Assembly (NCBI RefSeq): GCF_001570525.1
Contig: NZ_BBXC01000033.1
Location: 1-40,180 of the forward strand
Source: Herbidospora sakaeratensis
GTDB lineage: Bacteria > Actinomycetota > Actinomycetes > Streptosporangiales > Streptosporangiaceae
Reading direction: 5' to 3'
Length of the DNA: 40,180 nucleotides
Shown here one piece after another: positions 1-40,180 of this stretch. Position 1 is the first letter of the stretch; every line of letters begins with the position of its first letter. The notes beneath the pieces are model-generated. The model made no database searches. It was not told the origin of the DNA and saw only the letters and a list, made by a program, of their open reading frames with translations. The translations under genes were made by a program, and so were the position numbers.

Positions 1-1821
1 GGAGATGTGACGGTGGCCGGTCTCGGGTTCGATCCAGTCGTACAGCCATTCCTGGATGTTGCCGCGTGAGCCGGTCTTCATCGGGGGCAGGCGGTCGCGG
101 GCGGCCAGCACCTGGGTGCGGAAGGAGGCGTCCACGCTGAGGGTCTGGCTGGCTTGGGCGACGCCGTTGAACAGGTCGCGGAGGATCTGGTTGTCCATCG
201 TCGGACCGGCGCACACGCTGACGCCGTTGTGGTGGGCCAGTTCGGGGCTGTTGGAGGGGTTGGTGACCAGGTAGCCGAGACTCGGTTCCTGCACCAGGGT
301 GTCGAGGAAGAACTGGGCCGCGCCCTTCATGGCGGGGTAGTAGGTGCGCAGGAAGTCGACGTCGCCGGTGAACTGGTAGTGCTCCCAGATCAGGGTGGCG
401 AGCCAGGCGCCGCCGGTCTGCCACATGCCCCACAGGGCGCCGTCGACGACTGAGGTGGCGCGCCAGGCGTCGGTGTTGTGGTGGGTGATCCAGCCGCCGG
501 CGTTGTACTGGGCTTGGGCGGTGCGGGCGCCGGTGACGGTCAGGTCGCTGATCATCTTGAACACCGGGTCGAAGCATTCGGCCAGGTTGGTGGTGTTGGC
601 GTGCCAGTAGTTCATCGGCAGGTTGGCGTTGATCGTGTACTTCGAGTCCCACGCCGGGGTGAGGGAGTCGTTCCAGATGCCCTGCAGGTTGGCCGGCTGG
701 GTGCCGGGGCGGGAGGAGGCGATGAGCAGGTAGCGGCCGTACTGGAACAGCAGGGCGGCGAACTGGGGGTCGTTGACGCTGTTGTGCTGGGCGATGCGCA
801 CGTCGGTCGGCTGGTCGGCGGCTGAGGTGCGGCCCAGGTCCAGGGTGGTGCGGTTGAACAGCGCCTGGTAGTCGGCCACGTGACGGCTGCGCAGATCGGT
901 GAACGTGCGCTGGGCGGCGGCGTTGAGGTGGCCGCGGGCGATGCCCTGGTAGTCGCCGCTGACGTCGTTGTAGTTCCTGTAGCTCGACCCGATCGAGACG
1001 AGCAGGGTCACGCTGGTCGCGCCCGTCACCTGGAGGGTGCCGCCGGAGCTGCTGACGCTGCCGCCCTCGGCGACGGCGCGGGCCAGGCCGAGGAAGCGGA
1101 CCTGTCCCGAGATGCCCTCGAAGTTGCCCGAGACGCCGTCGAGGGCGACGGTGGTGCCGTCGGGGCTGGAGCGGGTGACCCGCTGCGGGCTGTCGAACGT
1201 GGCCGAGAAGGTGATCGCGTTCGCCCGGTCGGCGGTCAGCCTGATCGCGATGACCTGGTCGGGCGCGCTGGCCAGCACCTCGCGGCGGAAGCGGGTGCCG
1301 TTCTGGGCGTACGTGGTGACGGCGGTGGCCGTGGTCAGGTCGAGGTAGCGGTTGTACTCCGAGATCCCGCTGGAGCCGCCGCTGAACGTGAGCCGGAGGT
1401 TGCCGACGGTCTGGTAGGCCAGCTGCCCGGCCGGGCGGCCGAGCATGTTCTGGTCGATCAGGCTCTGCGCCTGGCTCCAGTTGTTCGCGAACACCGCCTG
1501 CCTGATCTGGCCCAGCGAGTTGGCGTTACGGCCGCTGCTCTGGTCGTAGGGCCCGCCGGCCCAGACGGTGTCCTCGTTCAACTGCAGGCGCTCGACGTCG
1601 ACGTTGCCGTAGACCATCGCGCCCAGCCGGCCGTTGCCGATCGGCAGGGCGCGCAGCCAGTCGGTGCCGGCGCTCTCGTCGTACCACAGGGCCAGGTCGC
1701 CCGCCTCCGAGGGCGGGGCGGCGGCGGCCCGGGCGGCCGCCGTCCACTGCAGGGGCAGCATCGCCGCTCCGGCGCCGGCGGCGCCGAACTGCAGCACTCT
1801 CCGACGGGATAAGTCAGACAT
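1..1821 (-). CDS. GH95-family alpha-L-fucosidase, Tat-exported (C-terminus beyond window)
   Basis: Not all of this gene is present: 607 codons are visible and the stop lies before base 1. The start is ATG at 1819-1821, preceded by GGGAG. The protein opens with a Tat signal (SRRRVLQF, then an Ala/Gly-rich segment), so it is exported folded. The mature N-terminus carries the GH95 hallmarks ALPIGNGRLGAMVYG and LQLNEDTVWAGGPY. Further on are TINANLPMNYW, which corresponds to the Asn-x-Asn catalytic region of GH95, and NPSNSPEL with the catalytic-acid glutamate. GH95 enzymes are inverting fucosidases that mostly release alpha-1,2-linked L-fucose. The divergent neighbour is an L-fuconate dehydratase, which supports a role in fucose release outside the cell. 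Codon 4 is TTA, a bldA-type codon. The family call is firm; linkage specificity is inferred. Confidence 0.93.
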   Translation of the reverse strand, partial: MSDLSRRRVLQFGAAGAGAAMLPLQWTAAARAAAAPPSEAGDLALWYDESAGTDWLRALPIGNGRLGAMVYGNVDVERLQLNEDTVWAGGPYDQSSGRNANSLGQIRQAVFANNWSQAQSLIDQNMLGRPAGQLAYQTVGNLRLTFSGGSSGISEYNRYLDLTTATAVTTYAQNGTRFRREVLASAPDQVIAIRLTADRANAITFSATFDSPQRVTRSSPDGTTVALDGVSGNFEGISGQVRFLGLARAVAEGGSVSSSGGTLQVTGATSVTLLVSIGSSYRNYNDVSGDYQGIARGHLNAAAQRTFTDLRSRHVADYQALFNRTTLDLGRTSAADQPTDVRIAQHNSVNDPQFAALLFQYGRYLLIASSRPGTQPANLQGIWNDSLTPAWDSKYTINANLPMNYWHANTTNLAECFDPVFKMISDLTVTGARTAQAQYNAGGWITHHNTDAWRATSVVDGALWGMWQTGGAWLATLIWEHYQFTGDVDFLRTYYPAMKGAAQFFLDTLVQEPSLGYLVTNPSNSPELAHHNGVSVCAGPTMDNQILRDLFNGVAQASQTLSVDASFRTQVLAARDRLPPMKTGSRGNIQEWLYDWIEPETGHRHIS

Positions 1822-1867
1822 CTCTCGGTACTCCCTTGCCAGGGGGTCAGGTGTCCGCCAGGTTACA

Positions 1868-2046
1868 AACATGGGATTAATAGGGTCAATAGTCGTTGTG
1901 AGTCCCGACATTTGCCCTCTTTTGCCACATGATCTTGGCGAGACATGGGATTGATTGGACTCGACGGGTTGATCTCGGCCGCGAGGTGCCCGACCTGGCG
2001 AAGATTGCCAGATTCATCGGGTTAAGTAGGTAGGTTTGTTGACCTA
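1868..2046. promoter_or_regulatory. Divergent fucosidase/fuconate-dehydratase control region with candidate GntR sites
   Basis: The 279 bp between the two divergent genes is visibly AT-richer than its surroundings and carries no gene. It holds AACATGGGATTAA (1868-1880) and GACATGGGATTGA (1942-1954). Both keep the left half of the perfect dyad GACATGGGATGTC found in front of the sugar-binding-protein gene at 8616. A further inverted repeat, TAGGT-N6-ACCTA, lies at 2031-2046, about 55 bp before the dehydratase start. FadR-type GntR proteins bind short dyads of this kind and one is encoded just downstream, so these are candidate operators. The motif match is seen; the binding is inferred. Confidence 0.4.
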
Positions 2047-2100
2047 TGGGAGGTCGGGGCCTACCGTCTAACCATATTCATCCGATCAATTGGAGACATT

Positions 2101-3393
2101 ATGCCGACGATCACCTCAGTGGACGTGATCGACGTCAGGTTCCCCACCTCCGCCACCCTCGACGGCTCGGACGCGATGAACCCCGACGGCGACTACTCCG
2201 CCGCCTACGTGGTCCTCGGCACCGACGACGACCTGACGGGATACGGCCTGACGTTCACCATCGGCCGGGGCAACGACCTGTGCGTGGCCGCCGCCCGCCA
2301 GATCGGCGCCCGGCTGGCGGGCCGCGACGTCGACGCCCTCGCCGCCGACCTGGGCGGGCTCTACCGCGAGATCATGGCCGACAGCCAGATGCGCTGGCTC
2401 GGGCCCGAGAAGGGCGTGGTGCACCTGGCCGCCGCCGCCGTGCTCAACGCCGCCTGGGACCTGGCCGCCCGCCGGGCCGGCAAACCGTTGTGGCGGCTGG
2501 TGGCCGACATGACGCCCGAGGAGATCGTGGCGGCGTGCGACTTCCGCTACCTGTCCGACGTGCTCACCCCCGCCGAGGCCGTCGAGATGCTCGCCCGGCT
2601 GTGGCCCACCCGCGAGCAGCGCGTCGCCGAGCTGGCCGAGCACGGTTACCCCGCCTACACCACCTCGCCCGGCTGGCTGGGCTACGACGACGGCAAGCTG
2701 CGCCGGCTGGTCGCGGAGGCGGTCGCCGACGGCTGGACGCACGTCAAGCTCAAGGTCGGCGGGGACGTCGACGACGACCTGCGGAGGCTGGCCATCGCCC
2801 GCGAGGAGCTCGGCCACCGCCACCTCATGATCGACGCCAACCAGGTGTGGGACGTGCCGGACGCCATCACCTGGGTGAACCGGCTGGCCGCCTTCGAGCC
2901 GCTGTGGATCGAGGAGCCGACCAGCCCCGACGACGTCCTGGGCCACGCGGCCATCCGCAAGGCCGTCGCCCCCGTCGGCGTGGCCACCGGCGAGCACTGC
3001 CACAACCGGGTGATGTTCAAGCAGCTGCTCCAGGCCGAGGCGATCGACTACTGCCAGATCGACTCCTGCCGCCTGGCCTCGGTCAACGAGATCATCCCCA
3101 TCCTGCTGATGGCCGCGAAGTTCGGCGTGCCCGTCTGCCCGCACGCCGGGGGCGTCGGCCTGTGCGAGATCGTCCAGCACCTGTCGGTGATCGACTACGT
3201 CTGCGTGAGCGGCAGCCTGGAGGGCCGCGTGCTGGAGTACGTCGACCACCTGCACGAGCACTTCACCGACCCGGTCCGGGTGGGCGGCGGACGCTACCGG
3301 CTGCCCGAGGCCCCGGGCTACAGCGCCCAGATGCGCCCGGAATCGGTGGAGGCGTACCGCTACCCTGATGGCGCGCAATGGGCACGGCAGTAG
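2101..3393 (+). CDS. L-fuconate dehydratase (enolase superfamily)
   Basis: This 430-residue protein belongs to the mandelate racemase/enolase superfamily and should dehydrate L-fuconate to 2-keto-3-deoxy-L-fuconate in the cytoplasmic non-phosphorylating fucose pathway. The superfamily residues are all visible: the catalytic KxK pair in HVKLKVG (Lys216, Lys218), metal ligands Asp245 (MIDANQ), Glu271 or Glu272 ([10 protein letters not shown]) and Glu298 (TGEHCHN), and catalytic His348 (VCPHAGG). [12 protein letters not shown] and [11 protein letters not shown] are typical of fuconate dehydratases (FucD/ENOSF1 type) rather than other acid-sugar dehydratases. ATG at 2101 follows GGAG at good spacing. 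The neighbouring fucosidase and sugar importer fit the assignment. The fuconolactonase and fucose dehydrogenase of the same route are not in the window. Confidence 0.93.
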
Positions 3394-3403
3394 GGATGGT
3401 GGC

Positions 3404-4114
3404 GTGGGAGTCATCGAGAGCGCGATCGACACGATCAAGCAGATGATCGTCGACGGCGAGCTTCGTCCGGGCCAGAAACTCCCGATCGAAAAAGAGCTCG
3501 CCGACCAGCTCGGCATCGCCCGCAACACCCTGCGCGAGGCCGTGCGCGCGCTCATCGCCATGCGCGTCCTGCAGACCCGGCAGGGCGACGGCACCTACGT
3601 CACCAGCCTGTCCCCGGCGCTGCTGCTCGACGGCATGAGCTTCGTCGCCGACATCCACCAGCACGCCGGCGCGGGGGAGTTCCTGCACGTGCGGCGGATC
3701 CTCGAAGCGGAGGCGACGGCCCTGGCGGCCGTCCGCATCCCCGACGACGACCTCGTCGCCCTGGGCAACCTGCTGGAGGAGGCCGAGCGGCTGGCGTCGG
3801 GGCCGGAGATCGACCATGGCAAGCTCGTCGCCCTCGACCAGGACTTCCACGCGCTGATCACCTCCCACTGCGGCAACACCGTGCTGGCCGCCGTCATCCA
3901 GAACATGTCCGGGCGCACGGTCCGGGCCCGGATCTGGCGCGGCATGACCGACCCCGAGGCCGTGCAGCGCACGCTCGGGGAGCACCGGGCCGTCTACCTG
4001 GCGCTGCTCGCCCGCGACCCCGAGCGGGCCCGCATCCACGCCGCGATGCACGTCCTCGGCGTCGAGGAGAGCCTGACCGGCCCCCGCGACTTCAGAGAGG
4101 ACAACCATGAGTGA
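3404..4114 (+). CDS. GntR-family (FadR/FCD type) transcriptional regulator
   Basis: The protein has 236 residues. It has an N-terminal winged helix (LPIEKELADQLGIARNTLREAVRAL, given here as the region around residues 25-50, ending in the wing RQGDGTYVTS) and a C-terminal FCD helical domain whose His and Asp residues normally bind a metal and an acid ligand. I chose GTG at 3404 because it follows AGGGATGG at good spacing and aligns with the start of the paralogue at 8793; ATG at 3368 would overlap the dehydratase by 26 nt and is the alternative. The stop overlaps the larE start by 8 nt (ATGAGTGA), so the two are translationally coupled. It is likely the fucose-pathway regulator, with fuconate or a downstream keto-acid as possible effector; that is inference from context. 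Confidence 0.88.
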   Translation: MGVIESAIDTIKQMIVDGELRPGQKLPIEKELADQLGIARNTLREAVRALIAMRVLQTRQGDGTYVTSLSPALLLDGMSFVADIHQHAGAGEFLHVRRILEAEATALAAVRIPDDDLVALGNLLEEAERLASGPEIDHGKLVALDQDFHALITSHCGNTVLAAVIQNMSGRTVRARIWRGMTDPEAVQRTLGEHRAVYLALLARDPERARIHAAMHVLGVEESLTGPRDFREDNHE

Positions 4115-4916
4115 CCCCGTCGAGCGGTTGACGGCCCGGCTGCGCGAGGAGGAGGCGGTCGTCGTCGCCTATTCGGGCGGCGCCGACTCGGCCCTGCTCG
4201 CCTTCGCCGCCCGCCGCGCGCTCGGGACCCGTGCCCTGGCGGTCACCGCGGTCTCCCCGAGCCTGGCCGCGTCCGAGCGGTCGGCCGCCCGCGCCTTCGC
4301 CCGCGAGCACGGCCTGGCCCACGTCGAGGTGTGCACCGACGAGATCGAGCGGCCCGAATACACCGCCAACGGGCGCGACCGGTGCTACCACTGCAAGTCG
4401 GCGCTGTTCGACGCGCTCACCCCGCTGGCCACGGCCATGGGGGCGGCCGTCGCCCTCGGCACCAACCTCGACGACCTGGGCGACCACCGGCCCGGCCAGC
4501 GAGCGGCGGCCGAACGCGGCGTCATCACGCCGATGGTCGACGCGGGGCTGACCAAGGCCGACGTGCGCGCGGCCAGCCGGGAGCTCGGCCTGGTGACCGC
4601 CGAGAAGCCCGCCGCGCCGTGCCTGGCCTCGCGGGTCAGCTACGGCGACCCGGTCACGACCGAGGTGCTGGCCCGGATCGAGGCCGCCGAGGCGGCGCTG
4701 CGCGACCTCGGCTTCCCGGTGTGCCGGGTGCGCGCCCACGCGGGCGGCACCCTGGCCCGGATCGAGGTCCCGCGCGAGGAGATCCTCCGGGCAGGTGAGG
4801 AGCGTGAGCGGATCGACGCTGCCGTGCGCGGCGCCGGCTTCACCTTCTGCTCGCTCGACCTGTCCGGGTTCGCGTCCGGACGCCTCAACGCGCTGCTCCC
4901 TCTGCTGCCGTCGTAG
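4107..4916 (+). CDS. larE: ATP-dependent sacrificial sulfur transferase LarE
   Basis: This 269-residue protein is a PP-loop ATPase. SGGADS at residues 23-28 is the pyrophosphate loop, RCYHCK (Cys93, Cys96) follows, and PCLASR places Cys172 where LarE enzymes of the lactobacillus type carry the cysteine that gives up its sulfur. LarE installs sulfur in the nickel-pincer nucleotide cofactor of lactate racemase LarA and its homologues. The usual partners larA, larB and larC are absent here; instead larE is coupled to a GntR gene behind a fuconate dehydratase. Since fuconate breakdown can yield lactaldehyde and lactate, a link to a nickel-pincer racemase encoded elsewhere is plausible but unproven. 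The family call is strong and the pathway role is inference. Confidence 0.88.
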   Translation: MSDPVERLTARLREEEAVVVAYSGGADSALLAFAARRALGTRALAVTAVSPSLAASERSAARAFAREHGLAHVEVCTDEIERPEYTANGRDRCYHCKSALFDALTPLATAMGAAVALGTNLDDLGDHRPGQRAAAERGVITPMVDAGLTKADVRAASRELGLVTAEKPAAPCLASRVSYGDPVTTEVLARIEAAEAALRDLGFPVCRVRAHAGGTLARIEVPREEILRAGEERERIDAAVRGAGFTFCSLDLSGFASGRLNALLPLLPS

Positions 4917-4943
4917 GCGCCCGGACGCGAGATCAGGCGGGCG

Positions 4944-5978
4944 TCATTCCTGTGTCTTGCCGCCCGTGAGCCTCGACAGGGCCAGGGCGGTCAGGATGAT
5001 CGCTCCGTTGAGCGCCTCGATCCACTGCGCCGGCACGCCGGCCAGGGTGAGCACGTTCTGGATCATGTAGAGCAGCAGGATGCCGGTGAACGCGCCGAAC
5101 ACGGTGCCCTTGCCGCCGTTGAGGCTGACCCCGCCGATGACGGCGGCGGCGAACACCGTGAAGATGGCCCCGTCGCCCTGCGCGGCGGCGACGGAGGCCA
5201 GCCGGCCGGTCAGCAGCAGGCCGCCGATCGCCGCCAGCACGCTGGCGGCGATCAGGGTGATCCACAGGACCCGGTCGGTGCGGATGCCGGCCGCCTTCGC
5301 GGCGTCGACGTTGCCGCCGATGGCGTACAACGAGCGGCCGAACCCGGTGAAGCCCATGACCAGGACGCCGACCGCGAACAGCAGCAGGCAGATCCAGATC
5401 GAGGCGGGCACCCCGAACCACATCGCCGACCCCAGGTAGATCATGGACTCGGGCAGGTTGAAGAAGGTCTGGCCGCCGGAGATGCCGGTGAGCAGGCCCC
5501 GCAGCACGATCAGCATGCCCAGGGTGACGATGAACCCGTTGAGCCCGAAGCGGACGATGAACAACGCGTTCACCACCCCGACCAGCACCCCGACCGCCAG
5601 GGTGATCGGGATCGCCCAGAAGCCGGACAGCAGCCCGAGCCCCGAGCCGGTCCCGACCGCGACCGTCAACCAGGCGGCCACGCCGGGGGCCAGGCCGAAG
5701 GTCGACTCCAGCGACAGGTCCATCTTGCCGACGATCAGCACCAGCGCCTGCGCGAGCACCAGCAGCGAGATCTCCGACATGGTCTGCAGGATGTTGATCA
5801 GGTTGTCGGCCTGCAGGAAGATCGGGTGCACGATCTGCCCGACGATCGCGATCGCGATGATCGCCGGGACCAGCGCGAAGTCGCGCAGCCGGGCCAGGCG
5901 GAGCCCGGTTCCCGTCCTGCCCGGCCCCTTCGGCGCGGGCCGGCCCGTCTCCGCGGGGGCGGCGGTGGTCTCAGGCAT
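4944..5978 (-). CDS. Sugar ABC transporter permease (RbsC/BPD_transp_2 family)
   Basis: The 344-residue membrane protein has a Pro-rich cytoplasmic N-terminus followed by about nine to ten hydrophobic segments. The conserved stretch VGKMDLSLESTFGLA corresponds to the GGxDLS motif of ribose/xylose/galactose-type permeases, and GGVSLNGGKGTVFGA is the usual late loop. It is the last gene of a binding protein-ATPase-permease operon. Its start overlaps the ATPase stop by 8 nt, so translation is coupled. Only one permease gene is present, which is normal for this subfamily because the channel is often a homodimer. L-fucose or a fucose-containing sugar is the likely cargo, judged only from the neighbouring fucosidase and fuconate dehydratase. 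Confidence 0.92.
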   Translation of the reverse strand: MPETTAAPAETGRPAPKGPGRTGTGLRLARLRDFALVPAIIAIAIVGQIVHPIFLQADNLINILQTMSEISLLVLAQALVLIVGKMDLSLESTFGLAPGVAAWLTVAVGTGSGLGLLSGFWAIPITLAVGVLVGVVNALFIVRFGLNGFIVTLGMLIVLRGLLTGISGGQTFFNLPESMIYLGSAMWFGVPASIWICLLLFAVGVLVMGFTGFGRSLYAIGGNVDAAKAAGIRTDRVLWITLIAASVLAAIGGLLLTGRLASVAAAQGDGAIFTVFAAAVIGGVSLNGGKGTVFGAFTGILLLYMIQNVLTLAGVPAQWIEALNGAIILTALALSRLTGGKTQE

Positions 5979-7500
5979 CGAGCTCGACTCCTTCCATGGC
6001 CGCCACCATCTCGTGGTCGTGCCAGCCGGCGGCCAGTTCGGTGGTGACCCGGCCGTGGAACATCACCAGCACCCGGTCGCACAGGCGCAGATCGTCCAGT
6101 TCGTCGGAGGCGATGACGACGCCGGTGCCCTTCCCGGCGATCTCCTCGACCTTTCCGAGCAGGAACTCCTTCGACCGGACGTCCACGCCCGCCGTCGGGG
6201 TGATCAGCACGAGCAGGCGGGGATCGCTCGCCAGGGCGCGGGCCATCACCACCTTCTGCTGGTTGCCGCCCGACAGGCCGTTGACGGGCAACTCCGGGCC
6301 GGGGGTCTTGATGGCCAGGTTCGTGATCATCTCGCGGGCGAGCTCGTCGCGGCGGCGGCCGCTCACCAGCCCGGCCGTGCCGAGCCGTTCGGGCACGGTC
6401 ATCGTGGTGTTGTCGGCGATCGACATCAGCGGGATCAGCCCCTGGTGGTGGCGGTCGCGGGGGACCAGCCCGACCCCCGCCGCCAGCGAGTCGGGCACGC
6501 TGCCGGCGCGCGGGCGGCGTCCGGCGACCTCGATGACGCCCTCGCCGGGCGCCCGGAGCCCCGCGATGGTCTCGGCGAGCTCGGTCTTCCCGCTGCCGCC
6601 CAGGCCGGCCAGCCCGACGATCTCGCCGGCCCGGACCCGCAGGTCGACGCCGGCGTACAGGTCGCCGTCGGTCAGCCCGCGGGCGTCCAGGACCACGTCG
6701 GCGTCCGGGGGGACGGAGGGGCGGGCCTTCCTCTCCTGAAGGCCCGCCGCCTCCCCGGTCATGGCCGCCACCAGGTCTCCCCGGGGCAGTTCCATGACCG
6801 GCGCGGTGAGGATGTGCCGGGCGTCGCGGAAGACCGTGACGGTGTCGCAGATCTCGTAGATCTCCTGGAGGTGGTGGCTGATGAACAGGAAGGTGACCCC
6901 CTGTTCGCGCATCGCCCGCATCCGGTCGAACAGGCGGGCGATCGCCGCTCCGTCGAGCTGCGCGGTCGGTTCGTCCAGGATGATGAACCGCGCGCCGAAC
7001 GACAGCGCCCGGGCGATCTCGACGAACTGCCGCTGCTCGACGCCGAGCTCCTTGGCCGGCCGGCGCACGTCCACGTCCACCGACCAGGTCTCCAGCAGCT
7101 CGGCCGCCTTCTTCCACATGCTCTTCCAGCTGACCAGCCGCAGGCCGTTGTGGTCGTGGCGGTTCAGGTAGAGGTTCTCGGCCACGGTCAGCTCGGGGAT
7201 GATCGTGGACTTCTGGTAGACGCAGGCGACCCGCTCGCGCCAGGCGTCGCGCTCCGGCAGGCGGGGCGCCGGCCGCCCGCCGAACCGGATCTCCCCCTCG
7301 TCGGGCTCCTGCAGGCCCGTCAGGATGGAGACCAGGGTGGACTTGCCCGCGCCGTTGCGCCCGACGAGGGCGTGGGTCTCGCCCGGTGTGATCGTGATGT
7401 GGGCGCCGTCCAGCGCCACGGTCTCGCCGTATCTCTTGGTGATGCGCTCCGCCTCGGCGATGGGGCCGGTCACGGAGGAAGGGCTCGTGGAAGCGCCCAT
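5971..7500 (-). CDS. Sugar ABC transporter ATP-binding protein, two tandem ATPase domains (RbsA type)
   Basis: The protein has 509 residues and two fused nucleotide-binding domains. Domain one has Walker A GRNGAGKST, a degenerate signature LGVEQRQFVEIARAL and Walker B FIILDEPTAQLD. Domain two has GLGGSGKTE and the canonical signature LSGGNQQKV. This pairing is typical of RbsA/MglA/XylG ATPases. The open frame extends far upstream, but that part is the shadow of the binding-protein gene; the start is ATG at 7498-7500, preceded by GAGAGG. It lies 11 bp after the binding-protein stop. It energises import through the permease encoded next. Substrate is inferred from context as L-fucose or a related sugar. 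Confidence 0.94.
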   Translation of the reverse strand: MGASTSPSSVTGPIAEAERITKRYGETVALDGAHITITPGETHALVGRNGAGKSTLVSILTGLQEPDEGEIRFGGRPAPRLPERDAWRERVACVYQKSTIIPELTVAENLYLNRHDHNGLRLVSWKSMWKKAAELLETWSVDVDVRRPAKELGVEQRQFVEIARALSFGARFIILDEPTAQLDGAAIARLFDRMRAMREQGVTFLFISHHLQEIYEICDTVTVFRDARHILTAPVMELPRGDLVAAMTGEAAGLQERKARPSVPPDADVVLDARGLTDGDLYAGVDLRVRAGEIVGLAGLGGSGKTELAETIAGLRAPGEGVIEVAGRRPRAGSVPDSLAAGVGLVPRDRHHQGLIPLMSIADNTTMTVPERLGTAGLVSGRRRDELAREMITNLAIKTPGPELPVNGLSGGNQQKVVMARALASDPRLLVLITPTAGVDVRSKEFLLGKVEEIAGKGTGVVIASDELDDLRLCDRVLVMFHGRVTTELAAGWHDHEMVAAMEGVELDA

Positions 7501-7511
7501 CGTCGTGCCTC

Positions 7512-8591
7512 TCAGCTCAGGTTGTTGCCCCAGAGCGACTTGTCGTCGTGCTTGACGCTGGGAATGCCGCCGTAGGTGCCGCCGTCGAGCGTGACGAGCG
7601 GAGCCGACAGCTGGTCCTCCAGCAGGCCCGGCCGGACCTCGATGATGGTGCTGTCGTGGTCGGTCTTCCCGGGGGCGAAGGTCTTGCCCTCGATCGCCGC
7701 CTTCGTGTACTCCAGCGCCCACTTGGCGTAGAGGTCGGCGGGCTGCGACACGGTCGCGTCGATGTTGCCGGCCGCGATGTCCTTGAGCTCCTGCGGGATG
7801 CCGTCGTTGGAGACCACGAAGACGTGCTTCGGGTCGGTCGGCGGGACCAGCAGGTCGCGCTGCTTGAGCACCTGGAGGGTGCCCGACAACGCGAAGCTCG
7901 ACTGCATGTAGACGCCCTTGACGTCGGGGTTGGCGGTGAGCACCGTCGAGAGCTTCTGCGAGGCGACCGCGCCGTCCCAGTTCGTGGCCTCGCCGAAGAC
8001 CTTGATGCCGGGGTAGTTCGCGGCCATGCACTCGTTGAAGGCCTCGGTGCGGTCGCGGCCGTTGATGGAGGCCAGGTCGCCCTGCAGCATGACGACCTTG
8101 CCCGCGCCCTTCAGCTTCTCGCCGAGGTAGCGGCACGCCTTCTCGCCGTAGGCGCGGTTGTCGGCGCGCACGACCATGAAGGCGTTGCCCGTGTCGGGCC
8201 GGGTGTCCACCAGCACGACGGGGATCTTCTTGCCTTCGAGCTGCTGGAGCGTGGGGGCCACCGCCGCGGTGTCCTGCGGCGCCATGACCAGGCCGCGGAT
8301 GCCCTGGCTGACCAGGCTCTGCACGTTGGCGGTGAGCTTCGCGATGTCGTTCTGCGAGTTGGTGGTCTTCAGGTCGACTCCCAGTTTGCCGCCGAACTTG
8401 GGGGCGTAACTGATGTAGGAGTTCCAGAAGTCGGTGTCGGATCGGGGGTAGTCGACCCCGATCACCGGTTTCGCCGGGGCGTCCGCCGGGGCGTTCGCGG
8501 TCTGGCCCGGGGTGTCGTCCCCGCCGCACGCCGCCAGCAGACAAGCCGCCATTGACAACGTCACGGCGACGGGTAAGCGTCGGATTCTCAT
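7512..8591 (-). CDS. Sugar ABC transporter substrate-binding lipoprotein
   Basis: This 359-residue protein belongs to the ribose/galactose-binding family (periplasmic-binding type I, Peripla_BP_4). It starts with a lipoprotein signal peptide ending in the lipobox LLAAC, so it is anchored on the outer face of the membrane. DYPRSDTDFWNSYI, GLVMAPQDTAAV and VVSNDGIPQELKDIAAG are typical ligand-pocket and hinge segments. ATG at 8589-8591 with AGGAG in front fixes the start; the longer frame to 8684 lacks a ribosome site. Codon 6 is TTA. A perfect dyad GACATGGGATGTC lies 25 bp upstream, in the leader or promoter. It is the first gene of the importer operon and diverges from the GntR gene at 8793. 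Confidence 0.93.
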   Translation of the reverse strand: MRIRRLPVAVTLSMAACLLAACGGDDTPGQTANAPADAPAKPVIGVDYPRSDTDFWNSYISYAPKFGGKLGVDLKTTNSQNDIAKLTANVQSLVSQGIRGLVMAPQDTAAVAPTLQQLEGKKIPVVLVDTRPDTGNAFMVVRADNRAYGEKACRYLGEKLKGAGKVVMLQGDLASINGRDRTEAFNECMAANYPGIKVFGEATNWDGAVASQKLSTVLTANPDVKGVYMQSSFALSGTLQVLKQRDLLVPPTDPKHVFVVSNDGIPQELKDIAAGNIDATVSQPADLYAKWALEYTKAAIEGKTFAPGKTDHDSTIIEVRPGLLEDQLSAPLVTLDGGTYGGIPSVKHDDKSLWGNNLS

Positions 8592-8615
8592 CGTCACTCC
8601 TTGAGGTGAGCGCCG

Positions 8616-8628
8616 GACATGGGATGTC
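8616..8628. promoter_or_regulatory. Perfect dyad GACAT-GGG-ATGTC, candidate GntR operator
   Basis: A perfect 5-3-5 inverted repeat lies just upstream of the sugar-binding-protein start, where a bound repressor would block the importer operon. Near copies occur at 8734-8746 and, as half-conserved sites, at 1868 and 1942. Operator function is inferred from position, symmetry and recurrence. Confidence 0.55.
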
Positions 8629-8733
8629 TTTCTATGACCCAAAGCCCACCGGTGTCTAGAGCTGGCGAACATAATCGCGATCACCTGCGCTTATCTCAGA
8701 ATGCCTGAGAAGTCCGATCCTGAGTTGCCGCCG

Positions 8734-8746
8734 AACATCACATGTC
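8734..8746. promoter_or_regulatory. Second dyad AACAT-CAC-ATGTC near the GntR start
   Basis: Twelve of the thirteen positions fit GACAT-N3-ATGTC. The site lies 47 bp before the GntR start codon at 8793, so it is well placed for autoregulation. It is 118 bp from the copy at 8616 in the same divergent region. The match is seen; binding is inferred. Confidence 0.5.
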
Positions 8747-8792
8747 TGTCTCGGGTTTCCCGGCAGACGGGCATTCGGGGCAGGATGCTCGT

Positions 8793-9506
8793 ATGTCTCT
8801 GACCGAGCAGGCGATCGTCCGCATCCGGCAGCTCATCAAGGATGGGACGCTCCCTCCCGGCGCCCGGCTGCCCCCCGAGCAGGACCTGGCCGCGTCGCTG
8901 GGCCTGTCCCGCAACCTCCTCCGCGAGGCCGTGCGCTCCCTGGTCACCACCCGCGTGCTGGAGGTGCGGCGGGGCGACGGCACCTATGTCACCTCGCTCG
9001 ACCCCGCGCTGCTGCTCGAAGGGGTCGGCGTCGCGGTCGAGATGATGCAGGGAGACGACCTGCTGGAGATCACCGAGGTGCGGAGACTGTTCGAGCCGGT
9101 GGCCACCAGCCTGGCCGCCACCCGCATCACGCCGGTTCAGCTGGCCGAGCTCCAGAAGCACCTCGACGCCATGGTCGCCGCCCAGGGCGACGTCGAGCTG
9201 CTCACCCACCACGACGACGCCTTCCACCGCGCCGTGTTCGAGGCCACCGGCAACCGGGCGTTGTGCGCCCTGCTCGTGGGCATCGCCAGCCGCACCGTCC
9301 GGGCGCGGGTCTGGCGCGGGGTGCTCGAAGGCAACGTGGCCGGGCGCACGATCTCCGAGCACGCCGCCATCTACCAGGCGCTGGAGCGGGGCGACGCGGT
9401 GCTCGCCCAGGCGGCCGCGCTCATGCACGTGAGCACGACCGAGACCTGGTTGCGGGAGAACCTGGTGCGGTCGGCGGCGCCCGAGACGGGCGACCGGGTC
9501 AGCTGA
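8793..9506 (+). CDS. GntR-family (FadR/FCD type) regulator, paralogue of the one at 3404
   Basis: This 237-residue regulator has an N-terminal winged helix (PPEQDLAASLGLSRNLLREA, wing RRGDGTYVTS) and a C-terminal FCD domain with HHDDAFHRAVFEATGN. It is clearly a paralogue of the protein at 3404: the wing, the following PALLLEG segment and SRTVRARVWRG are shared nearly word for word. The start is ATG at 8793, preceded by CAGGA; an upstream in-frame ATG at 8742 overlaps the candidate operator and is less likely. It diverges from the sugar importer and its 3' end overlaps the convergent selD by 8 nt. It most likely represses the importer in response to a fucose-pathway intermediate; the ligand is unknown. 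Confidence 0.9.
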   Translation: MSLTEQAIVRIRQLIKDGTLPPGARLPPEQDLAASLGLSRNLLREAVRSLVTTRVLEVRRGDGTYVTSLDPALLLEGVGVAVEMMQGDDLLEITEVRRLFEPVATSLAATRITPVQLAELQKHLDAMVAAQGDVELLTHHDDAFHRAVFEATGNRALCALLVGIASRTVRARVWRGVLEGNVAGRTISEHAAIYQALERGDAVLAQAAALMHVSTTETWLRENLVRSAAPETGDRVS

Positions 9507-10482
9507 CCACGATCGGGTGCTCGCCCCGGGGCACCAGCTCGCCGATCACCGGCGCGCCCGGCACCTCGCCGGCGACCAGCAGCCCTCCGGAGGTCTGCGC
9601 GTCGGCGAGCAGGAGCATCGTCTCCTCGTCGGCCCCGCCCGACAGGTGCGGCGCGACCCAGCCGAGGTTGCGGCGCGAGCCCCCGGGCACGAACCCGTCC
9701 CTGAGCGCCTCGCGCGCCCCGTCGAGCAGCGGCACCGCCGCGCTGTCCACCACGGCGGTCACCCCCGAGGCCCTGGCCAGCTTGAACAGGTGACCGAGCA
9801 GCCCGAAGCCGGTCACGTCGGTCGCGCACCGCACCCCCGCCGCGACCGCGGCCTGGCTCGCGGCGGCGTTGAGCCGCGTCATGACCTCGACCGCCTCGGG
9901 GAACACCTCGCCGGTCGCCTTGTGGCGGTTGTTGAGCACGCCGAGACCGAGCGGCTTGGTCAGCGAGAGCGGCAACCCGGCGCGGCCGGCGTCGTTGCGC
10001 ATCAGGGCGGCGGGGTCGGCGAGGCCGGTGACGGCCATGCCGTACTTGGGTTCGGCGTCGACGACGCTGTGCCCGCCCGCCACGTGGCAGCCCGCCTGCG
10101 CGGCCACGTCGGCGCCGCCGCGCAGCACCTCGCGGGCCAGGTCGTACGGCAACGTCTCGCGCGGCCAGCAGAGCAGGTTGAGCGCCATGAGGGGACGGCC
10201 GCCCATGGCGTAGACGTCGGACAGGGCGTTGGCGGCGGCGATGCGGCCCCAGTCGTAGGGGTCGTCCACCACGGGGGTGAAGAAGTCGGCGGTGGCCACG
10301 ACCGCCGTGCCGCCCTCGACGCGGACGACCGCCGCGTCGTCTCCGGTCTCCAGCCCGACCAGCAGTTCTCCGGCGGGATCCTTCGGTGGCACCCCGAGAC
10401 CCGCCAGGACGTCTTCGAGTTCACCGGGTGGGATCTTGCACGCGCAGCCGCCGCCCTGGGCGTATTGGGTCAGTCTCACCAT
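9499..10482 (-). CDS. selD: Selenide, water dikinase SelD
   Basis: SelD makes selenophosphate from selenide and ATP, the selenium donor for Sec-tRNA synthesis. The protein has 327 residues. The glycine-rich active-site loop GGGCACK places Cys13 and Lys16 at the positions of the catalytic Cys17 and Lys20 of the E. coli enzyme; this is the cysteine form, not a selenoprotein. ETGDDAAVV, TADFFTPVVDDPYDWGRIAAANALSDVYAMGG (residues about 65-100, the substrate and metal aspartates) and CATDVTGFGLLGH are family landmarks. ATG at 10482 is used; GTG at 10479 is adjacent and ATG at 10494 is another option. No good Shine-Dalgarno is visible. It is divergent from selA across about 48 bp. Confidence 0.96.
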   Translation of the reverse strand: MVRLTQYAQGGGCACKIPPGELEDVLAGLGVPPKDPAGELLVGLETGDDAAVVRVEGGTAVVATADFFTPVVDDPYDWGRIAAANALSDVYAMGGRPLMALNLLCWPRETLPYDLAREVLRGGADVAAQAGCHVAGGHSVVDAEPKYGMAVTGLADPAALMRNDAGRAGLPLSLTKPLGLGVLNNRHKATGEVFPEAVEVMTRLNAAASQAAVAAGVRCATDVTGFGLLGHLFKLARASGVTAVVDSAAVPLLDGAREALRDGFVPGGSRRNLGWVAPHLSGGADEETMLLLADAQTSGGLLVAGEVPGAPVIGELVPRGEHPIVVS

Positions 10483-10530
10483 GATCGGGATCATTGCGCG
10501 GATCGGCGGATTGGTATATCCCGACTTATC
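10481..10530. promoter_or_regulatory. Compact divergent selD/selA promoter with a 14-bp palindrome
   Basis: Only 48 bp separate the two divergent genes. ATGATC-GG-GATCAT (10481-10494) is a perfect 6-2-6 inverted repeat overlapping the selD start. TATATC at 10515-10520 is a good -10 for selA, with TTGCGC at 10494-10499 as a weak -35 at 15-bp spacing. That would put the selA transcript start at or next to its GTG, so selA is probably leaderless. A regulator acting on the palindrome could affect both genes; none is identified. Confidence 0.4.
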
Positions 10531-11838
10531 GTGACCGACTCGCGGCGCCACATCCCGCGCACCGACGCGCTTCTGAACGATCCCCGCCTCTCCCCCCTGA
10601 TCGAGCTGATGGGACGCGGCCGCGTGAAGGGGGCCGTCCAGGCGGCCCAGCGACGGGCCCGGGAGGGGGAGATCAGCCCCGCCGACGTACCCGACGAGGT
10701 GGTGCGCTCGCTGCCCGGCGGCCCCCGGGAGGTGATCAACGCCACCGGGGTGCTCCTGCACACCAACCTCGGCCGCGCCCCGCTCTCGGCTCCGGCCCTG
10801 GACGCCATCCGCGGCGCGGCCGGCACCACCGACGTCGAGTTCGACCTGGAGACCGGGCGGCGGGCCCGGCGCGGCCGGGCCGCGCTGGCGGCGCTCGCGC
10901 GGGCGGTCCCGGACGCCGAGGCGGTCCACCTCGTCAACAACAACGCCGCCGCGCTGGTGCTGGCCGCGACCACGCTGGCCCAGGGGCGCGAGATCGTGAT
11001 CAGCCGGGGCGAGCTGGTCGAGATCGGCGACGGTTTCCGGCTGCCCGACCTGCTCGCCTCCACCGGGGCCCGCCTGCGCGAGGTCGGCACCACCAACCGC
11101 ACGTCGGTGGCCGACTACGCCGCCGCGATCGGCCCCGCGACCGGATTCGTGCTCAAGGTGCACCCCTCGAATTACCGGATCGAGGGCTTCGCCGCGACGC
11201 CGCCGGTCGGCGAGCTGACCGGGCTGGGCGTGCCGCTGGTCGCCGACATCGGCTCGGGGCTGCTCACGCCCGAACCGCTGCTGCCCGACGAGCCCGACGC
11301 GGCGACCTGGCTCCGCGCGGGCGCCGACCTGGTCACCGCCAGTGGAGACAAGCTGCTCGGCGGTCCGCAGTGCGGCCTGCTGCTCGGGCGGGCCGAGGTG
11401 GTCGAGCGGCTGCGCCGCCACCCGTTGGCCCGCGCCCTGCGGGTGGACAAGCTGACGCTGGCGGCGGTCGAGGCCACCCTCACCCACGCGGCCAACCCGG
11501 CCCGCGAGGCGCTGGCCGCCGACCCGGCCGTCGTGCGCCGCCGCGCCGGCGACCTGGCGCGACGCCTGGCCGAGGCGGGCGTCAAGGCCGAGGCGGTGGA
11601 CACCGAGGCGGCCGTCGGAGGCGGGGGAGCCCCCGGGGTCGGGCTGCCCAGCGCGGCGGTCGCGGTGACCGAGGACCTGGCCGGGCCGCTGCGGACGGGC
11701 GACCCGGCGGTGGTCGGCCGGGTCGAGGGCGGCCGCTGCCTGCTCGACCTGCGCGCGGTCGCGCCGCACCGCGACGACGACCTCTTCGACGCCGTGCTGG
11801 CCGCCGCGGTGGCCATCGGGGTGGCCGCGTGCGGGTGA
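10531..11838 (+). CDS. selA: L-seryl-tRNA(Sec) selenium transferase SelA
   Basis: SelA converts Ser-tRNA(Sec) to Sec-tRNA(Sec) using selenophosphate. The 435-residue protein has the N-terminal tRNA-binding part, then INATGVLLHTNLGRAPLS and the fold-type-I PLP core. The PLP lysine is Lys274 in ASGDKLLGGPQCG. VGTTNRT and KVHPSNYRIEGF are further family signatures. Length is close to that of characterised enzymes. The start is GTG at 10531; no ribosome site precedes it and a -10 sits about 11 bp upstream, so a leaderless message is likely. Its stop overlaps the selB start by 10 nt, giving a coupled selA-selB pair. Confidence 0.96.
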   Translation: MTDSRRHIPRTDALLNDPRLSPLIELMGRGRVKGAVQAAQRRAREGEISPADVPDEVVRSLPGGPREVINATGVLLHTNLGRAPLSAPALDAIRGAAGTTDVEFDLETGRRARRGRAALAALARAVPDAEAVHLVNNNAAALVLAATTLAQGREIVISRGELVEIGDGFRLPDLLASTGARLREVGTTNRTSVADYAAAIGPATGFVLKVHPSNYRIEGFAATPPVGELTGLGVPLVADIGSGLLTPEPLLPDEPDAATWLRAGADLVTASGDKLLGGPQCGLLLGRAEVVERLRRHPLARALRVDKLTLAAVEATLTHAANPAREALAADPAVVRRRAGDLARRLAEAGVKAEAVDTEAAVGGGGAPGVGLPSAAVAVTEDLAGPLRTGDPAVVGRVEGGRCLLDLRAVAPHRDDDLFDAVLAAAVAIGVAACG

Positions 11839-13502
11839 TCGCCACCGCCGGGCACGTCGACCACGGGAAGTCCACGCTGCTGCGGGCGCTCACCGGCATG
11901 GAGCCCGACCGCTGGGAGGAGGAGCGGCGGCGCGGCCTGACCATCGACCTCGGGTACGTGTGGACCGACGGCCTCGCCTTCGTCGACGTGCCCGGCCACG
12001 AACGTTTCGTCGGCAACATGCTGGCGGGGGTCGGCCCGGTCACGGCGGTGCTGTTCGTGGTGGCCGCCGACGCGGGCTGGTCGGTGCAGTCGCGGGAGCA
12101 CCTGGAGATCCTGCACGCCCTGGGCGTCGGCCGGGGCGTGCTCGCCGTCACCCGGTCGGACCTCGCCGACCCCGGACCCGTGCTGGCCGCCTGCCGCGAC
12201 CGGCTGCGCGGCAGCACCCTCGCCGACGTGCCCGCCGTCGCCGTGAGCGCGGTCACCGGAGAGGGTCTGCCCGGCCTGCGCGCCCTGCTGGCCGCGATCC
12301 CCCCGGACGACCCCGCCCCGGAGGCGGACGTGCGCCTGTGGATCGACCGCGTCTTCACCGTCGAGGGGCGGGGGACCGTCGTCACCGGCACACTCGGCGC
12401 GGGCGTGATCCGGGCCGGCGACGTGCTCCGGCTCGGCGGCGACGACGTGCGAATCCGGGGCCTGCACAGTCTGAACGAGGCGAAGACCGAGGTCGCCGCG
12501 CCCGCGCGGGTCGCGGTGAATTTGCGCGGCGGCGCGCGTCCCCGGCGCGGCCACACCCTGCTGACCCCGGGACGCTGGCTCGACGTCGAGGTGCTCGACG
12601 TCCGGGTCTCCGGCGAGGGCCGTCCGCCGGAGCAGGTGACCTGGCACCTCGGCACCGCCGCCGAACCCGCGCGGCTGCGCGCCCTCGGCGAGGACACGGT
12701 GCGGGTGACCCTGCCCCGGCCGCTGCCCGTGCGGGTCGGCGACCGGGCGCTGCTGCGCGACCCGGGCAGCCGCCGGGTGTGGGGGGCGGTGGTGCTCGAC
12801 GTGCGCCCGCCGGAGTTGCGCCGCCGGGGCGCGGCCCGGGCGCGGGCGGCCGACCTCGCCGGCATGTCCGGCGTGCCGGACGGCGTCGCCGAGTTGCGGC
12901 GGCGCGGCCTGGCCCGGCGCGACGACCTGGCCGCCATGGGCACGCCCGTCGACGCCGACCCGGTCGCGGGGGACTGGCTCGCCGATCCCGACCACTGGGC
13001 CGGGCTCCGCCACCGCCTCGCCGAGGTCGTGGCCGGGCGGCCGGGCCTGGCGGCGGAGACCGCGCGGCAACTGCTCGGCCTGCCCGACCGGGCGCTGGTC
13101 GACGCCCTCGCCGAGGGCGCCGCCGTCCGCACGGTGCGCGGGCGGCTGTTCCGGCCGGCCCGCACGCCCGGGGTCGACGAACTGCGGCGCGGCTGGGCCG
13201 CCGATCCGTTCGCGGCGCCGGACGCGGCCCGGCTCGCGGAACTCGGGCTCGACCGGCGGGCGCTGGCGGCGGCCGAGGCGGCGGGCGAACTCGTCCAGCT
13301 CGCCCCCGGCGTCGTGCTGCCGCCCGGAGCGGCCGAGGAGGCGGCCGAGGTGCTCGCCCGGTTGCCCCGGCCGTTCACCGTGGCGCAGGCGCGGACCGCG
13401 CTGAACACCACCCGCCGGGTCGTCGTCCCGCTCCTGGAGCACCTCGACCGGCTCGGCCTCACCCGCCGCCAGGACACCGCTGGTTCCAGAACTTTTCTCT
13501 GA
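11829..13502 (+). CDS. selB: Selenocysteine-specific elongation factor SelB
   Basis: SelB is the GTPase that carries Sec-tRNA(Sec) to ribosomes paused at a UGA followed by a SECIS hairpin. The 557-residue protein begins ATAGHVDHGKST (P-loop, residues 5-16), then GLTIDLGY (switch I), DVPGHERF (switch II), TRSD in place of NKxD, and VSAVTGEG. Two beta-barrel domains follow, then a winged-helix C-terminal region that in family members reads the SECIS RNA. GTG at 11829 overlaps the selA stop. The tRNA-Sec gene starts 14 bp after the SelB stop, so selA-selB-selC form one block. No formate dehydrogenase is seen in the window, so the client must be elsewhere or be the TGA-containing gene at 16139. 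Confidence 0.96.
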   Translation: MRVIATAGHVDHGKSTLLRALTGMEPDRWEEERRRGLTIDLGYVWTDGLAFVDVPGHERFVGNMLAGVGPVTAVLFVVAADAGWSVQSREHLEILHALGVGRGVLAVTRSDLADPGPVLAACRDRLRGSTLADVPAVAVSAVTGEGLPGLRALLAAIPPDDPAPEADVRLWIDRVFTVEGRGTVVTGTLGAGVIRAGDVLRLGGDDVRIRGLHSLNEAKTEVAAPARVAVNLRGGARPRRGHTLLTPGRWLDVEVLDVRVSGEGRPPEQVTWHLGTAAEPARLRALGEDTVRVTLPRPLPVRVGDRALLRDPGSRRVWGAVVLDVRPPELRRRGAARARAADLAGMSGVPDGVAELRRRGLARRDDLAAMGTPVDADPVAGDWLADPDHWAGLRHRLAEVVAGRPGLAAETARQLLGLPDRALVDALAEGAAVRTVRGRLFRPARTPGVDELRRGWAADPFAAPDAARLAELGLDRRALAAAEAAGELVQLAPGVVLPPGAAEEAAEVLARLPRPFTVAQARTALNTTRRVVVPLLEHLDRLGLTRRQDTAGSRTFL

Positions 13503-13515
13503 TAGCGTTACCATC

Positions 13516-13608
13516 GGGGACGTGCAGGTGCCTGGTGGCCCTCCCGGTCTTCAAAACCGGTGGCGCCGAGGATCTCGGCGCGGCGGGTTCGATTCCCGTC
13601 CGTCTCCG
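13516..13608 (+). tRNA. selC: tRNA-Sec (anticodon TCA)
   Basis: The anticodon arm is CCGGT-CTTCAAA-ACCGG with anticodon TCA. The variable arm is very long: GCGCCGAG-GAT-CTCGGCGC, an 8-bp stem typical of tRNA-Sec. The T-arm is GCGGG-TTCGATT-CCCGT. The acceptor pairs GGGGACG (13516-13522) with CGTCTCC (13601-13607), with one G:U pair; the eighth pair expected in bacterial tRNA-Sec would be T:C and looks unpaired. The discriminator is G and CCA is not encoded. It sits directly after selB. Confidence 0.95.
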
Positions 13609-13637
13609 CTGCGCTCCCCAGAGTCGGCTGGAGTTCC

Positions 13638-14387
13638 ATGAGATTTCTCCTGCTCGGGCACTTCGAAATCCACCGGCCGGACGGCAGTCAGCTGTCCGTG
13701 ACCAGGATCAAGCACCGCCAGCTCCTCGCCCTCCTGCTGCTCGACGCGCCCCACACGGTCTCGACCGAACGCTGCATCGCCGCCCTGTGGGGTGACGCCG
13801 CCCCGCCCTCGGCGCGGCGCAACCTGCAGACGTACATCGCGGACCTGCGCAAGGGGCTGGCCTGCTCCGGCGTCGAGATCCGGACCGTGCCCGGCGGCTA
13901 CCGGGTGACCGACGTCGAAGACCGGCTCGACCTGGCCGACTTCGAGGCCGCGCGGTCGGCCGCGGCCGCCGCCCTGGCCGAGCGCGACGACGCCGAGGCG
14001 GCCCGCCTGCTCAGAGACGGCCTCGCCCTCTGGCGCGGCGGCGCGCTGCAGGACCTCGCCGACAGCTCCGAGGCGCTGCGCAACGCCGCCACCCGGCTCG
14101 ACGAACGCCGCACGGCCGCCGTCGGCGACTTCGCCGGCGCGTGCATCCGCCTGGGGAACTACGACGAGGCCATCGACCAGCTCCGGGTCGCGGTCGCGCG
14201 CGTCCCGCTGCGCGAGGACCTGCGGGCGCGGCTGATGCTGGCCCTGCACAAGAGCGGCCGCCGGGCCGACGCGCTGCTGGCCTACCACGACTGCCGGGCG
14301 GCGCTGGTCGAGCACATCGGCGTCGGGCCGTCGGCCACGCTGACGGCGCTGCACGACCGCATCCTCATGGAGGACGCGAGCCTGTGA
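13638..14387 (+). CDS. SARP-type transcriptional activator (OmpR-like winged helix plus BTAD)
   Basis: The protein has 249 residues in two parts. Residues about 1-90 form an OmpR/PhoB-like winged helix (RFLLLGHFEI, KHRQLLALLLLD, RRNLQTYIADLRKGL). Residues about 95-245 form a bacterial transcriptional activation domain of TPR-like helices, ending in LRARLMLALHKSGRRADALLAYHDCRAALVEHIGVGPSATL, of which the SGRRADALLAY part is the family fingerprint. This is the minimal SARP layout with no NB-ARC domain. The start ATG at 13638 follows GGAG; the longer frame would run back into the tRNA gene and is rejected. SARPs activate pathway-specific operons by binding direct heptamer repeats, and such repeats lie 12 bp after this gene. 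It therefore probably drives the redox operon that follows. Confidence 0.9.
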   Translation: MRFLLLGHFEIHRPDGSQLSVTRIKHRQLLALLLLDAPHTVSTERCIAALWGDAAPPSARRNLQTYIADLRKGLACSGVEIRTVPGGYRVTDVEDRLDLADFEAARSAAAAALAERDDAEAARLLRDGLALWRGGALQDLADSSEALRNAATRLDERRTAAVGDFAGACIRLGNYDEAIDQLRVAVARVPLREDLRARLMLALHKSGRRADALLAYHDCRAALVEHIGVGPSATLTALHDRILMEDASL

Positions 14388-14398
14388 TGGCCCCGTGT

Positions 14399-14427
14399 GT
14401 GGCGGCAATGTGGCGGCCGTGTGGCGG
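14399..14427 (+). promoter_or_regulatory. Three direct GTGGCGG heptamers at 11-bp period, likely SARP box
   Basis: GTGGCGG occurs at 14399-14405, 14410-14416 and 14421-14427, separated by 4-nt spacers (CAAT, CCGT). Heptamer direct repeats with 4-bp spacing are the known SARP binding pattern, placed next to the -10 region. The repeats end 26 bp before the ATG at 14453, so the message is probably leaderless or nearly so. The repeat is seen directly; recognition by the adjacent SARP is inferred. Confidence 0.7.
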
Positions 14428-14452
14428 TCGCGCTCACTCTGGTGCCGTGGCG

Positions 14453-15124
14453 ATGTTAGCGCGAACACCTGACGGCCGTACGCTCACCGTGGACGGCAGC
14501 CCGCAGCCCTTCACCATGGGCTGGAGCTATCTGTTCTGGGCGCGGAACGACAACGGCGCCCAGCGTTTCCACACCGGCGCGGCCGGGGCGCGCGAGCTCA
14601 TCGCCCGCCACATCGGCGAGTACGACCGGTTCACCGTGCGCGAGGCGTCGTGGAACGGGGCCCGGCTGGTCTCCCACGAGGACCCCGAGAACGCCGGCAC
14701 GACCATGGTGTGGATCGGGCCGCACCACGAGGTCTACACCTTCATCCAGGGCACCAACGTGCCGTTCGAGGTGTTCATCGGCCTGCTCGCCGCCTTCGAC
14801 ATCCGCGACGCCCCCGAAGGCGTCGTGCTGGCCCCCCGGATCGGCTCGCGGGTGCGCACCGACGGCCTGCTGGCGGTCAACAGCCTGGAGGGCGTCTGCT
14901 CGATCCAGGTGAACCCGGCCGGCGCGCTGCCCACGCCCGGCGGCACCGGCAAGAAGGTGCGCGGCGGCGCGTTGTGGAAACGCGAGGAGCGGGCCGACGA
15001 CGGACGGGTGCTGCGCTCGGCCATCCTGGTCAACACCTCGACGACCACGATCCTCACCGCACGGGACGCCGACGACCCCCGCTTCGCGGCCGTCGCCGAC
15101 TCCCTCACGTGCGGGCTGAGCTGA
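14453..15124 (+). CDS. Unknown protein, first gene of the SARP-controlled redox operon
   Basis: I do not recognise this 223-residue protein. It has no signal peptide or membrane segment and is predicted cytoplasmic. Segments such as FTMGWSYLFWARND, TTMVWIGPHHEVYTFIQG and VLVNTST-like ends suggest a mixed alpha/beta soluble fold. Two cysteines are near the middle and the C-terminus (GVCSIQV, LTCGLS). The second codon is TTA, which would make expression depend on the bldA tRNA. No Shine-Dalgarno is visible; GTG at 14447 is an alternative start. The gene follows the heptamer repeats directly and is followed by the thioredoxin-like gene after 5 bp, so it belongs to that operon. No function is claimed. 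Confidence 0.75.
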   Translation: MLARTPDGRTLTVDGSPQPFTMGWSYLFWARNDNGAQRFHTGAAGARELIARHIGEYDRFTVREASWNGARLVSHEDPENAGTTMVWIGPHHEVYTFIQGTNVPFEVFIGLLAAFDIRDAPEGVVLAPRIGSRVRTDGLLAVNSLEGVCSIQVNPAGALPTPGGTGKKVRGGALWKREERADDGRVLRSAILVNTSTTTILTARDADDPRFAAVADSLTCGLS

Positions 15125-15129
15125 CCGCC

Positions 15130-15639
15130 GTGCAGAACGTCGTCAATTCCCTGGCCGTGTTCGCCTTCCTCGGCATGGTGATCGCCCTGTTCGCGATCTC
15201 CGCCCTGCTCAGGATCGTGCGCGAGCTCCAGCAGGCGGTGCTGGCCGCCCCCGCCACCCCCGGTCCCGACTCCGTCCGGAAGGTGGCCCGGTTCGCCTCC
15301 TCCGACGGCCGGCCGACCTTCGTCCTCGTGGTCTCGGAACAGTGCCCGAGCTGCCGGGCCCGGGCCGTCCATCTGGCCGGGATGCCGCCCGGCCGGGTCG
15401 GCGGCCACACGGTCCTGCTCGCGGCGGCCGAGGCGTGCGCGGCCTGGGTCGAAGCGGCCCCGCACGTCGAGGCCGTCGTCGACGCCGACCTGCTCGGCTC
15501 GGTCGCGGTCGGCGCGACCCCCTCTCTCGTCAAGTACGCACCCGACGGCGCCGAGGAGTGGCGCCGCGTGGTCGGGTCCGACCCGGACCTCGACCGGCTC
15601 CTCGGGGTGGATCTGCCCGAATCGTCGAACGTGAGGTGA
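15130..15639 (+). CDS. Membrane-anchored thioredoxin-like protein (MauD-like)
   Basis: The 169-residue protein has one N-terminal membrane segment (residues about 6-32) and an extracytoplasmic thioredoxin-like domain with the redox motif CPSC in VSEQCPSCRARAV. The cis-proline region is ATPSLV, as expected for the fold. This is the build of MauD, which handles disulfides of the methylamine dehydrogenase small subunit outside the membrane. A MauE-like protein is encoded two genes downstream, and a secreted six-cysteine protein lies between them as a plausible client. GTG at 15130 is preferred; GTG at 15109 is possible. The Mau relationship rests on architecture and gene context. Confidence 0.8.
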   Translation: MQNVVNSLAVFAFLGMVIALFAISALLRIVRELQQAVLAAPATPGPDSVRKVARFASSDGRPTFVLVVSEQCPSCRARAVHLAGMPPGRVGGHTVLLAAAEACAAWVEAAPHVEAVVDADLLGSVAVGATPSLVKYAPDGAEEWRRVVGSDPDLDRLLGVDLPESSNVR

Positions 15640-15644
15640 ACGAC

Positions 15645-16142
15645 ATGTCCCGCGACTACTGGTCCGACGTGCCGGCCGCGGACGAGGACGCGGAGGCGCG
15701 TCCGCCGGTCCGGGTCCGGGTGTCGCGGCGCACGATGGTCAAGTCGGTCGGCGTGCTCGGCGGCGCGCTGGCGCTGAACGTGGTGGGCGCCCTGCCGCCC
15801 GCCCGCGTGCGGACCGCCTCGGCGACCGTGGGCTCGGAGTGGTCGACCTGCTCGAACAGCGGCTACGCCAACTTCGACGGCTACAAGGACGGCACCACCC
15901 AGCGGGTGTGCGTGGGCGGGTCGTACGCCAGCAGCTACTGCGGCAGCGACGGCTGGTTCCGCACCGACGGCAACGCCTACTCCTACTACACGCCGATCGT
16001 CGAGTGCGGCGCGAGCGGGGTCTCCAAGAAGAACGCCTGGCGCTGGACGCACGGCAGCACCCCCTACCGCTGCGCCGACGGCCGCTTCGTCGTGTACGGC
16101 GCGGGCAGCTCCTTCTACATCTGCTCCCGGGCCAACCCGTGA
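15645..16142 (+). CDS. Tat-exported six-cysteine small protein (possible MADH light-chain analogue)
   Basis: The 165-residue protein has an acidic N-terminus, then a Tat signal (VSRRTMVKSVGVLGG, hydrophobic stretch, processing near TASA). The mature part of about 105 residues is rich in Tyr, Ser, Gly and Trp and has six cysteines (STC, RVC, SYC, VEC, YRC, YIC), enough for three disulfides, plus four tryptophans. Tat export of a small disulfide-rich protein next to MauD- and MauE-like genes resembles the methylamine dehydrogenase light chain, which carries tryptophan tryptophylquinone. However, it has half the usual cysteines and the WVASCYN-type motif is not evident, so I do not call it MADH. 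The start has a strong GAGGTGA site. Its stop overlaps the next gene (GTGA). Confidence 0.75.
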   Translation: MSRDYWSDVPAADEDAEARPPVRVRVSRRTMVKSVGVLGGALALNVVGALPPARVRTASATVGSEWSTCSNSGYANFDGYKDGTTQRVCVGGSYASSYCGSDGWFRTDGNAYSYYTPIVECGASGVSKKNAWRWTHGSTPYRCADGRFVVYGAGSSFYICSRANP

Positions 16143-16852
16143 GCCTGCCCGCCACCCGCACCGCCGGTCTCCTCTTCGTCCTGACGGCGCTCGTGGCGGC
16201 GGCCGGCGCGGTCTGGCCGGGCCGGCTCGACTTCCTCGCCTGGGCGTTGATGGGCGTGGTCGCCGGGTTCTCGTTGTCCGGCTCGGTTTGAAGCCTCAAC
16301 TCAGCGGATCTGCTGACCTCGCCGGTCTGGCGGGGACAACTCACGGCGTTCTCGTCCGGCCTGGTGCTGGGCGGGCTGGTGTCGGGCACGGTCGCGGGAG
16401 CCTTCGGCGGCCTCGTCTCGGTGGTGCCGGAGGCCGGCCGCACCTGGGCGCTGATCCCGGTCGCGGCGGTGCTGCTCGCCTTCGAGCTGGCCGGGCGGCC
16501 ACTGTCGCTGATCCAGAACCGCAGGCTGGTGCCGCAGGAGATCATCCCGCGCAGCCGGTTCGAGGGTCCCTTCCAGTTCGGCTTCGAGATGGGCACCGGC
16601 GTGCGCACGTTCTCGCCGACCGCGCTCCCGCACGCCCTGGTGCTCACGATCGTGCTCGTCGGCGGCCTGCTCCCGGGGGTGCTGGCCGGGCTCGGGTTCG
16701 GCCTGGGCCGGGTGCTGATGCCGCTCACCCGGTCGCTCAGCGGCGACCCGGCGCGGTGGGACCGCCGCCTGCTGGGCGGCCTCGCCTGGGTGGGCCGGTG
16801 GTGCGCGGCGGGGTTCCTGGCCGCGCTGCTGGTCCTGCTCCTGGGGTGGTGA
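16139..16852 (+). CDS. Candidate selenoprotein: multi-pass membrane protein with in-frame TGA at 16289
   Basis: The frame from GTG at 16139 to TGA at 16850 is interrupted once, by TGA at 16289-16291 (codon 51). Both sides are coding: third positions are G or C before it, and in 21 of the 25 codons between the TGA and the next possible start, GTG 16364, which has no ribosome site. Read as selenocysteine, the product is 237 residues with membrane segments around residues 8-27, 30-48, about 66-90, 95-115 and later ones near the C-terminus; the Sec falls in GFSLSGSV-U-SLNSADLL, just after the second segment. A SECIS-like hairpin follows at 16317. The complete selA-selB-selC-selD set lies under 7 kb away and thiol-redox genes flank it. 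The alternative is a nonsense-broken pseudogene. Family not recognised. Confidence 0.75.
16317..16335 (+). promoter_or_regulatory. SECIS-like hairpin after the in-frame TGA
   Basis: CCTCGCC (16317-16323) pairs over seven positions with GGCGGGG (16329-16335), one of them T:G, around a GGTCT loop. The first loop G is 33 nt after the last base of the TGA, inside the 16-37 nt range described for bacterial SECIS elements, and the loop has the required leading G pair. GGTCT also occurs in the apical region of the E. coli fdhF SECIS. A smaller nearby stem TCAGC-GGATCT-GCTGA (16301-16316) also has a GG-leading loop. Structure is seen by eye; function is inferred. Confidence 0.65.
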
Positions 16853-16855
16853 TCG

Positions 16856-17353
16856 ATGATCCTGGTCGCCGACGTGGCCCTGGCCGGCGCGCTGCTCCTC
16901 GTCGCGGCGGTGTTCCTCGGCGCTCCGGAGGTCACGCGCGGGCACGGGCTGCTGCCCTCCTGGGCGATCCGCGCCGCCGCCGTGGCCGGGCCGGTGCTCG
17001 GCGTCGCGGTGGTCGCGTGCTGGCTCGGGGGAGTCCCGGGGCGGTACGTCTGGGCAGCGGCCGCGGGGTGGCACGCCGCGCTGGCCGGGTATCTCCTGAT
17101 CCTGCTGCGGGTACGCGGCCGGGTCCCGTGCGGCTGCCTCGACGCCGTCACCCCGGTGTCCCCGGCGAAAGCGGGCATCGGGATCGGGTGGGCCGCCGCG
17201 AGCGCCGTGATGGCGGCGGGCGCGGTCGCTCCGCCGGAGACCGTGACCGTCCGCCTGCTGCACCTGGCCCTGGCCGGGTTCGCGGCACTGCTGGCCGTCG
17301 TCGCGGCGTCGGTGCTGTCGATGACGTCGTCCCCTCGAAGGAGGACCAGATGA
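16856..17353 (+). CDS. MauE-like integral membrane redox protein
   Basis: The 165-residue protein has four to five membrane segments and the signature VPCGCLDAVTPVSPAKAG at residues about 91-108, which matches the PCGCFG...PVS pattern of MauE/DoxX-like membrane proteins. MauE proteins are thought to pass reducing equivalents across the membrane to MauD-type thioredoxins. ATG at 16856 lies 3 bp after the preceding stop behind a GGTGGTGA-like site. Its stop overlaps the lipoprotein start (ATGA). With the CPSC thioredoxin and the candidate selenoprotein it completes a membrane relay for extracytoplasmic thiols. The family call comes from the CGC motif and layout. Confidence 0.82.
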   Translation: MILVADVALAGALLLVAAVFLGAPEVTRGHGLLPSWAIRAAAVAGPVLGVAVVACWLGGVPGRYVWAAAAGWHAALAGYLLILLRVRGRVPCGCLDAVTPVSPAKAGIGIGWAAASAVMAAGAVAPPETVTVRLLHLALAGFAALLAVVAASVLSMTSSPRRRTR

Positions 17354-17859
17354 GCCGATGGGTGCTGGTCGCCGCCGTCGCGGCGACCGGGCTGTCCGCC
17401 TGCACCGGGGAGCCGGCGCCGGTTGCGGTCAGTCCTCCGCCGCCGCAGGTGCTGCTCGACGCGGCGCAGCTGCCCGGCGGGCCCTGGACGTCCGGCGCGA
17501 CCGGCGACACCCGCTGGGCCGACCTCGACGAGGCGCTGGTGCCCTGCGGGAAACGCGGCATCGCCCCGGCGGACGCCCGGGTGCGGTTCCGGGTCTTCGC
17601 GTCGGAGGGCGGCGGGTCGGTCTCGGAGGTCGTGGTGTCCGGTACGGACGTCTTCCAGACCTTCAAGCGCTTCTACGCCGAGTGCTCCTCGGCGGGGAAG
17701 GTGGAGTCGCGGCCCGGCCCGGCCACCGAAGTGACGCGCGACGGCACGACGGAGATCGCCGTGTTCACCGACGACCACCTGGTCGTCGTCAGCGGCCCGG
17801 GAGACGACCTCGCCGCGATCGGCGAGGCCGCCCGTGAACAGGCCGCGAAGGCGGGCTGA
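17350..17859 (+). CDS. Secreted lipoprotein of unknown function
   Basis: The 169-residue protein begins with a lipoprotein signal peptide and lipobox LSAC (Cys at residue 17), so it should be anchored outside the membrane. The mature part has a Pro-rich linker (VSPPPPQ), LDAAQLPGGPW, and two further cysteines (VPCGKR, AECSSAG) that could form a disulfide. The overall pattern recalls PknH-sensor-like or uncharacterised actinobacterial lipoproteins, but I cannot place it. It is the last gene of the operon and is followed directly by a strong hairpin. It may be a partner or reporter of the redox relay; that is context only. Confidence 0.8.
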   Translation: MSRWVLVAAVAATGLSACTGEPAPVAVSPPPPQVLLDAAQLPGGPWTSGATGDTRWADLDEALVPCGKRGIAPADARVRFRVFASEGGGSVSEVVVSGTDVFQTFKRFYAECSSAGKVESRPGPATEVTRDGTTEIAVFTDDHLVVVSGPGDDLAAIGEAAREQAAKAG

Positions 17860-17890
17860 CCCCGGGGCGCGGCGCGGCCGCGCCCCGGGG
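17860..17890. terminator. Bidirectional hairpin between convergent genes
   Basis: CCCCGGGGCGCG and CGCGCCCCGGGG form a perfect 12-bp stem with a 7-nt loop, beginning at the lipoprotein stop and ending 9 bp before the stop of the opposing glycosidase gene. There is no T-run, as is common in actinomycetes. Confidence 0.75.
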
Positions 17891-17899
17891 CGGTTCCGG

Positions 17900-19802
<1,903 letters not shown>

Positions 19803-22616
19803 ATGTCCCGACGTCCGTGGCTCAGGATGCTGACCACATTGGCGCTCATCGCGCCGGCCGTCGTCGCGCTCTCCGCATCACCGGCGAACGCGCTGACCAT
19901 CTCGGCCTCCGACTACCAGCAGATCTCGCTCGCCTCGGGCGGGAACGAGCTGGGCGAGGCGATGTCACTGGCCGTGATGCCGAACCGCTCGGTCATCCAC
20001 ACCTCCCGCGACGGCACGGTCCGGGTGACCGACGTCAACGGCAACACCAAGGTGGCCGCCCGGCTGAACGTCTACACCCACGACGAGGAGGGCCTCCAGG
20101 GGGTGGCGGTCGACCCGAACTTCGCGACCAACCGCTACGTCTGGCTCTACTACTCGCCCCGGCTGAGCACCGGCACCGGCGACGCCCCCGCGACCGGCAA
20201 CCAGTCGCAGTTCGACGCGTGGAAGGGTGAACTGTACCTGTCCAGGTTCACCCTGAACTCCGACGACACCCTCAACACCTCCAGCGAGAAGGTGGTCCTG
20301 CGGGTCGCCAACGACCGGGGCCAGTGTTGCCACGTGGGCGGTGACATCGACTTCGACGCCCAGGGCAACCTCTACCTGACCACGGGCGACGACACCAACC
20401 CGTTCGAGTCGAGCGGCTACTCCCCGCTGGACGAGCGCACCAACCGCAACCCGCAGTACGACGCCCAGCGCACCTCCGCCAACTCCAACGACCTGCGCGG
20501 CAAGCTCCTGCGCATCACCCCGCAGGCCGACGGCACCTACACGATCCCCAGCGGCAACATGTTCGCGCCGGGCACGGCGAACACCCGTCCGGAGATCTAC
20601 GCGATGGGCTTCCGCAACCCGTTCCGGATGAGCGTCGACAAGGCGACCGGCGTCGTCTACCTCGGCGACTACGGCCCGGACGCCGGATCGTCCAACTCCA
20701 ACCGGGGCCCGAGCGGCCAGGTGGAGTTCAACCGGGTCACCGGTCCGGGCTTCTACGGATGGCCGTACTGCACGGGGAGCAACTCCACCAGCGAGACGTA
20801 CAACGAGTGGAACTTCTCCAGCAACAGCACCGGCAACAAGTACAACTGCTCCGGCGGCGCGACCAACAACTCCTTCCGCAACACCGGCATCCAGACCCTG
20901 CCCGCGGCCAAGCCCGCGTGGATCCGGTACGCCGGTGACTCCGGCTCGCCCTCGGAGTTCGGCTCCGGCTCCGAGTCGCCGATGGGCGGCCCGGTCTACC
21001 GCTACGACGCCAACCTGAACTCCGCGGTGAAGTTCCCCTCGACCCTCAACGGGCGCTTCTTCGCCGGCGAGTACGGCCGCCGCTGGATCAAGGCCATCGA
21101 GGTGACCTCCTCCGGCGGCTACGGCGAGATCTCCGCCTTCCCCTGGTCGGGCACGCAGGTCATGGACATGGCCTTCGGCCCCGACGGCGCGCTGTACGTG
21201 CTCGACTACGGCACCGGCAACAACAACCAGGCCCTGTTCCGGATCGAGTACATCGGCCAGGCCAACCGCAACCCGATCGCGCGGGCCTCGTCCGACAAGA
21301 CCTCCGGGGCGGCCCCGCTGACCGTGCAGTTCTCCTCGTCGGGCAGCTCCGACCCCGAGGGCGGCTCGCTGACGTACTCGTGGAACTTCGGCGACGGCAC
21401 CACCTCCACCGCCGCCAACCCGAGCAAGACCTACTCGGCCAACGGCGCCTACACCGCCACGCTCACCGTCCGCGACCCGCAGGGCCTGACCGGCAGCGCC
21501 AGCGTGAGCGTGACCGTGGGCAACACCGCCCCGGTGGTCACGCTCGGCAATCCCGGCAACGGCCAGCTGTTCTCCTTCGGCGACACGGTCCCGTTCCAGG
21601 TCAGCGTGAGCGACCCGGAGGACGGCGCCATCGACTGCTCGAAGGTGTCGGTGACCTACTTCCTGGGTCATGACAGCCACGCCCACCAGATCACCTCGCA
21701 GACCGGCTGCAGCGGCTCCATCACCGTGCCGGTCGACGGCGAGCACGACTCGGCGGCGAACATCTTCGGCGTCTTCACCGCCTCCTACACCGACAACGGC
21801 GGCCTGACCTCCACCAGCAGCCGCACCCTCCAGCCGAAGCGCCGGCAGGCCGAGCACTTCGGCGCCATGCAGGGCGTGCAGACGACCGACAAGACCACCG
21901 CCGAGGGCGGCAAGACGGTGGGCTTCATCGAGGACGGCGACTGGATCTCCTTCACGCCCTACAACCTGAGCAACGCCACGAGCTTCACCGCGCGGGTGTC
22001 CTCGGCGGGCTCGGGCGGCCGGATCGAGGTCCGGGCGGGCTCGGCCACGGGCACGCTGCTGGGCACCGCGACCGTCGCGGCGACCGGCGGCTGGGAGACC
22101 TTCGCCAACGTCACGGCGAACCTCAGCGGCGCGCCGTCCGGAGCCACGACGCTGTACCTCGTCTTCCGCGGCACCGCCGGGGGTTACCTGTTCGACCTCG
22201 ACGCCTACACCTTCACCACCGGCACGTCGTCGAGCACCACGAGCACGTTCCGGGGAACCGCGTCGAACCGGTGCCTCGACGTCAACGGCGCCTCGTCGGC
22301 CAACGGCGCGCTGGCCCAGATCTGGGACTGCAACGGCCAGACGAACCAGCAGTGGACCACCACCAGCGCCACCGAGATGCGGGTGTACGGCAACAAGTGC
22401 CTCGACGTGAGCGGCGCCGGCACGGCCGACGGCACCGCGGTGCTCATCTGGGACTGCAACGGCCAGAACAACCAGAAGTGGCGGCTGAACTCCGACGGCA
22501 CCATCACCGCCGTCGGCGCGAACAAGTGTCTGGAGGTCAACGGCACCGCCAACGGCACCAAGGCGCGCATCTGGACCTGCAACGGCGGTTCGAACCAGAA
22601 GTGGACCCGGGTCTGA
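19803..22616 (+). CDS. Secreted multidomain sugar dehydrogenase: GSDH propeller, PKD, CBM6-like and ricin-type domains
   Basis: The 937-residue protein has a signal peptide (cleavage near PANA). Residues about 35-495 form a glucose/sorbosone dehydrogenase-like beta-propeller (EGLQGVAVDPNF, CCHVGGDIDFDAQGNLYLTTGD, AMGFRNPFRMSVD, GEYGRRWIKAIEV), a family that uses PQQ in soluble glucose dehydrogenases. A PKD domain follows (about 498-575, YSWNFGDGTTSTAANPSKTY), then an Ig-like stretch, a CBM6-like module (about 680-800, AEHFGAMQGVQ, GFIEDGDWISF), and a C-terminal ricin trefoil (about 815-937). It likely oxidises sugars bound at cell walls or plant polymers; cofactor and substrate are inferred. 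The next gene is related in domain style and probably co-transcribed. Confidence 0.9.
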   Translation: MSRRPWLRMLTTLALIAPAVVALSASPANALTISASDYQQISLASGGNELGEAMSLAVMPNRSVIHTSRDGTVRVTDVNGNTKVAARLNVYTHDEEGLQGVAVDPNFATNRYVWLYYSPRLSTGTGDAPATGNQSQFDAWKGELYLSRFTLNSDDTLNTSSEKVVLRVANDRGQCCHVGGDIDFDAQGNLYLTTGDDTNPFESSGYSPLDERTNRNPQYDAQRTSANSNDLRGKLLRITPQADGTYTIPSGNMFAPGTANTRPEIYAMGFRNPFRMSVDKATGVVYLGDYGPDAGSSNSNRGPSGQVEFNRVTGPGFYGWPYCTGSNSTSETYNEWNFSSNSTGNKYNCSGGATNNSFRNTGIQTLPAAKPAWIRYAGDSGSPSEFGSGSESPMGGPVYRYDANLNSAVKFPSTLNGRFFAGEYGRRWIKAIEVTSSGGYGEISAFPWSGTQVMDMAFGPDGALYVLDYGTGNNNQALFRIEYIGQANRNPIARASSDKTSGAAPLTVQFSSSGSSDPEGGSLTYSWNFGDGTTSTAANPSKTYSANGAYTATLTVRDPQGLTGSASVSVTVGNTAPVVTLGNPGNGQLFSFGDTVPFQVSVSDPEDGAIDCSKVSVTYFLGHDSHAHQITSQTGCSGSITVPVDGEHDSAANIFGVFTASYTDNGGLTSTSSRTLQPKRRQAEHFGAMQGVQTTDKTTAEGGKTVGFIEDGDWISFTPYNLSNATSFTARVSSAGSGGRIEVRAGSATGTLLGTATVAATGGWETFANVTANLSGAPSGATTLYLVFRGTAGGYLFDLDAYTFTTGTSSSTTSTFRGTASNRCLDVNGASSANGALAQIWDCNGQTNQQWTTTSATEMRVYGNKCLDVSGAGTADGTAVLIWDCNGQNNQKWRLNSDGTITAVGANKCLEVNGTANGTKARIWTCNGGSNQKWTRV
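22395..22499 (+). repeat. Ricin-domain DNA repeat, copy 2
   Basis: This segment is 104/105 identical to the reverse complement of 19046-19150. A more diverged direct copy is at 24230-24334; the second half of that copy is identical to this one. Confidence 0.85.
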
Positions 22617-22646
22617 GGCCCTGCGCCCCCTAAGAAAACCATCGGT

Positions 22647-22678
22647 GTGACGCCCGGCGCGACCGCGCCGGGCGTCAC
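22647..22678. terminator. Hairpin between the two secreted-protein genes
   Basis: GTGACGCCCGGCGCG and CGCGCCGGGCGTCAC are exact inverted copies separated by two bases, so about 14 bp can pair around a tetraloop. It lies 30 bp after the dehydrogenase stop and just before the next ribosome site (GGAAGGAAC). It may terminate, or only attenuate, transcription between the genes. Confidence 0.65.
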
Positions 22679-22693
22679 GACGGAAGGAACCCC

Positions 22694-24457
22694 ATGCTGC
22701 GACATCTGACCTCTGCCGCCGCGCTCAGGCGCCTGGCGGTGACCGCGGTGGCGCTGGCCACCGCCGCCGCCGCGACGGTGATCCCGGCGGTCCCCGCCCA
22801 CGCCGCCTCCTACAAGGTGCTGGTCTTCTCCAAGACGGCCGGCTTCCGGCACGACTCGATCGCGGTCGGCACCCAGGCCATCCGCGACCTCGGCGCGGCC
22901 AACGACTTCACCGTCGACGCCACCGAGGACTCCAGCGCCTTCAACACCTCCAACCTCTCCCAGTACAAGGCGGTGGTGTTCCTCAGCACGACCGGCGACG
23001 TGCTGAACGACACCCAGCAGTCGGCCTTCCAGTCCTACGTGGACGGCGGCGGCGGTTACGTCGGCGTGCACGCGGCCGCCGACACCGAGTACAACTGGTC
23101 GTACTACGGGCAGCTGGTGGGCGCCTGGTTCAACAGCCACCCCGCCATCCAGCAGGCCACCGTCCGCAACGAGGACCGGGCCCACCCGGCCACCTCCCAC
23201 CTGGGCACGACCTGGTCGCGCACCGACGAGTGGTACAGCTACCGCAGCAACCCCCGCCCGAACGTGCGCGTCCTGCAGAACCTGGACGAGAGCACCTACA
23301 GCGGCGGCGGCATGGGCGATCACCCGATCACCTGGTGCCACCCGCAGTCGAACGGCCGCGCGTTCTACACCGGCCTCGGCCACACGCAGGAGTCGTACTC
23401 CGACTCCAACTTCCGCACCCTGCTGCTGGGCGGCATCAAGTACGCGGCCAAGGCGGCCAACGCCGACTGCCGTCCCGAGACCGGCTACACCGCGCTGTAC
23501 AACGGCTCGACGACGGGCTGGCAGCAGGTCGGTCCCGGCTCGTTCTCCAACAGCCAGTCCACGCTGACCTCCTCGGGCGGCATGGGCATGTTGTGGTACA
23601 GCACCAAGCAGTTCGGGTCGTACTCGCTCAAGCTCGACTGGAAGCTGACCGGCGACTCCAACTCGGGCGTCGTCGTGGGCTTCCCCGCCCCGGGCAGCGC
23701 CCAGGGGGCGCTCGACACCGGGCACGAGGTGCAGATCGACGCCACCGACAGCGCCGACAGGACGACCGGCGCGATCTACGGCTTCAAGGCGGCCGACATC
23801 ACCGCCCGTGACGCGGCCCTGAACCCGCCGGGTCAGTGGAACACCTACGAGCTGCTGGTCCAGGGCGAGCGGCTGCAGGTGTTCCTGAACGGGACCAAGA
23901 TCAACGACTTCACCAACACCGACGCCAACCGCTCGCTCACCCAGGGGTACATCGGCGTCCAGAACCACGGGTCCCCCGACGTGGTGCAGTACCGCAACAT
24001 CCGCATCAAGGAACTGACCACCGTGACGCCCTCGCCGTCCCCGTCGCCGTCTCCGTCGGCCTCGCCGGGCACCACCAGCGCCCTGCGCGGGGTGGCGTCC
24101 AACCGGTGCCTGGACATCAGCGGCGCGTCGCAGGCGAACGGCGCCGTGGTGCAGATCTGGGACTGCAACGGCCGCGCCAACCAGCAGTGGACCTCCACGA
24201 GCGCCAGTGAGCTTCGGGTGTACGGCAACAAGTGCCTCGACGTCAGCGGCAACAGCACCGCCAACGGGGCCACGGTCAGCATCTGGGACTGCAACGGCCA
24301 GAACAACCAGAAGTGGCGGCTGAACTCCGACGGCACCATCACCGCCATCGGCGCGAACAAGTGCCTGGACATCGTGGGCTCCGGCACCGCCAACGGTTCA
24401 CGGCTGCAGATCTACACCTGCCACGGCGGCAACAACCAGAAGTGGACCCGGGTCTGA
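22694..24457 (+). CDS. Secreted ThuA-like / DUF1080 protein with C-terminal ricin-type CBM13
   Basis: The 587-residue protein has a signal peptide (cleavage near AHAAS). Residues about 38-255 form a ThuA-like (trehalose-utilisation, glutamine-amidotransferase-like) domain with VLVFSKTAGFRHDSI, GGGGYVGVHAAADTE and GRAFYTGLGHT. Residues about 270-440 form a DUF1080 jelly roll (3-keto-disaccharide hydrolase-like; GYTALYNGSTTGWQQ, WKLTGDSNSGVVVGF, GHEVQIDATD). [15 protein letters not shown] linker leads to a ricin trefoil. ThuA and DUF1080 proteins act on 3-keto sugars made by sugar dehydrogenases, and a secreted dehydrogenase is encoded just upstream, so an oxidise-then-cleave extracellular pathway is plausible. 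The exact substrate is unknown. Confidence 0.9.
   Translation: MLRHLTSAAALRRLAVTAVALATAAAATVIPAVPAHAASYKVLVFSKTAGFRHDSIAVGTQAIRDLGAANDFTVDATEDSSAFNTSNLSQYKAVVFLSTTGDVLNDTQQSAFQSYVDGGGGYVGVHAAADTEYNWSYYGQLVGAWFNSHPAIQQATVRNEDRAHPATSHLGTTWSRTDEWYSYRSNPRPNVRVLQNLDESTYSGGGMGDHPITWCHPQSNGRAFYTGLGHTQESYSDSNFRTLLLGGIKYAAKAANADCRPETGYTALYNGSTTGWQQVGPGSFSNSQSTLTSSGGMGMLWYSTKQFGSYSLKLDWKLTGDSNSGVVVGFPAPGSAQGALDTGHEVQIDATDSADRTTGAIYGFKAADITARDAALNPPGQWNTYELLVQGERLQVFLNGTKINDFTNTDANRSLTQGYIGVQNHGSPDVVQYRNIRIKELTTVTPSPSPSPSPSASPGTTSALRGVASNRCLDISGASQANGAVVQIWDCNGRANQQWTSTSASELRVYGNKCLDVSGNSTANGATVSIWDCNGQNNQKWRLNSDGTITAIGANKCLDIVGSGTANGSRLQIYTCHGGNNQKWTRV
24230..24334 (+). repeat. Ricin-domain DNA repeat, copy 3 (diverged)
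   Basis: This is the same ricin subdomain as at 22395-22499. The 3' half, from the ATCTGGGACTGC region on, is identical, while the 5' half differs at many third and some first positions. The patchwork suggests partial gene conversion. Confidence 0.75.
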
Positions 24458-24486
24458 CCCTGTCGGATCCCCGGCCTGACGCACCC

Positions 24487-24519
24487 GTGGAGCCGGTCGC
24501 CCGAGGCGGCCGGCTCCAC
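24487..24519. terminator. Hairpin between convergent ThuA-type gene and sigma-factor gene
   Basis: GTGGAGCCGG and CCGGCTCCAC form a 10-bp stem, with an inner GCC-CGA-GGC stem in the loop. It lies between the two converging stops and can serve both directions. Confidence 0.7.
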
Positions 24520-24533
24520 CGGCGTCTTCCAGG

Positions 24534-25112
24534 TCAGGCCGCCGTCCACGACGAGACGAGCTGGGTGCGGGCCCGGGCCACCCGGGAGCGCACGGTGCCG
24601 ACCGGGCAGCCGAGCAGTTCCGCCGCCTCCGCGTAGGGCACCCCCATGACCTGCGTCAGCACGAACGCGTCCCGGCGCTCGCCGGGCACGTGGTCGAGCA
24701 GGTCGGCCAGCGCCACCCACTCGTCGAGGCCCGCCGCTCCCCGGTGCCGGCTCCGTTCGGCCGTGGTCTGCCAGTCGGCCAGGTCGGCCACCTTCGGCCG
24801 GGCGGAGGCGGCCCGGAACCGGTCGACCACCACCCTGCGGGCGATCGACGACAACCAGGTCCGGGCCGACGACCGCCCGGCGAACCTCGGCAGGCTCGCC
24901 AGCGCGCGCAGGAACGTCTCCTGGACGAGGTCGTCGGCGGTCTCCCGGTCCGTCAGGTGGACCAGGAACCGGCGCACATCGGGATAGGCGGCGCGCACGA
25001 ACGCCTCGACGTCGGCGGCCTCGCCGGTGCGCGCGGTCAGGGCGAGCTCGGTCAGCGGCAGGTCCGTGAGCGTTCCCCCGCGGATTCCGGGGGAGGAGGC
25101 GACTGCCCTCAT
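24534..25112 (-). CDS. ECF-type RNA polymerase sigma factor
   Basis: The 192-residue protein has region 2 (residues about 30-95: YPDVRRFLVHLTDRETADDLVQETFLRAL) and region 4 (about 130-185: AFVLTQVMGVPYAEAAELLGCPVGTVRSRVARAR), the standard extracytoplasmic-function layout. ATG at 25110-25112 overlaps the DyP stop as ATGA behind GGGAGG, which fixes the start; the longer frame is not used. No anti-sigma gene is adjacent. It is last in an operon with a DyP peroxidase, a PCuAC copper chaperone and a membrane protein, an arrangement known from streptomycete copper-handling loci. It probably controls copper or heme-peroxidase genes, perhaps including its own operon. Confidence 0.93.
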   Translation of the reverse strand: MRAVASSPGIRGGTLTDLPLTELALTARTGEAADVEAFVRAAYPDVRRFLVHLTDRETADDLVQETFLRALASLPRFAGRSSARTWLSSIARRVVVDRFRAASARPKVADLADWQTTAERSRHRGAAGLDEWVALADLLDHVPGERRDAFVLTQVMGVPYAEAAELLGCPVGTVRSRVARARTQLVSSWTAA

Positions 25113-26239
25113 GAGAGCACCTCCCGGCCGATCCAGCCCGTCTCGTCGCATCCGGGCGGGATGACGAAGACCGCCGACCCGATCGGGGTGATCCACTCGT
25201 TGAGCAGGTCGGCCTCGGCGAGCTGCCGCTGGATGGGCACGAACTGGCGCTCGACGTCGGCCTGGTAGGAGGCGAAGATCAGGCCCGAGTCGGCGTGGCC
25301 CTGGGCGGTGACGTCCTCGTCGTAGTTGTACGGGCGCCGCAGGATGCGGAGCCGAGGGTCGCCGACGTGGGCGCGGCGGATGTGGGCGTACTCAGAGATC
25401 ACCGGGAAGCCGTGGGCGCCCTTGGCGGCGAAGTCGGGCGCGTCCTGCTCCTTCGTGCCGGTCAGGGGCGCGCCGGTCGACAGGCGGCGGCCGATGGTGA
25501 ACTCCTTGGCCACGACGTCGGCGGCGTCCCAGGTCTCCAGCTCGGCCCTGATCCGGCGCACGACGAGCCGGGTCGAGCCGTCGGGCCGCCAGACGGCCAG
25601 ATCGAAGTCGGGGGTGCCGGGCTTCGGGTTGGCGGTGCCGTCGAGCTGGCCCATCACGTTGCGCTGGGTCTGGCCGCCCGGCTGGGTGCCGGCGGCGCGG
25701 CGGAAACCACGCTGGGTCCAGCGGACCGTCGCGAACGAGCGGGCGTCCTTGACGATCATCCGGAGGGCGTGGCTGACGGTGAGCGGGTCGTCGGCGCAGA
25801 TCTGGACCAGCAGGTCGCCGCCGCTCCACCTCTTCTCCAGCTTGTCGATGGAGAACCTGGGAAGCGGCTCGATCGGGGCCTTGAGGTCCGCATGGGCGTA
25901 CAGGCCGGGACCGAAACCGAACGTCACGGTCAGGCGCGCGGCCGGGGTCGCGAGTTCGGGCTCGGTGTCGGCGAGCGCCGGGCGGCCCTGGGTGAGCCGC
26001 CGGGCGTCGTCGGTGAGCAGCCGCATCATGCGCGCCAGCGCGTCGCGATCGGTGGTCGCGCGCAGGTCGAAGGCGACGAAGACGGCGTGGGCCTGCGGTT
26101 CGGTGGCGACGCCGGCCTGCCGCGGGCCGTGGAAGGGGACGAGGGTCTCCCCGGCGCGGGCCGAAGCGGCAGGGGTGAGCGCGGCCACCCCTGCCACCAC
26201 GCCGCCGGCGAGAAGTCCCCGGCGGGTCAGGTCAGCCAT
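25109..26239 (-). CDS. Tat-exported DyP-type heme peroxidase
   Basis: The 376-residue protein starts with a Tat signal (LTRRGLLAGG, processing near ASARA), so it is exported with heme bound. Landmarks of dye-decolorizing peroxidases are present: NVMGQLDGT (the GxxDG motif with the distal Asp), EYAHIRRAH with the likely proximal His, and GLIFASYQADVERQF near the C-terminus. Such enzymes use hydrogen peroxide, and A-type members such as DtpA of Streptomyces act in copper trafficking to the radical oxidase GlxA. ATG at 26237-26239 overlaps the chaperone stop by 8 nt; the longer frame is low-complexity Pro/Ser and not real. The adjacent PCuAC gene supports a copper-related role. Confidence 0.93.
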   Translation of the reverse strand: MADLTRRGLLAGGVVAGVAALTPAASARAGETLVPFHGPRQAGVATEPQAHAVFVAFDLRATTDRDALARMMRLLTDDARRLTQGRPALADTEPELATPAARLTVTFGFGPGLYAHADLKAPIEPLPRFSIDKLEKRWSGGDLLVQICADDPLTVSHALRMIVKDARSFATVRWTQRGFRRAAGTQPGGQTQRNVMGQLDGTANPKPGTPDFDLAVWRPDGSTRLVVRRIRAELETWDAADVVAKEFTIGRRLSTGAPLTGTKEQDAPDFAAKGAHGFPVISEYAHIRRAHVGDPRLRILRRPYNYDEDVTAQGHADSGLIFASYQADVERQFVPIQRQLAEADLLNEWITPIGSAVFVIPPGCDETGWIGREVLS

Positions 26240-26789
26240 TGTGCGAACCGGGCTGGTAGTCCTCCTTGGCGCCGGCGAAGTCCTTGCCGATCGCGGTGAA
26301 GGCGAAGGTCCCGCCGTCGGCGAGGGTGAGGGTGAACGGGACCTCGGCGCCGGGCTCGACCGGCTCCTTGGCATCCATGATCATGATGTGGTCGCCGCCG
26401 GGGGCCAGCTCGTGGCTGCCGCCCGCCGGGACGACGAACCCGCCCTGCTTGGGCTGCATGACCATCTTGCCGTCCTTGTCGACGACCTCGTGCAGCTCGA
26501 TCATCGGCGACAGCGGGCTGGCGCCGGAGACGACCGTGACGTCGGCGGCGGAGTTGTTGACCAGGGTGCCGAAGGCGGCGGTCATGCCCTCCTTGGCGGT
26601 CTTCACCCACGGGTCGGTGATCGACAGGGCGGGGGCGGCCGGGGTGGCGGCCGCCGGGGCGGTGGCCGGGGCGGCGGCCGGAGCGGTGGTGGCGGGGGCG
26701 GCGGCGGTCGGGGTCTCGGCCGAGCCGCAGGAGACGACCGTGGCGGCGGTGGCGAGGGCGAGCAGGGACGACACGAGGCGCGACGACAT
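26232..26789 (-). CDS. PCuAC-family periplasmic copper chaperone, lipoprotein
   Basis: The 185-residue protein has a lipoprotein signal (VVSC lipobox), an Ala/Pro/Thr-rich linker, and a cupredoxin-like PCuAC domain. The copper-binding pattern His-x10-Met-x(about 20)-His-x-Met is visible in ELHEVVDKDGKMVMQ and GGDHIMIMDA. PCuAC (ECuC in Streptomyces) proteins bind Cu(I) outside the membrane and deliver it to copper enzymes. ATG at 26787-26789 is used. It sits between the DyP peroxidase and a small membrane protein in one operon. Confidence 0.92.
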   Translation of the reverse strand: MSSRLVSSLLALATAATVVSCGSAETPTAAAPATTAPAAAPATAPAAATPAAPALSITDPWVKTAKEGMTAAFGTLVNNSAADVTVVSGASPLSPMIELHEVVDKDGKMVMQPKQGGFVVPAGGSHELAPGGDHIMIMDAKEPVEPGAEVPFTLTLADGGTFAFTAIGKDFAGAKEDYQPGSHNG

Positions 26790-26846
26790 GATGAGAAGAA
26801 CCCTTCGGGGAGACGGCAACGTCAGAGAACCGCGCTGAACGGAGGT

Positions 26847-27413
26847 TCAGGCGGCGAGGAGGCTGACGGTGCCGGGAGGCCCCCGGCGGCTGATCTCGTG
26901 TCGGAGGAGCGCCGACGCCGGGATGACGACCCGGTCGATGGGCGCGGCCACCCGCGGATGGGCGGGTTCGACCGCGACGCGCAGCAACAGCAGCAGGCGC
27001 ACTTCGAGGCGGCGCAGCAGCGCCCACACGACCGCCTCGCCCCGCGCCAGCCAGAGCGCCGTGAGCCCGGCCGCCCACGCGTGGGTGACCAGCATGCTCA
27101 GGCTCGGCAGCAGGGTGGTCGGGTGGTGGTGGCCCGCCATCATCGGCTCGACGGCGTGGGCGTAGGAGAACATCAGGTGCAACACGGCCTGGCAGCCCGC
27201 CAGCGCCGGGAAGATCACCCTGGCCGACCGTTCGCGCCCGGCCAGGGCGAGCCCGGCGAGGAACGAGAGGGTCAGCGCCACCAGCACCGCCGGAGCGGTG
27301 GTCGAGCCGCCCGCCCACGCGTGGGCGCCGACGCTCAGCACGACCGAGACCGTCGCGAAGGCGGCGGCCCGGACGACGCGGAACGGCGTCGAGGCTGAGG
27401 TGGCGCTAGTCAT
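26847..27413 (-). CDS. Small multi-pass membrane protein of the copper/DyP operon
   Basis: I cannot name this 188-residue protein. It has about four membrane segments and a His-rich loop (SYAHAVEPMMAGHHHPTT) that could bind metal, followed by a basic C-terminal tail. It is the first gene of the operon with PCuAC and DyP, 57 bp upstream of the chaperone, so a copper-handling role is likely but inferred. ATG at 27411-27413 is chosen because the longer frame adds a charged segment without a ribosome site. It diverges from the PepSY gene at 27516. Confidence 0.78.
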   Translation of the reverse strand: MTSATSASTPFRVVRAAAFATVSVVLSVGAHAWAGGSTTAPAVLVALTLSFLAGLALAGRERSARVIFPALAGCQAVLHLMFSYAHAVEPMMAGHHHPTTLLPSLSMLVTHAWAAGLTALWLARGEAVVWALLRRLEVRLLLLLRVAVEPAHPRVAAPIDRVVIPASALLRHEISRRGPPGTVSLLAA

Positions 27414-27457
27414 GGCGCGGTCATCATCGCACGACGGACGGCCGGGTCCCAACGCCC

Positions 27458-27484
27458 GGGAACCAAACCGGGTGCGGGCACGAC
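27458..27484 (+). promoter_or_regulatory. Possible ECF-type promoter upstream of the PepSY gene
   Basis: GGGAAC (27458-27463), a 17-bp gap and CGAC (27481-27484) resemble the GGAAC/CGTC elements read by many ECF sigma factors. It lies 31 bp before the GTG at 27516. The sigma factor at 24534 is the obvious candidate. The match is partial. Confidence 0.3.
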
Positions 27485-27515
27485 TCCTCTATCGACCGAT
27501 CTCGAGAGGACTCCC

Positions 27516-28979
27516 GTGACCGCCGACCCCCTGCCCCCGCAGGCCCCGCCCCGCCGGGGCGTCTGGGCCCAGCTGCGCCCCCTGCTGCTGCGTCTGCACT
27601 TCTACGCGGGTGTGTTCATCGCGCCGTTCATCCTGGTCGCGGCCGTCACCGGCCTGATCTACACGGCCGCGCCGCAGATCGAGCGTCTGGTGTACGACCA
27701 CGAGCTCCGCGTCCCGGCCGGGCAGACGGTCCAGCCGCTCAGTAAGCAGGTCGCCGCCGCTCGGGCGGCGCACCCCTCCGGCGACGTCACCTCGGTCATG
27801 CCGTCGGTCGACGCGACCAGCTCCACCCGGGTGGTCTTCTCGGACGAGACCGTGCCGGCCGACTACGAGATGGCGGTCTTCGTCGACCCGTACACGCTGG
27901 AGGTGCGCGGCCAGGAGCGGACCTTCGGCCAGTGGCTCGGCGTGCGGGCCTGGATCGACGACCTGCACCGCAACCTTCATCTGGGCGCGTTCGGCCGCAA
28001 CTACAGCGAGCTGGCCGCGAGCTGGATGTGGATCGTCGTCCTCGGCGGCCTGGCCCTGTGGATCGGGCGGCGGCGGAGCACCCGTCGCGTCGTCCTGCCG
28101 GACGTCAGGGCGAAGAAGGGCCGCTCGCGCAACCTGTCGTGGCACGCGGCCACCGGCGTCTGGATCACGCTGGGCCTGCTGCTGCTCTCGATCACCGGCC
28201 TGACCTGGTCGAACCACGCCGGGGCGAAGATCGCCGACGTCCGGACGCTGTTCGACTGGAACTCCCCGCCGCTGGAGACGAGCCTGACGCCGGGTGGCCA
28301 GGCGGCCGAGCACCGGCACGGCGGCGCGGCCCCGGCCGCTCAGGGCGGCGACGCGGTGTTCACCTCGGGCGCCGGCATCGACGGCGTCATGGCCACCGCC
28401 ACCGCGCAGGGCCTGCGCACCCCGCTGTTCATCGCGCCGCCGGCCGACGCCCAGTCGGCGTGGAAGGTCAACGAGAGCAAGCGCGACTGGCCCACCCGCT
28501 TCGACGCGATCACCGTCGACGGGGGCACGGGCGCGGTCGTCGACCGCGTCGACTTCGCCGAGTGGCCCTTCATGGCCAAGATGACCAACTGGACGATCGA
28601 CGCCCACATGGGCATCCTGTTCGGCCTCCCCAACCAGCTCGTGCTGGCCGCCCTCGCGATCGGCCTGATCTTCGTCATCGCGCGCGGCTACGGGATGTGG
28701 TGGCAGCGCCGCCCGGCCGGGCGGCGGTTCGGCCGTCCGGCGCCTCGGGGCGGCCTGCGTTCCCTCACGCCGGGCGTGCTCGTCCTGGTGGCGGCGACCA
28801 CCCTGTTCGTCGCGTACTTCCTGCCGCTGTTCGCGGTCAGCCTGGCCGTCTTCCTGGCGGTCGACGTGCTGCTGGAACGACGGCGGACGACCCGTCCGCC
28901 GGTGCTGGCCGGCACCCTCGACCCGCCGGCGCCGGAGGAGGTCCCGGTCGCGGTCGGCGCGGAGCCCGGCGGGCGTTAG
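27516..28979 (+). CDS. PepSY-associated membrane protein
   Basis: The 487-residue protein has the PepSY_TM layout: an N-terminal segment RLHFYAGVFIAPFILVAAVTGLIY, an extracytoplasmic PepSY-like region, the DDLHRNLHLG motif, then SWHAATGVWITLGLLLLSITGL, a second PepSY-like region and three C-terminal membrane segments. The conserved membrane histidines (LHFYAG, LHRNLHLG, WHAATG, IDAHMG) suggest heme or metal reduction. Proteins of this type sit with siderophore or copper genes and are often called iron-uptake or sulfite-reductase-like membrane proteins. GTG at 27516 follows GAGAGGA. It diverges from the copper chaperone operon, so a metal-reductase role is inferred. Confidence 0.85.
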   Translation: MTADPLPPQAPPRRGVWAQLRPLLLRLHFYAGVFIAPFILVAAVTGLIYTAAPQIERLVYDHELRVPAGQTVQPLSKQVAAARAAHPSGDVTSVMPSVDATSSTRVVFSDETVPADYEMAVFVDPYTLEVRGQERTFGQWLGVRAWIDDLHRNLHLGAFGRNYSELAASWMWIVVLGGLALWIGRRRSTRRVVLPDVRAKKGRSRNLSWHAATGVWITLGLLLLSITGLTWSNHAGAKIADVRTLFDWNSPPLETSLTPGGQAAEHRHGGAAPAAQGGDAVFTSGAGIDGVMATATAQGLRTPLFIAPPADAQSAWKVNESKRDWPTRFDAITVDGGTGAVVDRVDFAEWPFMAKMTNWTIDAHMGILFGLPNQLVLAALAIGLIFVIARGYGMWWQRRPAGRRFGRPAPRGGLRSLTPGVLVLVAATTLFVAYFLPLFAVSLAVFLAVDVLLERRRTTRPPVLAGTLDPPAPEEVPVAVGAEPGGR

Positions 28980-30115
28980 AGGTCCCAGCGAGGGCCGTCG
29001 CCGGTGTCGCGGAGGGTCACCCCGGCCGCCGCGAGCGCCCGCCTGAGCTCGTCGGCCGCCTCGTAGCCGCCCTTCGCGCGCAGCTCCGAACGGAGAGCCA
29101 CGACGGCCGCGACCACGCGGTCGGCGTGGCCCGCCGACGCGCCGAGCCGGGCGATCATCAGCCGGAGCGCGTCGCGCGCCTGGTCGACGCCGCCCTCGTC
29201 GGCCTCGGTGTCGGCGGCCCACTTCAGGATCTCCGCCTCCAGGTCGAGGATCGCCGAGGCGGCGTCGGGGCCGTCGTACCGGGACATCGCCGCCTCGAAA
29301 CGGTCCGCGCAGGCGGCCATGACCTCCGCGAGCGTGACCCCGGCCGAGGCGGGGGCCGGGGGCCGGGTGGTGGGGACCGCGCCCCGGGAGAGGCCGGGCA
29401 GGTCGGTGACGGTCCCGGCCGGGAGCCGGGTCTCGGCGCCGTGGCGGCGGACGGTCAGGGCGCCGCGACCGGACACGGCGATCCGCCCGTCGTCGAGGTC
29501 GACGGTGACGGCGGTGTGCTCGTCGACGCCGAGGATCGCCACGTTGCCGGGGAGTCCGGCCTCCATCGCGGTGAGGCGGCGTTCGCCGAGGTAGCAGTAG
29601 CGGGTGTCGTGGGTGCCGCCCTCGGCGTTGTCGTAGTGGGGGATCACCACGACCCGCAGGCCGAGGGGGCCGAGCAGGTCGAGGCCCGGCCGCCAGTGGG
29701 GGTCGGCGCCGACCTTGTAGATCTCGTACACGGGGACGGTGGCGACCCCGGCGGTGCAGGCGGCGGCCGAGGCGAGCACCGTGACGCCGCGCCGGGCGGC
29801 CACCCGGGCGCGCAGGTCGGCCCCGATCGGGCCCGCCGACCAGCGGTCGAGGGCGTAGGTCGGGCTGCCGGGGCCGGAGAAGACCCAGTCGGCCCCGGCG
29901 ACGTCGTCGGCGGCGGTGACGTCGAGGCCGACGCTGCGGGCGAAGTAGGCGCGGGCGCGGGCGGTGATGTCGGCGGCGTTCTCCTGGAAGGCGTAGGGGG
30001 TGTCCAGCAGCACGGCCCTCGGCTGCCGGCCCAGCGCGCGGGCGGCGGACCGGTGGACCTCCACCATCGTGGGGCTGGTCTCGCCCGACCCCATCAGCAC
30101 GAGTAGTCCCGGCAT
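28976..30115 (-). CDS. Peptidase S51-like domain fused to a CysRS-type C-terminal domain
   Basis: The 379-residue protein has two parts. Residues about 1-215 look like a peptidase-S51/cyanophycinase-type flavodoxin-like fold (LLVLMGSGETSPTMVEVHR, VFSGPGSPTYALDRW, VLASAAACTAGVATVPVYEIYKVG), with a possible nucleophile in SAAACTAG. The C-terminal 100 residues end in VVALRSELRAKGGYEAADELRRALAAAGV and DTGDGPRWDL, which is the C-terminal domain seen in cysteinyl-tRNA synthetases and YqeB-like proteins. The tRNA-synthetase catalytic core is absent. ATG at 30113-30115 follows GAGAGGCG. Its stop overlaps that of the PepSY gene. Function unknown. Confidence 0.8.
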   Translation of the reverse strand: MPGLLVLMGSGETSPTMVEVHRSAARALGRQPRAVLLDTPYAFQENAADITARARAYFARSVGLDVTAADDVAGADWVFSGPGSPTYALDRWSAGPIGADLRARVAARRGVTVLASAAACTAGVATVPVYEIYKVGADPHWRPGLDLLGPLGLRVVVIPHYDNAEGGTHDTRYCYLGERRLTAMEAGLPGNVAILGVDEHTAVTVDLDDGRIAVSGRGALTVRRHGAETRLPAGTVTDLPGLSRGAVPTTRPPAPASAGVTLAEVMAACADRFEAAMSRYDGPDAASAILDLEAEILKWAADTEADEGGVDQARDALRLMIARLGASAGHADRVVAAVVALRSELRAKGGYEAADELRRALAAAGVTLRDTGDGPRWDL

Positions 30116-30192
30116 GGGTGGTTCGCCTCTCGTTGGTTCTCTTCCGTAATGCACCCATATCGCCGTCTGCGGATCAAGCACCATCCTGCGAT

Positions 30193-30212
30193 CAGTACGC
30201 TGCTGCATACTG
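30193..30212. promoter_or_regulatory. Imperfect 20-bp inverted repeat between divergent genes
   Basis: CAGTA and TACTG flank a 10-bp core, and 16 of 20 positions are symmetric. The site lies 25 bp before the GTG at 30237 and 78 bp from the opposing start, so it could regulate either gene. No cognate regulator is evident. Confidence 0.3.
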
Positions 30213-30236
30213 GTCGCAACAAGTGGAGGGGTGCTC

Positions 30237-30722
30237 GTGGACGACCATGGGCTGGTTCCGCTGTCGATCGAGATCCTCGTGCTCCGGGCCGACGAGGGCG
30301 GCTGGCGCTACCGCCGCCTGGTGACCGCGCTGCGCGACGGCGAGACGCCCGACGAGGCGGTGCGCCGTCACGTGGGGGTGGCGGCCGACGACGAGGTCAC
30401 CGTGGTCCATTCCACCAGCTGGCGCTACCAGCCGCGGGGCCGGCTGGTGCTCACCTACGCCGTCTGCCCCGACCCCGACCCGCGACGGCCCGCCGAGGAG
30501 CTGACCGAGTTCCGGCTCGCCCGCGGCCCGGCCCCGGCCCGCCCCGCGCCCGACGACCTGCGGGTCGGCGACGTCGCGGCCCACGCGCTGCGCCACCTTG
30601 CCCATCTGCTGCGCAGCGACCCCGTGGTGGCGGCGGCGTTCGGGGCGGCGCCCGACGTGGTCCGGGGGTTGCGGCGGTTGCCGTCGGAGCTGGTCATGGC
30701 CGGGCCGTCGGCGTCAGGGTGA
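30237..30722 (+). CDS. Uncharacterised small protein
   Basis: I do not recognise this 161-residue protein. It starts SIEILVLRADEGGWRYRRLVTALRDGETPDEAV, reminiscent of the first strands of a Nudix-like fold, but the Nudix box is missing. The second half is helical (VGDVAAHALRHLAHLLRSDPVVAAAFG). GTG at 30237 is preferred over GTG at 30231 because GGAGGG ends one base before the latter and lies at good spacing for the former. It diverges from the S51/CysRS-like gene. No function is proposed. Confidence 0.7.
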   Translation: MDDHGLVPLSIEILVLRADEGGWRYRRLVTALRDGETPDEAVRRHVGVAADDEVTVVHSTSWRYQPRGRLVLTYAVCPDPDPRRPAEELTEFRLARGPAPARPAPDDLRVGDVAAHALRHLAHLLRSDPVVAAAFGAAPDVVRGLRRLPSELVMAGPSASG

Positions 30723-30895
30723 CGGCGGCCGGCGCGGCCGGGTCGAAGAAGTCGCCGCCGACCTCGACCGCACCCGCGCCCGGCAGGGCCTGACGGAAAT
30801 TCCGGTCTAGGCGGCTTGCCGCTTCTGTCCCTACAATCGGCGCCGACACACATGGTTATCATCACCACTTTCACTCCACCTGGGAGCGCCGGCGC
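30723..30895 (+). promoter_or_regulatory. Promoter and Zur-like dyad upstream of the DUF318 permease
   Basis: TACAAT at 30832-30837 is a good -10. Downstream, TGGTTAT-C-ATCACCA (30853-30867) is a 7-1-7 inverted repeat with one mismatched pair, at the place a repressor would block initiation. The 7-1-7 spacing is that of actinobacterial Zur boxes, and the sequence resembles the boxes at 33880 and 33910 in its TAT-C-AT core. Otherwise the gap before the permease holds nothing recognisable. Confidence 0.45.
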
Positions 30896-31909
30896 ATGTC
30901 TGAACGGGTCGAGGTCACGGCCGCCGAGGAGGTGCCGCCGCCGGAATGGGGGCGACGGCGGCCGTTGGGGGCCGTCAGCCCGTGGATCTTCGTCGTGGTC
31001 GTCGGGCTGCTGCTGCTCGGGCGGCTGGTGTTCGCGCCCTACCTGACGGCCCCGGCGCTGCAGGCGTGGGCGACGATCTTCGTGGCCATCTGCGTGCAGG
31101 CGCTGCCGTTCCTGGCCTTCGGGGTGCTGCTGTCGGCCGCGATCACCGCGTTCGTGCCCGCCTCGTTCTGGACCCGGGCGCTGCCGAAGCGGCCGTTCCT
31201 GGCGGTGCCGGTGGCGGGGGCGGCCGGGGCGGTGCTGCCCGGGTGCGAGTGCGCGTCGGTGCCGGTCGCGTCCGGGCTGATGGCGCGCGGTGTGACCCCC
31301 GCCGCCGCGCTGGCGTTCCTGCTGGCCTCGCCGGCGATCAACCCGGTGGTGATCGTCGCCACCGTGGTGGCGTTCCCCGGAGAACCGATGATGGCGGTCG
31401 CGCGGTTCGCGGCGTCGCTCCTGGTCGCGGTCGTGGCGGGGTGGGTGTGGTTGCGCTTCGGCCGCGCCGGCTGGTTGCGCGTCCCCTCGCGGCCGGCCGG
31501 GCACGGGCCGAGGTGGCGGTCGTTCGTCGAGGCGATGCGCCACGACTTCCTGCACGCCGGCGGGTTCCTCGTCGTCGGCGGGGCGACCGCGGCGACGATG
31601 AACGTGGTGGTGCCCCGCGCGTGGCTGGAGTCGGTCGCGGGCGTGCCGGTGTTGTCGGTGCTGGTTCTGGCGCTGCTCGCGGTGATCCTGTCGATCTGCT
31701 CGGAGGCCGACGCGTTCGTGGCCGCCTCGCTGACGTCCTTCTCGCCGACGGCCAAGCTCGCGTTCCTGGTGGTCGGGCCGATGGTCGACCTGAAGCTGAT
31801 CGCCCTGCAGGCCGGGACCTTCGGGCGGCGGTTCGCCGCCCGCTTCATCCCGCTGACGTTCGTACTCGCGGTGGTCGTCAGCCTGGCGGCCGGAGAGGTC
31901 CTGCTGTGA
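30896..31909 (+). CDS. DUF318/UPF0718-family permease
   Basis: The 337-residue protein has about eight membrane segments and the family signatures LPGCECASVPVASGL (two cysteines in a CxC, near residue 115), FLLASPAINPVVI and ILSICSEADAFVAASL. These permeases are related to the ArsP_1 group and are often paired with TIGR03943 proteins, as here: the next gene overlaps by 4 nt (GTGA). In several Gram-positive bacteria such pairs are reported or predicted under zinc control. Together with the candidate Zur-like dyad upstream, a role in zinc or other divalent-metal handling is likely. Direction of transport is unknown. Confidence 0.85.
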   Translation: MSERVEVTAAEEVPPPEWGRRRPLGAVSPWIFVVVVGLLLLGRLVFAPYLTAPALQAWATIFVAICVQALPFLAFGVLLSAAITAFVPASFWTRALPKRPFLAVPVAGAAGAVLPGCECASVPVASGLMARGVTPAAALAFLLASPAINPVVIVATVVAFPGEPMMAVARFAASLLVAVVAGWVWLRFGRAGWLRVPSRPAGHGPRWRSFVEAMRHDFLHAGGFLVVGGATAATMNVVVPRAWLESVAGVPVLSVLVLALLAVILSICSEADAFVAASLTSFSPTAKLAFLVVGPMVDLKLIALQAGTFGRRFAARFIPLTFVLAVVVSLAAGEVLL

Positions 31910-32613
31910 ACCGGCTGACCCAGAGCATGATCCTCATCCTTCTCGGCGGCGCGGTGCTGCGCATCACCACCGTGTCCACCACCTATCTGAACTACGTCAA
32001 GCCCGGCTTCCGGCCCTTCCTGATCGCGGCGGGCGTGGTGGTGCTCGCGCTGGGCGTGATCGGGCTCGTCCAGGAGTGGCGCGAGGCCGCCCACGACGAC
32101 GACCACGATCACTCGCACACGCCGGGGGTGGCCTGGTTGCTGACGCTGCCCGTCTTCGCCATCTTCCTGATCGCCCCGCCCGCGCTCGGCGCCTTCTCGG
32201 CGAGGTCGGAGGAGCCGCAGGCGCGGCCGGTGGCCGCCGCCGAGACCTACGACGCCCTCGCGGCCGGGCGGGTCAACGAGATGACCATCGGCGAGTTCGT
32301 CGGCCGGGCGTGGGGTGAAGGGGCCGATTCGCTGGCCGGACAGCAGGTGAAATTGACGGGCTTCGCCGTGCCGTCGGAGAAGAAGGACCGGTGGTATCTG
32401 GCCCGGATCCAGATCGCCTGCTGCGCGGCCGACGGCGTCGCGGTGAAGGTGGCGGTGCTCGACGCCGACATGCCGCCGGAGAACACCTGGGTGGAGGTGG
32501 TCGGGACGTGGAAACGGCCGCCGTCCGGGAGGCTCGAACCCGGGACCGTCGCCCCCGAACTGACCGCCGTCTCGCTCACCTCGATCCCGCAGCCGGTCGA
32601 ACCCTACGAGTAG
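31906..32613 (+). CDS. TIGR03943-family membrane protein with a His/Asp-rich loop
   Basis: The 235-residue protein has two membrane segments in the N-terminal half, a metal-binding-looking loop DDDHDHSH between segments two and three (residues about 64-71), a third segment, and an extracytoplasmic C-terminal domain with VKLTGFAVPSEKKDRWYLARIQIACCAADGVAVKV. That last block is the hallmark of TIGR03943 (YcgQ-like) proteins. They pair with DUF318 permeases, which is the case here. GTG at 31906 overlaps the permease stop. Zinc is the most likely metal. The 3' end overlaps the convergent MFS gene by 38 bp. Confidence 0.85.
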   Translation: MNRLTQSMILILLGGAVLRITTVSTTYLNYVKPGFRPFLIAAGVVVLALGVIGLVQEWREAAHDDDHDHSHTPGVAWLLTLPVFAIFLIAPPALGAFSARSEEPQARPVAAAETYDALAAGRVNEMTIGEFVGRAWGEGADSLAGQQVKLTGFAVPSEKKDRWYLARIQIACCAADGVAVKVAVLDADMPPENTWVEVVGTWKRPPSGRLEPGTVAPELTAVSLTSIPQPVEPYE

Positions 32614-33853
32614 CCCCCAGCAGGCCCGCCCGCAGCGCCACCAGCCAGGCCGCGCCGGGCAGGGCCATGCACGCGCCGAGGACCGGCAGCAACGCCGCCG
32701 GTCCCAGCGCGTCGAGGAGGGCTCCCGACACGACGGCCGAGACGCCCAGCGAGGCGGTCGCCGTCGCGCTCCACCACGACACCACCCGTCCGCGCAGCTC
32801 GTTGGGGGAGTGACCGAGCAGGACCGCCATCGACACGGGCCCGTAGACGACGTCCGCGCACGCGGCCGCCGCCCAGACGACGAGCGCCCACGCCGCGCTC
32901 GACGGCAGCCCCAGCGCGGCGGTGCACAGGCCCTCCCCGACGCACGACCACCCGAGGACGGCCAGCCGCCGTTCCTCGGGAAGCCGCTTCAGCCGGGGCG
33001 CGGCGACCAGCAGCACGACCGCCCCGGCGAGCCCCTGCACCGCGTAGAACCAGCCCGTGCCGCCGTCGCCCAGGTCGTGGACCTGGACGGCGAGCGCGGT
33101 CATGGCCGTGATCGAGCCGCCCAGGCCCAGGCAGAAGACCGCCTCCAGGAGGAGCAGCGCCGAGACGAGCCGGCTGCGCCGGACCGCGCGCAGGCCCTCG
33201 CGGAAGGCGCGCAACCCGCGCGCCGCCCCCGGCCCGGTGTCGCCGCGCCGGTCGCCGCGCCGGACCTTGGCGGTGAAGTGGAACGACACCAGGAACGACA
33301 CCGCGTTGACCACGAACGCCCACCGCCAGCCGACCAGCGTGACGGCGGCGGCCCCGGCCAGCCCGCCGACCGCCTGGAACAACAGGCCGTTGACCTGGAC
33401 CGCCGCGGCGTAGAGCACGCTCTCCTCCGGCCGCACGAGTGACGGCATCCAGGCGTTGCGCGCGGCCTGGAAGACGAAGCCCACGGCGGCCGAGGCGAAG
33501 GTGAGCGGGTAGGCGAGCCAGATCGTGGCGGGGCTGTCGGCCAGCAGGAACGCCAGCGCGAGCACGGCCAGCACGCCGTCGCCGGCCAGCATGATCGTTC
33601 GGCGGTCGAGCCGGTCGGCCAGCACGCCGCCCCACGTCCCGAACAGGATGCCGGGCAGGTAGCGCATGGCCAGTGACGCGCCAGCCGCCACGGCCGCGCC
33701 GGTGTGCTCGTACAACATGGCGAACACGGCCACGGCCGTGAACCAGCCTCCGCAGACGCTGACCAGGTTGCCCAGCCACAACAGCCGGAAGTCCCGGTTG
33801 CCGGCCAGCAACGAGCCCAGACCGGCGGCGCTCCGCTCCTCGATGTCGGTCAC
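32576..33853 (-). CDS. MFS transporter, enterobactin-exporter/YbtX-like
   Basis: The 425-residue protein has about twelve membrane segments in two halves. The MFS motif GGVLADRLDRR lies between segments two and three, and the N-terminal FRLLWLGNLVSVCGGWFTAVAV is typical of the EntS-like MFS subgroup. I chose GTG at 33853 (VTDIEERSAAG), since the AT-rich upstream extension of the frame runs through the operator region. It diverges from two ABC half-transporters across a region with two Zur/Fur-like boxes; MFS plus an ABC pair recalls YbtX/YbtPQ and similar metallophore loci. Export or uptake of a metal-binding product is the likely role, by context. Confidence 0.85.
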   Translation of the reverse strand: MTDIEERSAAGLGSLLAGNRDFRLLWLGNLVSVCGGWFTAVAVFAMLYEHTGAAVAAGASLAMRYLPGILFGTWGGVLADRLDRRTIMLAGDGVLAVLALAFLLADSPATIWLAYPLTFASAAVGFVFQAARNAWMPSLVRPEESVLYAAAVQVNGLLFQAVGGLAGAAAVTLVGWRWAFVVNAVSFLVSFHFTAKVRRGDRRGDTGPGAARGLRAFREGLRAVRRSRLVSALLLLEAVFCLGLGGSITAMTALAVQVHDLGDGGTGWFYAVQGLAGAVVLLVAAPRLKRLPEERRLAVLGWSCVGEGLCTAALGLPSSAAWALVVWAAAACADVVYGPVSMAVLLGHSPNELRGRVVSWWSATATASLGVSAVVSGALLDALGPAALLPVLGACMALPGAAWLVALRAGLLGATRRVRPAAGSR

Positions 33854-33879
33854 GCGAGGACCGTACCGTGCAAAGAAAA

Positions 33880-33932
33880 TGAAAACCATCCCCAAAATTT
33901 CGTTGACAATGAAAATCATTCTCGCCTAGCGT
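33880..33932. promoter_or_regulatory. Two Zur/Fur-like boxes and an embedded forward promoter
   Basis: TGAAAAT-C-ATTCTCG (33910-33924) closely fits the actinobacterial Zur consensus TGAAAATNATTTTCA, and the wider GACAATGAAAATCATTCTC matches 16 of 19 positions of the classical Fur box. A weaker second box, TGAAAACCATCCCCA, lies at 33880-33894; dyad centres are 30 bp apart. TTGACA (33903-33908) and TAGCGT (33927-33932) with an 18-bp spacer make a promoter whose spacer is filled by the main box, so a bound repressor would shut it. The backward MFS gene would be covered too. Zur is preferred because iron control in this phylum uses DtxR/IdeR boxes. Confidence 0.65.
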
Positions 33933-33967
33933 CTCTCCCGGCTCACCCGTCGGAAAGGAGGCGAAAC

Positions 33968-35710
33968 GTGCTGGTGCAGCGGCGACTGCTGGGTCTGGCG
34001 CGGGGCGCCTTCCCCTCCATGGCGACGACCGCTCTGCTCTCGCTGCTCGCGTCGGCGGCGGGCGCGGGGCAGGCGGTCGCGCTCGTCGAGGCGATCCGGC
34101 GCGCTCTGGTCTCCGGCACGCCGGATCCGGCCGGCGCCGGCGGGCCGCTGGTGGTGACGGGGCTGCTCGTCGTGCTGCGCTGCCTGCTGTTATGGGGCCG
34201 CGACCAGGCGGCGAACCGGACGGCCTCGCTCGTCCAGGCCCGGCTGCGGCTGCGGCTGGCCGAGCGGCTGCTCGACCTCGGGCCCGGTCACACCGTCACC
34301 CGGCCGGCCGGGACGCTGCGGACCACGATCGCCGACGGCGTGGAGGCGATCCGCGCCTACGTGGGCTTCTACCTGCCGCAGGTGGTCGTGAGCGTGGGCG
34401 GTCCGCTGATCGTCGTGGCCGTGCTGACCTGGCAGGATCCGGTGGCGGGCACGATCGCCGGGATCTGCGTGGTGCTGGTGCCCGCGTCCCGGCCGTTCTG
34501 GCGGCGGATCATGGGGGCGCGGTCCACGCGGCACTGGACGGCGTACGAGGACTTCGCCGCCCGGGTGCTCGACGCCCTGCAGGGCATGACGACGCTGAAG
34601 GCGCTGGGCGCGACCGGCGTCTACGGCCGGCGGCTCCGGCGCGACGCCCTCGCGCTCTACCGCGCGACCATGGGCGACCTGGCGGCCTCCAGCGCCGTCT
34701 ACGTGATCAGCGCGTTCCTCCTGACGGCGGGCACCACCCTGTCGGTGGTGGTCGCCGCGATCCGCCACTCCGCCGGTCAGCTCGACGCGGCCGGTCTGCT
34801 GCTGATCGCCTGGTTGACCGCCGAGGCGTTCCGCCCGGTGCTGGAACTGCAGAACTACTGGCACGAGGGCTTCCACGGCCTGGCCGCCGGCCGGGGCGTC
34901 GTCGCCCTGCTGGACGCCGACCCGCCCGCGCCCGCACCGGTCACGCCCGTCCCGGGGAAACGGCCGAACCGGCCGCCCGGCCTGACCCTGCGCGCGGTCA
35001 CCTTCACTTACCCGGGCGCGGCCCGTCCCGCGCTGCGCGGGGTCACCCTGACGATCGAACCGGGCGCCACCCTGGCCGTCACCGGGCGGTCGGGATCCGG
35101 CAAGTCCACCCTGGTCGCCCTGCTCCAGCGGCACTTCGACCCCCTGCAGGGCCGGATCCTGGCCGACGGCGTCGACCTGCGCGACCTCGACCGCGGCGAG
35201 GTCCGCGCGATGACCGCCGTGGTCGCCCAGGACACCTATCTCTTCCACGGCACGATCGCCGACAACCTGCGCCTGGCCCGGCCGGACGCCGACGAGGCCG
35301 CCCTCAGGGAGGCCGCCCGCCGCGCCCGCGTCCTCGACGTCGTCGACGCCCTGCCCGACGGCTTCGACACGGTCGTCGGCGAACGCGGGGCCCGCCTGTC
35401 GGGCGGCGAACGTCAGCGCGTCGCCATCGCGCGGGCCCTGCTGAAGGACGCGCCGGTGCTCATCCTCGACGAGGCCACCTCGGCCGTCGACGGCGCGACC
35501 GAGGCGGCGCTGCGCGACGCGCTCGGCGAACTGCGGGCCGGCCGCACCACGATCATGATCGCGCACCGCCTGTCCAGCCTGGTCGCCGCCGACGCGGTGG
35601 CCGTGCTCGACGACGGCGAACTGGTGGAGCACGGCAGCCCCGCCGACCTCGTGGCCCGCGCCGGAGTCTGGTCCGGCCTGGTGGCTGCCCAGCACGGAGG
35701 CACGCCATGA
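33968..35710 (+). CDS. ABC transporter half-unit, fused membrane and ATPase domains (first of a pair)
   Basis: The 580-residue protein has a six-segment exporter-type membrane domain (residues about 1-310) and an ATPase domain: Walker A GRSGSGKST near residue 373, signature LSGGERQ near 477, Walker B VLILDEATSAVD near 497 and the H-loop in IAHRLSS. GTG at 33968 sits behind AGGAGG. Codon 75 is TTA. Its stop overlaps the next ABC gene (ATGA), so the two are probably a heterodimer. Position directly upstream of the short peptide and YcaO genes suggests product export. The same fold also imports siderophores in IrtAB and YbtPQ, and the upstream metal box keeps that option open. Confidence 0.92.
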   Translation: MLVQRRLLGLARGAFPSMATTALLSLLASAAGAGQAVALVEAIRRALVSGTPDPAGAGGPLVVTGLLVVLRCLLLWGRDQAANRTASLVQARLRLRLAERLLDLGPGHTVTRPAGTLRTTIADGVEAIRAYVGFYLPQVVVSVGGPLIVVAVLTWQDPVAGTIAGICVVLVPASRPFWRRIMGARSTRHWTAYEDFAARVLDALQGMTTLKALGATGVYGRRLRRDALALYRATMGDLAASSAVYVISAFLLTAGTTLSVVVAAIRHSAGQLDAAGLLLIAWLTAEAFRPVLELQNYWHEGFHGLAAGRGVVALLDADPPAPAPVTPVPGKRPNRPPGLTLRAVTFTYPGAARPALRGVTLTIEPGATLAVTGRSGSGKSTLVALLQRHFDPLQGRILADGVDLRDLDRGEVRAMTAVVAQDTYLFHGTIADNLRLARPDADEAALREAARRARVLDVVDALPDGFDTVVGERGARLSGGERQRVAIARALLKDAPVLILDEATSAVDGATEAALRDALGELRAGRTTIMIAHRLSSLVAADAVAVLDDGELVEHGSPADLVARAGVWSGLVAAQHGGTP

Positions 35711-37530
35711 CGTCGCCGGCCGAAGCCGTCGCGGCCTGGGAGCACGGCCGGCCCGCCGCGCTCCGGGGCGGGGGCACGAAGGGACTGCTCCACGTGCTGG
35801 CCGGGCACCTGCGCCCGTTCGGGGTCTCGGTGCTGTTCGCGGTCGTCAACCAGGCGGCCGGGATGGCGGCGACCGTGGTGGCCGCCGCCGCCGTCGGCCA
35901 GGCGCTCTCCGGGACGGCCGATCTGTGGCCGATGTTCTGGTGGACCCTCGGTCTCACCGTGTCGCGCGCGCTCGCCACCTGGGTCGAGTCGTGGATCTCC
36001 CACGAGTTGTCCTTCCGCGTCCTGGCCCAGGTGCGGCAGTGGCTCTACCTCGCCTTCGCCCGGATCGCCCCCGGCGGGCTGATCCGCAGGCGCGGCGGCG
36101 ACCTCGTCGTCCGGGCGCTGCGGGACAGCGAGAGCCTGGAGATCTTCTACGCGCACACCTCGATCTACCTCGTGACGGCGGCCGTGGTCGGCCCGGCCTC
36201 GGTCGTGGCGATGGCGGTGGTCGGCGGCGGCTGGGCGGCGGTCGCGCTGGCGCCCTGGCTGGCGGTCTCGCTCGCCCTGCCCCTGGCGCTGCGGCGCCGG
36301 GGGGCGCGCCACGGAACCGACCTCAACCGCGCGCTCACCGAGATGAACGTCGAGGTCACCGACCTGGTGCAGGGCCTGCGGGAGATCCTCTCCTTCGGCC
36401 GGGGCCCCGACCGGCTCGACCGGCTGCGGGAGGCCGACCGGCGGCTCGAGGCGGCGCGACGACGGCAGGCCCGCCGCGCCGGGCTGGAGGCCGTCGCCGG
36501 CGGCGTCGCGATCGGCGGCGCGACCCTCAGCGTCCTGGCGACGGGGCTGCACACCGGGCCGGCCGCGCCCGCGCTGCTGGCCTCGGTCGCGCTCGCGGGC
36601 GCCGCGTTCACCCCGATCACGATGCTGCTCAACGTCACCCGCGTCTGGGGCGTCACCTCCTCCTCGGCCGACCGGGTCTTCGACCTGCTGGAGGAACCGG
36701 CCGCCGTCGCCGACACCGGAACCGCCGCGCTCCCCGGCCTGACCGGGCCTCCCGTCGTCGAGTTCGACCGGGTGGTGTTCGGTTACGACGAGGCGCGCCC
36801 GGTGCTGCGCGGCCTCTCGCTGACCGTTCCGGCCGGGACGACGCTGGCCCTGGCGGGCGCGACCGGCGCGGGCAAGACGACCCTGGCCCACCTGCTGCTC
36901 CGGCACGCCGACCCGGACTCCGGGGCGGTCCGCGTCGGCGGAACCGACCTGCGGGACCTGCCCGTCGACGACCTGCCCGAGCTCGTCTGCCACGTGCCGC
37001 AGGAGGCGTTCCTCTTCCACGACACGCTGCGCGCCAACCTCGAACTGGCCCGGCCGGGGGCGACCGCCGAGGACGTCGCCCGCGCCTGCGCCGACGCCCG
37101 CGTCACGCCCGTGCTCGACCGGCTGCCCGACGGCCTCGACACCGTGGTCGGGGAGCGGGGGGCGGCCCTGTCGGGCGGGGAGCGGCAGCGGGTCGCCATC
37201 GCGCGGGCGCTGCTGCGCGACCGCCCGGTGCTGGTCCTGGACGAGTCGTCCAGCCAGCTCGACGCCCTCACGGAACACGAGATGCAGGCCGCGCTCGACC
37301 GGGTCAGGGCCGGGCGCACCACCCTGGTCATCGCCCACCGGCTCACCACGCTCCGGCACGCCGACCTGGTCGCCGTGCTGGACCACGGCCGCATCGCCGA
37401 CGTCGGCGCACACGCCGACCTCATGGCGCGGTGCGAGCCCTACCGACGTCTCGTCCAGGCGCAGGCGGACGCCGCCGCGCTCCTGGACGGGCGGCCCGTC
37501 CCGACGACGACGCGAGGAGGTGATTCGTGA
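35707..37530 (+). CDS. ABC transporter half-unit, fused membrane and ATPase domains (second of a pair)
   Basis: The 607-residue protein has an N-terminal cytoplasmic stretch, a six-segment membrane domain (residues about 25-320) and an ATPase domain with Walker A GATGAGKTT at 384, signature LSGGERQR near 488, Walker B VLVLDESSSQLD near 508, and IAHRLTT. Both ATP sites look intact, unlike many heterodimeric exporters with one degenerate site. The start overlaps the previous stop as ATGA, and the stop TGA overlaps the start of the short peptide gene (TGATG). The pair therefore belongs to the same transcript as the peptide. It likely moves the modified peptide across the membrane. Confidence 0.92.
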   Translation: MTSPAEAVAAWEHGRPAALRGGGTKGLLHVLAGHLRPFGVSVLFAVVNQAAGMAATVVAAAAVGQALSGTADLWPMFWWTLGLTVSRALATWVESWISHELSFRVLAQVRQWLYLAFARIAPGGLIRRRGGDLVVRALRDSESLEIFYAHTSIYLVTAAVVGPASVVAMAVVGGGWAAVALAPWLAVSLALPLALRRRGARHGTDLNRALTEMNVEVTDLVQGLREILSFGRGPDRLDRLREADRRLEAARRRQARRAGLEAVAGGVAIGGATLSVLATGLHTGPAAPALLASVALAGAAFTPITMLLNVTRVWGVTSSSADRVFDLLEEPAAVADTGTAALPGLTGPPVVEFDRVVFGYDEARPVLRGLSLTVPAGTTLALAGATGAGKTTLAHLLLRHADPDSGAVRVGGTDLRDLPVDDLPELVCHVPQEAFLFHDTLRANLELARPGATAEDVARACADARVTPVLDRLPDGLDTVVGERGAALSGGERQRVAIARALLRDRPVLVLDESSSQLDALTEHEMQAALDRVRAGRTTLVIAHRLTTLRHADLVAVLDHGRIADVGAHADLMARCEPYRRLVQAQADAAALLDGRPVPTTTRGGDS

Positions 37531-37625
37531 TGAAGGTGACGAAGCTGAAGGTCGCCCAGGTCCGGGCGAGCGTGCACTCGAACAACCACTCGACCGTGAC
37601 CCGGTCCAGCGTGGCCTGGCGCTAG
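37530..37625 (+). CDS. Candidate RiPP precursor peptide, 31 residues
   Basis: This short gene is too small for routine calling. It has AGGAGGTGA six bases before its ATG, the best ribosome site in the window, and its start overlaps the ABC stop (TGATG). A perfect hairpin follows at once. The peptide has a basic N-terminal third (Lys2, Lys5, Lys7) that could be a short leader, then a region rich in Ser and Thr (Ser14, 17, 21, 26, 27; Thr22, 24) with His16 and His20 spaced around Asn18-Asn19, ending Ala-Trp-Arg. There is no Cys, so azol(in)e formation would involve Ser/Thr only. E1-like and YcaO genes downstream supply the modification logic. Leader-core border is unknown. Confidence 0.72.
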   Translation: MKVTKLKVAQVRASVHSNNHSTVTRSSVAWR

Positions 37626-37634
37626 CCGGCCCAG

Positions 37635-37675
37635 CCACGGGCGGGGACGCGCGCGTATCGCGTCCCCGCCCGTGG
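37635..37675. terminator. Perfect 17-bp hairpin after the precursor gene
   Basis: CCACGGGCGGGGACGCG (37635-37651) and its exact inverse (37659-37675) enclose a 7-nt loop, 9 bp after the peptide stop. Partial termination here would give high precursor mRNA and lower enzyme mRNA, as in many RiPP operons. There is no T-run. Confidence 0.8.
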
Positions 37676-37706
37676 TCCCCGCAGCCTAGAGCAGGAAGGA
37701 AAGCCA

Positions 37707-38432
37707 ATGGAGCTCGCCGGTGGGGTGTCGTTCGTCCCGACGCCGGACGGCTGGCTGGTGCACACCCCCGGAGAGGACTTCCTCGCCGTGTCCGCGCCCG
37801 GGGGCGACCGCCCCGATCGCCCGCCGCTCGACGACCCCGGCCTGACGGAGGTCTTCGCCGAGGAGGGCGTGCTGGCGCCGATCCCGGCGCGCCGGCCGGG
37901 CGCGGTCGACCTGACCGGCGACGGGCCGCTGTTCGAGGCGGTCGCCCACCTGCTCGGTCAGGCCGGTCTGCGCACGGCCGAGCAGGACGTCGCGGTCCGG
38001 GTCGCGGTCGCCCCGTGGCCCCGCGACACCCTGTTCCGGCGGCTCGCCGCCGAGGCCGGGGACACCGGCGCCGCGTTGCACCTCGGGTTCGCCGAAGGAC
38101 GCCGCTGGTACGCCGGCCCCTTCTGGACGGGCCCCGGCACCGCCTCCTACGAGGACCTGCGGCTGCGACGCCTGGCCGCCTCGCCCTGGCCGGGCGAGCT
38201 GGGCGCCCACTGGGCGTGGCTCGACTCCGGCGGCGCCCCGGAGCCCGACCGGACGCACCCGGCCGGGGCGCACGTGGTCGCCGCGCTGATCGTCGCGGAC
38301 GTGTGGGCGTACCTCCACGGCCGGGACGCGCCCGGGACGGGCGTCCAGGCGGGCTTCGACCCGGCGACCGGGCTGCTCACCCGGCATCCCGTGCTGCCGG
38401 TGCCCGGCGGGCTCATGACGGAGCAGCCGTGA
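37707..38432 (+). CDS. Ocin-ThiF/E1-like partner protein of a YcaO cyclodehydratase
   Basis: The 241-residue protein begins with strands like a RiPP-recognition/E1-like N-terminus (VSFVPTPDGWLVHTPGEDFLAV). The segment RRWYAGPFWTGPGTASYEDLRLRRLAAS resembles the GP...PG.TACY.CLRLR block of Ocin-ThiF-like TOMM proteins, which bind the leader peptide and present it to YcaO. The cysteine usual in that block is replaced (ASYEDL), and there is no ATP-binding Rossmann signature, so it is a non-adenylating member that has probably lost the zinc site. ATG follows GGAAGGAAA. Its stop overlaps the next gene (GTGA). Assignment rests on this block, length and neighbours. Confidence 0.65.
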   Translation: MELAGGVSFVPTPDGWLVHTPGEDFLAVSAPGGDRPDRPPLDDPGLTEVFAEEGVLAPIPARRPGAVDLTGDGPLFEAVAHLLGQAGLRTAEQDVAVRVAVAPWPRDTLFRRLAAEAGDTGAALHLGFAEGRRWYAGPFWTGPGTASYEDLRLRRLAASPWPGELGAHWAWLDSGGAPEPDRTHPAGAHVVAALIVADVWAYLHGRDAPGTGVQAGFDPATGLLTRHPVLPVPGGLMTEQP

Positions 38433-39748
38433 TCATGATCGACGTCCCGGTCGGCGGGCTCGTGGCCGACGTCTTCCTGCCCGCACGCCTGCCCGCGCCG
38501 GCCGTCGTGGTCCGCACCCCCTACGGCACGGCCGGATTGTGGCCCGAGGCCGACGCGCTGACCGGCGCGGGGCTGGCCGTGGTCCTCCAGGACCTGCGCG
38601 GACGCTACCGCTCGACCGGCGAGTTCGAGGCCGGCGCCGACGAACGGGCCGACGGCCACGCCGCACTCGACTGGACGACCGCGCAACCGTGGTCCGACGG
38701 CGCCACCTATCTCTACGGCACCGCCTACGAGGCGTACGCCGCGTGGTGCGCCGCGGGCCACCCGTCGGTGCGCGGCGTGGCCAGCCGCCAGCCCTGGCCG
38801 AACGTCACCCTGGCGGTCGACGAGGAGTTGTGGTGGCGTACCGAGATCGGCGGCGGCCGCCAGCTCCGTCCCGGGCTCTACGACCTGGCGCTGACCCGGC
38901 CGGTCTGGCCGGTGCCGCTGGGCGACTGGCCGCCCACGCCGGGCAGCCGCCACCCGCAGGCCCGCCGGGTGTCGTCCCGGATCCGCGCCGCCGACGTGCC
39001 GACCCTGCACCTGGGCAGCTGGTACTGCGGTTCGGCCGCCACGACCCTGCGCCAGGCGAGCCTGGCCCGGCGGGCGACCGTGGTCATGGGCGGGTGGGCG
39101 TCCCCGTTGACGCACCGGCTCCAGGCGGAGTGCGCGATCGACGTGCCGGTCGACCCCGACCCCTCCGAGGTGGCGCTGTCGTGGCTCGCCGCGACCGCCG
39201 CCGGCGTCGACCCCCGGATCGGCCACGGGTGCCTGGTGCTGGGGAGCAACCGGTGGGAACCGAGGGATCCCCGGCCGGCCGCGCGCCCGACGCTGCGGAC
39301 GCTGCCGCTGAGCGGCCCGGCGTCCACGTCCATCGACCACGACCCGGCCGACCCCTACCCGTCGCTTCCCCACTCGGCCGACCTGTCGGCCATCGGGCCG
39401 AGGGCCGACGTCGTGCGGCTGAGCGCGACCGGCCGGGCCGGATGGCACGGCGCGGCGCGGGCGCGCTGCCGCGTCGCGGCCGGCCGGGCCGCCGAACTGG
39501 TGGCCACGCTCGTCCACGAGACCCCCGCGGGCGTGCGCACCCGGTTGAGCGACGGCGCCGCGCCGATCGCCGCCGGACGCGGGACGGCGGAGATCCGCTG
39601 CGCGCCCGTCGCGGTCGACCTCCCCGCGGGCCACGTCCTGCACCTGGAACTCACCGTCGGGCGGCACCCTCGCCACACCGCGCCGGAGACGCCGGTCAGG
39701 GTGACGGTCTCCGACGTCGACCTGCTCGTCCCGGGAGGCCGCCGATGA
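38429..39748 (+). CDS. CocE/NonD-fold alpha/beta hydrolase-like protein lacking the catalytic triad
   Basis: The 439-residue protein has the fold of X-Pro dipeptidyl-peptidase/cocaine-esterase proteins: VVVRTPYGTAG, VLQDLRGRYRSTGEF, DGHAALDWTTAQPWSDG, and a C-terminal jelly-roll-like domain (from about residue 300). All three triad positions look altered. The nucleophile elbow GxSYxG reads GTAYEAY (Ser to Ala), GWYD reads SWYCGS (Asp to Cys), and GPWSH reads GGWASP (His lost). It is therefore probably a pseudoenzyme. It is shorter than typical CocE (about 550 residues). Start GTG 38429 overlaps the upstream stop; ATG 38435 is possible. It overlaps the YcaO start by 4 nt, so it belongs to the same operon. 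Confidence 0.8.
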   Translation: MIMIDVPVGGLVADVFLPARLPAPAVVVRTPYGTAGLWPEADALTGAGLAVVLQDLRGRYRSTGEFEAGADERADGHAALDWTTAQPWSDGATYLYGTAYEAYAAWCAAGHPSVRGVASRQPWPNVTLAVDEELWWRTEIGGGRQLRPGLYDLALTRPVWPVPLGDWPPTPGSRHPQARRVSSRIRAADVPTLHLGSWYCGSAATTLRQASLARRATVVMGGWASPLTHRLQAECAIDVPVDPDPSEVALSWLAATAAGVDPRIGHGCLVLGSNRWEPRDPRPAARPTLRTLPLSGPASTSIDHDPADPYPSLPHSADLSAIGPRADVVRLSATGRAGWHGAARARCRVAAGRAAELVATLVHETPAGVRTRLSDGAAPIAAGRGTAEIRCAPVAVDLPAGHVLHLELTVGRHPRHTAPETPVRVTVSDVDLLVPGGRR

Positions 39749-40180
39749 GCCACGTGGACCCGCGCACCGGGGTGATCACCCGCCTCGACCGGGTGCCGCC
39801 CGAACCCTGGTGGCCCGCCGGGCTGGACGTGTGCACGGCCTCGGTCGCCGCGATCTCCGGCTTCCTGCCCTGGCCGGCCGACCGGGTCGCGACCGGCACC
39901 GCGTTCCACGACCCCGAACGGGCCCTGGCCGGCGCGGCCGGTGAGGCGATCGAACGCTACTGCGGCAACTTCGTCCCGGCCGGCCTGCGCCGGGCGACGT
40001 ACACGGACCTGGTCGCCGCCGGAGAAAACGCCCTGGACCCGGCGACGCTGGCGTTGTACTCCGCGAGCCAGTACGCCGAACCGGGCTGCCCCTTCGTGCC
40101 CTTCACCGCCGACCTGCCGGTGCTCTGGATCCGGGGCGCCACCCTGGAGGGGCCGCCGGTGTGGGTGCCCGCCTCCCTGG
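39745..40180 (+). CDS. YcaO-domain protein (N-terminal part; cut by window end)
   Basis: The visible 145 codons begin at ATG 39745, overlapping the previous stop. ALAGAAGEAIERYCGNFVP matches the first conserved YcaO block (A..EA.ER..), where the glutamates bind ATP-Mg, preceded by TGTAFHDPERA. YcaO proteins phosphorylate backbone amides and cyclise Ser, Thr or Cys to azolines, using an E1-like partner, which is encoded two genes upstream. The core catalytic part and any dehydrogenase lie beyond the window. With the short Ser/Thr-rich peptide gene this defines an azol(in)e-type RiPP locus. Confidence 0.85.
   Translation, partial: MSHVDPRTGVITRLDRVPPEPWWPAGLDVCTASVAAISGFLPWPADRVATGTAFHDPERALAGAAGEAIERYCGNFVPAGLRRATYTDLVAAGENALDPATLALYSASQYAEPGCPFVPFTADLPVLWIRGATLEGPPVWVPASL

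Follow-up and report, generated by a model that had tools for sequence, protein, structure and literature searches.

A predicted selenocysteine-containing MauF-family membrane protein encoded near the Sec machinery of Herbidospora sakaeratensis

The window analysed here, a stretch of 40,180 bp from contig C33 (NZ_BBXC01000033.1) of the 8.6 Mb genome of the soil actinobacterium Herbidospora sakaeratensis, contains an otherwise continuous reading frame that is split by a single TGA. Is this TGA a stop codon or a codon for selenocysteine (Sec), and what kind of protein would be made if it is read through? The preliminary description of the locus placed the TGA at 16289 in the frame 16139-16852, reported a 7-bp stem with a GGTCT loop 32 nt past it and a complete selABCD set upstream, and proposed that codon 51 specifies Sec. 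The split frame, the hairpin and all four sel genes were recovered inside the window:

9565-10476, reverse strand: selD, matched part (TIGR00476, 395.3 bits)
10546-11838, forward strand: selA, start approximate (TIGR00474, 413.8 bits; PF03841)
11838-13502, forward strand: selB, start approximate (TIGR00475, 235.9 bits, narrowly missing the cut-off of 242.25; longer frame 10494-13502)
13516-13609, forward strand: selC, tRNA-Sec (Infernal, 76 bits)
16139-16852, forward strand: putative MauF-family selenoprotein gene (Sec-MauF), 237 codons read through UGA, 237 aa
16289-16291, forward strand: in-frame UGA, predicted Sec at codon 51 (TGA in 39 of 39 rows of alignment A3)
16317-16335, forward strand: SECIS-type hairpin, 7-bp stem, loop GGUCU at 16324-16328, 32 nt past the UGA

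The gene starts with GTG at 16139, overlapping the stop of the preceding gene. Searches of Pfam, NCBIfam and PDB sequences assigned the window protein to no family, and it contains neither a UxxC nor a CxxU motif.

The TGA was followed through samples of increasing breadth. In a first search of 100 genomes, the window's own included, the family was matched in 17; 16 of the matches have the in-frame TGA, the seventeenth being a fragment that starts past the place, and most of these members share the motif SGSV-U-[ST]xNS around the Sec. A profile of 12 members (A1), used for the order-wide search, gave 103 placements in 89 of 297 genomes, the window's own among them, and 101 of these placements have one in-frame TGA. 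The place itself was read in the 30 placements with loci, the remaining 73 being stop counts; two of these 73 were read later, one being the latter half of a copy broken by a frameshift and the other an additional copy without the N-terminal part. In the phylum sample, the family was matched in 34 of 396 genomes, again including the window's own. A one-genome-per-species scan gave 187 loci, the best 80 of which were retained; it used two peptide patterns, one of which was spelled with Cys at the place and so gave no advantage to TGA copies. The closest named relatives of the window, among these best 80 of 187 loci, are Herbidospora species at 92-95% identity.

Altogether, 157 HMM placements in 155 loci, drawn from overlapping and non-independent sets, were read at the Sec place. 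The profile reading gave U 137, C 3, R 1, A 1 and gap 15, and direct reading of the proteins showed that the R, the A and nine of the gaps are U misaligned by the profile and that one gap is C; the resolved counts for these overlapping placements are U 148, C 4 and five unreadable (L017, L047, L050, L075 and L096, which are fragmentary, masked or decayed). A Cys or Sec at position 51 of homologues, which the preliminary description had named as supporting evidence, was thus found in all placements that could be read, and TGA occurs at every place read outside the four distant Cys members (L051, L054, L061 and L063). The motif of the distant members is [SGD]PUGxS[ML] or SGUGLSM, and the lowest identity between a TGA member and the window protein is about 20% in the alignments made. 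The TGA is conserved well past chance expectation.

A divergent second form of the motif, ATAUGMNAAG, was seen in locus L084 (8351-9001, reverse strand) near an ordinary copy, and L016 (1507-2136) bears the further form GTAUGMNAAG. The hairpin of this divergent form fails the bSECIS model as coded here, and the form may represent a sister family with another SECIS.

A pseudogene or a sequencing error would also yield a split frame, and damaged copies exist: one in genome G242 (contig C26, sequence identical with L096) lacks the N-terminal part, and one in G328 is frameshifted. Decay of the frame in relatives, foreseen in the preliminary description as a sign of a pseudogene, was not observed apart from these two copies. 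An identical TGA recurs in many genera, and dN/dS between the window gene and five relatives is 0.13-0.20 downstream of the TGA; upstream of it, the values range from 0.09 to 0.51. Purifying selection is indicated on both sides of 16289-16291, and the probability of a pseudogene or error is practically negligible. GTT serves as the Val50 codon (16286-16288), directly before the UGA, in 26 of 28 rows with Val, although the genomes are GC-rich; the U preceding the UGA may matter for decoding. An annotated Nonomuraea record shows no features beneath the family match, which is uninformative because its PLSDB table has just 10 features in total.

The occurrence of the family was compared with that of tRNA-Sec (RF01852). 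In the order sample, a match over the Rfam cut-off was found in 191 of 297 genomes, and every one of the 89 family genomes matches at E 3.7e-13 or better (Fisher p 4e-22); some of the 191 are perhaps ordinary tRNAs that barely pass, in which case the Fisher test is conservative. The sole sampled Herbidospora genome without the family, G006, also lacks a strong tRNA-Sec match (1.8e-8). The phylum sample allows a comparison of Sec and Cys forms. Leaving the window's genome aside, it holds 33 family genomes: a TGA copy is present in 24 (established at the place itself in 22, by stop count in G575 and G641), Cys in four, and five are untypable. With a line at 56 bits, which was set post hoc with the scores already seen, 23 of the 24 TGA genomes and none of the four Cys genomes have a tRNA-Sec match (p 2.4e-4). 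The exception, G483, is a TGA genome that is 87% complete and has a best match of 51.0 bits; the best matches in the Cys genomes score 45.4-50.9 bits, two of them (48.7 and 50.9 bits) formally exceeding Rfam's 47-bit cut-off. Within one taxonomic family (f71), the contrast runs as expected, with 48.7 bits in the Cys genome G468 against 70.6 bits in the Sec genome G617.

These results bear on two other readings of the codon. TGA is the default stop in bacteria, so the locus could consist of two overlapping genes or use regulated termination that yields a short peptide; however, protein conservation continues across the TGA, the first start codon past it shifts position between loci, Cys stands at the place in MauF (see below) and tRNA-Sec co-occurs with the family, all of which makes a genuine stop very unlikely. 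The TGA might otherwise be read as Trp or by near-cognate read-through, a reading for which no supporting evidence was found in the data described here; the sense codon at the place is Cys in four of four actinobacterial members and in eight of eight MauF proteins, the family genomes have tRNA-Sec, and this possibility appears highly improbable.

The hairpin at 16317-16335 has a predicted energy of -11.8 kcal/mol, and none of 200 shuffled sequences was equally stable; a longer fold of 67 nt is less distinctive (z -1.28; 21 of 200 shuffles equally stable). The bSECIS model given in the available text of PMC13188914 specifies a loop of 3-9 nt, a G in the first two positions of the loop, a spacing of 16-37 nt and an energy of -7.5 kcal/mol or lower; it was coded here with the added requirement of an uninterrupted stem of 4 bp or more. 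The model was passed by 68 of 74 distinct close members and by 16 of 18 distant ones, the latter set drawn from the 23 distant loci in which a TGA had been read; L016 and L070 are the distant members that fail, and the energy limit was missed by 8 of the 92 members tested. The proposal of a SECIS-like hairpin stood in this respect, but hairpins of this type are common: among the TGAs on both strands of the window, 180 of 754 pass and 45 are equally strong, so that the window hairpin alone is weak evidence. What counts is the persistence of the hairpin in distant members under other stem sequences; there, it lies 29-33 nt after the UGA, and the stems are quite different (CCCCGCUCGGGGAGCGGGG, CUCCCCGGUCGGGGAG, CCCCCGUGGUCCACGGGGG). 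In the close set, 91% of stem cells pair in 68 indel-free sequences, compared to 39-63% when the pairing is slid (four sequences with indels were left out, and a wrong TGA in L140 was excluded); the inner pairs of the close set are mostly invariant and therefore carry little information by themselves. Within the stem, all 35 sequences encode Ser61 by TCG, and this is the sole Ser, Leu, Arg, Gly, Ala, Val, Pro or Thr site tabulated that lacks synonymous variation. Taken with the conserved TGA, the Cys homologues and the co-occurrence of tRNA-Sec, the persisting hairpin strongly supports the prediction that codon 51 specifies Sec.

The identity of the protein emerged from a neighbour. In the distant locus L188, the neighbouring protein P0010, which occupies the position of the window's MauD-like protein, was found to match genes annotated as MauD (E 3e-27), and this match led to mau clusters on plasmids of Paracoccus, Indioceanicola, Novosphingobium and Cupriavidus. 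A tblastn search of the plasmid records with MauE and one distant selenoprotein gave no matches. An hhalign comparison of the family profile A2 with alignment A6, composed of annotated MauF from three of the plasmid records, gave a probability of 99.7% and E 1.3e-25 (a single comparison) over 196 columns, in a register where the Sec falls on the Cys of STWSPCGYSS (the SPCG Cys). The close family alone (A3) gave 96.7% and E 3.3e-10, also in a single comparison, with the register unchanged, and a single BLASTP comparison of L197 with L074 gave E 9e-13. The SPCG Cys is present in eight of eight MauF proteins read. A quick tree of 82 proteins requires four Sec/Cys changes and places MauF among the distant actinobacterial members; support for this position is moderate (SH-aLRT 84), and the branches are long. 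We assign the window protein to the MauF family, with a predicted selenocysteine replacing the cysteine. The preliminary description, which proposed a selenoprotein of an undescribed family, did not recognise the kinship with MauF: the selenoprotein family appears to be new, but the protein family is a known one, with Cys at the same place.

AlphaFold2 modelling from the window and named-locus sequences, with Cys modelled for Sec, gave a pLDDT of 93.7 and a pTM of 0.91. The predicted structure shows two helix breaks: residue 51 is located at the one that separates helices 31-44 and 50-59, and the other, flanked by helices 142-153 and 163-174, bears the conserved GTGVRT. A Foldseek search with this model found no significant PDB match.

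Other identities were considered. A resemblance to YeeE/YedE was examined before CcdA, and MauF explains more. Of ten distant proteins scanned, three have a DsbD_TM or DsbD_2 match below the cut-off (best 20.9 bits vs 24.9). The hhalign comparison with CcdA gave 86.5%, with the Sec on the first CcdA Cys; when the close family was compared by itself, the value was 0.4%. The Sec-MauF family does not conserve the second CcdA Cys. As an identity, CcdA was ranked below MauF because of the weaker profile match and the missing second Cys.

The preliminary description also placed the gene in a MauD/MauE-like redox operon, and the neighbours agree with this:

14453-15124, forward strand: conserved operon-head gene, start approximate (matched in 40 of the best 80 named loci)
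15109-15639, forward strand: MauD-like protein with an N-terminal hydrophobic stretch and CPSC, start GTG at 15109 or 15130 (labelled by anatomy and place)
15645-16142, forward strand: secreted protein, Cys-rich (six conserved Cys), with a Tat-type leader and conserved Trp (weak TAT_signal match)
16856-17353, forward strand: MauE (PF07291, E 5.4e-8) with CGC (matched in 20 of the best 80 named loci)
17350-17859, forward strand: lipoprotein-like gene, ATGA overlap with mauE (matched in 16 of the best 80 named loci)

These counts were made with single window proteins as queries, which divergent loci may escape, and a match anywhere in the locus was counted. The MauD-like window protein has no Pfam match; as a single-sequence query it matched in 33 of the best 80 named loci, and the Cys-rich protein matched in 36. 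In an alignment of 18 sequences of the latter, five Cys are invariant and one nearly so, and three Trp are invariant; its structural model is poor (pLDDT 57.7). Kinship of the Cys-rich proteins with MauA was not supported, the match of the window protein being limited to the leader and that of the L190 protein not being credible. Between selC and the operon, at 13638-14387, lies a gene for a SARP-type regulator (BTAD domain) that may control the operon. Farther downstream, 19803-22616 and 22694-24457 encode two large proteins with C-terminal lectin-type matches below curated cut-offs, and the first of them also has a PQQ-dehydrogenase-like match below the curated cut-off.

A similar neighbourhood is found in distant relatives. 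In L070, the selenoprotein is fused to a MauE domain (PF07291, E 1.8e-18), and L072 has a C-terminal extension judged MauE-like by eye. Eight distant loci were fetched and four followed by Pfam: MauE occurs in L186, L190 and L191, a MauD homologue in L188, a MauD-like protein in L186, and Tat-type Cys-rich proteins, recognised by eye save for a weak TAT_signal match in L190, in L188, L190 and L191. The neighbour set was not seen by simple gene picking in L187, L189, L192 and L193; of these, L192 and L193 have the Cys form. The cysteine motifs correspond as well, MauE having CGC and MauD CPVC in Paracoccus, and the window proteins having CGC and CPSC. The Cys-rich Tat-type neighbour of the Cys-form homologue in L190 (3203-4597) carries LGFP repeats (PF08310). 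Such repeats are a cell-wall type of domain, a hint as to the final location of such substrates.

The methylamine dehydrogenase heavy chain (PF06433) was matched in none of the 71 family genomes tested (0/24 and 0/47); of the controls, three of three mau-bearing plasmid records matched and 14 control genomes did not. Because of this absence, maturation of methylamine dehydrogenase is not the task of the family, and the MauE, MauD-like and Cys-rich neighbours hence suggest that MauF, MauE and MauD form a module that depends on Sec and serves a secreted Cys-rich protein rather than amine oxidation. According to the available text of PMC7794033, which cites van der Palen 1997, there has been speculation that MauE acts in disulfide formation of the dehydrogenase subunit.

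The explanation we prefer, at a probability of roughly 80%, is a MauF-family membrane protein with Sec as its single conserved redox residue and a role in a disulfide relay. The UGA at codon 51 would be decoded by SelB and tRNA-Sec, directed by the hairpin just downstream, and the Sec would occupy the position of the SPCG cysteine of proteobacterial MauF. Located at the membrane-helix break, Sec51 would form short-lived selenenylsulfide bonds with two partners, MauE through its CGC and the MauD-like protein through its CPSC; electrons would thereby cross the membrane, making or correcting disulfides (up to three) in the Tat-type Cys-rich protein, the probable substrate judging from its place and its cysteines. 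The Sec could also be real but serve a CcdA-like importer of reductant, in which electrons from cytoplasmic thioredoxin pass through the Sec and reach the MauD-like protein, serving repair or peroxide defence, with the Cys-rich neighbour as a redox partner and not a folding substrate. The hhalign similarity to CcdA, the position of the Sec on its first Cys and the DsbD-type matches in distant proteins speak for such an importer, but the family has one conserved redox residue against the two of CcdA, the similarity vanishes when the close family is compared alone, and Foldseek found no significant fold match; we consider the importer unlikely, though worth keeping in mind.

Sec-MauF may also help to explain why some of these bacteria retain Sec machinery. 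According to the available text of PMC5029168, there are organisms with Sec machinery and seemingly no known selenoproteins; these were mostly ascribed to incomplete genomes, and the possibility of undiscovered selenoprotein genes was left open. Formate dehydrogenase (TIGR01553) was searched for in 80 genomes (79 of the 89 family genomes and G006) and exceeded the cut-off in 58; it was not found above the cut-off in six Herbidospora genomes (G000-G005, the window's included), all of which have the family and tRNA-Sec. The KCU-star selenoprotein scored over the cut-off in none of 32 genomes. Sec-MauF is a candidate reason for the Sec machinery where known selenoproteins seem absent. A wider proposal, that an Actinomycetota-wide selenium-dependent Sec-MauF/MauE/MauD system matures Tat-exported Cys-rich proteins unrelated to methylamine and is also the main reason why lineages lacking formate dehydrogenase, such as Herbidospora, keep the Sec machinery, stands in our estimate at even odds.

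In the literature searched, Sec-MauF is an undescribed selenoprotein family within a known protein family. The available part of the 2026 review PMC13188914 includes a table of 119 entries that has no MauF-like entry, no such family appears in the available part of the deep-Sep paper (PMC12013277), and MauF was not found as a selenoprotein in the main texts of open-licence literature. A widespread selenoprotein family would thus be absent from the 2026 table, with Sec in an integral membrane protein. Annotation that takes the UGA as a stop would truncate these genes, and the occurrence of relatives of MauF and MauE apart from methylamine dehydrogenase points to a general module for the maturation of secreted proteins.

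Compared to bacterial selenoproteins generally (119 families and subfamilies in the accessible table of PMC13188914), the window gene shares the UGA, a bSECIS-type hairpin within 16-37 nt and the Sec machinery, and differs in lacking UxxC/CxxU motifs and in belonging to a MauF-type family, a kind not represented in that table. The YeeE/YedE selenoprotein, a membrane transporter by name, has a single Sec in the same table, but its motif is GUxSG, compared with SGSVUS or SPUGxSM here, and PF04143 was not matched by the window protein. The transmembrane domain of CcdA/DsbD shows weak full-length profile similarity, with its first Cys aligned with the Sec; the window family has no second membrane Cys, and the scores remain below the Pfam cut-offs. 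The nearest system is MauF of Paracoccus, Methylobacterium and Indioceanicola, which is collinear over the 196 aligned columns, with the predicted Sec on the SPCG Cys and MauE and MauD encoded nearby; MauF has Cys at this place, whereas the window family would have Sec, and its genomes, free of heavy-chain matches where tested, hold another Cys-rich neighbour in the place of MauA.
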